Position numbers and translations under genes: made by a program. A stretch of 64,000 nt of DNA from Spiractinospora alimapuensis (GTDB lineage Bacteria > Actinomycetota > Actinomycetes > Streptosporangiales > Streptosporangiaceae): the NCBI RefSeq assembly GCF_018437505.1, contig NZ_CP072467.1:3286001-3350000 (forward strand), in the 5' to 3' direction. Each line of letters starts with the position of its first letter. Positions within the stretch are counted from its first letter, which is position 1. Shown in pieces: positions 1 to 64,000 of the stretch. The notes under the pieces were generated by a model. It was not told where the DNA came from and ran no database searches. It saw only the letters and a program-made list of their open reading frames with translations.

Positions 1-13
1 CCACGCGCGGCAC

Positions 14-634
14 CTACGCGCGGCGAACGTCGGTTCCCTGGATGAGGGGCAGCATCACCTCGTCCACGATGCTGACGACGAGATCGTCGCTGAGGTAGCC
101 CGTGTGGAAGAGGAAGTGGAACCGGAGTGAGGCGTGGCCGGCCTCCAGTTGGCGGTCGGTGACGGATTCGACGTCCACTTCGCCGCGTTTCGCGGCGCGG
201 TCCAGGAGATCGCGCATCACCACCATGGTGCGGCTCGCCTCACTGCCACGCAGGTCCTCGATGGTCGAGTGGTCGCGGATCGCGTCGCTGATGACGCCGC
301 GCATGGCGGCACCGATCGGGCCCTGGAGTGCCTCCGCCGACCGACGCATGAAGGCCAATAGGTCACCGCGCAGGCTGCCGGTGTCGGTGATCTCGCCCTG
401 GTGGGGAAAGGTCCGGCCCGCCGCCTCGTAGATGAGGTGGAGTTTGCTCGGCCATCGGCGGTAGACCGACGCCTTGCTCGCCTTGGCGCGCTCCGCCACG
501 CGTTCGATGGTGAGTTCGGCGTAGCCCACCTCGGTGAGTTCGGCGAGCGCGGCGTCCAGGATCGCCGTGTGCAGGGTCTCGCCGCGTCGGCGCGACTTCC
601 GACCGGGTTCCGCCGCCTCGGACACACCATCCAT
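14..634 (-). CDS. TetR/AcrR-family transcriptional repressor
   Basis: A 206-residue regulator. The N-terminal helix-turn-helix lies at about residues 41-64 (LTIERVAERAKASKASVYRRW), the usual TetR recognition region, followed by an all-helical ligand-binding domain. It is the last gene of a three-gene operon: the stop of the phosphotransferase-like gene is 18 bp upstream of its start, and the efflux pump precedes that. By analogy with TetR-pump modules it probably represses the operon through the palindrome upstream of the pump gene. The ligand is unknown. The family call is secure; the target is inferred from position. Confidence 0.9.
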   Translation of the reverse strand: MDGVSEAAEPGRKSRRRGETLHTAILDAALAELTEVGYAELTIERVAERAKASKASVYRRWPSKLHLIYEAAGRTFPHQGEITDTGSLRGDLLAFMRRSAEALQGPIGAAMRGVISDAIRDHSTIEDLRGSEASRTMVVMRDLLDRAAKRGEVDVESVTDRQLEAGHASLRFHFLFHTGYLSDDLVVSIVDEVMLPLIQGTDVRRA

Positions 635-652
635 CGTTCCTCCTCACGACGG

Positions 653-3217
653 TCACCGTCCCTCCGGCTCCGCCCGGACCACGCCCAGGTCGCCGTCGAC
701 GGTGACCCGTTGGCCGTCGACAAGGACGTTGGTCGCCGTCCCGGTACCCATCACGCCTGGGATACCACACTCACGGGCGACGATCGCCGCGTGCGACCCC
801 GGGCCACCGGTGTCCACGACCACCGCCGCGGCGGTCCGGAACAGTGGGGTCCAGGCGGGATTGGTCGTGGGGCACACGAGGATCTCCCCACTGCGGAGCT
901 TCCCGAACTCGGTCGGGTTCCGGATGACACGTACGACTCCGTTGGCCTGGCCGCCGCCACCGGGTGTCCCGGTCACCAGGGCGCCGTCGGTGTTCTGGCG
1001 GTTCGGGAACAGCGTGGTCGCGGCGATCAGGGGCGCGCCCTCCAGCTCCGCTCGGCGGGCTTGGCGGTCGCGGACCAGGGAGCGGAGTCGCTCCCCCTCG
1101 TCCGTGGGGACCTCCTCGGGGCGCGGCAGTTTCTCCACCTCGGAGAGGCGTAGATGCCAGATGTCGTCCGGGTGGCGCAGGACACCCGCGGCGGCGAGGC
1201 GGCGACCGATCTCGACGACGGCGCGGCGTACCAGGGGCAATGTCCGGGAGAACTCGAAGTGCGTGTCCTCCCGGAACGCCGCACCGATCCGGGCGGCCTC
1301 CACCCGACGGCGCAGACGGGCGCGACGCCGGGGGTTGCCTCGCAGGCGGGGGTGGGACTCCAGCCGCGCCAGTGCGTCCTCGCTGGGGTTGGACTCCTCG
1401 GTCTCCAGGTCACGCCGGGCGAGGGCCTGGATCGCCCCGATCGGGATCTCCCACGCCTCGCTCCACGTGGGCGCGGAGATGAGGGTGATGCTCTCGCTCT
1501 CCCGGTGCCCGAACTCGCCTAGGAAGCGTTCGAGGGCGGATCGCAGCTCCGGGTGGAGACCGGCGCGGAGTTGGGCCACGATGGCCTCCGCCGTCTCCTC
1601 CGCGAAGAGTCGGCGAAGCGCGGGATCCGCGCGCACCTCGTCCGCGAGGAGTTGGAGAGCGTCGTTGGCGTCCTGGGTTCTGGTGGGGGCGCCCGCCATC
1701 AGTTGGGAGAGTTGGTCCCTCACACCCAGTCGGGCGAGGGCCAGCCGAAGTCGGATGAGGGCGTACCCCGTGGCCGGCAGGTAGTCGACACGGGTCAGCG
1801 CCATCCGGTCCAACAGCTCCAGTGACTCCCGGGGCCGCCTGCACAGGGTGTCCCAGTCCAGCGTCGAAATGTCCCTCTTGGCCAGGGCGGCGACGTCCCG
1901 GTCGAACCGCTGGTAGCGGGGATCGTTGCGCCACTCGGCGGGGTCGTAGTGGCGGACCTTGCTCGCCAGCCGCAGCGGGGTGAGCACGGTGGCGAACGTG
2001 GGGCGGGGATCGGGTGGCACGAACCGGTCGACGACGCCGTCGACCTCGGGCACCACCTCCGCGAAGTCGAACCTGGCCGCGGGGATGCCGAGGATCATTC
2101 GGTTGACGAGCTGTCCGACGCCGGGCACGGTCCACGCGCTTATGTCCATCGGGTAGGGCCGGAGTGGGAAGAGCTCGGCGATGACCGGCCCCATGAACCG
2201 CTGGATGGGACTGAGCTTGATGGGGGCCGGCGGGACCGCGGTCAGTGGACGTGCCTGGAGCAGCCAGATCTTCCCGTCGCCGTAGGCCCACTCGATGTCC
2301 TGGGGGCGGGAGAAGTGGTTGGCGAGCGCGGTACCCAGGCGGGCCAGTTCCCTGAGCGAGGCGTCCGACAACCGGTCCGTGTCCTCGTCGCGCCCCACCT
2401 CCTCCGTGGTGCCGCCGCCGGGCGCGCTTCGGATCACGACCTCGCGCCGGCCCAGTCGGGACTCCAGTACCGTGCCGTCCGGAGAGAGCCGGTAGTGGTC
2501 CGGCGTGACCATTCCGGACACGACCGCCTCGCCCAGCCCACCGCTGGCCTCGACCACCAGCTCGTCGCGGGCCCCGGTGACGGTGTTGGCGGTGAACAGG
2601 ACGCCCGCCAGTTCCGCGTCGACCATGGCCTGCACGACGACGGCGATCCGTACGCTCTCGGAGTCCACCCCGCGACTGTGCCGGTAGGCGATGGCGCGGT
2701 CGGTCCACAGAGAGGCCCAGCAGTCACGCACCGCGCGCATCAGGGCGTCGATCCCGCGAACGTTGAGGTAGGTGTCCTGCTGGCCGGCGAACGAGGCGCC
2801 GGGGAGGTCCTCGGCGGTGGCGCTGGAGCGGACCGCGACGGGAGGTTCTCCCAGGGCGGTGTAGGCGTCGGTGATGGCGGTACGTACGTCGTCGGGGACT
2901 ACGAGGTCGGCGAACTCGGCGCGGATGGCGCTCCCGACCGCTTCGGCGTCGAAGCCGTCGCCGTCGTCCGACGCCGCGAGGTGGGCGTTGACGCGGGCTT
3001 CCACCCCGTCGGCCAGAGCCTTGGAGTACGCGCCCGTGGTCACGACGAACCCGTCCGGTACCCGGAAACCCGCGGAGACCACCTCCCCCAGGTTGGCGCC
3101 CTTTCCTCCGGCGCTGGCCAGGTCGTTGGCGTCGATGGCGCTGAGTGGAACCACGTGGCCGGTCTCGTCGCGGGATGTCGGCTGGATCGTGGACGGCTCC
3201 TGCGGTGTGGACGTCAT
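653..3217 (-). CDS. PEP-synthase/PPDK-family phosphotransferase, rifampicin phosphotransferase (Rph)-like
   Basis: An 854-residue, three-part phosphotransferase. The ATP-grasp-like N-terminal half has GGKGANLG at 37-44 and VRSSATAEDLPGASFAGQQ at about 129-147. A divergent middle domain follows. The C-terminal swivelling domain carries the phosphohistidine in GGPGSHAAIVARE (His809). Rph enzymes have this layout and about 860 residues, and inactivate rifamycins by ATP-dependent phosphorylation; pyruvate phosphate dikinase and PEP synthase are related, but their PEP/pyruvate TIM-barrel domain is not evident here. The start is the ATG preceded by GGGAGGAC, and that ATG overlaps the pump stop as ATGA. 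The pump and TetR neighbours support a detoxification role. The substrate is not proven. Confidence 0.75.
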   Translation of the reverse strand: MTSTPQEPSTIQPTSRDETGHVVPLSAIDANDLASAGGKGANLGEVVSAGFRVPDGFVVTTGAYSKALADGVEARVNAHLAASDDGDGFDAEAVGSAIRAEFADLVVPDDVRTAITDAYTALGEPPVAVRSSATAEDLPGASFAGQQDTYLNVRGIDALMRAVRDCWASLWTDRAIAYRHSRGVDSESVRIAVVVQAMVDAELAGVLFTANTVTGARDELVVEASGGLGEAVVSGMVTPDHYRLSPDGTVLESRLGRREVVIRSAPGGGTTEEVGRDEDTDRLSDASLRELARLGTALANHFSRPQDIEWAYGDGKIWLLQARPLTAVPPAPIKLSPIQRFMGPVIAELFPLRPYPMDISAWTVPGVGQLVNRMILGIPAARFDFAEVVPEVDGVVDRFVPPDPRPTFATVLTPLRLASKVRHYDPAEWRNDPRYQRFDRDVAALAKRDISTLDWDTLCRRPRESLELLDRMALTRVDYLPATGYALIRLRLALARLGVRDQLSQLMAGAPTRTQDANDALQLLADEVRADPALRRLFAEETAEAIVAQLRAGLHPELRSALERFLGEFGHRESESITLISAPTWSEAWEIPIGAIQALARRDLETEESNPSEDALARLESHPRLRGNPRRRARLRRRVEAARIGAAFREDTHFEFSRTLPLVRRAVVEIGRRLAAAGVLRHPDDIWHLRLSEVEKLPRPEEVPTDEGERLRSLVRDRQARRAELEGAPLIAATTLFPNRQNTDGALVTGTPGGGGQANGVVRVIRNPTEFGKLRSGEILVCPTTNPAWTPLFRTAAAVVVDTGGPGSHAAIVARECGIPGVMGTGTATNVLVDGQRVTVDGDLGVVRAEPEGR

Positions 3218-4788
3218 GGGGTCCTCCCAGTGGTGGTCGAGTCCGCGTGCTCCGGCGCGTGGACCGCGTCGGTGTCGTTGGTGTCGGTGTGCGCACGGTC
3301 CCGTAGGGGCCGTGCCGGGATGGCGAGGGTGAGGAGGCAGGCGATGGCGAGCAGCGGCGCGAGCGCGCCGAGGACGGGCGGCAGTGCCACTCCGTAGGCC
3401 GACGCGACCAGGTCCTGCGCCCGTGGTGAGAGCGTGGCGATGACCTCCGGCGACAGGGACCCCGCGTCGCCCACACGGTCCGCCACCGAGGCGGGCAGCC
3501 GCTCGGCGAAACGCAGGGTGGTCAACGCACCCACGACCGCGATCCCCACCGACACACCGATCTGCCGGAGGAAGGTGACGGTCGACGTCGCGGTACCGAG
3601 GTCGCGGAACTCGACGGCGTTTTGGGCTATCAGGGTCATGACCTGCATGACGAAGCCGATCCCCAGCCCGGTCACCAACAGCACCGCCATGAGGATCCAG
3701 AGCGGTGTCTCCTCCGTGACCAGCAGGAACGAACCAAGCCCACCGGCCGCGATCGCGGTGCCAAGGGTGGGATAGATCCGGTAGCGGCCGGTGCGGGTGA
3801 TCAGGCTGCCGGACAGGGACATCGACACGATCACGCCGAACATGAGTGCGGTGACGGTGAGCCCCGCGCGCGTCGCCGAGGTCCCCACCGCCACCTGGAG
3901 AAACGCGGGGAGGAAGCCGATCGCGCCGAAGAGGGAGAACCCGACCAGGAAGCTCACCGCGCCCGGGATCCAGAAGGCGCGGTCGCGGAAGAGCCGGAGC
4001 GGCAGCACGGGGTCGGCGGCGCGCCGCGCGGCGACCCCCCACACCGTCAGGCCCACCAGCACCGCCGCGAGGGCGCCGACCGTCACCCAGCGGGGAACGT
4101 CCTGGCCGGCGAGTCCGGTGAGGACGACGATCCCGAGTACTCCGGTGCCGAGCCCGGACGCCCCCCAGTAGTCGATCGGCACGACGGAGCGGGGGACCGG
4201 GAGTCCCCGCAGCACTACGCGGATCGCGACCAGGGCGACGACGCCGAGCGGGATCTCGCCGAGGAACACCCAGCGCCAGTCGAGCTGGTCGACCACGAGA
4301 CCGCCCAGGAGCGGGCCGCCCACCGCGGCCACCACATAGACCGCGCCGAGTCGACCGAGGTACCGTCCGCGCTCTCGTGGGCTCACCACCTCACCCAGTA
4401 CGGCCTGCGCCCCAATCATGAGACCGCCGCCGCCGAACCCCTGCACGACACGCCCGGCGAGCAGCCACCCCAGGCTCGGGGCGACGGCGCAGACGACCGC
4501 GCCCACCACGAACAGCAGGATCGCGGCCTCCAGTACCCGGCGGCGGCCCAGCCGGTCCCCGAGTTTTCCGTACAGCGGCATCACGACGGTCGCGGCCGCG
4601 AAGTAGGCGGTGAGAATGACCGGCATCGCCTCCAGACCGCCCAGTTCACCCGCGATCGCCGGCAGCGCGGGCGTCATGACGGTCTGGTCCAGGGCTCCAA
4701 GCAGCATCGCCACCATCAGCCCTGGCAGCACCACCCCGACGCGGGGAGCGCCGTCGCCCCCACTCGCGGCACTGGAGGTGTCGCCCAT
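3214..4788 (-). CDS. MFS drug efflux transporter, DHA2 (14-TM) type
   Basis: A 524-residue polytopic membrane protein. The first helix contains LDQTVMTPALPAIAGELG, the D-x-T-V-x-x-x-A-L-P signature of EmrB/QacA-type drug:H+ antiporters. The A-loop GKLGDRLGRRRVL follows helix 2, and motif C-like GGPLLGGLV lies in helix 5. Length and hydrophobic pattern fit 14 transmembrane segments. It is the first gene of an operon with the Rph-like enzyme (4-bp ATGA overlap) and the TetR gene. A palindromic operator candidate lies 19-52 bp upstream. Export of a hydrophobic antibiotic is likely; the exact drug is not visible. Confidence 0.88.
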   Translation of the reverse strand: MGDTSSAASGGDGAPRVGVVLPGLMVAMLLGALDQTVMTPALPAIAGELGGLEAMPVILTAYFAAATVVMPLYGKLGDRLGRRRVLEAAILLFVVGAVVCAVAPSLGWLLAGRVVQGFGGGGLMIGAQAVLGEVVSPRERGRYLGRLGAVYVVAAVGGPLLGGLVVDQLDWRWVFLGEIPLGVVALVAIRVVLRGLPVPRSVVPIDYWGASGLGTGVLGIVVLTGLAGQDVPRWVTVGALAAVLVGLTVWGVAARRAADPVLPLRLFRDRAFWIPGAVSFLVGFSLFGAIGFLPAFLQVAVGTSATRAGLTVTALMFGVIVSMSLSGSLITRTGRYRIYPTLGTAIAAGGLGSFLLVTEETPLWILMAVLLVTGLGIGFVMQVMTLIAQNAVEFRDLGTATSTVTFLRQIGVSVGIAVVGALTTLRFAERLPASVADRVGDAGSLSPEVIATLSPRAQDLVASAYGVALPPVLGALAPLLAIACLLTLAIPARPLRDRAHTDTNDTDAVHAPEHADSTTTGRTP

Positions 4789-4806
4789 GCGTCCTCCTAC
4801 CCAACC

Positions 4807-4840
4807 CTTAGGAAACGGTTCGTTTCGTAGAAAGCCTAAG
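4807..4840. promoter_or_regulatory. Nested inverted repeats, candidate TetR operator
   Basis: Directly upstream of the efflux gene is the perfect palindrome GAAACG-GTT-CGTTTC (4812-4826). It is nested with an outer inverted repeat CTTAGG/CCTAAG (4807-4812 and 4835-4840). The size and position fit an operator for the TetR encoded at the end of the operon. No protein-binding data are available. Confidence 0.6.
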
Positions 4841-5007
4841 GCGGCGAAATAGAAAACGCAACGTTTCTTATGAGAGTCGGTCGGACGAATTTCGCTTTGC
4901 CCCCACTCCTGGATGCCCCCTACGCTGCCCCGAGGCTGGCCCGCTCTCTCCGGCAGGGAGGGAGACTGGCAGCACCACCCCAGACGCCAGCAGCAGGAGG
5001 ATCGCGG

Positions 5008-5571
5008 ATGCCGTCCGTGCCGCACGCCGAACTCGCGTCCACACTCGACGCCCACACGCCACGCGACGGCACGGAGACCGCGGACCTGGAGCGAACCCGC
5101 GCCCTCCTCACCACTCCGGATCCTTGGGACCGCACCACCCCGCTGCACGCCACCGCGTCCGCGCTGATCGTGCACGTGCCGACCCGCCGCGTACTGATGC
5201 GCTGGCACCCCCGCCTTCGGGCCTGGCTCCAGGTCGGCGGGCACGCCGACCCTGGCGAGACCGACCCGATCCAGGTCGCCCTCCGCGAGGCACGCGAGGA
5301 GAGCGGACTCGACGACGTCCGCCCCTGGCCGGACCAGCGTCTCCTGCACGTCGTCGTGGTCGACGTCCCCGCCAACGACCGCGAACCCGCCCACGAACAC
5401 GCCGACCTGCGCTTCGCCCTCACCTGCGACTCCCCCGACCGCGCCCGCCCCGAGCACTCCGAGGCGCACCTTCGGTGGCTGACCGTCCCCGAGGCGCAGG
5501 AGCTGAGCGGCGAGGACAACGTCGTCGAGACCCTCGACCGCCTGAACCAGTTGCTGGTAACCAACGGCTGA
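5008..5571 (+). CDS. Nudix hydrolase
   Basis: A 187-residue Nudix-fold pyrophosphohydrolase. The Nudix box spans residues 78-101 (GHADPGE then RE-x-x-EE-x-GL, with Glu94, Glu97 and Glu98 as metal ligands). It has one extra residue in the spacer between the first Glu and the RE pair, a spacing I recognise from some actinobacterial Nudix proteins. The ATG is chosen because AGGAGG lies 7 bp upstream; the frame is open further upstream but that part lacks coding character. It is divergent from the efflux operon. The nucleoside-diphosphate-linked substrate cannot be read from the sequence. Confidence 0.85.
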   Translation: MPSVPHAELASTLDAHTPRDGTETADLERTRALLTTPDPWDRTTPLHATASALIVHVPTRRVLMRWHPRLRAWLQVGGHADPGETDPIQVALREAREESGLDDVRPWPDQRLLHVVVVDVPANDREPAHEHADLRFALTCDSPDRARPEHSEAHLRWLTVPEAQELSGEDNVVETLDRLNQLLVTNG

Positions 5572-6680
5572 GGGGGTAGCTGAACCACACCGGTCGACAG
5601 GGGGCGATCAGGGCCCCTCGGGCCTGCCCGTTCGACACGCTCTCCACTTGCCGTGACCTGGTCGTTCGCTGACGCACCGGAGAGGACCGCGTCCCCGACG
5701 AGCCGCACGCCTACCGAGTCGAAGACCTCTCCTGGCCGTGTGTCCCTGTCGTCGGCGGGGCCCGAACAGTCAACCGGGACACCCGCCGCGTCCCGCCCGG
5801 CGCCCGAGCGGCCCCCGCCGTCTCACGGCCCGCTCGCACCGGGCGCGGAGGGTCGAACGAAGCCGGGCCCTCGAGGCGATCATGGTGCCCGGCCGCCAGG
5901 GCACCGACGCCGTGGGCCGCGCGGGCGGCACGCGGCACGGCCGATTCGCGCCCGCCCCCGATCACGCCAGCGGAACCGGCACGACCAGAAGGAGAACCCA
6001 CGGCGACTCCGCAGACGCGACGTGACTCCACCAGGTGCGGCGAGGCTTCGAACCCGGGCCCCGGCGCCCGAACATCGTGCCGCGCCTGGGGACTCTCCCG
6101 GCGACTCGGGGCCTGTCCCGAGCTGGTCACATTGAGGACAGGCGGACGGAACCGGCCGCTTTCCACCGTCGCCCCGACGCGAACGGCGCCCCCCCAAACG
6201 GACGCACTCCACACTCGCACCGGCTCGGTGGACTGGCTGGCTGGCGCCCGAACGCCCGACGGGACGGTCCGGCGCGGATCGACCCTTTGCGCGGTGCGGA
6301 GCGGAGTTCGGACGACCCTCTCACCTGGGCATGCCGCGCACGAGGTGCGGCTCGTCGTCACCACCGCTCGCATCGGTGCGCGCCCCCCACCGGGCACAGG
6401 GGACGAGCGAACACCGGCGGTCGAGGTGACCACGGCTCCCTGCCATCACGTCGGGGTCGCTCCGACGGCGGCGGACGAACGCGCGGCGAACGGAGGCACT
6501 GGTCGCTCGCTGATGCCCCGCCTACCCCCAAGGGGCAGTCGGGCGCGCCCCAGTCGTGGCGGGGATGACCGGCGGCCGGCGGCCCATCTCCCCTCCCGCT
6601 CGGGGCGGAGCGTGTCGGGCGACGTGCGGCACCCGGTCGGTGTGGTGGTGGGGGCGGAGTCCGACCATTGTGGGAGGCGT
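5572..6680. other. Gene-poor intergenic region, no supported gene
   Basis: About 1.1 kb between the Nudix gene and the terminator of the DUF6194 gene. Open frames exist on both strands, as expected at this GC content. Their translations are low-complexity Arg/Pro/Gly-rich strings without a recognisable domain, and none combines a good ribosome site with a plausible protein. A T-loop-like string near 6046 does not fold as a tRNA. No transposase remnant or array was seen. Confidence 0.5.
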
Positions 6681-6711
6681 GCTCCCCGGGTCGTGGTGCG
6701 GCCCGGGGAGC
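6681..6711 (-). terminator. Hairpin downstream of the DUF6194 gene
   Basis: A perfect 10-bp inverted repeat, GCTCCCCGGG (6681-6690) and CCCGGGGAGC (6702-6711), with an 11-nt loop. It begins 7 bp beyond the DUF6194 stop codon, the right place for a GC-rich actinobacterial terminator, although there is no strong T-tract. Confidence 0.7.
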
Positions 6712-6717
6712 ACGGGG

Positions 6718-7185
6718 TCACTGTGGGGTGTCACGACGGTGGAAGCGGCGTCGGGCTTGGTCGTGGGCGGACTGGAGCAGCTCCACGACGGCCTTGGCGG
6801 TGTCGGCTCCGGGGTTGACGACGGCCACCCAGCCGTTCCGGGCGTACAGCGGGTGGGGGACGATCACGTCGGCCGCGCTGGCGTCGGTTGGGGATGGTGT
6901 CGCGTCCTTCGGCTCGGCGTTCACCCAGCGGCGGTACGCGGCGGAGCCGACCCAGATGTTGAGCCGAAAGGTGTCGGGCCGATCCAGGCGGGACGCCACG
7001 TCGTCCGGATAGTCCTTGGTCACGATCGTCGCGAACGGTTGGGTTCGCGGAATGACACCGTCAGGCGCGTAGTAGAAGAAGGAGTCTCCCCAGGCGACCT
7101 CGGGTGTATCGTCTCCGGGCTGGGGTCGCAGCGTGAGCACTCCGTCCATGCCGGCGATGAACCGGATGAGTTCCTGTTCGGTCAT
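6718..7185 (-). CDS. DUF6194 family protein
   Basis: A 155-residue soluble protein of unknown function. It contains the pattern I associate with DUF6194: an early MTEQELIRFIAG helix, PEVAWGDSFFYYAPDG, then PFATIVTKDYPDD and RLDRPDTFRLNIWVG. No catalytic motif can be assigned. The start is the internal ATG (MTEQEL) 61 bp from the divergent MerR gene; upstream in-frame sequence is not needed for the domain. A hairpin terminator follows the stop. The shared upstream region suggests the MerR-like protein may control it, which is an inference. Confidence 0.75.
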   Translation of the reverse strand: MTEQELIRFIAGMDGVLTLRPQPGDDTPEVAWGDSFFYYAPDGVIPRTQPFATIVTKDYPDDVASRLDRPDTFRLNIWVGSAAYRRWVNAEPKDATPSPTDASAADVIVPHPLYARNGWVAVVNPGADTAKAVVELLQSAHDQARRRFHRRDTPQ

Positions 7186-7246
7186 ACCTCCAGCGTGAAC
7201 CTGAAGTGCATGTGGAGACTTACGCCCGTCGATTGGGGGAAGAACC

Positions 7247-7957
7247 GTGCGAAGTCTCAACTCAGGGCTACGGACCAGCGACGTGGCCCGCGAGTCCGGG
7301 TACTCCGTGCAGCAGATCCGGGATCTGGAGCGTCACGGTGTACTCCCGGTGGCGTCGCGGTCCCCCTCCGGATATCGCTCCTACGACTGGAACCACGTGA
7401 GCGCCGCCCTCGCGTACAGGGCGTTCGCCGCCGCGGTCGGTCCCGCGGAGGCGAAGGGCATCATGCGTGCCGCCGTTCGCGGCAGGTCCGTCGAGTTGGT
7501 GGAACGCCTGGACAGCGCGCACGCCACACTGCACCGGGAACGGCAGGACCTGCGACTCGCCCGACACGCCGTCGCGACGATCACCAACGAGCCGATCGAC
7601 GCTCCGCGTCCCTCGGATCTCATGACGATCTCCGAACTCGCCGACGCGCTGGGGGTCCGCCCCTCCACCCTGCGCCACTGGGAGACCGAGGGGCTGATCA
7701 GCCCGCGTCGCACCGGCCCCCGCGCGGCGCGTAGCTACGCTCCACGGGACGTCCGCGACGCGCGGATCGTGCACCAACTGCGAGGCGCCGGCTACCGGGT
7801 GCCCACGCTCCGGGAACTGATGCCCCGGCTCCGACACACGCAGCGATGGGAGGAGGTGACCCGGGCGTTGGCGGCGCGTGAGACCACCCTCAACGCCCGA
7901 TCGCGAGAACTGGTTCGGGCCGCGGCGGCCCTCGACTCCCTGCCCGTGTGGAAATAG
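7247..7957 (+). CDS. MerR-family regulator with two tandem HTH domains
   Basis: A 236-residue protein with two complete MerR-type winged-helix units instead of one. The first is at about 9-50 (TSDVARESGYSVQQIRDLER, then SGYRSY). The second is at about 126-169 (TISELADALGVRPSTLRHWE, then ARSYAPRDV). They are separated by a helical segment rich in Arg and Leu. No C-terminal metal-binding cysteines are present, so it is not a classical metal sensor. The GTG start is preceded by GGGGGAAG. It is divergent from the DUF6194 gene and shares a 61-bp promoter region. The effector is unknown. Confidence 0.85.
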   Translation: MRSLNSGLRTSDVARESGYSVQQIRDLERHGVLPVASRSPSGYRSYDWNHVSAALAYRAFAAAVGPAEAKGIMRAAVRGRSVELVERLDSAHATLHRERQDLRLARHAVATITNEPIDAPRPSDLMTISELADALGVRPSTLRHWETEGLISPRRTGPRAARSYAPRDVRDARIVHQLRGAGYRVPTLRELMPRLRHTQRWEEVTRALAARETTLNARSRELVRAAAALDSLPVWK

Positions 7958-7969
7958 CCCCGCGGTAGC

Positions 7970-8010
7970 GAGTGGAAGTGCGCGTTCACCCGCTGGACGC
8001 GCACTCACTC
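7970..8010. terminator. Bidirectional hairpin between convergent genes
   Basis: GTGCGCGT (7978-7985) pairs with ACGCGCAC (7997-8004), and the outer GAGTG (7970-7974) pairs with CACTC (8006-8010). It lies between the stops of the MerR gene and the convergent membrane-protein gene. Confidence 0.65.
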
Positions 8011-8065
8011 CGACGGGGGTGGAGAAATCCCGTTGGGGGGAGGGCGGGCAGGGGAAGGGACGCGG

Positions 8066-8416
8066 TCAGATCGCGGGGAGGCCGCCGAGGACGACCGTGA
8101 AGCCGGCGATCAACCAGGCCACGAGAGAGTAACCGAGGGTCTGCGCACGCAGGTCGGAGCGTTCGCGCAGGGACGGCAGGACGAACGCCGCGACGAACAG
8201 GACCAGCGCCAGGACGCCGGGGATAAGCGACGCCAGCGCGAACAGACTCATCTGGTCCAGACAGCTCTGCGTCGGATAGTCACCGCAGAAGATCCGCACT
8301 CCCCACCCTCCAAAAGCGGCCCACAGCCACACCGACACAACGAGAACTCCGGCGACCACGAGAGCGACGGAGTAGAGCTCCCACCGGCCACCGGACCATA
8401 TCCGGCTACCGCGCAT
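8066..8416 (-). CDS. Small integral membrane protein of unknown function
   Basis: A 116-residue protein with three predicted membrane spans: about residues 15-36 (SVALVVAGVLVVSVWLWAAF), 56-82 and 94-115. Two cysteines flank a short loop between spans 1 and 2 (FCGDYPTQSC), which could form an extracytoplasmic disulfide. I recognise no family. It is downstream of the scramblase-like pair on the same strand, 71 bp away, and could be co-expressed. The ATG start has only a weak ribosome site. Confidence 0.65.
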   Translation of the reverse strand: MRGSRIWSGGRWELYSVALVVAGVLVVSVWLWAAFGGWGVRIFCGDYPTQSCLDQMSLFALASLIPGVLALVLFVAAFVLPSLRERSDLRAQTLGYSLVAWLIAGFTVVLGGLPAI

Positions 8417-8487
8417 ACCGTGGACCTACCCGCGGCGGTTCAGGGAACGCCCCAGGTAGACCCACGTTATGTCAGGGCCGCGGTCGC

Positions 8488-10002
8488 CTAGCGCTTGCGG
8501 CCACCGCCGCCACGGCTCCCGCCGCGGCTGCCGCCACCACCACGGGACCCGCCGCTGCGACGACCACCACCGCCGAGGCCGCCACTCCGGCGGCCTCCGC
8601 CACCACCTCCTCCGAAGAGGCCACCACCGGAACGACCACCGCCGCCGCCGAAGAGTCCGCCGCCACCGGAGGAACGTCCCCCGCCGGACGAACGTCCGGC
8701 ACCAGAGGAACGTCCGACGCCGAAGCCGCCGGCGCGCCCACCCGAGGGGCGGCCACGCGGCGTCGGGGCACCGAAGCCTCCCCGGCCCCCGCTGGCCTGG
8801 CCGCGTGGCTGCGGCGAGGCACCGCTCGCGCTCCGGCGGGCGGCGACCCCGGGAGGGCCGCTCCGGGCCCCGGAGGCCTGTCCGCGCGGTCCCGCGCCAC
8901 TGGCCGATCGACGCGCGGCGACTCCCGGCCCGCTCCGCGCCGAGGACGACCGACCGCCGACACCGGCGCCGAACTGCCCGCCGGGCGTCGACCCACCCGG
9001 GCGCGGTGCGGCGCGGGAGCCGCGGCGCGCGACCCCGTCGTTACCGCGCCGGCTACCCGACGGCCCACCCCGCACCACGCCACCGGACCGGGCCGCGGCG
9101 GGCCGACCGCCGGCCTTGCCCGCCACCGGTCGACCGGCGACCCGCGGCGCGGGGCGGAACCCGCCCCGGCGCACCTGCGGCCGGTATCGGACTCCCGGCC
9201 GGGGACGGTAGTAGCCGCCGCCCACGTAACGTCCGGAGCGCCACCGGGGCCCATAGCGGCGGGTTCCGTGGAAGCGCCCGCCGTAGTAACGGCGCCCGTA
9301 CCAACGCGGACCGTAGTAGCCGAAGTATCCGTCCCAGCCGTGACGCGGGCCCCAGAACCCCCGGCGGTCGTAGAAGAACGGGTCGCCCGACCACATGTTC
9401 GAGTGGCCGAAGGCGTAGAAGCTGGAGTCACGCTTGAAGTCGTGCAGCAGCACGTCGATCGTGACGGAGCTGGCGACCACGAGGAGGCGCAGCCACTCGT
9501 CGGGATCGTAGTGGAACTGCAGGGAGTACCGGTCCTCGACGTTCCACTGCCCGCTGAACAGACCCGTGTACTGCTTGTCGATCTGTGCGACCGGCTGACC
9601 GTGCCCGTCGAACACCTGGAACTGCCAGTTGCCCCAGTCGCCCTCGATCCGTCCGATGTTCTGGCCGTGGGCGTCCTGGAGCCAGAATCGGGAACCCGCG
9701 AAACGCACGTCCTGCACGATGCAGCCGACGGGGCCACCGTGCGCGTCGGTGACGAAGATGTTCGGCAGACCGTTCTGCCACGGCTTGTCGAGGACCAGGA
9801 TGGGTTCGCCTTCGGGAGAGAAGAGGCCGAACCGGTGCGGACGGTACCGCCCACCACCCCCGAGGAACTGTGCGGTGGGCATCAACTCCCGTACGTGTGC
9901 CGTGGGATAGCCGTTCCCGTCGTACACGTTGTAGTGGCTGTCCGGCATGAGCCGGCGCGGCTGCTCAACCATGAGCACAGGGGAGCCGTAGAGATTCTCC
10001 AT
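8488..10002 (-). CDS. LURP-one/scramblase-like domain protein with Gly/Arg/Ser-rich tail
   Basis: A 504-residue two-part protein. Residues 1 to about 200 look like the beta-barrel LURP-one-related/phospholipid-scramblase (Tubby-like) fold: repeated beta-hairpins such as YNVYDGNGYPTAHVRE, FGLFSPEGEPILVLDKPW and FWLQDAHGQNIGRIEGDWGN, ending in a hydrophobic helix LLVVASSVTIDVLLHDF. From about residue 215 it becomes Tyr/Gly/Arg-rich, then a long Gly/Ser/Arg/Pro tail with RGG-like repeats ending RGGGGRKR. The ATG at MENLYG is chosen, though a GTG nine codons upstream is possible. A paralogue lies 146 bp upstream on the same strand. Function is unknown; the tail suggests nucleic-acid or surface binding. 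Confidence 0.7.
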   Translation of the reverse strand: MENLYGSPVLMVEQPRRLMPDSHYNVYDGNGYPTAHVRELMPTAQFLGGGGRYRPHRFGLFSPEGEPILVLDKPWQNGLPNIFVTDAHGGPVGCIVQDVRFAGSRFWLQDAHGQNIGRIEGDWGNWQFQVFDGHGQPVAQIDKQYTGLFSGQWNVEDRYSLQFHYDPDEWLRLLVVASSVTIDVLLHDFKRDSSFYAFGHSNMWSGDPFFYDRRGFWGPRHGWDGYFGYYGPRWYGRRYYGGRFHGTRRYGPRWRSGRYVGGGYYRPRPGVRYRPQVRRGGFRPAPRVAGRPVAGKAGGRPAAARSGGVVRGGPSGSRRGNDGVARRGSRAAPRPGGSTPGGQFGAGVGGRSSSARSGPGVAARRSASGAGPRGQASGARSGPPGVAARRSASGASPQPRGQASGGRGGFGAPTPRGRPSGGRAGGFGVGRSSGAGRSSGGGRSSGGGGLFGGGGGRSGGGLFGGGGGGGRRSGGLGGGGRRSGGSRGGGGSRGGSRGGGGRKR

Positions 10003-10148
10003 GGCAACTCTTTTCCGATTTCGCAGCACCGCCAGGGGGTGACGGCACAGAGGGGTTCCGCGAACACGGCAGGTTCACCGTACACGCACCGGGTACGACC
10101 ACGGGGCTGGACCAGCACGGGGTCTCCCGCTCGCCTCGTGGTCCTGGG

Positions 10149-10739
10149 CTATCCCTCGTGGAGTACCAGGTCGATGACGATCGCGGAGGCGACCACCAGT
10201 GTCAGCAGTGGCTCGGGGAGGTCCAGGTAGCGCCTCCAGACGACGTAGGTGTCGGCCGTGGTGAAAACCTCGGCGAGCCCCTGCAGGCGACGGTTCACGC
10301 GACAGATCTCGTGCTGGTAGGCGTCGAAGATCTGGAAGTCGTGCGCGAAGAGGTCGCCCTGGATCGTCCCGAGGTGCTGTTGGTGGGCGTCCTTGAGGTG
10401 GAACTCCGCCTGCAACAACCGCAACTGTTGGTGGATCCTGCCGACGATCGACCCGTCGGGCGCCTGCACCACGGTGGAAGCCGCACCGAACGACCACTCC
10501 TTGTGGATGTAGAGGCGGGGTCGTTGCCACCCGTCGGACACGACGACGCGTCGTTGGTGGCTCGCGCCGGCGAGGGGGCCGATCACCCGGAACACCTGCA
10601 TCGCGGCGTCCACGCCCACCTCGCGGACGTGGGCGACCTGACGGCCCCACTGGTCGTAGCAGTGGTATTCGCTGAGGGTACCGAAACCCCCTTGCGGCTG
10701 ACGCACCACCAGGGGAACGGTCGTGAAGAAATCCTGCAC
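10149..10739 (-). CDS. LURP-one/scramblase-like domain protein
   Basis: A 196-residue protein consisting only of the same domain found in the larger downstream neighbour. Shared features are an early Y-x-x-Y-D-x-x-G-x-x-x-A-H-V-R-E motif (YHCYDQWGRQVAHVREVG), central hairpins with D-A-H-Q-Q-H-L-G-T-I-Q-G-D, and a final hydrophobic segment (LTLVVASAIVIDLVLHEG). It looks like a tandem duplication in which only one copy acquired a tail. The GTG start lacks a strong ribosome site. Eukaryotic relatives bind phospholipids, but the bacterial role is not established. Confidence 0.7.
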   Translation of the reverse strand: MQDFFTTVPLVVRQPQGGFGTLSEYHCYDQWGRQVAHVREVGVDAAMQVFRVIGPLAGASHQRRVVVSDGWQRPRLYIHKEWSFGAASTVVQAPDGSIVGRIHQQLRLLQAEFHLKDAHQQHLGTIQGDLFAHDFQIFDAYQHEICRVNRRLQGLAEVFTTADTYVVWRRYLDLPEPLLTLVVASAIVIDLVLHEG

Positions 10740-10840
10740 GGCGACTTTGACGCTTCCACTGGGGGAATGGTTTCGCCGATCATACGACGATGGGCGACAC
10801 CCCCACAGGGGTGCCGCCCATCGTGAGCGTGGGGGTGGGA

Positions 10841-12626
<1,786 letters not shown>

Positions 12627-12633
12627 CGCCTTT

Positions 12634-12660
12634 TTAGCACTCCCCCCGGGCGAGTGCAAA
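12634..12660. promoter_or_regulatory. CIRCE operator 2 (one mismatch)
   Basis: TTAGCACTC (12634-12642), nine spacer bases, then GAGTGCAAA (12652-12660), which differs from the consensus at one position. It lies 7 bp from the perfect copy and thus forms a double operator. Confidence 0.9.
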
Positions 12661-12772
12661 TGCTCCGGTGCCAGGCTACCGTCACGCGTTGGCACAGGTC
12701 ATCCCCTGCGACCACCGCCCTCGACCCGGCGAGCTGGCAAAAGACGACGCCACCGAGAAGGGCCGAGAACAA

Positions 12773-12821
12773 CGATCCCCTGGGGCGTCGACCCACGCGT
12801 GGTGGGAACCCCAGGGGATCG
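12773..12821 (-). terminator. Terminator of the thrC-cysO operon
   Basis: A perfect 13-bp inverted repeat, CGATCCCCTGGGG (12773-12785) and CCCCAGGGGATCG (12809-12821). The 23-nt loop can form an inner stem. It starts 34 bp beyond the cysO-like stop and isolates the operon from the groEL promoter. Confidence 0.8.
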
Positions 12822-12854
12822 GAACAGCTCACCCTGTCCGGACGGATCGGCGGC

Positions 12855-13133
12855 TCAGCCCCCGGCGACGGCGGGGACGACGGACACCCGGCTGCCGGCG
12901 GGGGTCGCGGTCTCCACCCCTGAGGCGAAGCGCACGTCCTCGTCGCCGACGTAGACGTTCACGAAGCGCCGGATCTTGCCGGAGTCGTCGAGGATCCGCG
13001 CCGAGATCCCGGGATAGTTGGTCTCGAGGTCGGTCAGCACCTCGCGCAGGGTCGCACCGGACGCGGTTACCTCGGACTCACCACTGGTGTAGGTCCGCAG
13101 GATGGTGGGGACCCGAACGTTCACGCCGCTCAT
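12855..13133 (-). CDS. cysO: CysO-like sulfur-carrier protein (ThiS/MoaD fold)
   Basis: A 92-residue ubiquitin-fold protein closely resembling Mycobacterium CysO: VRVPTILRTYTSGESEV at the start, LETNYPGISARILDD in the middle, RFVNVYVGDEDVRF, and an exact C-terminal VVPAVAGG. The terminal Gly-Gly is the site that is adenylated and converted to a thiocarboxylate by MoeZ-type enzymes. In mycobacteria CysO pairs with CysM and the protease Mec. Here neither is adjacent; instead the gene follows a thrC-like PLP-enzyme gene by 65 bp, in an operon controlled by a SAM riboswitch. The partner assignment is an inference. Confidence 0.9.
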   Translation of the reverse strand: MSGVNVRVPTILRTYTSGESEVTASGATLREVLTDLETNYPGISARILDDSGKIRRFVNVYVGDEDVRFASGVETATPAGSRVSVVPAVAGG

Positions 13134-13198
13134 CGCTTCGTTACTCTCCTCGCTCGCAGCATCTGACTTTTGTTGACCGGTGTGTACCGGCGCGCCCG

Positions 13199-14467
13199 CT
13201 AGTGCGCCAGGCCCGCGTCCCGGAACGCCTCGAGGGACGGAGCGATGGTGGCGGACACCCCCGCGGTCGCCGCGTTGAGGGTCTTCAGCCCGTCACCGGT
13301 GTTGAGGACGACGGTTTCCTTGTTCGGGTCCAGCTTTCCCTCGGCGAGCAGACGTCGCAGCACGCCGGTGGTCACGCCCCCGGCGGTCTCGGCGAAGATG
13401 CCCTCGGTCCGGGCGAGGAGCGAGATCGAGTCGACGATCTCCTCGTCGGACACGTGGGACACGCACCCCCCACTGCGTCGGGCCACGTCCAACACGTAGG
13501 GCCCGTCCGCCGGGTTGCCGATGGCGAGGGACTTGGCGATGGTGTCCGGCTTCACCGGCTGCACCACGTCGTGCCCCGCCTCCCACGCCTTGGCCACGGG
13601 CGAACACCCGGTGGCCTGGGCCCCGAAGACGGTGTAGGGCGTGTCCTCGACGAGCCCCAGCTCGATGAGCTCGCGGAACCCCTTGTCGATCTTGGTCAGT
13701 TGGGATCCCGACGCGATCGGGATGATGATCTGCTCCGGGAGACGCCAGCCCAACTGCTCGACGATCTCGTAGGCCAGGGTCTTGGACCCCTCCGCGTAGA
13801 AGGGCCGCAGGTTGACGTTGACGAAGCCCCAGTCCTCGCCGGCGGGATCGCCGATGAGCTCGGAGCAGAACCGGTTGACGTCGTCGTAGCTGCCGTCGAT
13901 CGCCACGACACGGCCGCCGTAGACGGCCGCCATGACGACCTTGCCCTCCTCCAGGCCGGCCGGGATGAACACGCAGGAGCGCAGGCCCGCCCGCGCGGCC
14001 GCGGCACCGACGGCGCCCGCGAGGTTGCCGGTGGAGGAGCAGGAGAGGGTGTGGAAGCCGAACGCGCGCGCGGCCTCCACCGCCATCGCCACCACACGGT
14101 CCTTGAAGGAGTGGGTGGGGTTGGCGGAGTCGTCCTTGACGTGCAGGGAACGCAGGCCCAACTCGGCGGCGAGCCGGTCCGCGCGAACCAGCGGCGTGAA
14201 GCCGGGAGCCATGTTGGGCCGGGAGGCGACGTCGGCCGGAACGGGAAGGAGGGACGCGTACCGCCAGATCGACGGGGGTCCACTCTTGATCGCGTCGATG
14301 GAGACGCCGGAGAAGTCATAGGCCACTTCGAGTGGCCCGAAACACTGCTCACACGCGAAACGCGGCCCAATCTCGTAACGCTCGCCGCACTCACGACACG
14401 AGAGAGCGGAGGCGGGTCCGAAGGGACGGGTGACGGTCGTGTGCGATTCGGTGGCGGTGATCGCCAT
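13199..14467 (-). CDS. thrC: Threonine synthase-family PLP enzyme (possible homocysteine-forming role)
   Basis: A 422-residue fold-type II PLP enzyme. An N-terminal zinc-ribbon-like segment has Cys24-x2-Cys27 and Cys39-x2-Cys42. The PLP lysine is Lys122 in HSFKDR, the phosphate-binding loop is SSTGNLAGAVG, and late motifs include TGDGLKT. By family it would convert O-phosphohomoserine to threonine. Context is unusual: it shares an operon with a CysO-like sulfur carrier, and its leader is a SAM-I riboswitch, which normally governs sulfur amino acid genes. A sulfhydrylation reaction giving homocysteine is therefore possible but unproven. The ATG lies 9 nt after GAGGGGAG. Confidence 0.88.
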   Translation of the reverse strand: MAITATESHTTVTRPFGPASALSCRECGERYEIGPRFACEQCFGPLEVAYDFSGVSIDAIKSGPPSIWRYASLLPVPADVASRPNMAPGFTPLVRADRLAAELGLRSLHVKDDSANPTHSFKDRVVAMAVEAARAFGFHTLSCSSTGNLAGAVGAAAARAGLRSCVFIPAGLEEGKVVMAAVYGGRVVAIDGSYDDVNRFCSELIGDPAGEDWGFVNVNLRPFYAEGSKTLAYEIVEQLGWRLPEQIIIPIASGSQLTKIDKGFRELIELGLVEDTPYTVFGAQATGCSPVAKAWEAGHDVVQPVKPDTIAKSLAIGNPADGPYVLDVARRSGGCVSHVSDEEIVDSISLLARTEGIFAETAGGVTTGVLRRLLAEGKLDPNKETVVLNTGDGLKTLNAATAGVSATIAPSLEAFRDAGLAH

Positions 14468-14481
14468 GCGAGGCAGCTCCC

Positions 14482-14618
14482 CTCATCTTCCCCGTGGCCA
14501 CCTTGACCACAGGCCGGAGTTGGCACCTGCCTCGGCCGCGTCCGCGTCATCGCGAACCTGTCAGCCAAGATGGTTGCCGGGGCTTCGTCGGGCCGGTCCC
14601 TCCACCCCTCTGGATGAG
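14482..14618 (-). promoter_or_regulatory. SAM-I (S-box) riboswitch upstream of thrC
   Basis: On the minus strand the leader has all S-box landmarks in order. P1 is CTCATC (14618-14613) paired with GATGAG (14487-14482). Then come CAGAG, the AGGGACCGGCCC and GAAGCCCCGGCAACC core (about 14602-14572), the GGTGCCAA block (14527-14520), and a P4 hairpin GTGG/CCAC. The Shine-Dalgarno GAGGGGAG (14484-14477) begins inside the 3' strand of P1. SAM binding should therefore hide the ribosome site, giving translational repression. Confidence 0.92.
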
Positions 14619-14794
14619 CACTATTCGGTTGTTATTTCTCCACACCTTAGCTGACGGGGCTGTAGCGTCACCAAAGTGGGGTACGCAGGACCATGAAACG
14701 GCACGACACGCAACCCGTGCACCCGTTGTCCCGTCATGCCGGGATAGCCTCGATTGACAAGACTTAGGCCGATGCGTGAGAGGTGGTCGCACAC

Positions 14795-16243
14795 GTGGAC
14801 AAGGCCCGAATCCTCGTCGCTTCAAACCGGGGGCCCGCGACCTTCACTCTGGACGAGGCATCGAAGTCCCCCCGCGCCCGTCGCGGCGGTGGGGGTCTGG
14901 TGTCCGGACTCAGTGCGGTCAGCGCGGACCCCGGGACCGAGACCCTGTGGGTCTGCGCGGCGTTAACCGAACTGGACCGGGAGGCCGCACGCAGCGCGCC
15001 GGAGGGGCGCCTGGACCTCGCGCACCCCGACCTCGGCGCCGGCCGGGTGCGCATGCTGGACATCGCGCCGCAGACCTTCGCCAACGCCTACTCCACGGTC
15101 GCCAACTCCGTGCTGTGGTTCGTGCACCACATGATGTACGACACTCCCACGAACCCGGCGTTCGACACCGACTTCCAGGGGGTGTGGGCGGACTACCGCG
15201 CCTACAACAAGGCGTTCTGTGACGCCCTGGCCACCGGTGCCGCCGAGGGCGCCAAGGTGGCCGTGCAGGACTACCACCTCGCCCTGGTTCCGCGTCTCCT
15301 GCGCGACCGGCGACCGGACCTGCGCATCACCCACTTCTCCCACACTCCGTGGGCGCCCCCGGAGTACTTCCGGATCCTGCCGACGGCGGTCGGCCGTGAG
15401 CTACTCGAGGGCATGCTCGGCGCCGACTACCTCGGTTTCCTCAGCCAACGCTGGGCCGACGCGTTCCTCGACTGCTGTGCCAGCGTCCTGGACGCCGACG
15501 TCGACCGCCGCGAGAGCACCATCCGCATCGGTGGCCGCGTCGTCCGCGTCGGCGTGCACGCGCTCGGCGCCGACGCCGAGGGGCTGAAGGAGCGGGCCGC
15601 CCAGTCGGACGTGGCGGAGCGGCGCCGCCTGCTCCAGGAGGCCGTCGGAGAGCGCAAGCTCATCGTCCGGGTCGACCGCACCGAACTCTCCAAGAACATC
15701 GTGCGGGGCCTGGAGTCCTACCGCGAGCTGTTGGCGACCCACCCGGAGTGGCACGGGCGCGTCGTGCACCTGGCCTCGGCCTACCCCAGCCGCACCGACA
15801 TCACCGAGTACCGCGACTACACCGAGGCGGTCACACGGCTGGCCAAGGACATCAACGACGAGTTCGGCACCTCCGATTGGACTCCGTTGCTGCTCGAGGT
15901 CACCGACGACTACCCGCGCTCGCTCGCCGCGTACCAGATCGCCGACGTGCTGCTGGTGAACCCGATCCGGGACGGGATGAACCTCGTCGCCAAGGAGGGG
16001 CCGCTGCTGTCGGACAACGACGCCGTGGTGGTCCTCTCCCGGGAGGCCGGCGCCGCGGACGAGCTCGCCGACGACGCGCTGATGGTCAACCCCTACGACG
16101 TGACCGAGACCGCCGAGGCGCTGCACCGCGCGCTGATCATGCCCAGCGGCGAACGGGCACGGCGGTTGGAGCGGCTCGCGCACGCCGCCGCGGCTCTCCC
16201 GCCACAACGATGGTTCGCCGACCAGCTTCGTGCGCTCGGCTGA
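14795..16243 (+). CDS. otsA: Trehalose-6-phosphate synthase
   Basis: A 482-residue GT20 glycosyltransferase that joins UDP-glucose (or ADP-glucose) and glucose-6-phosphate to form trehalose-6-phosphate. Visible features are VASNRGP near the N-terminus, a GGGGLVSGL glycine loop, VQDYHLALVPRLL, FSHTPWAPPEYF, and LLVNPIRDGMNLVAKE near the C-terminus, all characteristic of OtsA. The second GTG is preferred because AGGTGG lies 8 nt upstream; a GTG at 14783 in frame is possible but has no ribosome site. The phosphatase otsB is about 6 kb downstream on the opposite strand. Confidence 0.93.
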   Translation: MDKARILVASNRGPATFTLDEASKSPRARRGGGGLVSGLSAVSADPGTETLWVCAALTELDREAARSAPEGRLDLAHPDLGAGRVRMLDIAPQTFANAYSTVANSVLWFVHHMMYDTPTNPAFDTDFQGVWADYRAYNKAFCDALATGAAEGAKVAVQDYHLALVPRLLRDRRPDLRITHFSHTPWAPPEYFRILPTAVGRELLEGMLGADYLGFLSQRWADAFLDCCASVLDADVDRRESTIRIGGRVVRVGVHALGADAEGLKERAAQSDVAERRRLLQEAVGERKLIVRVDRTELSKNIVRGLESYRELLATHPEWHGRVVHLASAYPSRTDITEYRDYTEAVTRLAKDINDEFGTSDWTPLLLEVTDDYPRSLAAYQIADVLLVNPIRDGMNLVAKEGPLLSDNDAVVVLSREAGAADELADDALMVNPYDVTETAEALHRALIMPSGERARRLERLAHAAAALPPQRWFADQLRALG

Positions 16244-16332
16244 CGCCCTGCCGCGATTCGCGGACGCCATCGCAGCAGGCCATCGCGATGGCCGAACCGA
16301 GGCGCGCCGGAGGCATCGTGTAGCCTCAATTC

Positions 16333-16383
16333 GCAAGGGCCCCTGGTGTGTTCTTGCGCCGGGGGTCGTTTTCGTGCCCCCCG
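16333..16383 (+). terminator. Two short hairpins between otsA and purA
   Basis: GCAAG/CTTGC (16333-16357) is followed by CGGGGG (16360-16365) and CCCCCG (16378-16383) with a loop containing TTTT. They could terminate otsA or be part of the purA leader; the sequence alone does not decide. Confidence 0.4.
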
Positions 16384-16447
16384 ACGTCGTAGCGACACAC
16401 CATGGGCACCACGCCGGGAGACAACCAGAATGTTGAGGTAGTCACGG

Positions 16448-17731
16448 ATGCCAGCGATCATCATCATTGGCGCCCAGTGGGGGGACGAGGGCAAGGGCAA
16501 GGCCGCTGACCTCGTGGGGAATCGCGTTGACTACGTGGTGCGGTTCCAGGGCGGAAACAACGCCGGGCACACCGTCGTGATCGACTCGGAGCACTACGCC
16601 CTGCACTCCCTGCCTGTTGGCGTGCTCTCGCCCGACGTCGTACCGGTCATCGGCAACGGCGTGGTCGTGGACCCCGCGGTGCTGTTCGAGGAGATCCGCG
16701 GGCTGCAGGAACGTGGCGTGACCTGCGAGCGCCTCCTCATCTCGGCGAACGCGCACCTGATCATGCCCTACCACCGGGCGCTGGACAAGGTCAGCGAGCG
16801 CTTCCTCGGCAAGTCCCGGATCGGCACCACCGGCCGCGGTATCGGCCCCACCTACGCCGACAAGATCTCTCGCGTGGGCATCCGCGTCCAGGACCTGTTC
16901 GATCCCAAGATCCTGCGCAAGAAGCTCGAGCTGGCGCTGGCGGACAAGAACCAGACCCTGACCAAGATCTACAACCGTCGTGGCCTGGAGTTGGAGCAGA
17001 TCCTCGACGAGTACCTCGGCTACGGCGAACAGCTCCGCCCCTACGTCGCCGACACCAGTCTCGCCCTCAACCGGGCGCTCGACGAGGGCAAGACCGTGTA
17101 CCTGGAGGGGTCCCAGGCGACGTTGCTCGACGTCGACCACGGCACCTATCCGTTCGTCACCTCCTCCAACCCGACCTCCGGCGGGGCGCTGGCCGGCGCC
17201 GGCATCGGCCCGACCCGGATCAGCAAGATCGTGGGGATCCTGAAGTCCTACACGACCCGGGTCGGCGCGGGCCCCTTCCCCACCGAGCTCACCGACGACA
17301 TGGGTGACTGGCTGCGCCAGAGCGGGCACGAATACGGCGTGACGACGGGTCGTAATCGCCGCTGCGGGTGGTTCGACGCCCCCATCGCGCGCTACTCCAC
17401 CCGCGTCAACGGGATCACCGACTTCTTCCTCACCAAGCTGGACGTCCTGTCCGGCCTGGAGAGCATCCCCGTCTGTGTGGCCTACGACGTCGACGGGGTC
17501 CGCCACGACGAGCTGCCGATGACCCAGACGGAGTTCCACCGGGCCGTGCCCATCTACGAGTCGTTCCCCGGATGGGGCGAGGACATCAGCCTGGCGCGGA
17601 GCTTCGAGGACCTTCCCAAGAACGCCCAGGACTACGTGAACACCATCGCCGAGCTCTCCGGAGCACCAATCTCCGCGGTGGGCGTCGGGCCGGGGCGCGA
17701 GCAGACCCTGGAACTGCGTTCCCTCGTGTGA
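16448..17731 (+). CDS. purA: Adenylosuccinate synthetase
   Basis: A 427-residue enzyme of standard length, catalysing GTP-dependent ligation of aspartate to IMP in AMP synthesis. The N-terminal [11 protein letters not shown] (residues 8-18) holds the catalytic Asp and the phosphate loop. [47 protein letters not shown] and [11 protein letters not shown] are the conserved substrate-binding blocks. purD lies 45 bp downstream on the same strand, so the two purine genes probably share a transcript. The ATG has only a modest ribosome site, but the conserved N-terminus leaves no alternative. Confidence 0.98.
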
Positions 17732-17776
17732 CCCATTCCTCTCACCCATCGACACCGAACCAATAGGCTCAGCACT

Positions 17777-19027
17777 GTGAAGGTCCTTGTCCTCGGCGGC
17801 GGTGGCCGCGAGCATGCCCTGGCGCGAGCGCTCTCGCGTGATCCCAACGTCGTCAGCCTGCACTGTGCTCCGGGTAACCCCGGAACATCCGCGCTGGGTG
17901 AGAACCACGTCGTGAACGTGACCGATCCGGTGGCCGTCCGGGAACTCGCCGGACGGGTCCGGGCCGACCTCGTGGTGATCGGTCCGGAGGCCCCATTGGT
18001 CGCCGGGGTCGCCGACGAGCTGCGCCACTACGGTGTGCCGTGCTTCGGCCCGGACTCGCGGGCGGCCCGTCTGGAGGGGTCCAAGTCCTTCGCCAAGGAG
18101 GTCATGCGCGCGGCCGGCGTACCCACCGCGTCCGCGCGCACCTGTGACTCACCGGCGCAGGTGCGGGCCGCGCTGGAGGAGTTCGGCGGGCCGTATGTGG
18201 TCAAGGCCGACGGTCTGGCGTCCGGTAAGGGCGTCGTGGTGACCGAGGACATGGCCGAGGCCGAACAGCACGCCAGCCGACACGAGAAGGTCGTCATCGA
18301 GGAGTACCTCGACGGGCCGGAACTCTCACTGTTCGCCCTGAGCGACGGAACCAACGCCGTTCCGATGCTTCCGGCCCAGGACTACAAGCGCGCGCTGGAC
18401 GGCGACCTGGGACCCAACACCGGAGGGATGGGAGCCTACGCCCCCGTCCCCTGGGTGCCGGACGATCTCGTGGACCAGGTCATGGCGGAGGTCGTGCGGC
18501 CCACCATCGCGGAGATGGCACGGCGGGACATCCCCTACCAGGGTGTTCTCTACGTCGGCCTGGCCCTCACCTCCTCCGGCCCCCGGGTCGTGGAGTTCAA
18601 CGCCCGCCTGGGCGATCCCGAGACGCAGGTGGTCCTGGACCGGCTGGCCACTCCCCTGGGCGGGCTGCTTCTCGCCACCGCGACCGGCGGGCTCCCGCCC
18701 CAGACCACCCTGGAGTGGCGGCCGGGCGCGGCGGTGACGGTCGTCGTCTCCGCCGACGGGTACCCGAGCGACCCCGTGACCGGTGACCTCGTGACAGGAA
18801 TCTCAGCGGCCGAGGAGGTCGCCGGTGCCTACGTGCTCCACGCCGGGACCGCGTGGAGCGGAGCCCATGACATCACGACGGCCGGGGGACGCGTCCTCAG
18901 TGTCGTCGGGACGGGTGCCGATGTTCCCACGGCCCGGGCCAGCGCCTATGCTGCCGTGGAACGAATCGAGCTCCGTGGGGCGCGGGTTCGGACCGACATC
19001 GCCTCGGGAGTCGGCGCGGAAGGGTGA
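17777..19027 (+). CDS. purD: Phosphoribosylamine-glycine ligase
   Basis: A 416-residue ATP-grasp enzyme of the second step of purine synthesis. It starts with the VLVLGGGGREHALA dinucleotide-like loop. The ATP-grasp segment includes YVVKADGLASGKGVVV, and the metal-binding region contains VVEFNARLGDPETQVVL, which is diagnostic for GARS. The GTG start fits the very N-terminal KVLVLGGGG typical of PurD. It follows purA by 45 bp. A 321-bp gap with no gene separates it from the murA homologue. Confidence 0.97.
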   Translation: MKVLVLGGGGREHALARALSRDPNVVSLHCAPGNPGTSALGENHVVNVTDPVAVRELAGRVRADLVVIGPEAPLVAGVADELRHYGVPCFGPDSRAARLEGSKSFAKEVMRAAGVPTASARTCDSPAQVRAALEEFGGPYVVKADGLASGKGVVVTEDMAEAEQHASRHEKVVIEEYLDGPELSLFALSDGTNAVPMLPAQDYKRALDGDLGPNTGGMGAYAPVPWVPDDLVDQVMAEVVRPTIAEMARRDIPYQGVLYVGLALTSSGPRVVEFNARLGDPETQVVLDRLATPLGGLLLATATGGLPPQTTLEWRPGAAVTVVVSADGYPSDPVTGDLVTGISAAEEVAGAYVLHAGTAWSGAHDITTAGGRVLSVVGTGADVPTARASAYAAVERIELRGARVRTDIASGVGAEG

Positions 19028-19348
19028 CCGGCGGGCGGTTCGTACGTCATGGTGGCAGGGGATCCGGACGCCTCTTGGGGCGCACGTGATTCCCGGCACG
19101 ATGACACAAGTCTGGTCGGTCTGCACATACAGTGGTTCCGGTTGACTCCCGCGTTGGGAGCAGCGACGCCGCCCCTCGGCCGCGGCGGGCCTTGGACGCC
19201 CCGAGTGGGCTGAGCGCCCCCGCCGTTTGCCCCGGCCCCCGGAGCGGTCCGTGGAACGTCGGGTAGGAAACCAACGTCCCAGTACAGAACACGCTGAGGA
19301 ATTCGGGGTTTCTGAGCCGCCTCGTCAGTCAGAAGGAGCAAGGCGATC
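19028..19348. other. Intergenic region before the murA homologue
   Basis: A 321-bp non-coding stretch. It contains a short hairpin CTCCC/GGGAG near 19145-19159 beside a TTGACT that could be a -35 element, and a good ribosome site (AAGGAG) just before the murA start. No gene or convincing terminator was found. Confidence 0.45.
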
Positions 19349-20650
19349 ATGAGCATGGGCCACGAGGTACGCTATCGCGTCCGCGGCGGACGTCCCCTCA
19401 ACGGAACCGCCTTCATCCAGGGCGCGAAGAACGCCGTCCTGCCGATGATCGGTGCCGCGCTGCTCGCGGCGAAGGGACGCACAGTCCTGCGCAACGTCCC
19501 GATCATCCAGGACGTGCGTCGCGCGTTGGAGCTCGCGGAGCACGTGGGTGCCAAAGTCGAGTTCCACGAGCCCGAGCGGTCCGTGGTCATCGACGCGTCG
19601 GGGGTGAACGACCCCGAGCGCGCGGTTCTTCCGGCCGACATCGCGTCCCGCTTCCGCGGCTCGGTCCTGTTCGTGCCCGCGCTGATGCACCGCATGGGGC
19701 ACGCGCGCATCGAGGGCGTGGGCGGATGCAACCTGGGCAGCCGCAACCTCGACTTCCACTACCGCGGGTTCGCGCGGCTGGGTGCCGAGGTATCCGAGGA
19801 CGACGAGCGCAACCACATCAACGTCGACGCGCGCAACCTGCGTGGCGGCCACCTCTACCTCGACACCCCGTCCCACACCGGCACCGAGAACCTGCTCATG
19901 GCGGCGGTCCTCTCTCCCGGCACCACCGTGATCGAGAACGCGGCGCTGGAGCCCGAGGTCCTCGACGTCATCGACTTCCTCACCCGCATGGGCGCGAAGA
20001 TCACCGGTGGTGGGACCGGGTTCATCACGGTGGAGGGCGTGAGCGAGCTCACCGCCGTCGAGCACACCATCATGCCCGACCGGATCGACGCGGGCGTCTT
20101 CGCGATGATGGCCGCCGCGACCGGTGGGGACGTGAGCCTGGTCGGCGCCCACCTCGAGCACCTCGGTGTGGCCCGGCACAAGCTGGAGCAGATGGGCGTG
20201 GAGTTCGCCCAGCAGGGCGCGGTTCTGCACGTCCACCGGGACCCGTCGACGCCGCTGCGTCCCATCAACGCCGTCACCTCCCCCTACCCCGGCTTCGCCA
20301 CCGACCTGCAGTCGCCGCTGATGACTCTGGCGACGCTGGCCGACGGTGAGAGCTACATCCACGAGGCGATTTACGACGGCCGTTTCGCGCTCGCCGAGGA
20401 GCTCAACAAGATGGGCGCCAAGGTCGAGGTGGAGGGCACCCGGGCCATCGTGCACGGTTCGACGAAGCTCCACGGGGCCGAGGTCATCGCCCACGATCTT
20501 CGCACCGGCGTCTCTCTCGTTCTCGCCGGTCTTGTGGCTGATGGGGAGACTGTCGTCGCTCCGGGTTACTTTGTGGATCGCGGTCACTCTCAGTTGGCCT
20601 CTAGACTGGCCGCTCTGGGCGCAGATCTCACCCGTGAGGGGATCGAGTAG
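19349..20650 (+). CDS. murA: UDP-N-acetylglucosamine 1-carboxyvinyltransferase (MurA homologue)
   Basis: A 433-residue enolpyruvyl transferase of the peptidoglycan pathway. GAKNAVLP holds the PEP-site lysine (Lys27). The active-site loop is VGGCNLGSR with Cys127, the fosfomycin target, and Arg132. The general-base region YPGFATDLQSPLM keeps the Asp. Around the loop the sequence departs from common MurA: GSRNLDFH replaces GARPVDLH, and the preceding R-A-S-x-x-x-x-G helix is altered. Actinomycetes often carry a second murA paralogue and this could be that copy. ATG preceded by AAGGAG. Confidence 0.9.
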   Translation: MSMGHEVRYRVRGGRPLNGTAFIQGAKNAVLPMIGAALLAAKGRTVLRNVPIIQDVRRALELAEHVGAKVEFHEPERSVVIDASGVNDPERAVLPADIASRFRGSVLFVPALMHRMGHARIEGVGGCNLGSRNLDFHYRGFARLGAEVSEDDERNHINVDARNLRGGHLYLDTPSHTGTENLLMAAVLSPGTTVIENAALEPEVLDVIDFLTRMGAKITGGGTGFITVEGVSELTAVEHTIMPDRIDAGVFAMMAAATGGDVSLVGAHLEHLGVARHKLEQMGVEFAQQGAVLHVHRDPSTPLRPINAVTSPYPGFATDLQSPLMTLATLADGESYIHEAIYDGRFALAEELNKMGAKVEVEGTRAIVHGSTKLHGAEVIAHDLRTGVSLVLAGLVADGETVVAPGYFVDRGHSQLASRLAALGADLTREGIE

Positions 20651-20834
20651 CGGCCCGTCCCGGTTCGGTCGGAGCCGGACTCACCACGGATTTGGTCGTG
20701 CGTTATCGGGCGAACAAGCCTCGCGCCAGGCCAATTGTGGGTACCATCTCCGCAGTCAGGTTGTGACGAATTGGGTCGGTGCCAGTGGGCGCACAAGATG
20801 ACGAGCGTGGATTTGGAGCGGGGAGCTACCCGAC

Positions 20835-22148
20835 GTGAGTGCGCAGCGAACTGGTGACTTGACCATCGGTGTCATCGGCCCGCACGAGGTCGTCGAGCGA
20901 ATCATGCTCATGGGCCCAGGGTCGACCGGACCTCTGAACGCGAGGCTTATTGCCGCGGCCTACCGGGATGAGCAGGAGGCGACGGACAAGGTACTCCGTC
21001 TGGGGAACTCGACCGACGCCTACCTGTTCGCCAGCCCGGTGCCCTACGAGTACGCGCGTAAGGCCGGCGTGTTGACCATGCCGGCCACCTACGTCCCGCT
21101 CGGCGGCGCCAGCCTGCACGAGGCCCTGCTCCGGGCGACACTGGACGACCGCTTCGATCCCGCGGCGGCGAGTGTGGACGTACTGAACCGCAGTGATGTG
21201 GTGGAAGCTTACTCCGAAGTGGATCTTCCGGTAAATGGACTCCACGTACACGAGGAGCTCAGCAGCGCGTCCAACATCATCTCCTTCCACGAGGGGCTCT
21301 GGCGGCGCAAGGCCACGCGCATGGCCATCACCTGTGTGCGCGGGGTCGCCGAGCGGCTGGAGGCGATCGGGATCCCGGTGATCCAGCTCCGTCCGACCAG
21401 CGCCGGCGTGCGCAGCGCCCTGCAGACCGCGAGTCTGCTCGGTGCGCACCAGCGTCTGGAGGAGGCGCAGTTGGGGGTCGTCATCGTGGACGTGCCCACC
21501 CTGCGCGACTCCGCCCGCCGGTCCACCCCCCGCTACTGGCGGGAGGAACTACGGCTGGCCCTGCACCGCCTGCTCCTGCAGGAGGCGCACCGCATCAACG
21601 CCACCGCCCATCCGGTGGACGACCACACCTTCATGGTCACGGCGACCCGCGGTTCCCTCGTCGGCGCGACGGAGGGTTTCCGGCACCCGCCGTTCGTGGA
21701 GCGGATCCGCTCCGAGCTGGGGGTCGCGGTCGAGGTCGGTATCGGCATGGGACGCACCACGCAGGACGCGGAGACCCACGCCCGCGCGGCCGTGGGTCGC
21801 GCCCAGGCCACCCGACAGAGCTTCGCGGTGGACCGTGAGGGCCGGTCGCTGGTGCCCGCCCAGCGGGCCCCCGTGCGTCGCTCCCCGGACCACCTCAAGT
21901 CGAAGGGCCGCGAAACCCTGATGCGGCTCGCCGAGAAGATCAACAAAGAGGGCTCGTCGCTCGTGGTCGACGCAGAGACCGCGGGGCGCATGCTGGACGT
22001 GACGCCACGGACCGCGCGTCGCCTCCTGCGCACCCTGGTCGAGGAGGGGCTCGCCTGGCCCCTTCCGCCGAACCGGACCCTGCAGCCGGGACGACCGCGG
22101 CAGCTCTACCGTCTGATCGTGGAGAAGCTCAACCGGGCCAACCGCTGA
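20835..22148 (+). CDS. Multidomain transcriptional regulator with C-terminal winged HTH
   Basis: A 437-residue cytoplasmic regulator. The N-terminal third (TIGVIGPHEVVERIMLMG onwards) looks like an alpha/beta sensor domain. The middle has a nucleotide-cyclase/GTP-cyclohydrolase-III-like region around ELGVAVEVGIGMGRTTQDAETHARAAVGRA. The C-terminus has an HTH (VDAETAGRMLDVTPRTARRLLRTLVEEG). The organisation suggests a ligand- or nucleotide-controlled DNA-binding protein conserved in actinomycetes, but I cannot name an experimentally known member. The GTG start is preceded by GGGGAGC. It is downstream of the murA homologue by 184 bp; a link with cell-wall control is speculative. Confidence 0.7.
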   Translation: MSAQRTGDLTIGVIGPHEVVERIMLMGPGSTGPLNARLIAAAYRDEQEATDKVLRLGNSTDAYLFASPVPYEYARKAGVLTMPATYVPLGGASLHEALLRATLDDRFDPAAASVDVLNRSDVVEAYSEVDLPVNGLHVHEELSSASNIISFHEGLWRRKATRMAITCVRGVAERLEAIGIPVIQLRPTSAGVRSALQTASLLGAHQRLEEAQLGVVIVDVPTLRDSARRSTPRYWREELRLALHRLLLQEAHRINATAHPVDDHTFMVTATRGSLVGATEGFRHPPFVERIRSELGVAVEVGIGMGRTTQDAETHARAAVGRAQATRQSFAVDREGRSLVPAQRAPVRRSPDHLKSKGRETLMRLAEKINKEGSSLVVDAETAGRMLDVTPRTARRLLRTLVEEGLAWPLPPNRTLQPGRPRQLYRLIVEKLNRANR

Positions 22149-22353
22149 CCCTCTGACGAACCATCGACCCTTCCGAGCGTCGCGGGTCGTTGGAGGGAGT
22201 GAGGACCGGGCACGCGATCGTGGCGGTCCTTGGCGTCGTGGAGCCCTCCCGTGTCCGCGCGCCTCGTCACGGCGGACCGACGGTCGACTGACGGCCGTTC
22301 GTGTCCCGGGGGCCCTGGGACACCGGTCGGGCGTCGTCTCGGGCTGGTTCGGG

Positions 22354-23217
22354 TCAGTACGCCGCGGGCCCGGGGTCCTCCACGTCCGCCGGTGCCTCGA
22401 CCACCGTGAGCAGCTCCTCCAGGAGTTCGGCCAGGCCACCGGGCCCGTCCACCACGAGGTCGGCGCGGGCGGCCAGTTCGGGCACCTCGGTGGAACCACT
22501 GCACACCGTGATCCCGCGCAGTCCCGCACCGCGCAGCTCCTCCACGACAGCGAACGCCGCCTGGTCGCCGAGGTCGTCGCCGGCGAAGAGCACCGCGGAC
22601 GCGTCCCGTTCCGCGACGAAGGAACGCAACGCCCGCCCCTTGTCCATCCCGCCGGGACGCAGCTCGACGACGAAGCGCCCGGGTTCCACGACCAGCCCGT
22701 TGTCCGCGGCCAGTCGCTCCAGCGTGGGTCGGACCCGGCGCAGCGCGTCGGCGGGGTCGGCTGCGCCCCGGGTGTGCACCGACAGCGAGGTGCCCTTGTC
22801 CTCCACGGTCACCCCCTCGGGGGCGTTCACCTCCGAGAGCGCCTCGGGCAGTTGGGCGCGGACCCGCGCGACGCCCTCGGGCACGTCGGGCGCGGAGATC
22901 GCACCGTTCTCCCACCGTTCCCGCCCGTAGTGGCCGAGGACAACGAGCCCGGGGATCGCGTCGAGGTCGCCGAGTCGGACGGCGGTCCGGGCCGGACGCC
23001 CGGAGATGACCGCCACTCCGCGGAGATGGGGCGCGATCCGCGCGAGCAGGCGCACGACGCCCGGTTGGGGATAGGCGCGGTCCGGATCCGCGACGATGGG
23101 GGCCAGCGTTCCGTCGTAGTCCACCGCGAGCACGGGCCGCTGGTCCGGAGCGGTGAAGGAGCGGAGGGCACGGAGTCGTTCCGCACGGCCGGAAGGGTTG
23201 GAGTGGGACTGTTCCAT
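22354..23217 (-). CDS. otsB: Trehalose-6-phosphate phosphatase
   Basis: A 287-residue HAD-superfamily phosphatase completing the OtsAB trehalose pathway. Motif I is DYDGTL at 33-38 (nucleophile Asp33), motif II is ISGRP, and the acidic motif is FAGDDLGDQAAF. ELRPGGMDKGRAL contains the conserved Lys region of trehalose phosphatases. The ATG lies 3 bp after the stop of the DUF3263 gene, so the two are almost certainly co-transcribed. It converges with the regulator gene at 20835-22148. Confidence 0.95.
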   Translation of the reverse strand: MEQSHSNPSGRAERLRALRSFTAPDQRPVLAVDYDGTLAPIVADPDRAYPQPGVVRLLARIAPHLRGVAVISGRPARTAVRLGDLDAIPGLVVLGHYGRERWENGAISAPDVPEGVARVRAQLPEALSEVNAPEGVTVEDKGTSLSVHTRGAADPADALRRVRPTLERLAADNGLVVEPGRFVVELRPGGMDKGRALRSFVAERDASAVLFAGDDLGDQAAFAVVEELRGAGLRGITVCSGSTEVPELAARADLVVDGPGGLAELLEELLTVVEAPADVEDPGPAAY

Positions 23218-23220
23218 GGA

Positions 23221-23541
23221 CTAGAGCTGAATTCCGAGCTGCCGGGCGGTGCGCTGACGGCGGCGTCCCGCGCGCCGCTTGCGCAGCCGCTTCACCAGGA
23301 GCGGGTCGTGGGCCAGAGCCTCGGGTCGGTCGATCAGCCCGTTCAGCAGCTGGTAGTAGCGGGTGGGGGAGAATCCGAACTCGTCCCGGATCGCCTGCTC
23401 CTTGGAGCCCTCGAACTTCCACCACTGCTGCTCGAACGCGAGGATCTGTCGCTCCTCGTCACCGAGACCGGACTCATCGGCCGAGACGCCGTCACCCGAC
23501 CTCCCGGACGATCGTCCGTCGAACGGATCGGCAATCGACAT
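23221..23541 (-). CDS. DUF3263 family protein
   Basis: A 106-residue actinobacterial protein. The DUF3263 core is EERQILAFEQQWWKFEGSKE followed by IRDEFGFSPTRYYQLLNGLID, a small helical domain resembling a sigma-region or HTH. A basic stretch (VKRLRKRRAGRRRQR) ends the protein, which suggests nucleic-acid binding. The ATG has GGGAGG 8 bp upstream. It is directly upstream of otsB with a 3-bp gap. Function is unknown; an osmotic or developmental link through trehalose is possible from context only. Confidence 0.85.
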   Translation of the reverse strand: MSIADPFDGRSSGRSGDGVSADESGLGDEERQILAFEQQWWKFEGSKEQAIRDEFGFSPTRYYQLLNGLIDRPEALAHDPLLVKRLRKRRAGRRRQRTARQLGIQL

Positions 23542-23834
23542 AGGGGTTCCTCCCTCTTCCGCGAACGGACGACTCATGCTAACGACTCCCGGCGTGCTGT
23601 GAAGGTCCCGTCGCACAGACCTGACAGAAAGGTGACAAATAACTGTCCCGCGCCGCCTGGGGACGTACCCTCGCCAACGTGGTGAGGAATGGGCCGCCAA
23701 GCGACGGGCGGGACACACGTGACAGAATTGGATCATCATGCGTTGGCGCACCTCCATCAGCCACACCACACGCGCTGGACAAGAACAGGTCGTCACCACT
23801 GGGCTCGCCTGTCGCGACAAGGGGGAACACCGCT

Positions 23835-25253
23835 GTGCCGATTCGTCGGACCGGGGCGCTGCTGACCACATCCGTCCTTCTGGCGTCCGTCTCGGTCCCC
23901 GTGGCGGCTCCCGCCGTCGCGGACGGAGACCTCACCCTCGACCAGTGGGGCGTTGACGCGGTCAACGCCGCCGACGGGTGGGAGACGAGTACAGGGGCCG
24001 GCGTCACCGTCGCTCTCCTCGACACCGGTGTCGACGACACTCACCCCGATCTGGGCTCCTCACCCGACGCCTCCGACACCGAGGCGCCCAGCTCCGTGGT
24101 CACCGGCCCGGACTTGACCGGAGAGGACCTCGAGCCCGGCGCTGAGTCCTTCGGTGTCCGCGGCACCAAGCTCGCCGGGATCATCGCGGCGAGCGGACAC
24201 GGTCAGGAACACTCCGGTGGTGCGATGGGCATCGCCCCGGACGCGGCGGTCCTCTCGGTGCGGGTCGCCGGCGAGCCGGACGGGGACGCGCACGCCGACG
24301 CCGCTGTGGTGGCCGAGGGGCTGCGGCACGCCGTCCAGGAGGGTGTCCAGGTCGCGCTCCTCCCTGTGGGCCTGGACGCCGACGACGAGACGATCGTGGA
24401 CGCCGTCGAGACGGCCGAGAGCAGGGGTGTGGTGGTCGTCGCCCCGGAGGGCTCGGCCGTGCCCGGCGCGCTCGCCGCGACAGCGGTCGACGAGGACCTC
24501 AACCCGGTGTCACCGGACTGGGGTAGGGCACACCTCGCCGCCCCGGGCACCGACATCGTCACCACGTCGGCCGGCGGCGACTACGCCCAGGCCGAGGGAG
24601 CTGAAGCGGCCGCCGCGTTCGTCGCGGGCACCGCCGCCCTGATCCGATCCGCCTTCCCGCATCTACGCCCCGACGAGGTGTCTGAGGCGATGACCTCGAG
24701 CGCCAGCCCCATCTCCGGCGCCCCCGAGGTCGCGCCGGAGGCCGAGCAGGTTCCGCCCGAAGCCGTACCCGACCCCGATCCGGCCCCGCCTGAGGGCGGC
24801 GTCCCGGGGGAGACGCAGGAGGCGCCCGTCGAAGGGCTGGACGGCCTGGGCGTCGAGGGCGGCGTCGAGGGAGCCGCGAACGGTCTCGAACAGGCCCCCG
24901 ACGCCGAGGCGGACGCGGCACCCCCCGAGGAGGCTCCCGCCGAGGACGAGGCGGACGACGACAGCGACCCCGTCGGTCTCCTGCACGTCGCGGACGCGTT
25001 GACCACGGCCGAGGAGATCGCGGATGAGTCGGAGCCGTTCGACGAGGACCTCGTCTCCTCCGAGGAAGACCAGGTTTCCCTGCTCTGGCTCGCCGGCGCG
25101 GCCACCGGACTGGTCATCGGCGCCGGAGTGCTCCTCTTCATCGTGCTCCGTCGTCGTTGGTCCAACCCCTACGACCTCCCGCCCCGCGAGACCTTCGCGG
25201 TCGACGAACCGCCCGACCCCCAACCCCGCCGAGGCCGTCGACGTCGCCGCTAG
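23835..25253 (+). CDS. Membrane-anchored subtilase (S8) homologue lacking catalytic residues
   Basis: A 472-residue exported protein. A signal peptide (residues 1-29) precedes a subtilisin-like domain, a long acidic Pro/Glu linker (about 297-410), a C-terminal transmembrane helix (415-438) and a basic tail, the layout of type VII mycosins. Of the triad only Asp63 (LLDTGVDDTHPDL) remains. The HGT motif reads VRGTKLAG (Arg109), the GTSMA motif reads GAEAAAAFVAG (Glu257), and the oxyanion Asn position is Ser. It is therefore probably a non-proteolytic binding protein. The GTG start has GGGGGA 8 bp upstream. No ESX genes are nearby. Confidence 0.82.
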   Translation: MPIRRTGALLTTSVLLASVSVPVAAPAVADGDLTLDQWGVDAVNAADGWETSTGAGVTVALLDTGVDDTHPDLGSSPDASDTEAPSSVVTGPDLTGEDLEPGAESFGVRGTKLAGIIAASGHGQEHSGGAMGIAPDAAVLSVRVAGEPDGDAHADAAVVAEGLRHAVQEGVQVALLPVGLDADDETIVDAVETAESRGVVVVAPEGSAVPGALAATAVDEDLNPVSPDWGRAHLAAPGTDIVTTSAGGDYAQAEGAEAAAAFVAGTAALIRSAFPHLRPDEVSEAMTSSASPISGAPEVAPEAEQVPPEAVPDPDPAPPEGGVPGETQEAPVEGLDGLGVEGGVEGAANGLEQAPDAEADAAPPEEAPAEDEADDDSDPVGLLHVADALTTAEEIADESEPFDEDLVSSEEDQVSLLWLAGAATGLVIGAGVLLFIVLRRRWSNPYDLPPRETFAVDEPPDPQPRRGRRRRR

Positions 25254-25934
25254 ACAGCGTCGGGGGGCGCCGATACCCGAGGCCCTTGTCGCGCCGCCCC
25301 TCACCCGTCCTTTGGGCGCCCGGCCGCTGGGCCCACCAGCTTCCCCGAGGCCGGCACCACACGGCGGTTGACCACGCGCATCCGTTCGGGGGATACGCAC
25401 CTCGCGCGCCTCGGCGCCAACGCTGCGAACTCCGGCTCAGCGTCGTCGACTGACCCACCACACCGGCCTCCCACGACAGCGTGCGGCCACGGCTCGTCCA
25501 CATCCGGGCCAGGCGATCGATCGAGGGGCGTCCAGACTGGGTTGTCCACCGAGCATCAGAGGCTTCACGCCAAGCCGGGACACCACGTCACCCGACAAGT
25601 CACACACGCGGACAGGGGCCGCCGACCATCGCGCGCATGGGCACGTGGGGCGGCGGGAATGTGACGGCGTGGTGTGCGGCCCACGCGGGCGGGCGTGGAC
25701 CTGCGACCCGGTGGCCGTGAACAGGTGTGCTGCCGGGGAAGCCCTGGCACGCGTGGGGCCGGCTCCTGTGCGAATCCCGGGGGTGCGGAGCCTCAGTGAC
25801 GCGAGAGGGCGTCGCGGAGGGGCCTCCATGGAGCGCGGCGTTTCGGGCTCGCCCCGCCGTCCGCGCGCGTGGCGGCTACGTGACACGTTTCCTGGAAGGC
25901 CGGTGTGTCGGCCGCGCCCCTCGGAGAGACGGGG
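25254..25934. other. Intergenic region, no supported gene
   Basis: A 681-bp stretch between the subtilase homologue and the convergent beta-lactamase-fold gene. Overlapping open frames on both strands give Arg/Pro/Gly-rich translations without a domain. No tRNA-like cloverleaf, strong terminator or mobile-element end was recognised. Confidence 0.5.
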
Positions 25935-26966
25935 CTACAGCACGGCGTCGCGGACCGCTTGGCGTAGGTCCGGGAGTCGGCGGCGTTCTCGGCCGAAGTG
26001 GACGGAGTTGGTCAGAACGCCGGCGAAGCGACCACGGTCAGGGTGGATGGCGAGGGACGCGCCGGTGAAGCCGTCGTGGTGGACGACTCCATCCGCGGTG
26101 AGGAGCCAGCCGAGGCACTGTGCGTGCTCGTGGGAGAGCCACAGGGCCGCCTCTCGGCTTTGCTGAGCGTAGGCCTGGGACACCACCCCGCCCGGCCGGC
26201 CGGGGTCCGTCCAGGTGCCGAGGAGTGCGCGACAGTACCGGGCCAGGTCGTGAGCCGTGGTGAACACGCCGGCGTGCCCCGCGACGCCTCCCATGAGGGC
26301 GGTGGACTCGTCGTGGACGGTGCCCCAGGTGGCTCCGGCTCCGGCGAGGCGACGCTCGGTGGGGGCGGTGTCGGGGCCGGCGGCCACGGGTCCGTAGGTG
26401 GTCTCCCGCATCCCGAACTCGTCCCACAGGTCCCGCGCCTGGTCCCGCAGCCCGCGCCCCTGGAGCCGTTCCAACAGCAGGCCCAGGAGGATGTAGCCAC
26501 GGTCGATGTAGCGACGCCCCGGCTCCTGGAGTGGCGCCGCCAGGATGGTCTCCACGAGGTCGTGCGTCGTGCCGACGTACCGGTGGAGTCCGGTGACCGG
26601 ATCCAGTCGCGCGGTGTGGGTGAGGATCTGGCGGGTGGTGACCGCGGCTCCCGGAGTGGTGGCGTACCGGGTCAGGTACCGTCCCACGGGAGCGTCCAGG
26701 TCCAGGGCCCCGGCGGCCACCGCACGACCGACGAGCGGCCATGTCACCATCACCTTGGTGAGGCTGGCGACGTCGTAACGGACGTGGGGGTCGGGTGCGG
26801 TGTGCGGGAGGTCCGGAGTAACCAGACCGGCGGCCGCGAAGGCGTGACTCGCGGCGTCCCCGACCACGGCGACACCGCCGGGGAGGTCACCGGCCGCGAC
26901 CATCTCCCTTAGCAGGTCACGGAGCCGTCCGGCCTTACCTGACCACGGTGCGGGCGCGTCGTCCAC
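25935..26966 (-). CDS. Serine hydrolase of the beta-lactamase/class C PBP fold
   Basis: A 343-residue protein. The catalytic SxxK tetrad is Ser68-Leu-Thr-Lys71 in DVASLTKVM. A Tyr-containing second motif (DRGYILLG) stands where Y-x-N/S occurs, and HDGFTGAS near the C-terminus occupies the third-motif position. The family includes esterases, D-aminopeptidases and peptidoglycan hydrolases. No signal peptide or membrane span is evident, so it is likely cytoplasmic. The GTG start follows GGGGGAG by 5 nt. The substrate cannot be assigned; resistance to beta-lactams should not be assumed. Confidence 0.85.
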   Translation of the reverse strand: MDDAPAPWSGKAGRLRDLLREMVAAGDLPGGVAVVGDAASHAFAAAGLVTPDLPHTAPDPHVRYDVASLTKVMVTWPLVGRAVAAGALDLDAPVGRYLTRYATTPGAAVTTRQILTHTARLDPVTGLHRYVGTTHDLVETILAAPLQEPGRRYIDRGYILLGLLLERLQGRGLRDQARDLWDEFGMRETTYGPVAAGPDTAPTERRLAGAGATWGTVHDESTALMGGVAGHAGVFTTAHDLARYCRALLGTWTDPGRPGGVVSQAYAQQSREAALWLSHEHAQCLGWLLTADGVVHHDGFTGASLAIHPDRGRFAGVLTNSVHFGRERRRLPDLRQAVRDAVL

Positions 26967-27115
26967 AGTGACTCCCCCAGATTCACGTTGAAAACTTAAT
27001 TAACAAGCCGTATCCTGCGTAGGCTCCGTACGGCGCTCGGAGCGTGGCGGCCCTCGGTCAGATCCCCCAAGGCCCGGGGCCGTCACCGTCAACTCCTTCG
27101 TACCCCGACACTCGC

Positions 27116-27503
27116 TCAGGCCGGCTCGATGAGATCCCAGCGGTTCCCGTAGAGGTCCCGAAACACCGCGACGGTGCCGTAGTCCTCCACGCGCGGGTCC
27201 TCCTCGAACACGACGCCCGCCCCCCCGCAGACGCGCGTGCTCTCGGGGGAAGGAGTCCGTGTAGAGGAACCACCCCACGCGGCCGCCCGTCTGGCCACCG
27301 ACCCTGCTCCGCTGAACGTCGTCGACAGCCCGGGCAAGCAGGATCCTCGCTCCGTCGAGCGACGACGGCGCCACCACCACCCAACGCTTGCCCCCACCAA
27401 GGTCGGTGTCCTGGACCAGGTGAAACCCGAGACGACCCGTGTAGTACGCGATGGCCTCGTCGTAGTCCTCGACCAGCAGAGCGCACAAGCCCAACGAAAG
27501 CAC
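27116..27503 (-). pseudogene. Glyoxalase/bleomycin-resistance family protein, frameshifted
   Basis: The first frame encodes a standard glyoxalase-fold N-terminal part (ALLVEDYDEAIAYYTGRLGF ... GWFLYTDSFPREHARLR). After a run of seven G residues (27220-27226, minus strand) the expected C-terminal part (GVVFEEDPRVEDYGTVAVFR, then DLYGNRWDLIEPA) continues in another frame. Removing one G restores a complete protein of about 128 residues. Either the gene is a recent pseudogene, the homopolymer causes phase variation, or the base is a sequencing error. It starts at a GTG and ends at the TGA at 27116-27118. Confidence 0.8.
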
Positions 27504-27661
27504 TGTCGACAGATTCCCGCCGACCGGTCACACAAACCACGGCGAGCCGTTCGCAGGATCACGGTGTGGGGCGGACGACCCACTGCCGAGGACTTGACCT
27601 CCAGCGCGCTTGAAGTGATGCCGTGGACGTGGTTCTTCCCGCCCGCGTCCGGAGGTTACGC

Positions 27662-28297
27662 GTGAGTGTCCTGGTTGAGGTCTGGTCCGATATCCGTTGC
27701 CCCTGGTGCTGGATGGGACATCGTCAGCTCGTCGCGGCGGTCGAGCGCTCCGGCGTCGACGTCGACGTACACCATCGCAGCTTCCTGCTCGAGCCCACCG
27801 GACCCGCCGAGTCCCGGCGCCCCATTCGCCAACTGGCGGTGCGGTCGTGGGGACTGACCCCTGGGGAGTGGGATCAGCGCCGGGACCACATCCAGTCCTC
27901 CGGCCGGGCCCTGGGGCTGCGGATCAGTATGGACTCCGCCCTCGCCATCGACTCCCGGGACGCCCACCGACTGATCAAGTGGGCGGTCGCGAGTGGGGTT
28001 CCCGCGCTCAGCATGTGGGACCTCGCCTTCGCCGCACACCTGGAACACAACGAGAACCTCGAGGACCCCGATGCCCTACGGGCGCTCGCCACACGCGCCG
28101 GGCTCGACGCCGCGGAGGCCGACCACCTCCTCGCCTCCGACGCGTTCTCCGACGAGGTGGTCGAGGACCACCGCAGAGCCCAAACCCTCGGAGCCCGGGG
28201 CGTCCCCACCTTCCGCGTCGGCGGACGCGTGCTGAGCGGCCACCACCCGGTCGACGCCCTCGCGGAGTTCCTGGTCACGGGTGCCACCGCCGCGTGA
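27662..28297 (+). CDS. DsbA-family (FrnE-type) thioredoxin-fold protein
   Basis: A 211-residue cytoplasmic thiol-disulfide protein. The N-terminal strand VLVEVWSDIRCPWCWMG has the Cys13-Pro-Trp-Cys16 active site. A helical insertion follows, and the fold closes with GARGVPTFRVGGRVLSGHHP, containing the cis-Pro loop VPTF. The pattern matches FrnE/2-hydroxychromene-2-carboxylate-isomerase-like DsbA proteins. No signal peptide is present. The GTG is chosen because GGAGG lies 6 nt upstream; the longer open frame upstream is unlikely. It stands alone before the ABC exporter. Confidence 0.9.
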   Translation: MSVLVEVWSDIRCPWCWMGHRQLVAAVERSGVDVDVHHRSFLLEPTGPAESRRPIRQLAVRSWGLTPGEWDQRRDHIQSSGRALGLRISMDSALAIDSRDAHRLIKWAVASGVPALSMWDLAFAAHLEHNENLEDPDALRALATRAGLDAAEADHLLASDAFSDEVVEDHRRAQTLGARGVPTFRVGGRVLSGHHPVDALAEFLVTGATAA

Positions 28298-28549
28298 CGG
28301 GCCAAGCCATGCCGCCGTCTGGGGACCTGCCCGGCGAGAACGGGTACTCGCTTCGGTTCGCCGCGAACTTCACCACCAGCCTGGTGGAGGTGCCCGTCGG
28401 CCCGAGGGCTCGTGGGTCCAGGCGGAGGCCGTGGCGAAGAAACTCGCTCCCGGGGGCTGGGCACGAGTGCGCTGGTAGGCTCCACACCGAAGAATAGGAC
28501 TTCTCTCCACAAAACACCCGTCTTTCCCGGCGGTCGCTGGAAGGAATAC

Positions 28550-29311
28550 ATGCCTACGGCTCCACCCGCCTTCCAGCTTTATGACCTGTGCAAACGGTTT
28601 GGCGAACACCAGGCTGTGGACAACGTCAACCTGACGGTTCCCACCGGCTCCTTCTACGGGCTTGTCGGGCCGAACGGCGCCGGGAAGACCACCTCACTGA
28701 CCATGGCCGTGGGGCTGCTCCGGCCGGACAGCGGCGGTGCACGGGTCTTCGGGGCGGACGTGTGGAGTGATCCCCTGGCCGCGAAGGCGCGCATCGGTGT
28801 GCTGCCCGACGGCATGGCCATGCCCGAGCGACTCACCGGACGCGAGCTCCTCACCTACCTCGGGCAGCTCCGCGGGCTGGACCGGCGCGACCTGGACACG
28901 CGGGTCGAGGACCTCCTCGCCGGGCTCGGGTTGGACGAGGCCGAGGGCACGATGATCATCGAGTACTCGGCGGGAATGCGGAAGAAGATCGGGCTCGCCG
29001 GCGCGCTCCTGCACAACCCCCGGCTCCTCGTGCTCGACGAACCGTTCGAGGCCGTGGACCCGATCTCGGTGAGCGTCATCAAGTCGCTGCTCCGCTCCTT
29101 CACCGACTCCGGTGGGTCCGTCGTCATCTCCAGCCACGTCATGGCGCTCGTGGAACAGATCTGTGACCACGTCGGTGTCATCGCGCGCGGGCGGGTGCTG
29201 GCGTCGGGAACCATCGACGAGGTACGCGGCGACCATCCCACCCTCGAGCAGGCCTTCGTCGACCTCGTCGGCGCCCCCGAACCGACGACGGGATTCGCAT
29301 GGTTGGGGTGA
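28550..29311 (+). CDS. ABC transporter ATP-binding protein
   Basis: A 253-residue ATPase. Walker A is GPNGAGKTT (40-48), Walker B is LLVLDEPFEAVDP, and the H-loop is ISSHVM. The signature motif is degenerate: YSAGMRKKIGLA replaces LSGGQ. Such signatures occur in exporter ATPases of the ABC-2 type. The ATG has GGAAGGA just upstream. It overlaps the start of the permease gene (TGATG), so the two form one transporter. The substrate is unknown. Confidence 0.93.
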   Translation: MPTAPPAFQLYDLCKRFGEHQAVDNVNLTVPTGSFYGLVGPNGAGKTTSLTMAVGLLRPDSGGARVFGADVWSDPLAAKARIGVLPDGMAMPERLTGRELLTYLGQLRGLDRRDLDTRVEDLLAGLGLDEAEGTMIIEYSAGMRKKIGLAGALLHNPRLLVLDEPFEAVDPISVSVIKSLLRSFTDSGGSVVISSHVMALVEQICDHVGVIARGRVLASGTIDEVRGDHPTLEQAFVDLVGAPEPTTGFAWLG

Positions 29312-31275
29312 TGGTGCGGATGAAGCTCGCCGCCCTCCGACACGGGTCGAGCGGATCCCGCACCGTGGGGGCGGTGCTCGGCATCGTCCTCGCCCTCGGC
29401 ACCGTGTGGGTCGGTGTCCTCGCGCCCGCCCCCGCCGTCGCCGGTCTCGTCGCCGCGATCCTCGGTGTGTGGACCGTGGGGTGGCTCGTGGGCCCGTCCG
29501 GTGTCGGCGGGGGCGACGAGACTCTCAAGCCCGAGTACTTCGCCCTGCTTCCCCTTCCTCGGCGCACCGTGGCCGTCGGGCTGCTGTGCGCGTCGTTCGT
29601 GGGCGTCACGGTGCCGGTCACCGTGGTCGCGCTGCTGTCCCTGCTCACGCTGGCGCTGCGCTACGGGGCCCTGCCCGTGCTGGTCGCGGTCGTGGCGATC
29701 CCCCTGCAGCTCCTCGTGATCGTGCTCGCCTCCAAGGTGCTGACCGCACTGTGGGGCGCCGCGCTGCGCACCCGGATCGGTATCGAGATCACCGCGATCC
29801 AGAGCGCGGCGATCCTCGCGACCGGCTTCTCCGTGTACATGCTGTACCAGGCGGCCTCGCACCACGCCGACGTCGCCTCCGCGATGTGGAACGAAGGCCT
29901 CCCCACGGGAGTGACGCGGGTCGCGCTGCTCCTGCCCTCCGGTTGGGGTGTCGCCGCCGTCAACGCGGCGGGCGAGGGGCGCTGGCTGGTGGTCCTCGGG
30001 GCGCTCGTGGGCCTCGCGGTGTTCTCCGTACTTCTCCTGGCGGCCTGGTCGGCACTCATCCAGCGGCGCGTCACGCGCCCGACCACCGGCGACTCCCGCG
30101 GGGCTCGCCGTCGGAGCTGGCACCTGCAACGGCTGATGCCGTCCACTCCGGTCGGTGCTGTGGTCGGGCGGGAGCTGCGTTCCTGGTCCCAGGATCCGCG
30201 GCGGGCACTGGAGCTCCGCACGGCCCTGTGGACCGGACTGCTCGTGTGCGTGCTGGGACTCGCCGTCGGGCTGACCTTCATGATCCCGTTGGCGGGCCTG
30301 ATCACGCTGGCCCTCGCCGCCCTGATGTCCCTGAACACCTACGCCCAGGACGGCAGCGCCCTGTGGCAGACGCTGTTGGTTCCCGACGCGGCACGCGGCG
30401 ACGTCCGTGGTCGTCAACTCGGCTGGCTGATCGTCTTCGTCCCGATCGCCCTGGCCGTGTCGGTCGGCGGGATCCTGTTGACCGGGCAGTCCTGGGCCTG
30501 GCCGTGGGTGGCCGCCGCCGCCCCCGCCCTCGTCGGTGGGGGCGCGGGCCTGTCCGTGCTCTTCGCCGTGACCTGGCCGGCGCCGGGCGCCGATCCGCAC
30601 CGGCACGGCGGCAATCCGCTGGACTCTGGCTCGGTCGTGGCCCAGTTCAACGTCATGTTCCCCCTCATGCTGTTCGTGGCCGCGCCGCCCACGGCCGTCA
30701 CCGCGTTGGGGTACCTGACGGACAACCCGACGCTCATGTGGTCCGGGACGGCGGTCGGCGTCGCGTTCGGGACACTCTTGGCCTGGGGCCTGGGCCGCGT
30801 CGCGCACCGGCGCCTTCAGCGTCGGGGGCCGGAACTCCTGAGCACCCTTCGGTGGGGCGCCTCGCCCGAGCCGGACGCGTCCCAACCGGGCGAGGAAGGC
30901 GGTGGGACGGTCACGTTCGGGGTGGTCGCACGGGCCCAGCACAACCTGGAGACCCTGTCCTCGGCTCGGGGGGCGGCCCTGTCGGCCCTGGGCCTGACGT
31001 TCTGGCTGCCGCTGTACCAGGGCGTCGTCTCCCTGGTCGGAGTCCTCGTCGGGACGGACAACCCGTCGTGGCACCTTCCGCTGTACCTTCCGGCGCCGCT
31101 CCAGATCCCTGGATCCGTCGGCATGCTCCTCCTCGGCGTCCTGATGATCGTCGCGATGGGACGGATCGTCCTCCGCCCGGTCCGAACCCAGCCGGAGGTC
31201 GACGGCGTCACCCTCGCCGCGAGCGCGACGGAATCCGACGTTCCGGACGAAGTCGTCGACGCCACCAATCGCTGA
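29311..31275 (+). CDS. Large ABC-2-type transporter permease
   Basis: A 654-residue integral membrane protein with about 12 hydrophobic segments in two halves, consistent with a fused or duplicated six-span permease. Helices such as AVLGIVLALGTVWVGVLA and LLVCVLGLAVGLTFMIPLAG are clear. The start is the ATG overlapping the ATPase stop (TGATG); an in-frame ATG at 29299 would add four residues. The protein has no extracellular solute-binding partner nearby, so export is more likely than import. A bidirectional hairpin follows the gene. Confidence 0.82.
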   Translation: MVRMKLAALRHGSSGSRTVGAVLGIVLALGTVWVGVLAPAPAVAGLVAAILGVWTVGWLVGPSGVGGGDETLKPEYFALLPLPRRTVAVGLLCASFVGVTVPVTVVALLSLLTLALRYGALPVLVAVVAIPLQLLVIVLASKVLTALWGAALRTRIGIEITAIQSAAILATGFSVYMLYQAASHHADVASAMWNEGLPTGVTRVALLLPSGWGVAAVNAAGEGRWLVVLGALVGLAVFSVLLLAAWSALIQRRVTRPTTGDSRGARRRSWHLQRLMPSTPVGAVVGRELRSWSQDPRRALELRTALWTGLLVCVLGLAVGLTFMIPLAGLITLALAALMSLNTYAQDGSALWQTLLVPDAARGDVRGRQLGWLIVFVPIALAVSVGGILLTGQSWAWPWVAAAAPALVGGGAGLSVLFAVTWPAPGADPHRHGGNPLDSGSVVAQFNVMFPLMLFVAAPPTAVTALGYLTDNPTLMWSGTAVGVAFGTLLAWGLGRVAHRRLQRRGPELLSTLRWGASPEPDASQPGEEGGGTVTFGVVARAQHNLETLSSARGAALSALGLTFWLPLYQGVVSLVGVLVGTDNPSWHLPLYLPAPLQIPGSVGMLLLGVLMIVAMGRIVLRPVRTQPEVDGVTLAASATESDVPDEVVDATNR

Positions 31276-31298
31276 CGAGCCCACGGGCAGATCGCCAT

Positions 31299-31331
31299 CC
31301 GGCTTCGGTCGATCAGCAGAACGGAAGCCGG
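31299..31331. terminator. Bidirectional hairpin between convergent genes
   Basis: CCGGCTTC (31299-31306) pairs with GAAGCCGG (31324-31331), extendable by one mismatch. It lies between the permease stop and the convergent FAD oxidoreductase stop. Confidence 0.6.
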
Positions 31332-31338
31332 TCCGGGC

Positions 31339-32589
31339 CTAGCGCAACGGATGCACCGCCGCCAGTTCGGGTTGTGGGCGTCCGGTGGCGATGGTCTCGG
31401 CGAGGAGTTGACCGGTGATGGGGCCGAGGGTGATGCCCCACATGCCGTGGCCGCCGGCGACGAAGACCCTGGGGGAGAGGGTCGGGCCGACGAGGGGGAG
31501 ACCGTCCGGGGTGCAGGGACGAGCACCGACCCAGTCGTCCTGTTGGGTCGACCAGTCCACACCGCGCAGTTGCGGAGCGGCCGCGTCGCGAACGCTGGCG
31601 ACCCGGCCCGGGTCCAGCGGCGCGTCGGTGCGGCGGAACTCCATCATCCCGGCGACCCTCATCCTGTCCCCCATCGGACCCGCGACCACCCGGGCCGCCG
31701 GGAACATCACCGGGTCGGCTGGCATGTGGTCCGTCCGCACGCTGAAGCTGTACCCCCGCCCGGCCTGGACCGGCACGGTCACACCGAACGGCGCGGCCAG
31801 CCGGTTCAACAGGCCACCGTTGGCGATGACGGCGACGTCGCCGCGAACCACTCCCCCCGGCACTCGGGCCTCCACCCGGCCCCGGCGCTCCCTCAGGCGG
31901 GACACGGGGCTGTCCTCGGCGATGTGCCCCCCGAGCTTCCGCACCCCGTTCGCCAGGCCCGCGACGAAATCACCCGGATTGACCCGACGTTGACCGCGCA
32001 GACGCATCGCCGCGCCGATCTCGTCCGACAGGGCCGGCTCGGCCGCGTGTGCCTCGATCGCGTCCAACAGGTCGTACTCGACCGGGAGGCCCGCCTCGCG
32101 GACGTGCCGCATCTCCTCGACCATCCCCCGCAGGCCGGACCTGCTCGGAGCGGCGACCAGTGGTGCCGCCGGAACCGTCTCCGCACTGACGCCGCCGTCG
32201 GTGAGCTCGTCGAACGCGGCGAAGGCGCGCAGATTGAGGGGGGTCATGGCGGCGAGTCCGGCACGCCACCTGCGTGTGGTGGCGTTGCGGAGGAACCCGG
32301 TGAGGAACCGGACCAGGTGGAGGTCGATGGTCGCCGGGACGTACAGCGGGGCGCTCGGGGACATGAACCCGGTAACACCCGCCTGGAGGGTCGAGGGATC
32401 GGGAAGTGGGACGGAGTGCGCGGGGGACACCCATCCGGCGTTGCCCCAGGAGGCGCCGGAGGCGACCCCACGGCGTTCCAGCACGACCACGTCGACCCCT
32501 CGACGGAGCAGGAACCACGCGGTCGAGAGCCCCACCATTCCCGCTCCCACCACAATGACCCGCTGGGGCGAACGGCGACCGTCCGACAT
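31339..32589 (-). CDS. FAD-dependent oxidoreductase, D-amino-acid dehydrogenase (DadA)-like
   Basis: A 416-residue DAO-family flavoprotein. The Rossmann motif VIVVGAGMVGLSTAWFLLRRG is near the N-terminus, followed by LERRGVASGASWGNAGWVSP, where S-x-x-N-x-G is typical of DadA. C-terminal FAD-contact sequences include GARPCTPDGLPLVGPT and VFVAGGHGMWGITLGPITG. These enzymes oxidise D-amino acids or related amines to keto acids. The ATG is preceded by GAGGAGGGA. It converges on the ABC permease and is divergent from a GNAT gene. The exact substrate is unknown. Confidence 0.88.
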   Translation of the reverse strand: MSDGRRSPQRVIVVGAGMVGLSTAWFLLRRGVDVVVLERRGVASGASWGNAGWVSPAHSVPLPDPSTLQAGVTGFMSPSAPLYVPATIDLHLVRFLTGFLRNATTRRWRAGLAAMTPLNLRAFAAFDELTDGGVSAETVPAAPLVAAPSRSGLRGMVEEMRHVREAGLPVEYDLLDAIEAHAAEPALSDEIGAAMRLRGQRRVNPGDFVAGLANGVRKLGGHIAEDSPVSRLRERRGRVEARVPGGVVRGDVAVIANGGLLNRLAAPFGVTVPVQAGRGYSFSVRTDHMPADPVMFPAARVVAGPMGDRMRVAGMMEFRRTDAPLDPGRVASVRDAAAPQLRGVDWSTQQDDWVGARPCTPDGLPLVGPTLSPRVFVAGGHGMWGITLGPITGQLLAETIATGRPQPELAAVHPLR

Positions 32590-32799
32590 ACGATCCCTCC
32601 TCGAGAAAGCACCCACACGTACGCGGCGACGCACCGCACACCGGACAGAAGCATTCCCCCGCCACATAGAGGGACACTTCTCCCGCCCCACGCCGACTTC
32701 GTATCCCGCGACTGTTCCGCACGACACGCGGCGCCGTAGAGTGCTGGACTCCTGATCCGTCTCGAGGACGGTCCCCGCTCCCCGGCGAGAGGAAGACCC

Positions 32800-33552
32800 A
32801 TGGGCGAACTGGTGGTTCGGACCCTGGCTGACGACCCAGCGCTGATCGACGTCCTACGTCGGTTCCCCGACACGTGGCCGCGCTTCATCATCGAGGACCC
32901 GTGGGGCGAGGCGTACTACTCCCACGCCGCGGACCTCTTCCCGGAACACGTGCAGGTCGCCTGGGACACCGACGACCCACGGACCCCGGTCGCCCGCGCC
33001 TTCAGTGTCCCGTTCGTCTCCGACACGGAGGAGCGGAGCTCCCTGCCGGAGCACGGCTGGGACGCGGTGATCCAGTGGGCGCTCCAGGACCGGATCGCCG
33101 GCCGTACCCCGACGGTGGTCTCCGCGTTGGAGATCACGATCCACCCGGAACGTCGCGGTGGCGGGCACGCCGCGGAGCTGCTGAACGCCATGCGGACCAA
33201 CACCAAGGCGCTGGGGTACACCGAGTTGGTCGCACCGGTGCGTCCCACGGGTAAGGCGGCCGAACCCCAGGCGCCGATGACGGAGTACGCCCACCGAACC
33301 CGGGAGGACGGGCTCCCCCTCGACCCGTGGCTCCGGGTCCATGTTCGCCTCGGCGGTGAGATCGTCGGTGTGTGCGCCCGCTCCATGACGATCGCCGGAT
33401 CGGTCGCCGAGTGGCGGGCGTGGACCGGGCTCCCGTTCGACGAGCCGGGTGACGTGGTGGTGCCGCGGGGCCTGGTTCCCGTGCACTGCGACCCGCGCCA
33501 CGACCACGCGGTCTACGTCGAGCCCGGGGTGTGGGTACGCCACCGGATGTGA
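32800..33552 (+). CDS. GNAT-family acetyltransferase-like protein
   Basis: A 250-residue protein. The acetyl-CoA-binding motif A is recognisable as ALEITIHPERRGGGHAAELL (R-x-x-G-x-G/A-type loop), followed by a helix and a strand ELVAPVRPTGK. The N-terminal part (PRFIIEDPWGEAYYSHAADL) and the long C-terminal extension after motif A make it longer than the usual 150-180 residue GNAT. The GNAT call is moderate; the substrate is unknown. The ATG has GAGAGGAAG upstream. A strong hairpin follows the gene. Confidence 0.72.
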   Translation: MGELVVRTLADDPALIDVLRRFPDTWPRFIIEDPWGEAYYSHAADLFPEHVQVAWDTDDPRTPVARAFSVPFVSDTEERSSLPEHGWDAVIQWALQDRIAGRTPTVVSALEITIHPERRGGGHAAELLNAMRTNTKALGYTELVAPVRPTGKAAEPQAPMTEYAHRTREDGLPLDPWLRVHVRLGGEIVGVCARSMTIAGSVAEWRAWTGLPFDEPGDVVVPRGLVPVHCDPRHDHAVYVEPGVWVRHRM

Positions 33553-33585
33553 TTCGGGAACCGCGCGACGGCCTCACGGACGGCT

Positions 33586-33616
33586 TCCGCCCCCTGGAGG
33601 CCCCCCAGGGGGCGGA
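33586..33616. terminator. Strong bidirectional terminator hairpin
   Basis: A perfect 12-bp inverted repeat, TCCGCCCCCTGG (33586-33597) and CCAGGGGGCGGA (33605-33616), with a 7-nt loop. It starts 33 bp after the GNAT stop and serves the convergent methyltransferase gene as well. Confidence 0.8.
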
Positions 33617-33804
33617 TCGACGCGGGACACCCGCCCAGCGACGACGGAAACCCTCGTCCGGAACCACGAGGCCGACCCCACCCACCCCGGCGAGCCGCGC
33701 ACCTGTGGCGTCGGAGCGCCGCGACTGCGCGCGGGCTCTGTCGTGGCACGAAACCACGCCTTCCCCCTGACCGGCCCGCCGAGGGCACAGGGACAAGCGG
33801 CCCG

Positions 33805-34668
33805 CTACCCGGGCTTCCGCGCTGTGGTGACCAGGCTGGGCGTCGGCTGCCGCACGCCCCGGCGAACGTCGACGTGTTCCTCCAACGCACGCACCACGGC
33901 CGCGCGCGCTGCCCCTTCGGCCTCTTCGTCCACGTCGCCGAACCAGTGGCGGATGGGCCCCATCTCGAACATGAACGTGGCCGCCTCCTCGGCGTCCCGA
34001 CCCAGGAACTGGGTGACGGGTGCCGACTCCGACCGAACGTCGACGAACCCGGCCGCCGTCAGAACGTTGGATACGCCTTCGGGTGTGGAGAGCGTGTCGG
34101 TCCCGGTCGTGTCCTCCTCGACGGCCAGCGTTGGTGTGTCCGGAACGAACTCCCGCATGATCCGGAGAAGGTCCGGGAATCCCCCGGTCTCAGGCTCCTC
34201 GGTGGAGGGGGTCATGATGGCGAGCCGTCCTCCCGCCCGCAGCGCGGAGGCGATGTTGGTGAACGCGGCGACCGAGTCGCTGAAGTACCACACGCCGCCC
34301 CGGCTGATGACCACGTCGTAGGACGCCAGAGGAAAGGGGTGGACCTGGGCGTCCCCCTGCTCGAAGGACACATTGGCGATCAGTTTCTCCTCGGCCACCT
34401 CCCGCGCGCGGACCAGCATCGGTGCCGACAGGTCGACACCGTGCGCGTGCCCCTCAGGTGCCAACGTCGCGGCACGACGGGTCGTGAGCCCCGCTCCGCA
34501 GCCGATGTCCAGCACGTGGTCCGCCGAACGGATGTCGGCCGCGCCGAACAGTGCACGATTCATGCCTCCGACCATGGCGTCGTAGCGGTCGTTGTTGTTG
34601 GCCCAGTGCTGGCCCTCGTAGCCGTTCCAGGCCTGGTACTGGTGTGTGTTGACGATCTCCCGCGACAT
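33805..34668 (-). CDS. Class I SAM-dependent methyltransferase
   Basis: A 287-residue methyltransferase. Motif I is VLDIGCGAGLTTRRAA, the acidic residue at the end of strand 2 is in HGVDLSAPML, and motif III-like RPGG-equivalent is LRAGGRLAIMTP. It starts with NTHQYQAWNGYEGQHWANN, a pattern seen in UbiE-like small-molecule methyltransferases. The C-terminal part has helical inserts that likely form the substrate lid. The ATG is preceded by GGAG. The acceptor is unknown. The next gene upstream on the same strand is the tautomerase-YHS protein. Confidence 0.87.
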   Translation of the reverse strand: MSREIVNTHQYQAWNGYEGQHWANNNDRYDAMVGGMNRALFGAADIRSADHVLDIGCGAGLTTRRAATLAPEGHAHGVDLSAPMLVRAREVAEEKLIANVSFEQGDAQVHPFPLASYDVVISRGGVWYFSDSVAAFTNIASALRAGGRLAIMTPSTEEPETGGFPDLLRIMREFVPDTPTLAVEEDTTGTDTLSTPEGVSNVLTAAGFVDVRSESAPVTQFLGRDAEEAATFMFEMGPIRHWFGDVDEEAEGAARAAVVRALEEHVDVRRGVRQPTPSLVTTARKPG

Positions 34669-34779
34669 GCGTGCTTCTCCTCCGTGTCGTGTCCCGCTGA
34701 CCGGCGGGCGCTCCTCGAGGCCACCGGCGTGGGGAGACCGGCTCCCCCGCCTCCGGTCTCCGGTTCGAGCGCCGACGCG

Positions 34780-35400
34780 TCAGATCGCCGCTCCGAGCTC
34801 CTCGGCGTGCCGCGCGCGGCACGCCTTCGTGCAGTAGCCGTAGGTCTCGCCAGCGTGCACCAGGGTGATCGCCGCGTCGTCGAGCTCCACGACCATGTCG
34901 CAGATCGGGTCGTGGACGGTCGCCGGGCGAGGCCCGGGAACCGGGACCCGGCCCCGGACCTCCTCCCGCCGGCGCTGGGTGACGAGTCGCTCGATCTCCG
35001 GCGTCGACAACGTCTGTCCGTCCATCCCCCAGCTACCGTCCCGGACGCCGCGAATCTCCACCCAGATCCGGGGGTCCGCGTCGGCGTCGGCCTCCCGTGC
35101 CGCCTCCCGGATGATCCGGGTGAAGCGCTGGACCATCTCCTCCCGCACCGGCTTGACCCACGGCGCCGGCACACTGACCCGGGCGACGTAGCGCGCGTTG
35201 TCGTGGCCGCTCACGGTCCGGTCGCCGGCGACCCACGTCTGGGGTTCGAGCAGGAGGACCTGGGTGAGGGCCCGCGAGTCCTCCAGCACCGTGGGGGAGT
35301 GCTCGTCCTCGTCCATGAACGCGATGAGGCGGCGGGCGAGCCGCTCGCGCTGTGGGGCGCCGAGAACTCCCGAGGGCAGGTACAGCTCGATCAGCAACAT
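34780..35400 (-). CDS. Tautomerase-like protein fused to a C-terminal YHS metal-binding domain
   Basis: A 206-residue fusion. Residues 1 to about 140 resemble two consecutive 4-oxalocrotonate-tautomerase-type beta-alpha-beta units (LLIELYLPSGVL ... ERLARRLIAFM; then ARVSVPAPWVKPVREEMVQRF). The C-terminal 40 residues are a YHS-like domain (DPICDMVVELDDAAITLVHA, then GETYGYCTKACRARH) with three cysteines suited to metal binding. The usual N-terminal catalytic proline of tautomerases is absent after Met1, so activity is uncertain. It is 111 bp upstream of the methyltransferase gene. Function is unknown. Confidence 0.65.
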   Translation of the reverse strand: MLLIELYLPSGVLGAPQRERLARRLIAFMDEDEHSPTVLEDSRALTQVLLLEPQTWVAGDRTVSGHDNARYVARVSVPAPWVKPVREEMVQRFTRIIREAAREADADADPRIWVEIRGVRDGSWGMDGQTLSTPEIERLVTQRRREEVRGRVPVPGPRPATVHDPICDMVVELDDAAITLVHAGETYGYCTKACRARHAEELGAAI

Positions 35401-35621
35401 CACCCATCACGTCCTTCGCGGCGAGGAATCGTGCCACCGTCGGTTCGTGGCCCCTGCTCCACAGCGTTCCCCACATACTCCCCAGGGGCATCCGACCTAG
35501 GGCGGCTTCGCCCCGTGCGGACAGTGACGGACGCGGGGCGACGGCTACGCCCGGGGGAGTAGTCGGCGTCGTCGCCCGGGGTAGGACGCGCGTTCGGACG
35601 GAAAGCGCCTAGGTTTGAGGA

Positions 35622-36791
35622 ATGCAGCTTCGATGGATGCCGGGGCCCGGCCCCGCCCGCGAACTGGCGATCGTCGGCGTGTCGGCCGTCCTCGTTCTGG
35701 TGAGCGGGGCTTTGGGTTCGATCGACGCCGGCGGACTGGCGGTCCATGACTATCCGCTCCTGCTCAGTGGACCGGCGTTGCTCCTGTTCCGGAACCGGAC
35801 GCCTCGCGCCGTCCTGGTGGGGGCCCTGCTGTCACTGCTGGTCAACTCGGCGGTCCAGCCGGAGGTCGGCCCGCATGTGGCGCTGCCCGCCCTCGTCGCC
35901 CTGTTCACTGCGGTGAACCACGGCTACCGGGGCTTCGCGGCCGCAGCCGTGCTGCCCACCATCGGCGCCGCGGCTCTCGCGGAGGTGAGCCAGGCCAGCG
36001 GGCCGAGCGGAGACGGTCTACAGGAACTCATGCTCTCGGTCGGCTGGTTCGTGGCCGCGGGGATCCTCGGCGAGGCCACCCGCCAGCACACCGCCTATGT
36101 GCGCGAGGTGGAGGGGCGTGCCGCCGAGGCCCGCCGAACCCAGGAGGAGGCCGCACTACGCCGCGCCGGAGAGGAGCGTCTCCGGATCGCCCGCGAACTC
36201 CACGACTCTCTGACCCACGCCATCTCGATCATCAAGGTCCAGGCGGGGGTGGCTGCCCACCTGACCCGCAAGCGCGGCGAGGAGGTGCCCGAGGCACTAG
36301 TCGCCATCCAGGAGGCCAGCGGGGACGCGACCCGCGAGCTCCGCGCCACCCTCGAGGTGCTGCGACGGCCGGCGGACGACCCGGACGACCGGCCGGGGTT
36401 GGGACAGTTGGAGGCGCTGGTGGAACGTTCCCGCGGTGCGGGAGTCCCCGCCACCGTCACCGTTCGCGGCGGCGCCGACGCCGTCTCGGCCGACACCGAC
36501 CGTGCCGCGTACAGGATCGTGCAGGAGGCGCTGACCAACGTGACACGCCACGCGAACCCCACCACTGTCCGCGTCGAGGTGTCCTACGAAACCGACGTGG
36601 TCCGTGTCGCCGTGGAGAACGACGGCCCCTGGCTCGGCGCCCAGCCGCCCACGCCGGGAACCGGCCTCCGAGGTATGCGGGAGCGCGCCTCCGCCCTTGG
36701 TGGTTGGGTGCGCGCGGAGCCCGGACCCGAGGGCGGTTTCCGGGTGGAGGCAGAGCTCCCCCGGGAGGCGCCCGTGGAGGCCCCGACGTGA
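35622..36791 (+). CDS. NarL/DesK-type sensor histidine kinase
   Basis: A 389-residue sensor kinase. About five N-terminal membrane spans (residues 12-150) are followed by a coiled linker. The HisKA_3 dimerisation domain has the phosphoacceptor His in RIARELHDSLTHAISIIKVQ. The ATPase domain has the N-box EALTNVTRHANPTTV and the G-boxes GTGLRGMRERASALGG. The stop overlaps the response-regulator start by 4 bp (GTGA), so the two are a cognate pair. The signal is unknown, but membrane-embedded sensing without a large extracellular domain suggests envelope or lipid cues. Confidence 0.95.
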   Translation: MQLRWMPGPGPARELAIVGVSAVLVLVSGALGSIDAGGLAVHDYPLLLSGPALLLFRNRTPRAVLVGALLSLLVNSAVQPEVGPHVALPALVALFTAVNHGYRGFAAAAVLPTIGAAALAEVSQASGPSGDGLQELMLSVGWFVAAGILGEATRQHTAYVREVEGRAAEARRTQEEAALRRAGEERLRIARELHDSLTHAISIIKVQAGVAAHLTRKRGEEVPEALVAIQEASGDATRELRATLEVLRRPADDPDDRPGLGQLEALVERSRGAGVPATVTVRGGADAVSADTDRAAYRIVQEALTNVTRHANPTTVRVEVSYETDVVRVAVENDGPWLGAQPPTPGTGLRGMRERASALGGWVRAEPGPEGGFRVEAELPREAPVEAPT

Positions 36792-37459
36792 TCCGGGTGC
36801 TCCTGGTCGACGACCAGCCACTGATCCGCGGCGGATTCCGAGCGCTGCTGGACGCCGAGGACGACATCGCCGTCGTCGGCGAGGCGCCCGACGGAGAGCA
36901 GGGCCTTACCCTGGCCCGGGAACACCTGCCGGACGTGGTGCTGGCCGACGTGCAGATGCCCGTCATGGACGGCATCGAGGCGACCCGGAGAATCGCCGCG
37001 GATCCCGCCCTCGATGGGTGTCACGTGGTGATCCTGACTAACTACGGCGTCGACGAGTACGTGTTCAACGCCCTGCGGGCCGGAGCCGCCGGGTTCCTCG
37101 TCAAGGACATCGACCCTCCGGAGCTCCTGCACGGTGTGCGGGTCGCGGCACGCGGTGAGGCCCTGCTCGCGCCGGCCATCACGCGACGCCTCATTCAGGA
37201 GTACGTCGCACGGCCACCACTCTCAGCGTCCCTCGCACGGGTGGACGAGCTCACCAACCGGGAGCAGGAGGTCGTGGCACTGGTGGCTCGGGGCCTGTCC
37301 AACGACGAGATCGCGCGGCAGATGGTGATCAGTCCCGCGACGGCCAAGACGCACGTCAGCCGCGCGATGATCAAAACCGGCGTACGCGACCGGGCCCAGC
37401 TCGTCGTCCTCGCCTACGAGTCCGGCCTCGTCACCATCCGCCGCGACGGCTTCGCCTGA
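36788..37459 (+). CDS. NarL/FixJ-type response regulator
   Basis: A 223-residue response regulator. The receiver domain has the acidic pocket VLLVDDQ, phosphoacceptor Asp54 in VVLADVQMP, and the conserved Lys106 in GFLVKD. The C-terminal LuxR-type HTH is LTNREQEVVALVARGLSNDE and the segment following it. The GTG start overlaps the kinase stop (GTGA), which indicates translational coupling. It probably activates genes in response to the upstream kinase; the targets are not evident nearby. Confidence 0.96.
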   Translation: MIRVLLVDDQPLIRGGFRALLDAEDDIAVVGEAPDGEQGLTLAREHLPDVVLADVQMPVMDGIEATRRIAADPALDGCHVVILTNYGVDEYVFNALRAGAAGFLVKDIDPPELLHGVRVAARGEALLAPAITRRLIQEYVARPPLSASLARVDELTNREQEVVALVARGLSNDEIARQMVISPATAKTHVSRAMIKTGVRDRAQLVVLAYESGLVTIRRDGFA

Positions 37460-37605
37460 CCCCGCCCGTCCCCGTCCCCCCATCAGGATTTCTCCACCCC
37501 CCACCAGGATTCACGCACATGGATCGTGTGGGGGGGTGCACCCCGCCCTGCCATCGCGGGGTCAATCACACCCACCACCTTGTCCACCCACCTCGCAGCG
37601 CTATA

Positions 37606-37626
37606 CGCTACAAATGTAGCGCTACA
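37606..37626. promoter_or_regulatory. Overlapping palindromes upstream of the monooxygenase, candidate operator
   Basis: CGCTACA-AA-TGTAGCG (37606-37621) overlaps the perfect 12-bp palindrome TGTAGCGCTACA (37615-37626), giving three alternating half-sites. They lie 41-61 bp before the monooxygenase start and may be bound by the TetR regulator encoded downstream. Confidence 0.6.
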
Positions 37627-37666
37627 TAAATAGCGAACGAATGTCCGGAGCGGGAAGGGCGACACC

Positions 37667-39130
37667 ATGTACGACGTACTCATCGTGGGCGGGGGACCCA
37701 GCGGCCTGATGGCCGCCCACGAACTGGCCCTGGCCGGCGTCTCCTGCCGGATCCTGGAACGGCGCCGCGAGGAGTCCAACGTCACCCGGGCGTTCGCGCT
37801 CCACGCCCGGGCGCTGGAGCTACTGGACGCCCGCCGGCTCGGGGACGGCCTCGTCGCACGCGGCAACCCGCTGCGACGCGTCGCCCCCGCCTACGCGTCC
37901 CAGGTGGAGTTCGGACAGTTGGACACCCGCTACCCCATGCTCTTGGTCGTACCGCAGAGCGGCACCGAAGAACTCCTCACCGAACGCGTGGCGGAGTTCG
38001 GTGTCGAGATCCTCCGCGGCGCGGAGGTCGCCGACGTCGACCAGGACGACGACGAGGTGCGTCTGCGCCTCACTGACGGCACGACGCACACCGCCTCCTA
38101 CGTGATCGGCGCGGACGGGGCGCACAGCACCATCCGGGAACGGGTCGGCGCGGGGTTCACCGGTGATACCTACGAGCTCCCCATGCTCCTGGCGGACGTC
38201 CAGCTCGCTCCCGGGGCCAGGCCGTCCCTGAGCAAGGTGGGCCGAGCGGGCGTGGTCGTCGCCCTGCCGTTCGGGAACGACTGGTATCGGGTGGGCGCGT
38301 GGCTGCTGGACCCGCTCCCGCAAGGGACCGATCCCCGGACCGACCACATCCGCGCGGCGTTCCTCGAGATCGCCGGAACGGATCACGGGATGGGTGAAGC
38401 CCGGTGGATCACCCGGTTCACCGCCGAACGCCGCCAGGCACAGCACTACCGAGTGGGGAGGACGTTCCTTGTCGGCGACGCCGCGCACGTCAACTCCCCC
38501 ATCGGAGGCCAGGGCATGAACACCGGAATCCAGGACTCCGTCAACCTCGGATGGAAGTTGTCGGCCGCGGTCCAGGGGTGGGCACCGCCGTGGCTTCTCG
38601 GCTCCTACCACGCCGAACGCCACCCGGTCGGAACCGAGGTACTCGCGATGACCGACCGACTCACCTCCATCGTCCTCACCGGCTCCCGGCTGCGGCTGGC
38701 AGCGCACCGCCATCTGATGACGGCGCTGCTGGCCACGCCCCACGGCCGGGACGCCATCCTGGGGCGCATCAGCGGACTGGCCCTCTCCTATCCCTCGGTG
38801 GTGCCCGGCGACTCCGCTCCCCATCCCCTCGTGGGCCGCCGCGCACCCGACGGCCCGACCGACCACGGACGGCTCTACGAGGTGCTGAGGGACGCGACGT
38901 TCGTTCTGCTGTCCAACGCACCGCCCACCGACGGCCCCCGGCTCGAGGCCACCGACGAATCCGTGTCCGCGGCGGCCCCGCCGTGGAACGGCCGCGTACG
39001 CCAGGTGCGTCCACTGAACCCGATGGCGGCGACACACGTCCTCGTTCGCCCTGACGGCTACGTGGCCTGGGCGGGTGACTCCACGGCCGCGTGTGACCAG
39101 GCGATCAGGACGTGGTGCGGGTCGGCCTAG
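37667..39130 (+). CDS. FAD-dependent aromatic monooxygenase, rifampicin monooxygenase (Rox)-like
   Basis: A 487-residue class A flavin monooxygenase. The FAD Rossmann motif GGGPSG is at 8-13, the DG motif is YVIGADGAHSTIRE, and the GD motif is LVGDAAHVNSPIGGQGMNTG. The C-terminal thioredoxin-like domain ends with VLVRPDGYVAWAGDS, matching the Rox/PgaE/TfdB group. Rox enzymes open the rifamycin ansa ring, but the family also hydroxylates phenols and polyketides, so the substrate is not fixed. A palindromic operator lies upstream, and a TetR gene follows 42 bp downstream on the same strand. Confidence 0.87.
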   Translation: MYDVLIVGGGPSGLMAAHELALAGVSCRILERRREESNVTRAFALHARALELLDARRLGDGLVARGNPLRRVAPAYASQVEFGQLDTRYPMLLVVPQSGTEELLTERVAEFGVEILRGAEVADVDQDDDEVRLRLTDGTTHTASYVIGADGAHSTIRERVGAGFTGDTYELPMLLADVQLAPGARPSLSKVGRAGVVVALPFGNDWYRVGAWLLDPLPQGTDPRTDHIRAAFLEIAGTDHGMGEARWITRFTAERRQAQHYRVGRTFLVGDAAHVNSPIGGQGMNTGIQDSVNLGWKLSAAVQGWAPPWLLGSYHAERHPVGTEVLAMTDRLTSIVLTGSRLRLAAHRHLMTALLATPHGRDAILGRISGLALSYPSVVPGDSAPHPLVGRRAPDGPTDHGRLYEVLRDATFVLLSNAPPTDGPRLEATDESVSAAAPPWNGRVRQVRPLNPMAATHVLVRPDGYVAWAGDSTAACDQAIRTWCGSA

Positions 39131-39172
39131 AGTGGCGGGGAACAGCCGCGGAACACTGAGGTTGGAGGTTCG

Positions 39173-39748
39173 GTGCCGCCACCCAATCGGGCGCGCCGCG
39201 ACGCCCTCGCGGACGCCGCCATCGACGTGCTCGCGCGGGACGGCTCACACGGGCTCACCCACCGTGCCGTCGACGACAGGGCCGACGCCCCCAACGGGAC
39301 CACCTCGCGCTACTTTCGCTCCCGGGCGGCGCTCCTGGAGGCGGTGGCCGAACGCCTGACGGACCGGCTGCGGCAGCGAATCGACGGCTTGGACCCCGCC
39401 CCAACGGACCCGGTGACCCTGACGGACTCACTGGTCGCGACGATCATGGGGATGCTTGACGGGAACCGGTCCATGGCGCTGGCCCTGATGGAGCTTCACC
39501 TCGAGGGCAACCGCTCGCCGGTCGTACGCGCCGCGGTGTCGAGCGCCCTTTCCGCCCGGGTGGACCTGATCCGCGGCCGGTGTCGGTCCGCTGGTGTCGA
39601 AGTGTCCCTCAAGGACGCACAACTCCTGGACACCACGATCACGGGGATCCTGTTCACCACCATCACCGTGCACGCCTCCGACGATCCTCTCCCCCTGGTC
39701 CGCGCCATGGTCCAGCGGACCCTCACCGGACAGCTCCTCGACTCCTGA
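39173..39748 (+). CDS. TetR-family repressor of the monooxygenase module
   Basis: A 191-residue TetR regulator. The N-terminal HTH reads LADAAIDVLARDG, then LTHRAVDDRADAPNGTTSRY and FRSRAALLEAV. The remainder is a helical ligand-binding domain. The GTG start is preceded by GGAGG at 5 nt. It follows the flavin monooxygenase by 42 bp and is likely in the same transcript. The overlapping TGTAGCG palindromes upstream of the monooxygenase are the most plausible target. The inducer may be the monooxygenase substrate. Confidence 0.9.
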   Translation: MPPPNRARRDALADAAIDVLARDGSHGLTHRAVDDRADAPNGTTSRYFRSRAALLEAVAERLTDRLRQRIDGLDPAPTDPVTLTDSLVATIMGMLDGNRSMALALMELHLEGNRSPVVRAAVSSALSARVDLIRGRCRSAGVEVSLKDAQLLDTTITGILFTTITVHASDDPLPLVRAMVQRTLTGQLLDS

Positions 39749-39813
39749 CCGGGAACCCTCCGGTTCCGCGTCGAGGACACGCCCTGTCCGCGATCGCTGG
39801 CAGACTGGTTTCC

Positions 39814-40764
39814 ATGCCCGAAACAACCGCGGGGCGACTGCTCAGCCTCCTGTCCCTCCTGCAGACAGCACCAGAGTGGACCGGTGAGCAGCTGGCTGAA
39901 CGGATGGACGTCACCACGCGGACCATCCGTCGTGACGTGGACCGACTCCGGGAGTTGGGGTACCCGATCGAGTCCACGTCCGGGGTGGCGGGCGGGTACC
40001 GCCTGGGTCCGGGCGGGCGCATGCCTCCGCTGCTGCTGGACGAGGAGGAGGCGCTGGCGGTCGCGGTGGGGCTACGCACCGCCGCGCAGGGTTCCGTCGC
40101 GGGCATCGAGGAGTCGTCGGTCCGGGCGCTGACCAAACTGCACCAGGTGCTTCCCCCGCGCCTGCGGCAACGCGTCGAGGCCCTCACTCTCGCCACCGCC
40201 ACCATCCACCGCGAAGGCCCCACGGTCGACCACGAGACCATCGCCCTCATCGCCGGCGCGTGTCGGGCGAACGAACGCCTCCGCTTCGACTACGTGCGCC
40301 TCGACGGCACCGAGGCCCGACGTGTGGTGGAGCCCCACCGTCTGGTCTCCGTCGGACGCCGCTGGTACCTGGTCGCCTGGGACGTCGACCGCGACGACTG
40401 GCGCACCTTCCGCGTGGACCGACTCACCCCGCGCCCCCCGACAGGTCCCCGGTTCGAGCCACGCGATCCCCCCGACGGCGACGTCGCCACCTACCTGAAC
40501 CGCCGCATGGGCCTGGAGATGTGGCCCATCGAGGCTCGGCTCCTCATGCACGCCCCAGCCGAAACGTTCGCGGGCATGGACTTCGGCCTGGTCACACCGA
40601 TCGACGATGACACCTGCGAAGTACGCATCGCCAGCGACTCCCTCACCATGCTCGCCGTCTGGTCCGGCCTCGCCGACGTGGACTTCACCGTCCTCGACCC
40701 CCCAGAACTCCGGGAGAGGCTGGGACACCTCGCCGCCCGCTACCAACGCGCCGCGAACTCCTGA
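39814..40764 (+). CDS. HTH/WYL-domain (YafY-type) transcriptional regulator
   Basis: A 316-residue regulator. The N-terminal DeoR-like winged helix is RLLSLLSLLQTAPEWTGEQL, then VTTRTIRRDVDRLRELGYPI, with the GGYRLG wing. The WYL domain includes RFDYVRLDGTEARRVVEPHR and WYLVAWDVDRDDWRTFRVDR, matching the W-Y-L signature. WYL domains sense ligands, often nucleic acids or stress signals. The ATG is internal to a longer open frame that overlaps the TetR gene; the conserved HTH begins at this ATG. Targets are unknown. Confidence 0.9.
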   Translation: MPETTAGRLLSLLSLLQTAPEWTGEQLAERMDVTTRTIRRDVDRLRELGYPIESTSGVAGGYRLGPGGRMPPLLLDEEEALAVAVGLRTAAQGSVAGIEESSVRALTKLHQVLPPRLRQRVEALTLATATIHREGPTVDHETIALIAGACRANERLRFDYVRLDGTEARRVVEPHRLVSVGRRWYLVAWDVDRDDWRTFRVDRLTPRPPTGPRFEPRDPPDGDVATYLNRRMGLEMWPIEARLLMHAPAETFAGMDFGLVTPIDDDTCEVRIASDSLTMLAVWSGLADVDFTVLDPPELRERLGHLAARYQRAANS

Positions 40765-40865
40765 GTAAGCGCCTACCATCCATGACGGCAGGGGCGTGCG
40801 GTCTGCCGCCGCTGAGCGTCCGAGGATCCGGGTAGGGGTCTCTCAGGGGCCGAAGGAGGTGCGCC

Positions 40866-41099
40866 ATGTTCAGCGGACGGACCAAGGGACCGTTGGGGAG
40901 TCACGCCCGGCCGGCGAGTGCGCTGGGCCTGCGGCTGATCCTCGCGTTGTTCGGGTTCGCGGTGTGTACCGCGGCGACCGCGATGGCGGTTTTCTGGTGG
41001 CACTCGGCACCGGTCGCGGTCATCTTCGGATTCGGCATGGTGTTGACGGCGGTCAACTCGTACTGGGTCGCCGAACGGATTCGCTACGAACGGCGGTGA
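40866..41099 (+). CDS. Small two-helix membrane protein, probable DUF6343
   Basis: A 77-residue protein. A short N-terminal segment precedes two hydrophobic helices (GLRLILALFGFAVCTAATAM and VAVIFGFGMVLTAVNSYWVA) and a basic end. The size and the A-L-x-L-R-L-x-L-A start of helix 1 resemble DUF6343 proteins of actinomycetes. The ribosome site GAAGGAGGT is excellent, which supports expression despite the small size. It is followed by three tandem hairpins. Function is unknown. Confidence 0.72.
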   Translation: MFSGRTKGPLGSHARPASALGLRLILALFGFAVCTAATAMAVFWWHSAPVAVIFGFGMVLTAVNSYWVAERIRYERR

Positions 41100-41113
41100 C
41101 GCCCGACGCGGCC

Positions 41114-41149
41114 AGTGCCCCGCGGAAGTGGATCTTCTCGCGGGGCACT
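41114..41149 (+). terminator. Hairpin after the DUF6343-like gene
   Basis: A perfect 11-bp inverted repeat, AGTGCCCCGCG (41114-41124) and CGCGGGGCACT (41139-41149). The loop can pair further (GAAG/CTTC). It starts 15 bp after the stop codon and is the likely terminator of the small membrane-protein gene. Confidence 0.75.
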
Positions 41150-41151
41150 GT

Positions 41152-41216
41152 CACCGTCCGTGACAGGAGGGGTGGCTCACGGACGGTGTCCCGCGGGTGG
41201 GACGGACACCCGCGGG
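41152..41216. other. Two further perfect hairpins, candidate small RNA or terminator cluster
   Basis: CACCGTCCGTGA (41152-41163) pairs with TCACGGACGGTG (41177-41188), and CCCGCGGGTG (41190-41199) pairs with CACCCGCGGG (41207-41216). With the preceding hairpin they form three tightly packed perfect stem-loops in 103 bp. On the minus strand one loop contains CCCCTCCT, complementary to ribosome-binding sites. The function is not known. Confidence 0.5.
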
Positions 41217-41378
41217 GACCGGTGACATCGGGGCCGGGCCCCTGGTGCTATGGCGTCAGAGTGCCAGAAACCACGCGCCAGCGGGCATTTCTACTGCTCT
41301 CCCGACTGACTGTCTCACTCAGAATCGAGCAATGTGAGCCAGGCCGTCAATGCTCTGTCGACAGTAGGCCAGTTCCGG

Positions 41379-41406
41379 ACAGTGCACGGAGGGCGAACAG
41401 TGCACG
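41379..41406. repeat. Direct repeat of ACAGTGCACG
   Basis: Two exact 10-bp copies of ACAGTGCACG (41379-41388 and 41397-41406) with start points 18 bp apart, immediately beyond the XRE gene stop. The significance is unknown. Confidence 0.5.
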
Positions 41407-41682
41407 TCACGCCCGAGTGCTGGTGGAACCGTCGCCCGCCCCCTGTCCGACCTGCTGGCTCCCGATCCGGGGGAACGGCTCCGTGGAGAACACCACCTCG
41501 ACCGGGACCTCGAAGTACTGTGCCAGCCGTAACGCGAGGTGCAGGCTGGGACTGTACTCCCCGCGTTCGAGATAGCCCACCGTTTGGTAGTGCACACCAA
41601 GGGCCTCAGCGAGCTGCCGCCGTGAGACTCCACGTTCCGCGCGCAGGACGCTGATCCGGTTGTAGACACGCTCGGCGCTGAT
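41407..41682 (-). CDS. XRE-family HTH regulator with apparent ATC start
   Basis: A 91-residue Cro/CI-type regulator: RVYNRISVLRAERGVSRRQL, then AEALGVHYQTVGYLERGEYS, then LALRLAQYFEVPVEVVFS. The five-helix HTH is complete only if translation begins well upstream of the first GTG, at 41595. Between the preceding stop and that GTG there is no ATG, GTG or TTG in frame. The strong ribosome site GGAGAAGGGGAG sits 6 nt before ATC (41680-41682), exactly where homologues begin. The gene therefore either uses AUC or has lost its start. It is the third gene of the ABC-exporter operon, 31 bp after the permease. Confidence 0.7.
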   Translation of the reverse strand: MSAERVYNRISVLRAERGVSRRQLAEALGVHYQTVGYLERGEYSPSLHLALRLAQYFEVPVEVVFSTEPFPRIGSQQVGQGAGDGSTSTRA

Positions 41683-41713
41683 CGGTCTCCCCTTCTCCAG
41701 TCCCTGCCGTGTC

Positions 41714-42562
41714 TCAGCCGACCCGCTTCATCGCGTCCTCCCGGCGCGACTGGACCGCCGAGCCCGACTCCCGCCGTGCCATCCGACGCAGCAGGGGCGG
41801 TGCCAGCACCAGACCCAGTACGGCCCAGACCCCCAACACCCCCAAGGTCTCCAGGTGCCGCCACGACTCGCCGATCTCCGCCGCCGCCATCTCGCTGGGG
41901 AGGAGAGCGGAACGCATCCCCAGGCCGAGCCAGTAGACGGGGAAGACCTGCGCGACCGCCTGCAGCCAGGTGGCCATCGCCGTGATCGGGTAGAAGATAC
42001 CGGAGATACTGATCAGCCCACCCATGGGGAGGAAGACCAGTCCCATGCTGCGCGGGTTCGTGATCAAGGCCCCGATCGCCGCCCCGATAGGCACCACGGC
42101 CAACATGCCCAACACGAACACGACGACGAGCAGCACGGCACCCGTCACCGAGGGGGTGACGTCGGAGCCGAAGAGCGCGATGCCGCCCAGCAGGATCAGG
42201 AGCGCGCTCATCGCCGTCATCGCCGCGACGAGGAACGTCTTGGCGACGAGGTAGGAGAGCATCCCGTTCGGGGTGGACTTGGCCCGCAGCAGCGTGCCGT
42301 CCTCCCGCTCGGTGACGAGGATGGACGCGACACCGATCATGGCGAAGGCCACGTTCATCCCGATCACGCCGGGCAGCACAGAAGCCCCGAGCGAGAACTC
42401 CGTCCCGGGAACGGTCGAGTTCCGCATGAAGAGCATGACGACGAAGAAGATAATCGGCCAGAAGAAGTACTGGAACAACTCCTGCGGCTGAGTGATCGAG
42501 TGAAGGAACTCGATCCGTCCCCGGGCCACCCCCAGCCGGAGGGCACGCAGATACGGTGTCAT
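41714..42562 (-). CDS. ABC-2-type transporter permease
   Basis: A 282-residue membrane protein with six predicted spans, for example FFWPIIFFVVMLFM, LPGVIGMNVAFAMIGVASIL, AVLLVVVFVLGMLAVVPIGAA, LVFLPMGGLISISGIFYPI and VLGVWAVLGLVLAPPLLRR. Motifs such as TEREDGTLLRAKSTP are typical of ABC-2 permeases of drug and lipid exporters. It overlaps the ATPase stop by 4 bp (ATGA) and is followed by the XRE gene. Together they form a small regulated exporter of unknown substrate. Confidence 0.92.
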   Translation of the reverse strand: MTPYLRALRLGVARGRIEFLHSITQPQELFQYFFWPIIFFVVMLFMRNSTVPGTEFSLGASVLPGVIGMNVAFAMIGVASILVTEREDGTLLRAKSTPNGMLSYLVAKTFLVAAMTAMSALLILLGGIALFGSDVTPSVTGAVLLVVVFVLGMLAVVPIGAAIGALITNPRSMGLVFLPMGGLISISGIFYPITAMATWLQAVAQVFPVYWLGLGMRSALLPSEMAAAEIGESWRHLETLGVLGVWAVLGLVLAPPLLRRMARRESGSAVQSRREDAMKRVG

Positions 42563-43536
42563 CGGTCGGCCTCCCGCTGCTTGAACTCACTGACCGCTTC
42601 GTTGGTCTTCCCGGCCTCGTGCCGCTGGACCATGGACATGTAGACGTCCTCCAGCGTCGCCCGCCTCACCTCCAGGTTGGCGATCTCCTCCCCGTACTGA
42701 CCGAACAGCTCGCGGACGAACTTCGTCGCGTCCGGGGTGGAGTGCAGGAAGTGTTCGTCGCTCCTGGTCCAGCGCACCTCGGCGTCGTGCGCCACCTGGC
42801 GCGCCAGTTGTGCGGCACTTCCGTTCGCGAGGATCTGCCCGCCCGCGAGGATGAGGATCCGGTCGGCCAGTTTCTCGGCCTCGTCGAGGTCATGGGTGGT
42901 GAGAACGATGGTGGTGTTCTCGTCGGCGACCGAGTGGATCAGGTCGTGGAAGTCGCGTCGCGCCTCGGGGTCGAAGCCGGCGGTCGGCTCGTCCAGGAAC
43001 AAGAGTTCCGGATTGCCCACCAGGCCGATCGCCACGTCCAGGCGCCGACGTTGCCCCCCGGAGAGCGCCTTCACCCGGGTGCTCGCCTGCTCGGTCAGTC
43101 CCACGCGGGCGATGAGCTCGTCGGGGTCCACCGGACGCGATCGGTCGGTGGTGCCGTAGGGACGGTAGTACTCACCCAGGTGACGAATGAGCTCCCGCAC
43201 CCGCCAGCCGCCGTGGTCCCGCCACGACTGCAGGACGATCCCCATCCGTGCCCGCCAGGCCTCATTACCGTGCGCCGGATCGACACCCAGGACCGAGACC
43301 TCCCCGTCGGAGCGCATACGGAAGCCCTCGAGGATCTCGATCGTCGTCGTCTTCCCGGCACCGTTCGGACCGAGCAGACCGATGACCTCTCCCGGCTCCG
43401 CCGAGAAGGTCACTCCGGTCAACACGTCCTTGCTGCCGTACCGCATCCGCAGGTCACGAACTTCGATAGCGGTGTCGACCCGCGTGTGCGCTTCGGGGGC
43501 GAGGTCGTCACCCGCGAGTTCGCTCACTCTTGTCAT
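42559..43536 (-). CDS. ABC transporter ATP-binding protein (DrrA-type)
   Basis: A 325-residue ATPase. Walker A is GPNGAGKTTTIE, the signature is LSGGQRRRLDVA, Walker B is LLFLDEPTAGFDP, and the H-loop is LTTHDLDEA. The C-terminal extension with DEHFLHSTPDATKFVREL is typical of DrrA/CcmA-like drug-export ATPases. The start is the ATG at MTRVSEL, with AAAGG/AGAGG just upstream; a GTG seven codons earlier is less likely. An 18-bp palindrome lies 37-54 bp upstream and probably controls the operon. Confidence 0.94.
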   Translation of the reverse strand: MTRVSELAGDDLAPEAHTRVDTAIEVRDLRMRYGSKDVLTGVTFSAEPGEVIGLLGPNGAGKTTTIEILEGFRMRSDGEVSVLGVDPAHGNEAWRARMGIVLQSWRDHGGWRVRELIRHLGEYYRPYGTTDRSRPVDPDELIARVGLTEQASTRVKALSGGQRRRLDVAIGLVGNPELLFLDEPTAGFDPEARRDFHDLIHSVADENTTIVLTTHDLDEAEKLADRILILAGGQILANGSAAQLARQVAHDAEVRWTRSDEHFLHSTPDATKFVRELFGQYGEEIANLEVRRATLEDVYMSMVQRHEAGKTNEAVSEFKQREADR

Positions 43537-43572
43537 ACCTCTCTGCCTTTCAGCCACATCTATACACCCAAT

Positions 43573-43590
43573 TGTAGTACTTGTACTACA
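43573..43590. promoter_or_regulatory. 18-bp palindromic operator of the ABC-exporter operon
   Basis: TGTAGTAC (43573-43580) and GTACTACA (43583-43590) form perfect 8-bp arms around TT. The site is AT-rich relative to its surroundings and overlaps the probable promoter. It resembles operators of GntR/YtrA-type or XRE repressors of ABC exporters; the XRE protein of the operon is a candidate ligand. Confidence 0.65.
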
Positions 43591-43669
43591 TTCGATCGCA
43601 AGCCAATTACGCCCAGGTGCGGTCCTGCCCCCTCATCGGGTGTCCTCCGGCGCTCGACGGTGCCGAGTG

Positions 43670-44034
43670 TCAGGCCCCCAGGATCCGGCCGACCGTCGCG
43701 CCGAGGATCATCGCGCCGACCCCGGCCAGCAGAGACGCGGCCACGTTCAGCAGCGGGAGGAACCGGACCCCTCCACGGGCGAGTCGCACACGGTCTCGAA
43801 CGCGAACGTCGAGTAGGTCGACAACGCACCGAGGAAGCCGACGGCGACGAACCCGAACCACGGCTCCGGAAGGACCAACGTGGCCACCAGCCCCAGGAGG
43901 CCACAGGCGAGGGTGTTGGCGGTGAACGTGCCCCAGGGGAACAAGGAGTCCAGTCGAGCCCGCCAGGCGCGATCAATGAGGTAGCGCGACGGCGCCCCGA
44001 GGGCGCCTCCCAGCGCGACCAGGAGGAATGTCAT
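43670..44034 (-). pseudogene. crcB: CrcB/Fluc fluoride channel subunit, frameshifted
   Basis: The first frame encodes the CrcB start (VALGGALGAPSRYLIDRAWR ... GALSTYSTFAFETV) through the conserved TYSTF segment. The remainder (RLARGGVRFLPLLNVAASLL ... GATVGRILGA) lies in another frame. The break is at about 43786-43792, where an extra dinucleotide (TG on the minus strand) has entered; removing it gives a seamless protein of about 120 residues. The ATG overlaps the stop of the upstream crcB by 4 bp. It may be a real loss of the second subunit or an error. Confidence 0.8.
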
Positions 44035-44642
44035 TCGTCCCGCCCCTCCTCTCCACCATCGGTGGAGCGGCGCAGCACCCGCTCGGTCAGCTCGACTCCC
44101 GCCCAGACCGCGAACAGCCCACCCACCAACGTGACGCCGAGGTACACGACGGCCAGGCCACCACTACCGACGGAAGCCATGTCCAACGCGTCGAGGACAT
44201 GGGTGCTGAACGTCGTGTAGCCGCCCAGCACGCCCACGCCGAGCAACGGTCGGGCCAGCGGCCAGCGGGGGTGCAGCTCGGCGAGCGACGCCAGCAGGAT
44301 CCCGATCAGCAGGCACCCACCGACGTTGGCGATGATCGTCGCGTGGGCGAAGCCCCCAGGAGTGTGGGGTATGGCGAGGTCGATCGCGTGCCGTGCGCTG
44401 GCCCCCAGCGCCCCGCCCAATGCGACGAGCGCCAGGTCCCACCCCAGACCGGCGCGGGACGCTCGACGGACGCGGCCGGAGGGGGCGTCCGTTTCGCCGC
44501 CGTCCCGTGGCCCGGCTGCGGGAGGTGTTCTGGGCGACCCTTGGGGAGCGGAGCGCTGTCCACGCGACCGCGGCGGGAGCGAGTCGTCCGGCTCCTCCGC
44601 CTCCCCCGGTCCATCGACGCCGCCCGGGCCGTCGGCGCACAT
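44031..44642 (-). CDS. crcB: CrcB/Fluc-family fluoride channel subunit with N-terminal extension
   Basis: A 203-residue protein. The first 65 or so residues are a Pro/Gly/Arg/Ser-rich cytoplasmic extension absent from ordinary 120-residue CrcB. The channel domain follows: VALGGALGASARHAIDLAIP, TIIANVGGCLLIGILLASLA, and GGYTTFSTHVLDAL with the T-F-S-T motif. Two adjacent crcB genes normally form a heterodimeric F- channel. The second ATG (44642) is preferred because GGGAG lies 6 nt upstream. I found no fluoride riboswitch in front of it. Confidence 0.85.
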   Translation of the reverse strand: MCADGPGGVDGPGEAEEPDDSLPPRSRGQRSAPQGSPRTPPAAGPRDGGETDAPSGRVRRASRAGLGWDLALVALGGALGASARHAIDLAIPHTPGGFAHATIIANVGGCLLIGILLASLAELHPRWPLARPLLGVGVLGGYTTFSTHVLDALDMASVGSGGLAVVYLGVTLVGGLFAVWAGVELTERVLRRSTDGGEEGRDE

Positions 44643-44785
44643 GTGCATCTCCCATCAGCGAACGGGGACCGCGCGAACAGCGGCGCGAACCGTCTGACTG
44701 ACAGGGACCGTTGGCGGCACGTACGTCCGCGATTGGGTGCGGCGGGCCCCTCCGCCGCGTCGATCCCGCCCAGTCTATCCCCAGG

Positions 44786-45568
44786 TCAGCCGTCCATCTG
44801 GGGGGACACCGAGCCGACGAGGTGGTCCAACAGCAGGCCACTGACCCGGTCGGACCGTTCGATGGAGACGAGGTGGGCGCCTCCGCTGACGACGGCGTAG
44901 CGGCAGCGTGGCAGCCGCTCGGCGAGGTGACGTCCCTGCCGAGGCGGCGCCTCGGGGTCGTGCGCGGAGGAGATCACGAGGGTGGGGTGCGGGATGTCCC
45001 GCAACGCCGGCCTGAGGTCGGCGTCGGCGAACGCGGTCGCCACCGCCGCGAACTCGTGGGTGGACATCGCCACCAGCTCCCGGGCGAGCAGTGCGCAGAC
45101 GTCGGGCCGTTCCTGGGCGAACCTGGGGGTGAACCAGGACCGTGTCGCGTCCGGCACCACGGCGGGCATCCCCGATCCGAGGGCCAGGATGGCGCGCCGT
45201 CGCCACGCCGACGGGTCGCGGGTCCGGGCCGACGCGGACAGGAGCCCGAGTCGTTCCACCGACCGTGGGGACTTCCGCGCCGCGGTGAGCGCGACCGCGG
45301 CTCCCAGAGCGGCGCCCACGATGGACACCCGCTCGAGTCTGCGCACCTTCAGCAGGTCGAGCACCGCGTCCGCCATGGCGTCGACCGTCGCCCCGGGGGG
45401 TTCGCCGTCGGGACCACGGAGGTTCACCCGGAGCACGCGTAGGTGTCGGGTGAGCTCGGGAAGCTGCGGCTCCCACATCGACCATCGGGTCCCCGCGGCG
45501 GGCAAGAGCAGGACGACCGGGGCGCGGGGTGGTCCGACGAACCGGTGCTCAAGGGGCGCGAGGGCCAC
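44786..45568 (-). CDS. Alpha/beta-hydrolase-fold protein lacking the nucleophile serine
   Basis: A 260-residue protein resembling 3-oxoadipate enol-lactonase-type hydrolases: VVLLLPAAGTRWSMWEPQLP at the start, then VSIVGAALGAAVAL, a cap region, PTLVISSAHDPEAPP with the acid residue, and VSGGAHLVSIE with the His. The nucleophile elbow should be G-x-S-x-G but reads G-A-A-L-G (Ala87), so it may not be a serine hydrolase. The GTG has GGGAGG 6 nt upstream. It is divergent from the GNAT gene. The function is unknown. Confidence 0.8.
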   Translation of the reverse strand: MALAPLEHRFVGPPRAPVVLLLPAAGTRWSMWEPQLPELTRHLRVLRVNLRGPDGEPPGATVDAMADAVLDLLKVRRLERVSIVGAALGAAVALTAARKSPRSVERLGLLSASARTRDPSAWRRRAILALGSGMPAVVPDATRSWFTPRFAQERPDVCALLARELVAMSTHEFAAVATAFADADLRPALRDIPHPTLVISSAHDPEAPPRQGRHLAERLPRCRYAVVSGGAHLVSIERSDRVSGLLLDHLVGSVSPQMDG

Positions 45569-45790
45569 GTGCGACCTCCCAGGACGGCACGGCCCAAAGC
45601 GTATCCGTTCCGACACCGCCCAGTGGAGGTTTCGTCGAGTTCTCTTCGGCCATACGCGGCGATTCTCCGCCGGCGACCGCGACCGGGCCCCCAATCCGCC
45701 GGCACCTGTGAGGGCACGCCATACCCGCCGCTCAGCCGAACCCAAAAATGTCTTGGTGCCCCTCATTCGGGTCGGGAACAATCGCATCTC

Positions 45791-46330
45791 ATGACGGATT
45801 CACCAGACTCGAACTCACCCAGAACCGTGACGGTACGCCCCGCGACCGGCGAGGACATCGACCAACTCGTGCGGGTGTCCCGGTCCGCCGACACCGCGTT
45901 CCACGCCGCCGGACTCGACCTTCCGCCCGACGACCCCGAGGAGGAGTTCCGCTCCAGTGAGTGGCTGCTCGTCGCGGAGGTGGCAGTGGATGGCACCGCG
46001 CGGGTCGCGGGATTCGCGACTCTGCTGGACATCGGTGGGGGCCAGGCGCACCTGGCGGGTCTTGGCGTACACGTCGACCACATGCGACGCGGTGTCGGGA
46101 CCACGCTCCTCGACGCGGCCCGGTCCCAGGCACGGGACCGGGGCTACGCGTGGCTGACCCTGACGACCTTCCGGGACCTGCCGTTCAACGCGCCCTGGTA
46201 CCGGCGTCGCGGGTTCTCCGTCGTGGACTCCGTGTCCCTCACCCCGGAACTCGCCGAACGGTTCCGCTTGGAGGACGAGGGGTCGGGGCACGCCGCGCCG
46301 CGCGTAGCGATGCGGCGAGCCCTGCGGTAG
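45791..46330 (+). CDS. GNAT-family N-acetyltransferase
   Basis: A 179-residue acetyltransferase. VTVRPATGEDIDQLVRVSR starts the fold, and motif A reads LAGLGVHVDHMRRGVGTTLL (R-R-G-V-G acetyl-CoA loop). The C-terminal part has WLTLTTFRDLPFNAPWYRRR, where the F-N-A-P-W-Y-x-x-x-G-F motif is typical of a GNAT subfamily acting on small molecules or peptides. The ATG lies before the conserved region; upstream in-frame sequence looks non-coding. The acceptor is unknown. Confidence 0.9.
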   Translation: MTDSPDSNSPRTVTVRPATGEDIDQLVRVSRSADTAFHAAGLDLPPDDPEEEFRSSEWLLVAEVAVDGTARVAGFATLLDIGGGQAHLAGLGVHVDHMRRGVGTTLLDAARSQARDRGYAWLTLTTFRDLPFNAPWYRRRGFSVVDSVSLTPELAERFRLEDEGSGHAAPRVAMRRALR

Positions 46331-46369
46331 ACACACCGGTGTGGGACGCCGGCGTTCCGCACCGGCGGG

Positions 46370-46876
46370 TCACACCGGAGCGTCCCAGGGGCGCAGGCGG
46401 GGGATCCACGCCGGCACGTTGCGACGGTAGGTCTCGTAGTCCGACCCGAACTGCCGCACCAACGTGGGCTCCTCGTAGAGCCGGACCCACAACACGAACA
46501 TGACGTGCACGCCGACCGCGTAGAGCACCAGCCAGGCGGAGCCGAACAGCAGTGCCTGCCCGACCAACGCCGCCGCGATACCGACGTACATGGGGTTGCG
46601 GACGTAGCGGTTGGCGCCGGCCACCACGAGGCGCTCGGTCGGGGCCACAGGCGCGGGAACACCGCGTGCCCGGACGAACTCCACGAACGAGGCGACCAGC
46701 GGGATCAGGCCGAGGACGACCAGCAACGCGCCCAACGTCTGGGCCACGACCCAGTACTGCGTCGGCTCGACGAACTGCCAGCGGGTGATCAGCCAGGGCA
46801 GCAATCCCACGACCGTTCCCGGCGCGATCAGGAAGAAGACGACACTGCCCATGGCGGCAGAGGCTCGCGAACGCAT
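46370..46876 (-). CDS. Isoprenylcysteine carboxyl methyltransferase (ICMT)-family membrane protein
   Basis: A 168-residue membrane methyltransferase-like protein with four hydrophobic segments. The conserved ICMT/PEMT signature is GANRYVRNPMYVGIAAALVG, where R-N-P-M-Y binds SAM, and the end has the E-E-P-x-L ... F-x-x-Y-x-x-Y-x-R-x-V-P-x-W-x-P pattern (EEPTLVRQFGSDYETYRRNV, then PAWIPR). Bacterial members methylate membrane-associated small molecules. The ATG at MRSRAS has AGGAG 8 nt upstream. It is immediately downstream of the double-HTH TetR gene and could be its target. Confidence 0.9.
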   Translation of the reverse strand: MRSRASAAMGSVVFFLIAPGTVVGLLPWLITRWQFVEPTQYWVVAQTLGALLVVLGLIPLVASFVEFVRARGVPAPVAPTERLVVAGANRYVRNPMYVGIAAALVGQALLFGSAWLVLYAVGVHVMFVLWVRLYEEPTLVRQFGSDYETYRRNVPAWIPRLRPWDAPV

Positions 46877-46893
46877 GACAACCACTCCTGTTC

Positions 46894-47706
46894 TCAGGGG
46901 GAGATGCGGGTCGACTCCGAAGGTGGCTCCACCGCGACCGCACGCAGGTACATGCGGACGAACTCCTCGGAGGCGAAGTCAACCGGTGGAAGCCCGCCCG
47001 GAACGACGGGTTCCAACGTGGGGCGCAACATCAGATGCGCCATCAGCGGCCCAATGAGCTGCTGAACGAGTAGGGGAATGGGAAGATCCCGCAGCCGACC
47101 TGCATGCACGTGGGGGAGGAGCAGCTCGGAGAACACCCGGAACATCCGCGGGAATGTGGTCCTGGACATCTCGGCGACAGGGGCCTTCGGACGCGCCATC
47201 ACCTCCGACAGCAGCCCCGCGACGACGCGGGGTTCTCGCTGGAAGGCCCTGATGAAGATCCGGTGCAACGCCCGGACGGTCTCCTCGAGCGACTCGGGGA
47301 GCTCGGCGGCCAACTCCTCCAGCTCGATCACGGGCCCGTGCCGCTCGAACACGGCCGCCAGCATGCCGTCCCTGCCACCGAAGACGGTGTGCAGGCTGGG
47401 GACCGAGCACTCCGCGTTCTCCGCGACACGCTCGAGTGTGAGCGCGCCCAGCCCCCGCTCACTGATGATGAGCGCCGCCGCGTCCGTCGCGCGTTCCCAC
47501 ACGGACGGACGTCCCCCCGGGTCGACCCCGGCGCGACGAACGGCGTCGTCCAGCGCCGCGCGGGATCCGCCCAACCGGCGCAGCAAGGTGCTGCGTGAGA
47601 CGCCGGCCTCCGCCGCGATCGCCGGCAGGGGCACCATCGCCACGTCCTGTCCGCGGTCACGGGCCGCCCGCAGCGCGGCGTTCACCAGATCATCCAGAAC
47701 ATCCAT
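46894..47706 (-). CDS. TetR-family regulator with duplicated HTH
   Basis: A 270-residue protein, longer than the usual 190-210. Residues 1-60 form one TetR-like HTH (VNAALRAARDRG ... LPAIAAEAGVSRSTLLRRLG). A second HTH follows at about 68-118 (AALIISERGLGALTLERVAE, then SVPSLHTVFGGRDGMLAAVF). A TetR C-terminal domain with a dimer helix bundle completes it. Such duplication may allow binding of an extended operator. An inverted repeat ACGTGAC/GTCACGT lies just upstream of the start. It precedes the ICMT gene by 17 bp and probably controls it. Confidence 0.85.
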   Translation of the reverse strand: MDVLDDLVNAALRAARDRGQDVAMVPLPAIAAEAGVSRSTLLRRLGGSRAALDDAVRRAGVDPGGRPSVWERATDAAALIISERGLGALTLERVAENAECSVPSLHTVFGGRDGMLAAVFERHGPVIELEELAAELPESLEETVRALHRIFIRAFQREPRVVAGLLSEVMARPKAPVAEMSRTTFPRMFRVFSELLLPHVHAGRLRDLPIPLLVQQLIGPLMAHLMLRPTLEPVVPGGLPPVDFASEEFVRMYLRAVAVEPPSESTRISP

Positions 47707-47708
47707 AG

Positions 47709-47737
47709 ACGTGACACTATGATAAATGTAGTCACGT
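47709..47737. promoter_or_regulatory. Inverted repeat at the TetR promoter
   Basis: ACGTGAC (47709-47715) and GTCACGT (47731-47737), 15 bp apart, flank an AT-rich core that could hold the -10 box. The placement directly before the double-HTH TetR gene suggests autoregulation. Confidence 0.55.
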
Positions 47738-47981
47738 ATCAAGTGTCAGCGGACGATGAGCACGACACGTGGGTGCGGAACATCAGACAGCGAAAGGAAG
47801 GACGGGGGATTCGGACGCCCGGAGATCAGGACGCCCCCGCGAGCCGCACCGCGCCCACGACGCCGAGCTCGGCGCCAACGGCCACCCCGGGGGCCACGGA
47901 TCCGACGAGCCCTCACGCGGGGGACATCGCCCCCAGGGACAGAGACGCAGGACTTTGACCTGCGAAAACATCCCCACACAC

Positions 47982-48077
47982 AAAGGCGCGAGGGTCGTCT
48001 CCGCATCCCCCCTCAAAATTACGGAGACGACCCTCGCCTTTAGGGAACGGATCGCCGACTCCTCCCCCCTGGAGTCG
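47982..48077 (+). ncRNA. Candidate 6C small RNA (two C6-loop hairpins)
   Basis: Hairpin 1 pairs 47982-48003 with 48022-48041 (AAAGGCG and AGGGTCGTCTCCG arms, with a 2-nt bulge), and its loop contains CCCCCC at 48007-48012. Hairpin 2 is CGACTCC (48056-48062) with GGAGTCG (48071-48077) around the loop TCCCCCCT. Both loops carry the octamer TCCCCCCT with exactly six C. Two stem-loops each exposing six Cs define the 6C RNA of Actinobacteria. It lies in a 554-bp gene-free stretch, in line with an independent transcript. Confidence 0.65.
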
Positions 48078-48260
48078 CGACCCATGAAGGTCTGTCGCAC
48101 GATTTGGGTTCTTCCCCTCCGTGCTGATAGCTACCTTACCTATAGCCACCTGCTCTAACAACCGACCGTCATGGAAAATCACTTAAAGTAATTTCCAGTT
48201 TTGGGTTCTCCGGTATCCAAGGGGACATCCTGGACACCAAGCGGGGGTCACGAGCACCCC
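48078..48260. other. AT-richer leader before the SURF1 gene
   Basis: A 183-bp stretch of unusually low GC for this window (about 48120-48200). It includes the imperfect palindrome GGAAAATCACTT/AAGTAATTTCC (48173-48196) and GCTA/TAGC near 48130-48146. It probably holds the SURF1 promoter or a protein-binding site; no gene is seen. Confidence 0.45.
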
Positions 48261-49064
48261 GTGTCAACATCCACCTACCCTGGAGAGGTGCGCGCCCTGC
48301 TCCTCAGCCCTCGCTGGCTCGGTATCCACCTCGCGGCGGTCCTCATCGCGTTCGGTTGTGGCATGGGCGCCTACTGGCAGTTCTCCGCCGCGATCAATCC
48401 GGAGCGCGACGCTGTGCCCGCGCCGGAGGACATCACCTCGCCCGACGACATCGACTCCGTCGTGGGCCCGGGTGAGTACCTCCCCATGGACCTGGCCAAC
48501 CAGGGCGTGTCGGCCACCGGCCAGTTCGACCCCGACCGGCAGCTACTCGTTCCCGGCCGGTCCCTCGACGGTGAGCTCGGCTATTACGTGATCTCCGCCC
48601 TGGTCACCGACGGCAACACCGCGGTCGCCGTCAACCGTGGCTGGCTGGAGGCAGCGGAGGGCGAGGCGAACGACGTGCCCACGCCGCCGGAGGACACGGT
48701 CACGGTGACGGGATGGCTCTCGCCGCCGCAGGCCGAGGAGACGGAGGGGCTCAGCGCGTCGAGTCTCCCCGCGGGGCACATCGACCGGGTCACACCGGCG
48801 ATCCTGGTCAACGAGTGGCCCTACAACCTCTACGAGGGTTACATCACGGCGATCGACGACGCCTCCTCGCTCGCCCAGGCCCCCCCGGTCGAGACACCGG
48901 AGAAGTACGACCTGAACTGGCGGAACCTCAGTTACGGCGCCCAGTGGGCGATGTTCGGCGTGGTCGCCCTCATCTTCTGGGGAGTCCTGGTCCGGCGCGA
49001 ACTCAACGGAGACGACACGCCCACCGACTCCCCCGGCTCCGAACCGGTCATGACGTCGGTCTGA
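48261..49064 (+). CDS. SURF1 family protein (cytochrome c oxidase assembly)
   Basis: A 267-residue membrane protein of the SURF1/Shy1 family, which aids assembly of haem-copper oxidase. It has an N-terminal span (WLGIHLAAVLIAFGCGMGAY), an extracytoplasmic domain with GYYVISALVTDGNTAVAVNR and GWLE, and a C-terminal span (GAQWAMFGVVALIFWGVLV) preceded by N-L-S-Y, the layout of the family. The GTG start lacks a close ribosome site but fits the family length. It follows the 6C RNA region and converges on the Asp23 cluster. Confidence 0.88.
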   Translation: MSTSTYPGEVRALLLSPRWLGIHLAAVLIAFGCGMGAYWQFSAAINPERDAVPAPEDITSPDDIDSVVGPGEYLPMDLANQGVSATGQFDPDRQLLVPGRSLDGELGYYVISALVTDGNTAVAVNRGWLEAAEGEANDVPTPPEDTVTVTGWLSPPQAEETEGLSASSLPAGHIDRVTPAILVNEWPYNLYEGYITAIDDASSLAQAPPVETPEKYDLNWRNLSYGAQWAMFGVVALIFWGVLVRRELNGDDTPTDSPGSEPVMTSV

Positions 49065-49083
49065 CCACCGCTCGCCGGCGCCG

Positions 49084-49677
49084 TCAGGCCAGCGCCCGCT
49101 CGCGCCGCCCCGCGGGGAGCACCGACATGCGGATCACCGTCCGCAGTTCGTCGACCTCCAAGGTCTCCCGCGCTCGCGGGACCACCTCGGTGGCGCAGTA
49201 CTCCCACACGGCGCGCGGATCCGCGTCGTCGGTGAGCACCACATCCAGGCGCACACGGGGCTGTCGCAGTGAGCCGATCAGCCGCGCCCGCGCCCGGGAC
49301 ACGCCCGGGCAACGCCCGACCCCGTCCTCCAACGCCTGGGAGAGCGACGCCCCCATCACCTCGGTGCGCCCCTCTCCCGGGTCCGTGGCGACCCGGAACC
49401 GGTCGATGGAGGGGGTCCTCCCCTGGACGAGCAACCAGCGCAGCGCCAACACGGCCACGATCACGGCGACGACGGCGATGACATAGGGCACCCACGCCAG
49501 TCCGGCCAAGGGGGACACCGCGTCCCCCAGGGTCGACGAGGCGAGGGCGCCTCCGAACAGTCCCAGGCCGGCGGCGAGCGCGCCGGCACCCCCGACCGTG
49601 AGGACGAGTCCCACGATCACCAGTCCCCACCGGTTGCCCCGGGCCGACCTTCGAACGTCGTCCGCCACCGCGCTCAC
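49084..49677 (-). CDS. amaP: AmaP-like alkaline-shock membrane anchor protein
   Basis: A 197-residue protein. Two N-terminal spans (WGLVIVGLVLTVGGAGALAAGL and VPYVIAVVAVIVAVLALRWLL) precede a cytoplasmic domain with Asp23-like beta-alpha pattern (VRLDVVLTDDADPRAVWEYC). In Firmicutes AmaP anchors Asp23 to the membrane. The GTG overlaps the stop of the DUF6286 gene as GTGA, showing coupled translation. It is the last gene of the envelope-stress block. Confidence 0.75.
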   Translation of the reverse strand: MSAVADDVRRSARGNRWGLVIVGLVLTVGGAGALAAGLGLFGGALASSTLGDAVSPLAGLAWVPYVIAVVAVIVAVLALRWLLVQGRTPSIDRFRVATDPGEGRTEVMGASLSQALEDGVGRCPGVSRARARLIGSLRQPRVRLDVVLTDDADPRAVWEYCATEVVPRARETLEVDELRTVIRMSVLPAGRRERALA

Positions 49678-50285
49678 CCCTTCGCGTTGCCGATTCGGGC
49701 GCGGACACGCAAGCGTCGCAGCGGACCGAGCGCGTCGAGCCGCTCGCGCACCGTGTCCCGCAGGGTCCGCGCCATGACCTTGCGCCGCGCGCGCTCCGGC
49801 CGCGCCCACGTCGACGCGCGGACCTTCACGCGGCGGCGCCGTACGGCCACCCGCGCCTGGTGCACGCCGTCCATGTCGGCGACCGCCGCCGCCAGGTGCC
49901 GCCGCAGCCCGGCCCGCGACACGCCGACCACAAGGCTCGGGTCCTCCGTCCGGAGCGGGACGTAGCCCCCACGCCCCGGCAGCAGAGCCGCGAGCAGCAG
50001 GATCACCCCCACAGCGCACGCCACGCCCCCCGCGACCAGAACAGCCGTCGACCGCCACGCCAGGGGCTCCAGAGCACCGGTGACCGTCTCCATCGGCAGC
50101 AGCCCCAAGGGGCGCCCCACCACCGTGGCGACCGCCTCCGCCGCGACGAGCACCGCCACGATGGCGACACCCGCCGCCACCAACACCGCCGGCCAGGTCC
50201 GCTGCGGTCGGAAGGTGTGCAGCGCGACGCGTCTCGCCCGCCGCGGCGCCACGACCGGCACCGTCCCTCGTTGGATCGCTGTCAT
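49674..50285 (-). CDS. DUF6286 family membrane protein
   Basis: A 203-residue protein with two spans (about residues 33-55, AVLVAAGVAIVAVLVAAEAV; and 80-102, AVLVAGGVACAVGVILLLAA). A basic cytoplasmic domain follows (VSRAGLRRHLAAAVADMDGV, then HQARVAVRRRRVKVRAST) that resembles one Asp23-like repeat. This domain is known as DUF6286 in actinobacterial Asp23 clusters. It overlaps the AmaP-like gene by 4 bp. A 688-bp gene-free gap separates it from the next Asp23 gene upstream. Confidence 0.8.
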   Translation of the reverse strand: MTAIQRGTVPVVAPRRARRVALHTFRPQRTWPAVLVAAGVAIVAVLVAAEAVATVVGRPLGLLPMETVTGALEPLAWRSTAVLVAGGVACAVGVILLLAALLPGRGGYVPLRTEDPSLVVGVSRAGLRRHLAAAVADMDGVHQARVAVRRRRVKVRASTWARPERARRKVMARTLRDTVRERLDALGPLRRLRVRARIGNAKG

Positions 50286-50973
50286 CTGGTCCCCCGATTA
50301 CTCCCGCTTCCCGTGCCCGTCTCCATCGCCCGGCCACCACACCGGGTGCCTCGGTCGACACACACGCCGCTCCCACCGATTCGGCCGGTCGACGGTCAAG
50401 CCACCCACCGCGCTCGTCGCCTGGTTGGGGTGGGGCGACGACGCGCCGCCCCCTCCCGGATCGGCGGCCCGAGGCGCCGCCGTGCTCACGCGGCGGGACC
50501 ACATGGGTCGGTATTCGGTCCGGAGGTCGACGAAGGTGACGCGGTGGAGCCGGGCCACTGGGACGAACGTTTCCGAGCCCACCGGACGTGGCAACGCCCA
50601 GCCCCTCCTGGCTCGCGCCCATCCCGCCCGACTCGTCCGGCCGGAGCTCCGCCCCACACCCACGGCACGAACGGTGCGCCTTCCCGACCGGTCGTCACAT
50701 CCGCCGACGGCCGACCGACACGCGCACCGGAACGGGCACCCGACGATCCGCCCCGCACTCGCCACGTTGACGCGCCAGCTCGGCCTTCCCATGAACGCCC
50801 GGCCGCCGTCTCGGAAACCACGGTGCGGGGTCGTGACGCCGCGTCCCTCGCGATGCCAACACACATGGTCCGCCGCCGCGCTGCCGCGAGCGGCTCGGCG
50901 CGGCTCAGCGCGGCTCGGCTCCGCTCGTGCCGTGAGCGGCGTCCGATGACACGACGACCGCGCCATGCGCCGA
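50286..50973. other. Gene-free gap inside the Asp23 cluster
   Basis: A 688-bp interval between DUF6286 and the next Asp23 gene, in a block where the other genes overlap or nearly touch. Open frames here give Arg/Gly/Pro-rich translations without domains. A small tandem repeat lies at 50890-50919. The interval may hold a promoter, or be the remains of a lost gene or an insertion. Confidence 0.5.
50890..50919. repeat. Three tandem 10-bp repeats
   Basis: GCGGCTCGGC, GCGGCTCAGC and GCGGCTCGGC follow each other without spacing, with one base different in the middle copy. It is a short GC-rich tandem repeat of unknown meaning. Confidence 0.7.
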
Positions 50974-51375
50974 TCACCGAACCCGGGGCGAGGGAACGAG
51001 TTCGGCGACCTGGATGTCGACGTGGCGGACGGTCAGCCCGGTCAGCGCAGTCACCCGGTCGCGGACGTGGTCACGGACGCGTTGGGCCGCCTGTCCGACG
51101 GCGACGGGATAGGTCAGCGCCACCTCCAGGCGCAGGGTGACCGCGTTGCCCTCTCGGCGCACGTTGACCCGCGCGTAGTGGGTGTCGACGAGTCCCCCCA
51201 GCGCCGCGGAGCGGGCGTGGGTCTCGGGACGTTCGCGGACGGCGCGACGCACGACGCGCTCGATGACACGGTCCGCGATGTCGGTGCGGCCGGGCGTGTC
51301 GCGCGCCCGTGGTTCGACCGACGTTTGTTCCACCGGCGACTGTTCCGTCCGCTCCGGGGCGGTCGTCGGGCTCAT
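50974..51375 (-). CDS. Asp23/Gls24 family envelope stress protein (short, N-terminal tail)
   Basis: A 133-residue protein. A disordered N-terminal tail of about 30 residues precedes an Asp23-type domain: ADRVIERVVRRAVRERPETH, VNVRREGNAVTLRLEVALTY, and VRDHVRDRVTALTGLTVRHV, then DIQVAEL, the alternating strands typical of the family. The ATG overlaps the stop of the small membrane-protein gene by 4 bp. The family scaffolds envelope stress responses at the membrane. Confidence 0.85.
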   Translation of the reverse strand: MSPTTAPERTEQSPVEQTSVEPRARDTPGRTDIADRVIERVVRRAVRERPETHARSAALGGLVDTHYARVNVRREGNAVTLRLEVALTYPVAVGQAAQRVRDHVRDRVTALTGLTVRHVDIQVAELVPSPRVR

Positions 51376-51557
51376 CGACTGTCCACCGTGCGGTTACGGA
51401 GGAAGAGCGCGGCCAGGTCGATCTCCCCGTCGTAGGCGCGCCCCGCCAGGAATCCCACCACCCCCAGGATGAGAACGAGAACGAACGCGCCGAAACCGCC
51501 GAACGCGGCGCTGAGTCCCAACAACGAGCCGTACGCCAGTCCCACGATTGCCCACAT
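51372..51557 (-). CDS. Small membrane protein, DUF2273-like
   Basis: A 61-residue protein with two hydrophobic helices (AIVGLAYGSLLGLSAAFGGF and AFVLVLILGVVGFLAGRAYD) followed by a short hydrophilic tail. Small DUF2273 proteins accompany Asp23 and AmaP in Gram-positive bacteria, and this one lies between two Asp23 genes. It overlaps the downstream Asp23 gene by 4 bp. The family name is tentative because the protein is short. Confidence 0.7.
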   Translation of the reverse strand: MWAIVGLAYGSLLGLSAAFGGFGAFVLVLILGVVGFLAGRAYDGEIDLAALFLRNRTVDSR

Positions 51558-51567
51558 GACAGCCTCC

Positions 51568-51909
51568 TCAACTGCGAGCGCGACCGGGCGCGCCCGACGC
51601 TTCGGGCGCGGTGGGCGTCTCGACGACGACGTCCTCGATGGTGACGTCGACCGCGCGGTCCGGAACCACCGCGGCGACGGTCGCGCGAACGTCCGCGGCG
51701 ACGTCGGGCAGTGGTCGTCCCCACCGCACGACGACGCCGACCTCCACCCGGCTCGCGCTCAGCGACACGCCCGACACCACGTCACCCGGCAGGACGGTGT
51801 GCACCGTTCCGAACGCCCCGGCGGAGAGGTCGACGACGTCCGGCGACTCCCGCGCCGCGGCCGCGACTCGCTCGGCGAGTCGCGCCTCGGCGCTCATGTC
51901 CGAACTCAT
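51568..51909 (-). CDS. Asp23/Gls24 family envelope stress protein
   Basis: A 113-residue protein with an early helix LAERVAAAARESPDVVDL and the strands GVSLSASRVEVGVVVRWGRP and ATVAAVVPDRAVDVTIEDVV, matching the Asp23 fold. It is 10 bp upstream of the small membrane protein gene and overlaps the preceding Asp23 gene by 4 bp (ATGA). A second ATG four codons in is also possible. Confidence 0.82.
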   Translation of the reverse strand: MSSDMSAEARLAERVAAAARESPDVVDLSAGAFGTVHTVLPGDVVSGVSLSASRVEVGVVVRWGRPLPDVAADVRATVAAVVPDRAVDVTIEDVVVETPTAPEASGAPGRARS

Positions 51910-52394
51910 TCCACCCGCGACTCGGCCGAGGAGTCCTCGGAGGAGTCATCCTCGGGTAGGTGGATGTCGTCCACGGAAATGTTGACCTCGGTCACCTGCA
52001 GTCCGGTCATGCGCTCCACCGAGTGGATGACGTTCTTCCGGACCGCGGAAGCCAGGTCGGGAATGGACACCCCGTAGTCGACGGTGAGCTGGACGTCGAC
52101 GGCGGCCTGACGCTCGCCGACCTCGACCTCGACGCCACGCGACGCTGCCGCGGTGCCGCCGGCCACCCGGTCACGGACGGCTCCGAACGCGCGGGCGGCC
52201 CCGCCACCCATCTCGTGCACGCCTCGTACTTCGCGCGCCGCCATTCCGGCGACCTTCGCGACGACGTCGGAGGCGATGTTGGTGCGTCCGGCCTCCGTCA
52301 CGAGATCGTCGGATCGGCTCGAACCCCCCGCGCGTCGACCCTCGCGCGCGTCGGGCACCTTGACGTCACTCGGCTTGGCCTCGGTTTCGGTCAT
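51906..52394 (-). CDS. Asp23/Gls24 family envelope stress protein (full length)
   Basis: A 162-residue protein with the canonical Asp23 sequence: TNIASDVVAKVAGMAAREVR, GVEVEVGERQAAVDVQLTVD, YGVSIPDLASAVRKNVIHSV and MTGLQVTEVNISVDDIHL. A charged N-terminal leader and an acidic C-terminal tail flank the domain. The ATG follows GGGGGGA by 7 nt. It is the first gene of the Asp23 block; 124 bp separate it from CsbD. Family members are often strongly induced by envelope stress. Confidence 0.95.
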   Translation of the reverse strand: MTETEAKPSDVKVPDAREGRRAGGSSRSDDLVTEAGRTNIASDVVAKVAGMAAREVRGVHEMGGGAARAFGAVRDRVAGGTAAASRGVEVEVGERQAAVDVQLTVDYGVSIPDLASAVRKNVIHSVERMTGLQVTEVNISVDDIHLPEDDSSEDSSAESRVE

Positions 52395-52518
52395 GCTAAG
52401 TCCCCCCGGTGGCGGGACACGCGTCCCGCCGGTTGTGCGGTCGCGGAAGGGCGGGCCCGGTGGCTCGGCCACGGCCCGCCCCGATGGCCGGAACTCTGGT
52501 TCGGCCGAAGGTCCACGG

Positions 52519-52725
52519 TCAACGCTTAGCGTCGCGGATCTTGTTGATCGCCTCGCTCGCGGTCTCCTTCGCCTTGTCCTTGGCTTTCTCCGCGGCTTCC
52601 TTGACCTGGCTCTTCGCCTGGTCCTTCATTCCGTCGGCCTGCATGGACTCATTGCCGGTCGCCTTGCCGATGCCTTCTTTGGCCTTGCCAACGGCATCGT
52701 CGACGTGCTTGTCGTGATCCGCCAC
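52519..52725 (-). CDS. CsbD-like general stress protein
   Basis: A 68-residue hydrophilic helical protein: VDDAVGKAKEGIGKATGNES, MKDQAKSQVKEAAEKAKDKA, K-rich C-terminal end. This is the CsbD pattern, in which members are abundant stress proteins. The GTG start is chosen since GGGGGTGAAG precedes it and the CsbD core begins here. The gene is oriented with the Asp23 block, so a common stress response is plausible. Confidence 0.88.
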   Translation of the reverse strand: MADHDKHVDDAVGKAKEGIGKATGNESMQADGMKDQAKSQVKEAAEKAKDKAKETASEAINKIRDAKR

Positions 52726-52898
52726 GACTTCACCCCCATGCACTGATCTGACGGGAAAGCCCGTCATTCGCATTCGTCATGCGGTGGGGGTTATTTCGCG
52801 GATCACCCAATCGGAACCCCAAGGAAGGCTCCAGTCTCGGTCAGCGCACCATCACGGCGCGCCGTTCCGGCGTCCGGACGGCCGGTGGTCCCGGGGTT

Positions 52899-53336
52899 TC
52901 AGGACCCGCTGGTGGGGGCGGCCGGCTCGGCGGTGGATCCGGTGATCTGGACGGACGAGGAACGATGTGCCTCGGCGCGCGCCATGCGGCGCTCGACCAC
53001 CATGCCGAGGACCGGGATGGTACCGACGAGGGCGACGCCCAGCGTCCTGCCCGCACCCCAGCGTCGGCTGAGCGCCAGCCACAGCACGACGACGACATAC
53101 GCCATGTAGGCGTAGCCGTGCGGCATGGCGATCGGGAGCATCAGACCGCTCTCCGCACCGAACAACTGCTCCGTCCCGGCCGGGGCGGACACCAGCGAGA
53201 ACGCCGCGTCGTCCCCGATCAGGTACTTGGCGGGCATGGCGACGAAGGTCAGGAGGACCAACAGCACGCCGGTGACGTACGCCAAAACCTGGTAGGTCAG
53301 GAAAACCGCACGTCCGGAGGAGGGTTTCGCGTCCAT
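52899..53336 (-). CDS. DUF3817 family membrane protein
   Basis: A 145-residue protein with three to four spans. It shows FLTYQVLAYVTGVLLVLLTF, then VAMPAKYL, and LPIAMPHGYAYMAYVVVVLW, where M-P-x-K-Y and H-G-x-x-Y-M-x-Y are typical of DUF3817. This small family is common in actinobacteria and its role is unknown. The N- and C-termini are hydrophilic. It lies 25 bp after the glycosyltransferase stop on the same strand. Confidence 0.88.
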   Translation of the reverse strand: MDAKPSSGRAVFLTYQVLAYVTGVLLVLLTFVAMPAKYLIGDDAAFSLVSAPAGTEQLFGAESGLMLPIAMPHGYAYMAYVVVVLWLALSRRWGAGRTLGVALVGTIPVLGMVVERRMARAEAHRSSSVQITGSTAEPAAPTSGS

Positions 53337-53361
53337 AGCCCCAGGCTACGGCCATGTTCCG

Positions 53362-54897
53362 TCAGGCGCGCACCGCCCTGCCCGGACTCTTCCACTGCCC
53401 GTCGGACCGGGTGGTCCACGCCTGGGGGATGGTCCGAAGCGCGAGGAAGGAGTCGACGAGCCGGAACCCGAGGAAGAAGAGACCGTAGACGAGATAGGCG
53501 GGACGCCCCCGGATGGTGGCCATGACACACGTGAGCACGTAGTCGGGAACGAACAGGCCGCTGGCCAACACCACGAGCGGGAGCAACAACGTCACCTGGT
53601 CGTACCCGGCGGCGTACCAGGAGCTCTCGAGCACCGCTCCGTTGGTGAGCGGCGGCAGCGCCGTGAACACGGCGAGGACGGCGGTCGTGATGAGCACGAC
53701 CGACACCAGCAGCAGCTCCAGGATGTAGAAGAAGAGCGCGAACCAGAAGAAGCTCGGCCACACACCGTGGCGACGGATGGTCTGCCAGAAACCCAGGGAC
53801 CACCGCCGTACCTGGCTCAGGTAGTCGTTGAGGTTGTAGGGGTCCTGACACACGGCCCGCGTTCGGGGCCGCATGGAGATGCGCCCCAGCGCCTTGCGGT
53901 GAACCTCGAAGGTCATGTTGAAGTCCTCGATCACCAAGCCCTGTGGGTTGATGTCGATTCGGCGCAGCGCGGAGGTGCGGTACAGGCTCGCGAACCCCGG
54001 AACGATCGGGGGAACGCTGGTGAACCGCCAGGTCTGACCGAACCGGATCAGGTACTGCAGCATGAAGTACAACCGGTCCCGGTACGCCGAGATCGCGCGG
54101 CCGACGAGACTGCGTTCCTGCGGGTTCCACTCGGCGACCACGAATCCCGCCACGGCGGCGACCTTGGGGTCGCGCAGTTGGGCCTTGGCACCGCGAACGT
54201 AGTTCTCGTCCAGCTCGGTGTCGGCGTCGAGGATCACGACGCCGTCGTAGCGCTCCACCAGTTGGAACTCGGTGATCAGCGCCTCAATCGCACCGGCCTT
54301 CCCACGGTTGGTGAGGAGCTCCAGGATGTTGACCCCGGTCTGGGCCGCGATGTCCGCGGTGTAGTCCCTGGAACTGTCCGACACCACGTAGATGTCCCGC
54401 CGGTCGAACAGGCGCAGCGCGGACCGGATCGCCGCGTTGATGACCGGTTCCTCGTTGTGCGCCGCGATGATCACCGACAGGGTGATGTCGGCGTTGGGGT
54501 CGGCCTCCCCGTCATGGCCCGACGGCTCGGGACGCACCAGGGTCGCCGTCGGCGCGCCGCCGGAGCTCATCTCCGTCGACTCGCCGGTCGCGGACATCAT
54601 GAGCACCGGGGCCGTTCCTCCGCGTCGGTGCCGTCCGGTGGAGGCGACCTGGGCACCGCGCTCCCCGCGGAGGCGTCGTATCAGGGCCCGGGTTCCGTCG
54701 TCACCGCAACGCACCAGGCCGACCATCGCCCACACCGCGAGGTTGACGCCCAACGCCAGCCAGAAGAAGAGCACCGGGGTGGACTGCGCCCCCAGGGTCG
54801 CGATGGCGAAGGACGCCCACTGCCAGGCGAGGACGACAGCCACCGTCGCGGCGATCAGGGCACCGACCGAACGGCCGATGACTCTCGCAGTGCGCAC
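53362..54897 (-). CDS. Membrane glycosyltransferase family 2 protein
   Basis: A 511-residue processive-type GT2. Two N-terminal spans precede the catalytic GT-A domain, which has LSVIIAAHNEEPVINAAIRS, the metal-binding VVILDADTELDE, and the acceptor-site QVRRWSLGFWQT (Q-x-x-R-W). Several C-terminal spans follow (ELLLVSVVLITTAVLAVFTA and later). The layout matches cellulose/hyaluronan/PgaC-like synthases. The GTG follows GGGGAG by 6 nt. It is divergent from the WbqC-PIG-L-epimerase cluster, suggesting a joint surface-glycan role. Confidence 0.9.
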   Translation of the reverse strand: MRTARVIGRSVGALIAATVAVVLAWQWASFAIATLGAQSTPVLFFWLALGVNLAVWAMVGLVRCGDDGTRALIRRLRGERGAQVASTGRHRRGGTAPVLMMSATGESTEMSSGGAPTATLVRPEPSGHDGEADPNADITLSVIIAAHNEEPVINAAIRSALRLFDRRDIYVVSDSSRDYTADIAAQTGVNILELLTNRGKAGAIEALITEFQLVERYDGVVILDADTELDENYVRGAKAQLRDPKVAAVAGFVVAEWNPQERSLVGRAISAYRDRLYFMLQYLIRFGQTWRFTSVPPIVPGFASLYRTSALRRIDINPQGLVIEDFNMTFEVHRKALGRISMRPRTRAVCQDPYNLNDYLSQVRRWSLGFWQTIRRHGVWPSFFWFALFFYILELLLVSVVLITTAVLAVFTALPPLTNGAVLESSWYAAGYDQVTLLLPLVVLASGLFVPDYVLTCVMATIRGRPAYLVYGLFFLGFRLVDSFLALRTIPQAWTTRSDGQWKSPGRAVRA

Positions 54898-55114
54898 TCA
54901 CAACTCCCCACTCACCCGTCCCGCGCATGGCGGGGCCAAATTCGACAGGATTAGACTCGCAGCGCGATGACAACGGGTGATCGCGGAGTGGTCACGCCGC
55001 CGCGGCCATTCGCGCGTACCACGGCGCGCCCGGAGTGTCACCCGGATCCGGATGCCGATGAACCGGCGCACACATAAGCGATCATGACACCGCCCCAATG
55101 ATCAGCCGAAACAC

Positions 55115-55144
55115 CTGACAATTCAGTGAACAGTAGTGTACTTA
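55115..55144 (+). promoter_or_regulatory. Probable promoter of the wbqC-like operon
   Basis: CTGACA (55115-55120) and TACTTA (55139-55144) are spaced by 18 bp in an AT-richer island of the 328-bp gap before the WbqC-like gene. The remainder of the gap holds no gene. Confidence 0.45.
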
Positions 55145-55225
55145 TGGTGGGGCCGTGTTGCATGACGACGATTCCCGTGTCGTGGACATGACCTTACCGA
55201 CCGCATCTACCGGGAGGATTCCACC

Positions 55226-55933
55226 GTGCGTGTGGCCATTCACCAGCCGCACTACCTGCCGTGGCTGGGGCTGATCGACAAGATCGACCGTAGTGACCTG
55301 TTCGTCCACCTCGATCATGTCCAATACGAGCGGCGCGGGTGGCAGAACCGCAACTATATCGCGGCCAAGGGCGGCCCGGTCATGCTCACTGTGCCGGTTG
55401 TGCAGCACAGCAGGGGCGAGCTGATCAAGGACAAGCAGATCGACACCGCCCAGGGGTGGATCGAGAAACACCGACGCGCTATCGCCCATTTTTGCTACCG
55501 AAACGCCCCTTATTGGCCGGAACTCGGTCAGGATATCGTCGGAATATACGATCGCGAGTGGACCAATCTCGCCGAGCTTGCGATTACCTCGACTGATCTT
55601 ATCCTGAAACAGTTTGGCGTGAACACGCCGTGCGTGCGCAGCAGTGAACTGGGGGAGTTCACGGGACAGAAGAGCGAACTCATCGCACAGATCGCCGCGA
55701 AGGTGGGCGCGACCGCCATGCTGTCCGGCGACGGGGCCCGCGGGTACATGGACGAAGACGTCTTCAGGGAGCTGGGTGTCACTTTGGAATGGCAGAACTT
55801 TCAACATCCGACCTACACGCAGTTCTGCCGTGCGGAGGATGAATTCCTGCCTCGAATGGCGGCCATCGATCTCCTCCTGAACAAGGGACCAGATGGCATC
55901 AATCTCCTGCGCGCGGCCCGCGCGGAGTCGTAG
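55226..55933 (+). CDS. WbqC-like family protein
   Basis: A 235-residue soluble protein. The N-terminal MRVAIHQPHYLPWLGLIDKI is the WbqC hallmark (H-Q-P-x-Y-x-P-W-x-G). Other conserved stretches are VQYERRGWQNRNYI and SGDGARGYMDEDVF. WbqC-like proteins occur in polysaccharide and nonribosomal-type clusters and are thought to modify sugars or amines; the reaction is not firmly known. The GTG follows GGGAGG by 8 nt. It begins a three-gene cluster with a deacetylase and an epimerase. Confidence 0.9.
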   Translation: MRVAIHQPHYLPWLGLIDKIDRSDLFVHLDHVQYERRGWQNRNYIAAKGGPVMLTVPVVQHSRGELIKDKQIDTAQGWIEKHRRAIAHFCYRNAPYWPELGQDIVGIYDREWTNLAELAITSTDLILKQFGVNTPCVRSSELGEFTGQKSELIAQIAAKVGATAMLSGDGARGYMDEDVFRELGVTLEWQNFQHPTYTQFCRAEDEFLPRMAAIDLLLNKGPDGINLLRAARAES

Positions 55934-56009
55934 GGCTCCCACCCTGGGAGACCCTGGGCGGACCGTCACGGTCCCATCCCCCAACTCTTCTCAATCGAGG
56001 ACGGAGCGT

Positions 56010-56723
56010 ATGACGATCGACTGGGCCCAGCAACGCATCCTCATCCTGTCGCCACACCCCGACGACGAGACCCTGGGATGCGGCGGCCTCATCGCGAAGG
56101 CGAAGGAACTCGGCGCGGAGGTCTACGTCCAGTTCCTCACGGTCGGCGACACCCGGGACTACTCCGCGGCCGGGCTGTCCACCGCCCAGGAACGCCACGG
56201 CGAGATCAAGCGGGTCGCCGACTTCTTCGGCTGGGACGGGTGGGAGATCTCCTTCCCGGGCAACGAGTACCACCTGCGCCTGGACCAGATCCCACGGGTC
56301 GACCTGTCCAACATGATCGAACGGGACAGCCCGCTCTCCATCGCGGAACTCGAACCGTCGATCGTCATCACCACCCACCGAACGAGCTACAACCAGGACC
56401 ACCAGGTCGCCGCCGAGGCGCTGCACACCGCCACCCGGCCCTCCAACCGGTCCGTCCGGCACCATCCACAGATGGTCCTGGCCTTCGAGGAAGCCGCCGA
56501 CCAGTGGCGCTACGACGCCGCCCCCACGCCGAACCTGCTGGTTGAACTGGAGGAGCGCCACGTCGCCGCCAAGCTCGAGGGAATGCGGCAGTACGGGACC
56601 CAGATGCACGACCATCCGCACACCCGGTCCGAACAGACCCTGCGCAGTCTTGCTCTCCTGCGGGGCATGCAGGCGGGAACCCCCTTCGCCGAAGGTTTCC
56701 ACTGTCTGCGTTGGTTGACCTGA
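56010..56723 (+). CDS. PIG-L/LmbE-family N-acetyl deacetylase
   Basis: A 237-residue zinc deacetylase. SPHPDDETLGCGGLIAK (residues 14-30) has the zinc-binding H-P-D-D motif, and the third ligand is in SYNQDHQVAAEA. Family members deacetylate GlcNAc-containing compounds such as mycothiol precursors and surface glycans. The neighbours (WbqC-like, NAD-epimerase) favour a glycan precursor over mycothiol. A ribosome site GGAG precedes the ATG. It is in an operon, 76 bp after the WbqC gene. Confidence 0.92.
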   Translation: MTIDWAQQRILILSPHPDDETLGCGGLIAKAKELGAEVYVQFLTVGDTRDYSAAGLSTAQERHGEIKRVADFFGWDGWEISFPGNEYHLRLDQIPRVDLSNMIERDSPLSIAELEPSIVITTHRTSYNQDHQVAAEALHTATRPSNRSVRHHPQMVLAFEEAADQWRYDAAPTPNLLVELEERHVAAKLEGMRQYGTQMHDHPHTRSEQTLRSLALLRGMQAGTPFAEGFHCLRWLT

Positions 56724-56764
56724 CCTGGTCCGCCGACGACCACGTAGAGAAAGAGAGGCAAGCG

Positions 56765-57709
56765 TTGAGAGCCGTCGTGACGGGCGGAGCCGGATTCATC
56801 GGCTCGCATCTGTGTGACCATCTGATCTCCCAAGGCCATCAGGTCGTGGTGCTCGACGACCTGTCGACAGGGTCGGCCGACAACCTCCCCGCCGGGGAGA
56901 ACGTCGAGCTCGTCCGGGGGTCCGTCCTGGACCGGGACCTGGTCGACTCGGTGATCCGCGACAGTGACGTGGTGTACCATCTCGCGGCCGCGGTCGGTGT
57001 CCACAACATTGTGGACAAGCCACTGGAATCGCTGCGCATCAACCTCGACGGCACCGAGAACGTGGTCGAGGCGGCCGTCCAGCACCGCGCGCCGTTCATG
57101 ATCGCCTCCACCAGTGAGGTCTACGGCAAGAACGACGCCGACGGATTGCGGGAGGACGCGGTCCGGGTTCTAGGCTCGCCGCTGCTGAGCCGATGGTCCT
57201 ACGCCGCGGCCAAGGGCATCGACGAGCTCCTCGGGTACGTCCACAGCACCGAGAGCGGCGTCCCCTGCGTGATCGTGCGCTTCTTCAACATCGTCGGCCC
57301 GCGCCAGACCGGCCGATACGGGATGGTGGTGCCTCGGTTCGTCACCCAGGCGTTGGCCAACGAGCCCATCACCGTCTTCGGGGACGGGACACAACGCCGT
57401 TGCTTCGGATCGGTGCACGACGTGGTCCCCGCGATCACCGAGTTGATGCGGACCCCCGCGGCCTACGGACGGGCCGTGAACCTCGGCGGACACGAGGAAG
57501 TCTCGATCAAGGGACTCGCGGATCGCATCCGGGAGCTCACCTCGTCCACCAGTGAGACGACGTTCGTGCCCTACGAGGACGCCTACGGGTCGGGTTACGA
57601 GGACATGCAACGCCGGATGCCCGACACCGGGCTGGCGCGCGAGCTGATCGGTTTCGAGCCCAAGTACGGACTCGACGACATCATCCGCTCCATCACCGAC
57701 GCGCGCTGA
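56765..57709 (+). CDS. NAD-dependent nucleotide-sugar epimerase/dehydratase
   Basis: A 314-residue extended SDR. The N-terminal VVTGGAGFIGSHLCDHL binds NAD. STSEVYGK holds the catalytic Ser/Thr region, and SYAAAKG supplies the Tyr and Lys (Y-x-x-x-K). FFNIVGPRQTGRYGMVVPRF follows, typical of GalE/UDP-glucuronate decarboxylase/rhamnose-type enzymes. The TTG start is chosen because AGAGG lies 7 nt upstream and the fold begins at once. It ends the glycan cluster after the PIG-L gene (41-bp gap). The exact nucleotide sugar is unknown. Confidence 0.9.
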   Translation: MRAVVTGGAGFIGSHLCDHLISQGHQVVVLDDLSTGSADNLPAGENVELVRGSVLDRDLVDSVIRDSDVVYHLAAAVGVHNIVDKPLESLRINLDGTENVVEAAVQHRAPFMIASTSEVYGKNDADGLREDAVRVLGSPLLSRWSYAAAKGIDELLGYVHSTESGVPCVIVRFFNIVGPRQTGRYGMVVPRFVTQALANEPITVFGDGTQRRCFGSVHDVVPAITELMRTPAAYGRAVNLGGHEEVSIKGLADRIRELTSSTSETTFVPYEDAYGSGYEDMQRRMPDTGLARELIGFEPKYGLDDIIRSITDAR

Positions 57710-57754
57710 CGTCCCGCCCGGACGGCGGCGGCCCGGGGGCCGGGGAACTGGCTG

Positions 57755-58090
57755 TCACACCAGTGCGGCGACGCCGACGGTGACGGCCAGTCCACCGACC
57801 ATGAGGCTCAACACCACGACCTGCCACCGGGGGGCCGGCCGCGCCGCCGCGGAAGGCCGGGCCAGGGTTGCGCGCCAACGCCGACGCACGGAGACCCCGA
57901 TGACGACGGTCGTCGCCGCGGCGACGGTCAGCGGCAACACGGCGGCGACGTGGGAGGCGGTGGGGGCGACGTCGGTGATCCCGGCGGCGGAGAGCAGGGA
58001 GACCACGAGCAGGAGCACCAGGGTCCGCTGCCACGCCAGATAGGTGCGTTCCGGCTGGAGTCCCGGGTCACGCGGTGCCCTCGGAGTCAT
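57755..58090 (-). CDS. DUF202 family membrane protein
   Basis: A 111-residue protein: LQPERTYLAWQRTLVLLLVV carries the R-T-x-L-A-W-x-R-T signature of DUF202. Three spans follow (VSLLSAAGITD region, VAAVLPLTVAAATTVVIGVS, VVLSLMVGGLAVTVGVAALV). Its ATG overlaps the stop of the upstream DUF202 gene by 4 bp, so both are translated together. The role is unknown. Confidence 0.88.
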   Translation of the reverse strand: MTPRAPRDPGLQPERTYLAWQRTLVLLLVVSLLSAAGITDVAPTASHVAAVLPLTVAAATTVVIGVSVRRRWRATLARPSAAARPAPRWQVVVLSLMVGGLAVTVGVAALV

Positions 58091-58446
58091 CCGGCGAGGT
58101 TCCCCACGATGACCAGCACGCACACCACGAGCACCGCGACAGAGGTCACCACCGGCAACGCGCTGACCGGCAACGGCGCGTCCCGGCGCATCGCCCGCTG
58201 AACCCGGATCCAGCGGAAGGGGGCGATGCCCGCGATCACGATGGACAACACGGCCAGGGCGAGACCGACAGAGGTGCGCAGGCCCGGACCCCACTCGAGG
58301 GGCACCAGGCTCAACACCGCCACCGCGCCGGCCAACAGCGCCAACGCCGTGCGGATCCACGCCAGGAACGTCCGCTCGTTGGCAAGGGTGAAGCGATAGT
58401 CGGGTTCGTGCTCCTCGGCGTCGGCACGCCCACCTGTCCCGTTCAC
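58087..58446 (-). CDS. YidH-like DUF202 membrane protein
   Basis: A 119-residue protein of the same family: FTLANERTFLAWIRTALALL, with the N-E-R-T-F-L-A-W-I-R-T signature. It has three spans (LAGAVAVLSLVPL, VGLALAVLSIVIAGIAPF and VVTSVAVLVVCVLVIVGNLA). The GTG has GAGGAGGGG upstream. It forms a pair with the following DUF202 gene and the two probably make a hetero-oligomer. A pair of this kind (YidG/YidH) is also known in enterobacteria. Confidence 0.9.
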   Translation of the reverse strand: MNGTGGRADAEEHEPDYRFTLANERTFLAWIRTALALLAGAVAVLSLVPLEWGPGLRTSVGLALAVLSIVIAGIAPFRWIRVQRAMRRDAPLPVSALPVVTSVAVLVVCVLVIVGNLAG

Positions 58447-58732
58447 CCGTACCCCTCCTCACTGGTCCCGGCCCCCGCGGGCCACGAAGGCACGCACCAG
58501 CCTAGACAGCGCGGAGCCACTGATGATCACCGGCGTACCCCAACTCGCGGGGCCCCGGAACACCGTCGTGACGCCGGTCACGACCGCGGCGACGTCCAGA
58601 CGGCCGCACCCCCACCAGCGGCCCAAACGCCCGCGATGGTGGAAAACTCTGCCCCGCCCCCACTGGTAAGGAACAATGTGGCGGGCCAAGACGCTCTAGG
58701 GGAGCGAGACACGCCACAACAGGAGGATTACA

Positions 58733-59110
58733 GTGCCAACCGTCGAGCTGACAAAAGACAACTTCGACGAGCAGCTCACGAACAACGACTTCGTGCTGAT
58801 CGACTTCTGGGCCGGATGGTGCGGCCCCTGCCGGCAGTTCGCCCCGGTGTACGAGCAGGCCTCGGACCAGCACTCCGACATCGTGTTCGCCAAGGTGGAC
58901 ACCGAGGACCAGCAGGAGCTCGCGGCGAGCTTCGACATCACGTCGATCCCGACCCTGATGGTCGTCCGGGACCGTACCGTGATCTACAACCAGGCTGGTG
59001 CCCTCCCGGCCGACGCACTGGAGAACCTCATCTCACAGGCACGCGAGCTCGACATGGACGAGGTCCGCAAGGACATCGCACGCCGGCAGGCCAACGGTGA
59101 GGCGGAGTGA
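58733..59110 (+). CDS. trxA: Thioredoxin
   Basis: A 125-residue thioredoxin. The active site is WAGWCGPCRQF with Cys30 and Cys33, and the cis-Pro loop is ITSIPTLMVV. The C-terminal tail (ELDMDEVRKDIARRQANGEA) is a charged extension of about 15 residues beyond ordinary thioredoxin. The GTG start has AGGAGG 6 nt upstream. It converges on the spermidine-synthase-like gene, with 10 bp between the stops. It serves general disulfide reduction in the cytoplasm. Confidence 0.95.
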   Translation: MPTVELTKDNFDEQLTNNDFVLIDFWAGWCGPCRQFAPVYEQASDQHSDIVFAKVDTEDQQELAASFDITSIPTLMVVRDRTVIYNQAGALPADALENLISQARELDMDEVRKDIARRQANGEAE

Positions 59111-59120
59111 CCCCACGGGC

Positions 59121-59792
59121 TCAACGACGTGCGATGTAGACCACGTCGGGTTCGCCCCGCGCGACCTCGGTCTCTTCTCGGCGCACGGTCCCGAACCGGG
59201 AACGCAGCGTCGTCTCGAACCGCGGTGTGGGGGCCGCGCTCCAGAAGCTCACGACGCCCGTGGGTGCCATGATCCGCAGCAACTGGTCCATGGCCTCGGC
59301 CTCGTAGAGACGCTGGTTGCCGTCGACGACGGTCCACTCCGGTCCGTTGTCGACGTCCATGCACAGCACGTCGTACTCGTCGCCAGATCGGACCGCGGCC
59401 CCGATCCAGTCGACGATGTTCGCGCACTCCACCCGGCAGCGCGAGTCGTCCAGGGCACGATCGGTCACCGCGGCCAACGGGCCGGAGTGCCACCCGATGA
59501 TCCGAGGTTCCCACTCGACCACGAGTACGCGTGAGACGCGAGGATCATCGAGCGCGGCCCGCACCGAGAATCCCGCTCCCAGACCGGCGATCAGGACCCT
59601 GACCCCCCGCTGGTGCGCGGGCAGCTCGTCCAACGCTCGCTGGACCAGTGCCCGCTCTGAGCGACCGTCCCTGGTGTCCATCAGGAACACGCCGTTGCTG
59701 ATGATCTCGTAGGCGGGGCCGACCCGCCGAAGCACGAGCTCACCCCCGGACACTCCGTGGGCGCGGTCCAGGACCTCCGGTTGTTCGATCAC
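59121..59792 (-). CDS. Spermidine-synthase-like protein
   Basis: A 223-residue Rossmann-fold protein: VLIAGLGAGFSVRAAL is the SAM/decarboxy-SAM loop, VLVVEWEPRIIGWHS the acidic strand, and YDVLCMDVDNGPEWTV the active-site loop (typical spermidine synthases have D-x-x-D-P). It lacks the clear N-terminal beta domain and tetramer loops of SpeE, so polyamine synthesis is uncertain. The GTG overlaps the hisG stop by 4 bp (GTGA). Its place directly after hisG suggests a linked function of unknown nature. Confidence 0.75.
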   Translation of the reverse strand: MIEQPEVLDRAHGVSGGELVLRRVGPAYEIISNGVFLMDTRDGRSERALVQRALDELPAHQRGVRVLIAGLGAGFSVRAALDDPRVSRVLVVEWEPRIIGWHSGPLAAVTDRALDDSRCRVECANIVDWIGAAVRSGDEYDVLCMDVDNGPEWTVVDGNQRLYEAEAMDQLLRIMAPTGVVSFWSAAPTPRFETTLRSRFGTVRREETEVARGEPDVVYIARR

Positions 59793-60646
59793 AATCGGCA
59801 GGCGTAGATATCCGTGACGAGGATCGCCCTGGCTCCAATCTCCCACAGCTCGTCCATGATGCGTTGGGCGTCGCCGCGCGGAACCATCGCCCGAACCGCG
59901 ACCCACCCCTCCCGGTGCAGCGGAGAGACCGTCGGGCCCTCCATTCCGGGGGTGAAGGAGATCGCGTCGTCGAGGAACTCGGCGCGCACGTCGTAGTCCA
60001 CCATGACGTAGTCACGGGCCACGAGGACGCCCCGGAGGCGTCGGAGGAGCTGCGCCGCCTGACGGTTGTCGTCGTCGGCTCCCTGGCGTCGGATGACGAT
60101 GGCCTCCGACCGCAGGATCGGGTCGCCGAACGTCTCCAGCCCCGCGTTGCGCAGCGTGGTGCCGGTCGAGACGACGTCCGCGATGACATCGGCGACACCG
60201 AGTTGGATGGAGCTCTCCACCGCTCCGTCGAGCTTGATGACCCGCGCGTCGATGCCCTGCTCGCTGAGGTAGGCACGGAGCAGTCCGTCGTAGGAGGTCG
60301 CGATGCGCAGCCCGTTCAGGTCCTTGGTGTCCATCCGCCCGCCGTCCGGGGCGGCGAAGCGGAACGTGGAGTCACCGAACCCGAGGGCCATGACCTCCTC
60401 CACCGGTGCCCCCGAGTCCAGGAGCATGTCCCGGCCGGTGATCCCGACCTCGATGATGCCCTCGCCGACGTAGACGGCGATGTCGCGGGGGCGCAGGAAG
60501 AAGAACTCGGCGTCGTTCTCCGGGTCGACCAGCACGAGGTCGCGGGGATCCTTGCGCTGGCGGTATCCCGCCTCGGTGAACATGGCGATGGCGGGCTCGG
60601 CGAGTTGGCCCTTGTTGGGCACAGCGATACGCAGCGTCTCAGGCAT
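59789..60646 (-). CDS. hisG: ATP phosphoribosyltransferase (long form)
   Basis: A 285-residue HisG of the long form, the first enzyme of histidine synthesis. LRIAVPNKGQLAEPAIAMFT opens the catalytic domain, DVVSTGTTLRNAGLE is the PRPP-binding loop, and the C-terminal ACT-like regulatory domain (from about 215) ends in GARAILVTDIYACRL. The long form is controlled by histidine feedback. It lies 78 bp after hisE in the same direction, and its stop overlaps the next gene. Confidence 0.97.
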   Translation of the reverse strand: MPETLRIAVPNKGQLAEPAIAMFTEAGYRQRKDPRDLVLVDPENDAEFFFLRPRDIAVYVGEGIIEVGITGRDMLLDSGAPVEEVMALGFGDSTFRFAAPDGGRMDTKDLNGLRIATSYDGLLRAYLSEQGIDARVIKLDGAVESSIQLGVADVIADVVSTGTTLRNAGLETFGDPILRSEAIVIRRQGADDDNRQAAQLLRRLRGVLVARDYVMVDYDVRAEFLDDAISFTPGMEGPTVSPLHREGWVAVRAMVPRGDAQRIMDELWEIGARAILVTDIYACRL

Positions 60647-60724
60647 GGTGTTCTCACGGCTCCGGAACTATTGGGCGATCGTCGACATCCGTGGACGGCC
60701 GGCCCCACACGCGGTGGGGCCGGC

Positions 60725-60988
60725 CTACAGATGCGCGTAGACGTCGTCCAGGGTCAAGTCCCGAGCCAACATCAGGACCTGGAGATGGTAGAGCAGTTGG
60801 GAAATCTCCTCGGCGGCACGGTCGGCGGACTCGTGCTCCGCCGCCATCCACACCTCGGCCGCCTCCTCGACCACCTTCTTACCGATCGCGTGTACCCCGG
60901 CGTCCAGGGCCGCGACAGTGCCAGACCCGGCGGGGCGGGTCTCCGCCTTCTCCGCGAGCTGGGCGAACAGTTCTTCGAAGGTCTTCAT
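60725..60988 (-). CDS. hisE: Phosphoribosyl-ATP pyrophosphatase
   Basis: An 87-residue all-helical enzyme of the second histidine step. [19 protein letters not shown] opens it, [19 protein letters not shown] holds the Mg-binding glutamates (E-E-A-A-E), and [18 protein letters not shown] completes the MazG-like fold. The ATG is chosen over upstream in-frame codons because it matches the family start. hisG follows, so the hisE-hisG order of actinobacteria is kept. Confidence 0.96.
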
Positions 60989-61036
60989 GCTCCACAGTCC
61001 TTGGTGACGTGCCAGCTCAAGCATAGAGGACACGTG

Positions 61037-61843
61037 TCACCGTAGGCGCCGCATCGCCGCCAAAACCCCACGACGCACGACCGCGCCCGGGACCACGCCG
61101 AGGAGCACGTCGGCGATCTTGTACTGATACCCGGGGACGACATGCGTTCGCCCCGCCGCGAACGCCCGCAGGGACTCGGTGACGACGCGCTCCGCCGAGA
61201 CCCACACCACGTCCGGTGGGTCCGCGGCCTGGAGTCCCACGGTCATCGGGGTGCGCACGTATCCGGGGAGGACGGCGGTCGCGCGCAGCCCGTGGGAGGT
61301 CTCCTCGAGGGCGACGCTCTCCGTGAAGCTCCGCACGAAGGCCTTCCCCGCCGCGTACACGGCGTTTCCCGGCATGGCGGGCAAGGCACCGGCCATGGAG
61401 GAGATGTTGATGACACCCCGGGGACCCCCGGTGGCTCGCCGTCGCCTCATGGACGACATCGCCGCGTGGGTCAGACGCACCACGGCGCGGACGTTCAGGT
61501 CGATGCTGGCCTGGATGTCGGTGAGGTCCTGCCGAGCGAGTGGCCCTCCGCCTCCGACTCCCGCGTTGTTCACCACCACGTCGATCGGATCGTCTCTTGC
61601 CTCGACGCGCGCCGCGACGCGTTCCAGTGCGGCGGGGTCGGTGAGATCGGCGGGTAGGGGCCGCACCTCGACGCCATAGGTTCCCTCGAGGTTCGCTCCC
61701 AGGTCCCGGAGGGCCTCGGACCGGCGCGATACCAGAACGAGGTCGTGTCCCCGTCGGGCGAGCTGGCGTGCGAACTCCGCTCCGATCCCGGTCGACGCGC
61801 CTGTGACGAGTGCTGTCCTCTTGGCGGAACGGGATGCCGTCAT
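61037..61843 (-). CDS. Short-chain dehydrogenase/reductase
   Basis: A 268-residue classical SDR. TALVTGASTGIGAEFARQLA binds the cofactor, VVNNAGVGGGG stabilises the fold, NISSMAGAL holds the catalytic Ser and YAAGKAFVRSF the Tyr and Lys. The Arg residues in VLVSRRSEAL favour NADP(H). The C-terminal part ends with a basic helix after a hydrophobic stretch, seen in membrane-associated SDRs of the DltE/YqjQ type. The substrate is unknown. It is 48 bp upstream of hisE and may be transcribed separately. Confidence 0.9.
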   Translation of the reverse strand: MTASRSAKRTALVTGASTGIGAEFARQLARRGHDLVLVSRRSEALRDLGANLEGTYGVEVRPLPADLTDPAALERVAARVEARDDPIDVVVNNAGVGGGGPLARQDLTDIQASIDLNVRAVVRLTHAAMSSMRRRRATGGPRGVINISSMAGALPAMPGNAVYAAGKAFVRSFTESVALEETSHGLRATAVLPGYVRTPMTVGLQAADPPDVVWVSAERVVTESLRAFAAGRTHVVPGYQYKIADVLLGVVPGAVVRRGVLAAMRRLR

Positions 61844-61934
61844 ATCACGAGATCCTAGGACGCGGTCCCGTCACCGGGCGATAGGCGACGCCGAAGATGC
61901 ATGAGACGCGGCGGCCGGACAGTACCGTGCTGGT

Positions 61935-62606
61935 ATGCCTGCGATTGAACAGATTCAAAGCCGGGCCCGCGATGCGGGCGTGTTCCTCAAGGAGTTCTTC
62001 CGGGAGTTCCGTGACACTGGTTCGATCACACCGAGCAGCGCCGCGCTGTCCAACGCCCTGACCCGCTCGCTCGAACAGCGCACCTCCCGCGAGCCGCTGA
62101 CCATCCTGGAGGTCGGCGCCGGGACCGGCCCCGTCTCCAAGGCCATCGCCCGCCGCATGGGAACCAAGGACACCCTCGAGCTGGTCGAGTCCAACGACCG
62201 GCTCGCCGACCGCCTCCAGGACCTCCTCATCGACGACGACGAGCTCGCGGGGGTCGCGGACCGGGTCAGCCTGCACCGTGCCCGGGTCGAGGAGCTGGAC
62301 CGGACGGAGCGTTACGACGTCATCATCTCCGGGCTTCCCTTCGCCAACTTCACGGCCGAGGAAGTCCGGGAGATCATGGAGGCCTACTTCGCGATGCTGC
62401 GTCCCGGCGGGACCCTGTCGTTCTACGGCTACCTGGGGACGAAGCAGATCCGCGCCGTCGCGGCCCGACGCGAGGACTACCTCCGTCAGGTGCGCTCGGG
62501 GTGGGTCGTGGACGAGTATCTCGCCCGCTACGGCGAGGCCGACGACCGGGTGATCGCCAACGTGCCGCCGGCCTGGATCCACCACCTGCGCAAGCCGCTC
62601 GACTGA
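61935..62606 (+). CDS. Class I SAM methyltransferase, phospholipid N-methyltransferase (PmtA)-like
   Basis: A 223-residue methyltransferase. The N-terminal amphipathic segment FLKEFFREFRDTGSITPSSA resembles the membrane-binding helix of PmtA and KsgA-like relatives. Motif I is LTILEVGAGTGPVSKAIARR, and LVESNDRLADRL gives the acidic position. YDVIISGLPFANFTAEEVRE resembles motif IV of the phospholipid/rRNA group (G-L-P-F-A-N-F). Likely substrates are phosphatidylethanolamine or another lipid amine; this is inferred. A strong terminator follows. Confidence 0.82.
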   Translation: MPAIEQIQSRARDAGVFLKEFFREFRDTGSITPSSAALSNALTRSLEQRTSREPLTILEVGAGTGPVSKAIARRMGTKDTLELVESNDRLADRLQDLLIDDDELAGVADRVSLHRARVEELDRTERYDVIISGLPFANFTAEEVREIMEAYFAMLRPGGTLSFYGYLGTKQIRAVAARREDYLRQVRSGWVVDEYLARYGEADDRVIANVPPAWIHHLRKPLD

Positions 62607-62632
62607 GCCGCCTGACCGGGGGATCGACAGAG

Positions 62633-62669
62633 CGAGGCGCGTGCCGCGGCGAGAGCGGCACGCGCCTCG
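62633..62669 (+). terminator. Strong terminator after the methyltransferase
   Basis: A perfect 15-bp inverted repeat, CGAGGCGCGTGCCGC (62633-62647) and GCGGCACGCGCCTCG (62655-62669), with a 7-nt loop followed by TCGTCT. It lies 26 bp after the stop codon. Confidence 0.85.
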
Positions 62670-62825
62670 TCGTCTATTCGCCTGACGGAGACACGATCTG
62701 CCACGACCACCCACCAGGTGAGGGGCGAGGGCACATAAGTCAAGCACTCCCCGATATCGGTGACACGGCAGTGTCACACTACCCATGCAAGTGGTAGATA
62801 AGCCGATAATCGGGTTCAATGCGAC

Positions 62826-62847
62826 AAAATCACCCCAAGGTGATTTT
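62826..62847 (-). terminator. Hairpin overlapping the thioesterase stop codon
   Basis: AAAATCACC (62826-62834) and GGTGATTTT (62839-62847) form a 9-bp stem with a 4-nt loop. The stop codon of the thioesterase gene (62830-62832) is inside the 3' arm. On the minus strand the stem ends in TTTT, like an intrinsic terminator. Confidence 0.7.
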
Positions 62848-63270
62848 CCGCCCCGCATAGTCGGGGGCGGACTCCCGCAGTCCGGCGAGTGTCGTGGCGA
62901 CGCCGTCCGGAAACGGACACGCCCGCGACGCCGACTGGTCGACGTGCAGCGCGAGGAGCTCCTCCGTGGCGACCACGGTTCCGTCCACGGACATCTCGTG
63001 GCTGAACCACAGCTTCTTCGCCGCGTGCCCCAGGACGCGCGTCGTCACCTCCGCCGTGTCCCCGACACCGATGTCCCGCAGGTACCGCACGTGTGCCTCG
63101 ACGGTGTACAACGAGCACCGCGTACGTTCGCGGTACTCCGGCCCCAGACCGATCCGCTCCATCATCGCGTCGGTGGCGAACCCGAAGATCAGGACGTAGT
63201 AGCCCTCACTGAGGTGTCCGTTGTAGTCGATCCACTCGGGCTGGACCACCTGCTGGAACTGTGCGGTCAT
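62830..63270 (-). CDS. Acyl-CoA thioesterase, betainyl-CoA thioesterase (CdhB)-like
   Basis: A 146-residue hotdog-fold protein of the 4-hydroxybenzoyl-CoA thioesterase type. [20 protein letters not shown] has the D-x-x-G-H-x-x-x-x-Y catalytic pattern, and [19 protein letters not shown] follows. The ATG overlaps the stop of the BKACE gene by 4 bp. In Pseudomonas the carnitine pathway pairs a BKACE enzyme (CdhC) with a betainyl-CoA thioesterase (CdhB); this pair fits that order. The exact substrate is inferred from the partner. Confidence 0.82.
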
Positions 63271-64000
63271 CGCGCGCTCCGGAGCTTGAGCGTCGCCCGG
63301 GTCTCCTCCGGGCTGGCGACACGGGCTCCGAGGAGTTCGATGATGTTGACGGCCTTCTCGACGAGCTGGCCGTTGGTGGCCTTGACTCCACGGCTGAGAT
63401 AGAGGTTGTCCTCGAGCCCGACGCGGGCGTGCCCGCCCAGCAGGACGGACTGGGCCACCCACGGCATCTGCATCCGCCCGATGGAGAAGCTGGCCCACTG
63501 CGCACCCTCGGGGAGCAGGTTGACCATCGACTGCAGTACCCCGGGGTCGGCCGGGGCGCCATAGGGGATCCCGGTGCAGAGCTGGAACAGGGTCGGATCG
63601 TCAAGAAGGCCCTCGGCGTGCATCTGCTTGGCGAACCACAGGTGCCCGGTGTCGAAGATCTCCAGCTCCGGCCGCACGCCGAGCTCCTGGATCCGCTTCG
63701 CGCCCGCACGCAGCATGTCCGGGGTGGAGACGTAGACGTGGCTGCCGTCGCCGAAGTTCAGGCTTCCGCAGTCCAGCGTGCAGATGTCGGGCAGTAGTTC
63801 CTCGACGTGCGGGAGCCGCTCCAGACCGTTCACCAGGTCCGTGCCCGTGTCGAACGCCATCGGATCGTCCTGGCCGATCACCAGGTCACCGCCCATCCCC
63901 GCGGTCAGGTTGATGACGATGTCGATCCCGGTCTCCTTGATGCGCTCCACCACCTCGCGGTACAGCGCGTTGTCCCGAGACGGCGCGCCGGTCTCCGGAT
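63267..64000 (-). CDS. BKACE (DUF849) beta-keto acid cleavage enzyme, CdhC-like, partial
   Basis: The C-terminal 243 or so residues are in the window; the start lies beyond position 64000. The part begins with [20 protein letters not shown] and continues with INLTAGMGG, a GS[16 protein letters not shown] segment and [20 protein letters not shown], all characteristic of BKACE TIM barrels that condense a beta-keto acid with acetyl-CoA. Closest logic is dehydrocarnitine cleavage (CdhC), with the coupled thioesterase gene following by a 4-bp overlap. A carnitine dehydrogenase (CdhA) would be expected just outside. Confidence 0.85.

Follow-up and report, generated by a model that had tools for sequence, protein, structure and literature searches.

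In the CysO/CysM/Mec system of Mycobacterium tuberculosis, the thiocarboxylate of a carrier protein feeds a fold-type II PLP enzyme that acts on a phospho-amino acid. A carrier-protein thiocarboxylate route is also said to have been described in Wolinella succinogenes by Krishnamoorthy and Begley in 2011, with a MetY-type enzyme acting on O-acetylhomoserine. In Streptomyces, the work of Hasebe and colleagues in Applied and Environmental Microbiology in 2024 reportedly established the thiocarboxylate of MetO as the sulfur donor and found wide conservation in this genus. The identification of the homocysteine synthase MetM in Streptomyces is credited to that study (Hasebe et al., 2024; doi 10.1128/aem.01247-24) in a citing article (PMC12172450), according to which a SAM riboswitch precedes metM of S. 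albulus, metO is a sulfur-carrier-type gene and the system has a methionine phenotype. The same article describes a cyanobacterial (Microcystis) homologue that shares 51.6% identity with MetM of S. albulus; it has threonine synthase and deaminase activity, makes threonine in vitro and has no clear MetM role in vivo (PMC12172450).

The window, the whole 64 kb stretch of DNA analysed here, in all likelihood contains a metM-metO operon under SAM-I control, in which MetM would make homocysteine from O-phosphohomoserine and MetO-COSH. This assignment draws on the anatomy of the locus, the riboswitch, orthology, synteny and the gene complement of the genome, and takes the reaction from the Streptomyces work; we infer the MoeZ activator and the translational mode of control. 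An earlier sequence-only reading of this DNA had arrived at the same mechanism, which is supported. The novelty that it implied is not, because this enzyme pair, together with its riboswitch, had already been described from Streptomyces in 2024, according to PMC12172450; the window presents a related bacterium's case of a system already known.

The operon and its leader

The features of the operon are collected in Table 1. Both the complete S-box aptamer and the Gly-Gly-ended carrier that had been noticed before and after the threonine-synthase-like gene are borne out by profile searches.

Table 1. Coordinates of the operon features within the window
Feature	Position	Strand	Basis
SAM-I (S-box) riboswitch aptamer	14480..14620	(-)	RF00162, 76.3 bits, E 3.8e-16, complete model 1-108
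Shine-Dalgarno region GATGAGGGGA	14478..14487	(-)	GATGAG, on its 5' side, pairs with CTCATC as the 3' strand of helix P1
metM, threonine-synthase-like PLP enzyme, 422 aa, N-terminal four-cysteine ribbon	13199..14467	(-)	PALP fold, TIGR00260, Streptomyces MetM orthology
metO, CysO/ThiS/SAMP-type sulfur carrier, 92 aa, C-terminal Gly-Gly	12855..13133	(-)	ThiS, 49.9 bits
Terminator-like hairpin closing the operon	12773..12821	(-)	Inverted repeat and folding energy

The aptamer has the conserved core and P1, exceeds the gathering score of RF00162 (44.4 bits) across the full model, and ends 12 nt from the metM ATG. It is the sole Rfam match within the window, and no other SAM-I riboswitch was found in the genome of 5.86 Mb. 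Folded by itself, the leader has a minimum-energy structure (z -1.4) that does not show the aptamer, so the call rests on the covariance-model match. Since the 3' strand of P1 forms the 5' part of the Shine-Dalgarno region, the ribosome site should be partly covered once SAM is bound. The P1 pairing is perfect, lies close 5' of the start codon and is kept in nearly all relatives in which P1 was located; its 3' strand leads straight into GGGGA or GGAGA, shortly 5' of the start in most relatives. In genomes of the same family only 10-16 nt separate the aptamer from the start, too little to hold a terminator. This, together with the position of P1 over the Shine-Dalgarno bases, points to a translational mode of control. 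When P1 is imposed in the model, the Shine-Dalgarno region becomes less accessible; this is partly by construction, as the model forces some of its bases to pair, and it serves as illustration and not as proof.

MetM is a fold-type II PLP enzyme (PALP fold, 221 bits). It scores 271 bits with the TIGR00260 thrC model, above the cut-off, so that NCBIfam scores it as a threonine synthase, and its nearest structures, whether compared by sequence or by predicted fold (mean pLDDT 87), are solved threonine synthases. These matches favour an ordinary second threonine synthase that sits by chance in a sulfur regulon next to a CysO-like gene, as does the threonine made in vitro by the Microcystis homologue (PMC12172450). 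We nevertheless judge this explanation very improbable. The family-level ThrC model is satisfied by MetM, but the active-site motifs and the hom/thrB context of ThrC are not found: the PLP lysine motif SFKDR is retained, identity to the genome's own ThrC is only ~32%, and the motifs differ (HSFKDRVV/GSFKDRGM, ASGSQ/GNAGN and ETAGG/ELASA in MetM/ThrC). A carrier gene adjoins metM, and the S. albulus orthologue has been characterised as a homocysteine synthase (PMC12172450), which also weigh against a second ThrC.

The four ribbon cysteines (C24, C27, C39 and C42) are invariant in 27 aligned sequences. MetM is 25% identical to CysM and is not its orthologue, the true CysM being encoded elsewhere in the genome. 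Homologues with the same gene order in many named Streptomyces species are 71-77% identical to MetM (a set without the S. albulus sequence), and matches in Nocardiopsis and Streptomonospora are 81-83% identical. The window thus very probably carries a Nocardiopsaceae-type orthologue of the MetM/MetO system, and MetM is very probably a homocysteine synthase that uses O-phosphohomoserine, a function predicted from orthology and context.

metO begins 65 nt past the metM stop; the nearest solved chain to its product is 3dwg_C, and the C-terminus reads ...VVPAVAGG. It adjoins metM in 127 of the 135 loci examined. Two of the other eight are contig ends, and six belong to class-level genomes (L097, L098, L099, L103, L109 and L113), where SAM-I and metM are followed by a cold-shock gene, groEL or another gene. 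The C-terminus of MetO is extended in ~49/127 loci, ending in GGC (as PAVAGGC) in 38, GGQ in 5, and others including GGA and GGAR (e.g. L031, L040, L045 and L051). Tails beyond Gly-Gly predict that a protease trims the carrier before it is activated. CysO of the window genome ends in GGMR, and a third CysO/SAMP1-like carrier, ending in SVAGG, is encoded at L020:5468-5755 (genome C1:3821470), next to a gene whose function is unclear.

The operon was also expected to be closed by a terminator. A strong terminator-like hairpin (-39.6 kcal/mol, z -4.0) is indeed present, in which a perfect 13-bp inverted repeat (12773-12785/12809-12821) encloses a second stem of 5 bp; TTGTTCT comes directly after it. 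The hairpin is situated just outside the stretch in which the terminator had been placed. A promoter/terminator consensus scan found no minus-strand terminators, and overlooked this hairpin because of its long loop. Downstream of the operon lies groEL, behind a CIRCE-type inverted repeat on the minus strand, TTAGCACTC-N9-GAGTGCTAA, at 12600-12626.

Homocysteine genes in the genome and its relatives

The genome is a single contig scored 96.9% complete. Stretches near its two ends, C1:7414-11580 and 5840218-5844384 (L002, L003), are 99.9% identical on the same strand, which suggests an untrimmed overlap of ~31 kb in a circular chromosome.

A canonical hom-thrC-thrB operon is situated at 2.52 Mb. 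Threonine synthesis can therefore do without the window gene, a further point against a second ThrC. MetX was not found in the genome: the best match there, from the PRK07581 subfamily, reaches 144 bits, whereas genuine MetX of relatives scores 346-449. Neither MetA nor PF01837 (HcyBio, the DUF39-type homocysteine gene) was found there. The MetX-like match at C1:2928680 was rejected as MetX, belonging to the PRK07581 subfamily with a GWSM motif. The sequence-only reading had set a count of such homologues beforehand as one of its tests, and the count agrees with it: ThrC is present a second time in canonical form, with hom and thrB, and the genome does not combine a sole thrC with a complete metX/metY pathway. 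That no other complete homocysteine route was found in the genome speaks likewise against threonine synthesis as the role of MetM.

Two full-length PF01053 enzymes are encoded in the genome, one of the MetB/cystathionine gamma-lyase type and one orphan. If homocysteine came mainly from either of them, acting on O-phosphohomoserine or on an acylhomoserine made by an acyltransferase that escaped recognition, MetM would be accessory, and the presence of MetX alongside MetM in 34/109 relatives would fit such a role. We find this hardly credible, as MetX and MetA were not found in the genome, the MetB gene lies near that of cystathionine beta-synthase, which is what reverse transsulfuration would lead one to expect, and the orphan reaches none of the cut-offs of the listed NCBIfam models. 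The two enzymes may still provide a minor route to homocysteine beside MetM. Apart from the window operon, the genome has a set made up of CysM, CysO and a JAB-domain protein; MoeZ with a rhodanese domain is present as a single copy (737 bits), and a MetE-family gene is present.

We surveyed 120 genomes, our own included, and found the MetM enzyme in 109. A survey of relatives for S-box leaders had been proposed from the window, and its outcome is clear: SAM-I stands directly upstream of metM in 106/106 uncut copies, the other three being broken by contig ends, and 106 of the 118 SAM-I sites in these genomes stand at metM. The arrangement of riboswitch and enzyme is more than chance, which argues against a threonine synthase placed there incidentally. 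Sixteen leaders with a variant core escaped an S-box regular expression; Rfam recovered the riboswitch in seven (the genomes with G handles), and the remaining nine are named Streptomyces/Kitasatospora loci scored by the regular expression alone. Other SAM-I riboswitches in relatives lie 7-9 nt 5' of GNAT acetyltransferase genes (L125:705-1355, L128:1331-2020 and L126:1351-1908), genes that a SAM riboswitch does not usually control.

MetX occurs in 8/11 genomes without MetM, vs the 34/109 with it, a difference that is only suggestive as the Fisher test (p 0.016) ignores phylogeny. In the same family, MetM is present in 73/73 genomes and MetX in 21, contrary to an accessory MetM. The points that we count against the metM-metO explanation are the threonine-synthase matches of MetM in the family models and the fold search, the Microcystis homologue, the six loci without an adjacent metO, the presence of MetB and the orphan PF01053 enzyme, and the 96.9% completeness.

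Proposed pathway and comparison with described systems

In the proposed pathway, the E1-like MoeZ would activate the C-terminal Gly-Gly of MetO and turn MetO into a thiocarboxylate. O-Phosphohomoserine would be supplied by Hom and ThrB of the threonine pathway; MetM would remove the phosphate and put in the sulfur of MetO-COSH. Once released from the carrier, the product would be homocysteine, which MetE would methylate to methionine. At high SAM, binding to the aptamer would form P1 over the first Shine-Dalgarno bases, whereupon metM, and probably metO as well, would be translated less. The reaction itself, as proposed for the window beforehand, matches that of S. albulus MetM/MetO in PMC12172450 and fits the genome context, and would hold here by orthology.

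A broader scheme is offered tentatively, as we think it somewhat less probable than its converse: the lineage would enter homocysteine synthesis de novo through MetM/MetO alone, the one translational SAM-I switch of this operon would be all the SAM-I control that the genome has, and in relatives with a GGC, GGQ or GGA MetO the JAB protease from the CysO pathway would first have to trim the carrier, which would couple the sulfur supply of cysteine to that of methionine.

A gene that current family models name threonine synthase is very probably a homocysteine synthase across whole actinomycete families, so that automatic calls of methionine auxotrophy in those families are likely wrong. The all-but-universal SAM-I linkage provides an annotation rule, by which SAM-I, a ThrC-like gene and a CysO-like gene together denote MetM/MetO. 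Credit for the discovery belongs to the 2024 Streptomyces work; set beside the account in the citing article (PMC12172450), the present analysis contributes the counts of riboswitch linkage, the overlap of P1 with the Shine-Dalgarno region, the patchy MetX and the MetO tails.

The locus shares with S. albulus MetM/MetO the ThrC-like enzyme, the adjacent CysO-like carrier, the upstream SAM riboswitch and the role in methionine synthesis, whereas it comes from another actinomycete family (Nocardiopsaceae-type) and is known here from sequence. With ThrC itself, MetM has in common the fold, the SFKDR motif and the presumed substrate O-phosphohomoserine, and it differs in its altered active-site motifs, its SAM-I control and its carrier partner. 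The M. tuberculosis system likewise combines a carrier-thiocarboxylate sulfur donor with a fold-type II PLP enzyme and a phospho-amino acid substrate; however, its product is cysteine, from O-phosphoserine, and the window genome has its own separate cysM-cysO-JAB set. The route of Wolinella succinogenes reportedly also leads to homocysteine by way of a carrier-protein thiocarboxylate, its partner enzyme being MetY-type whereas that of the window is ThrC-like.
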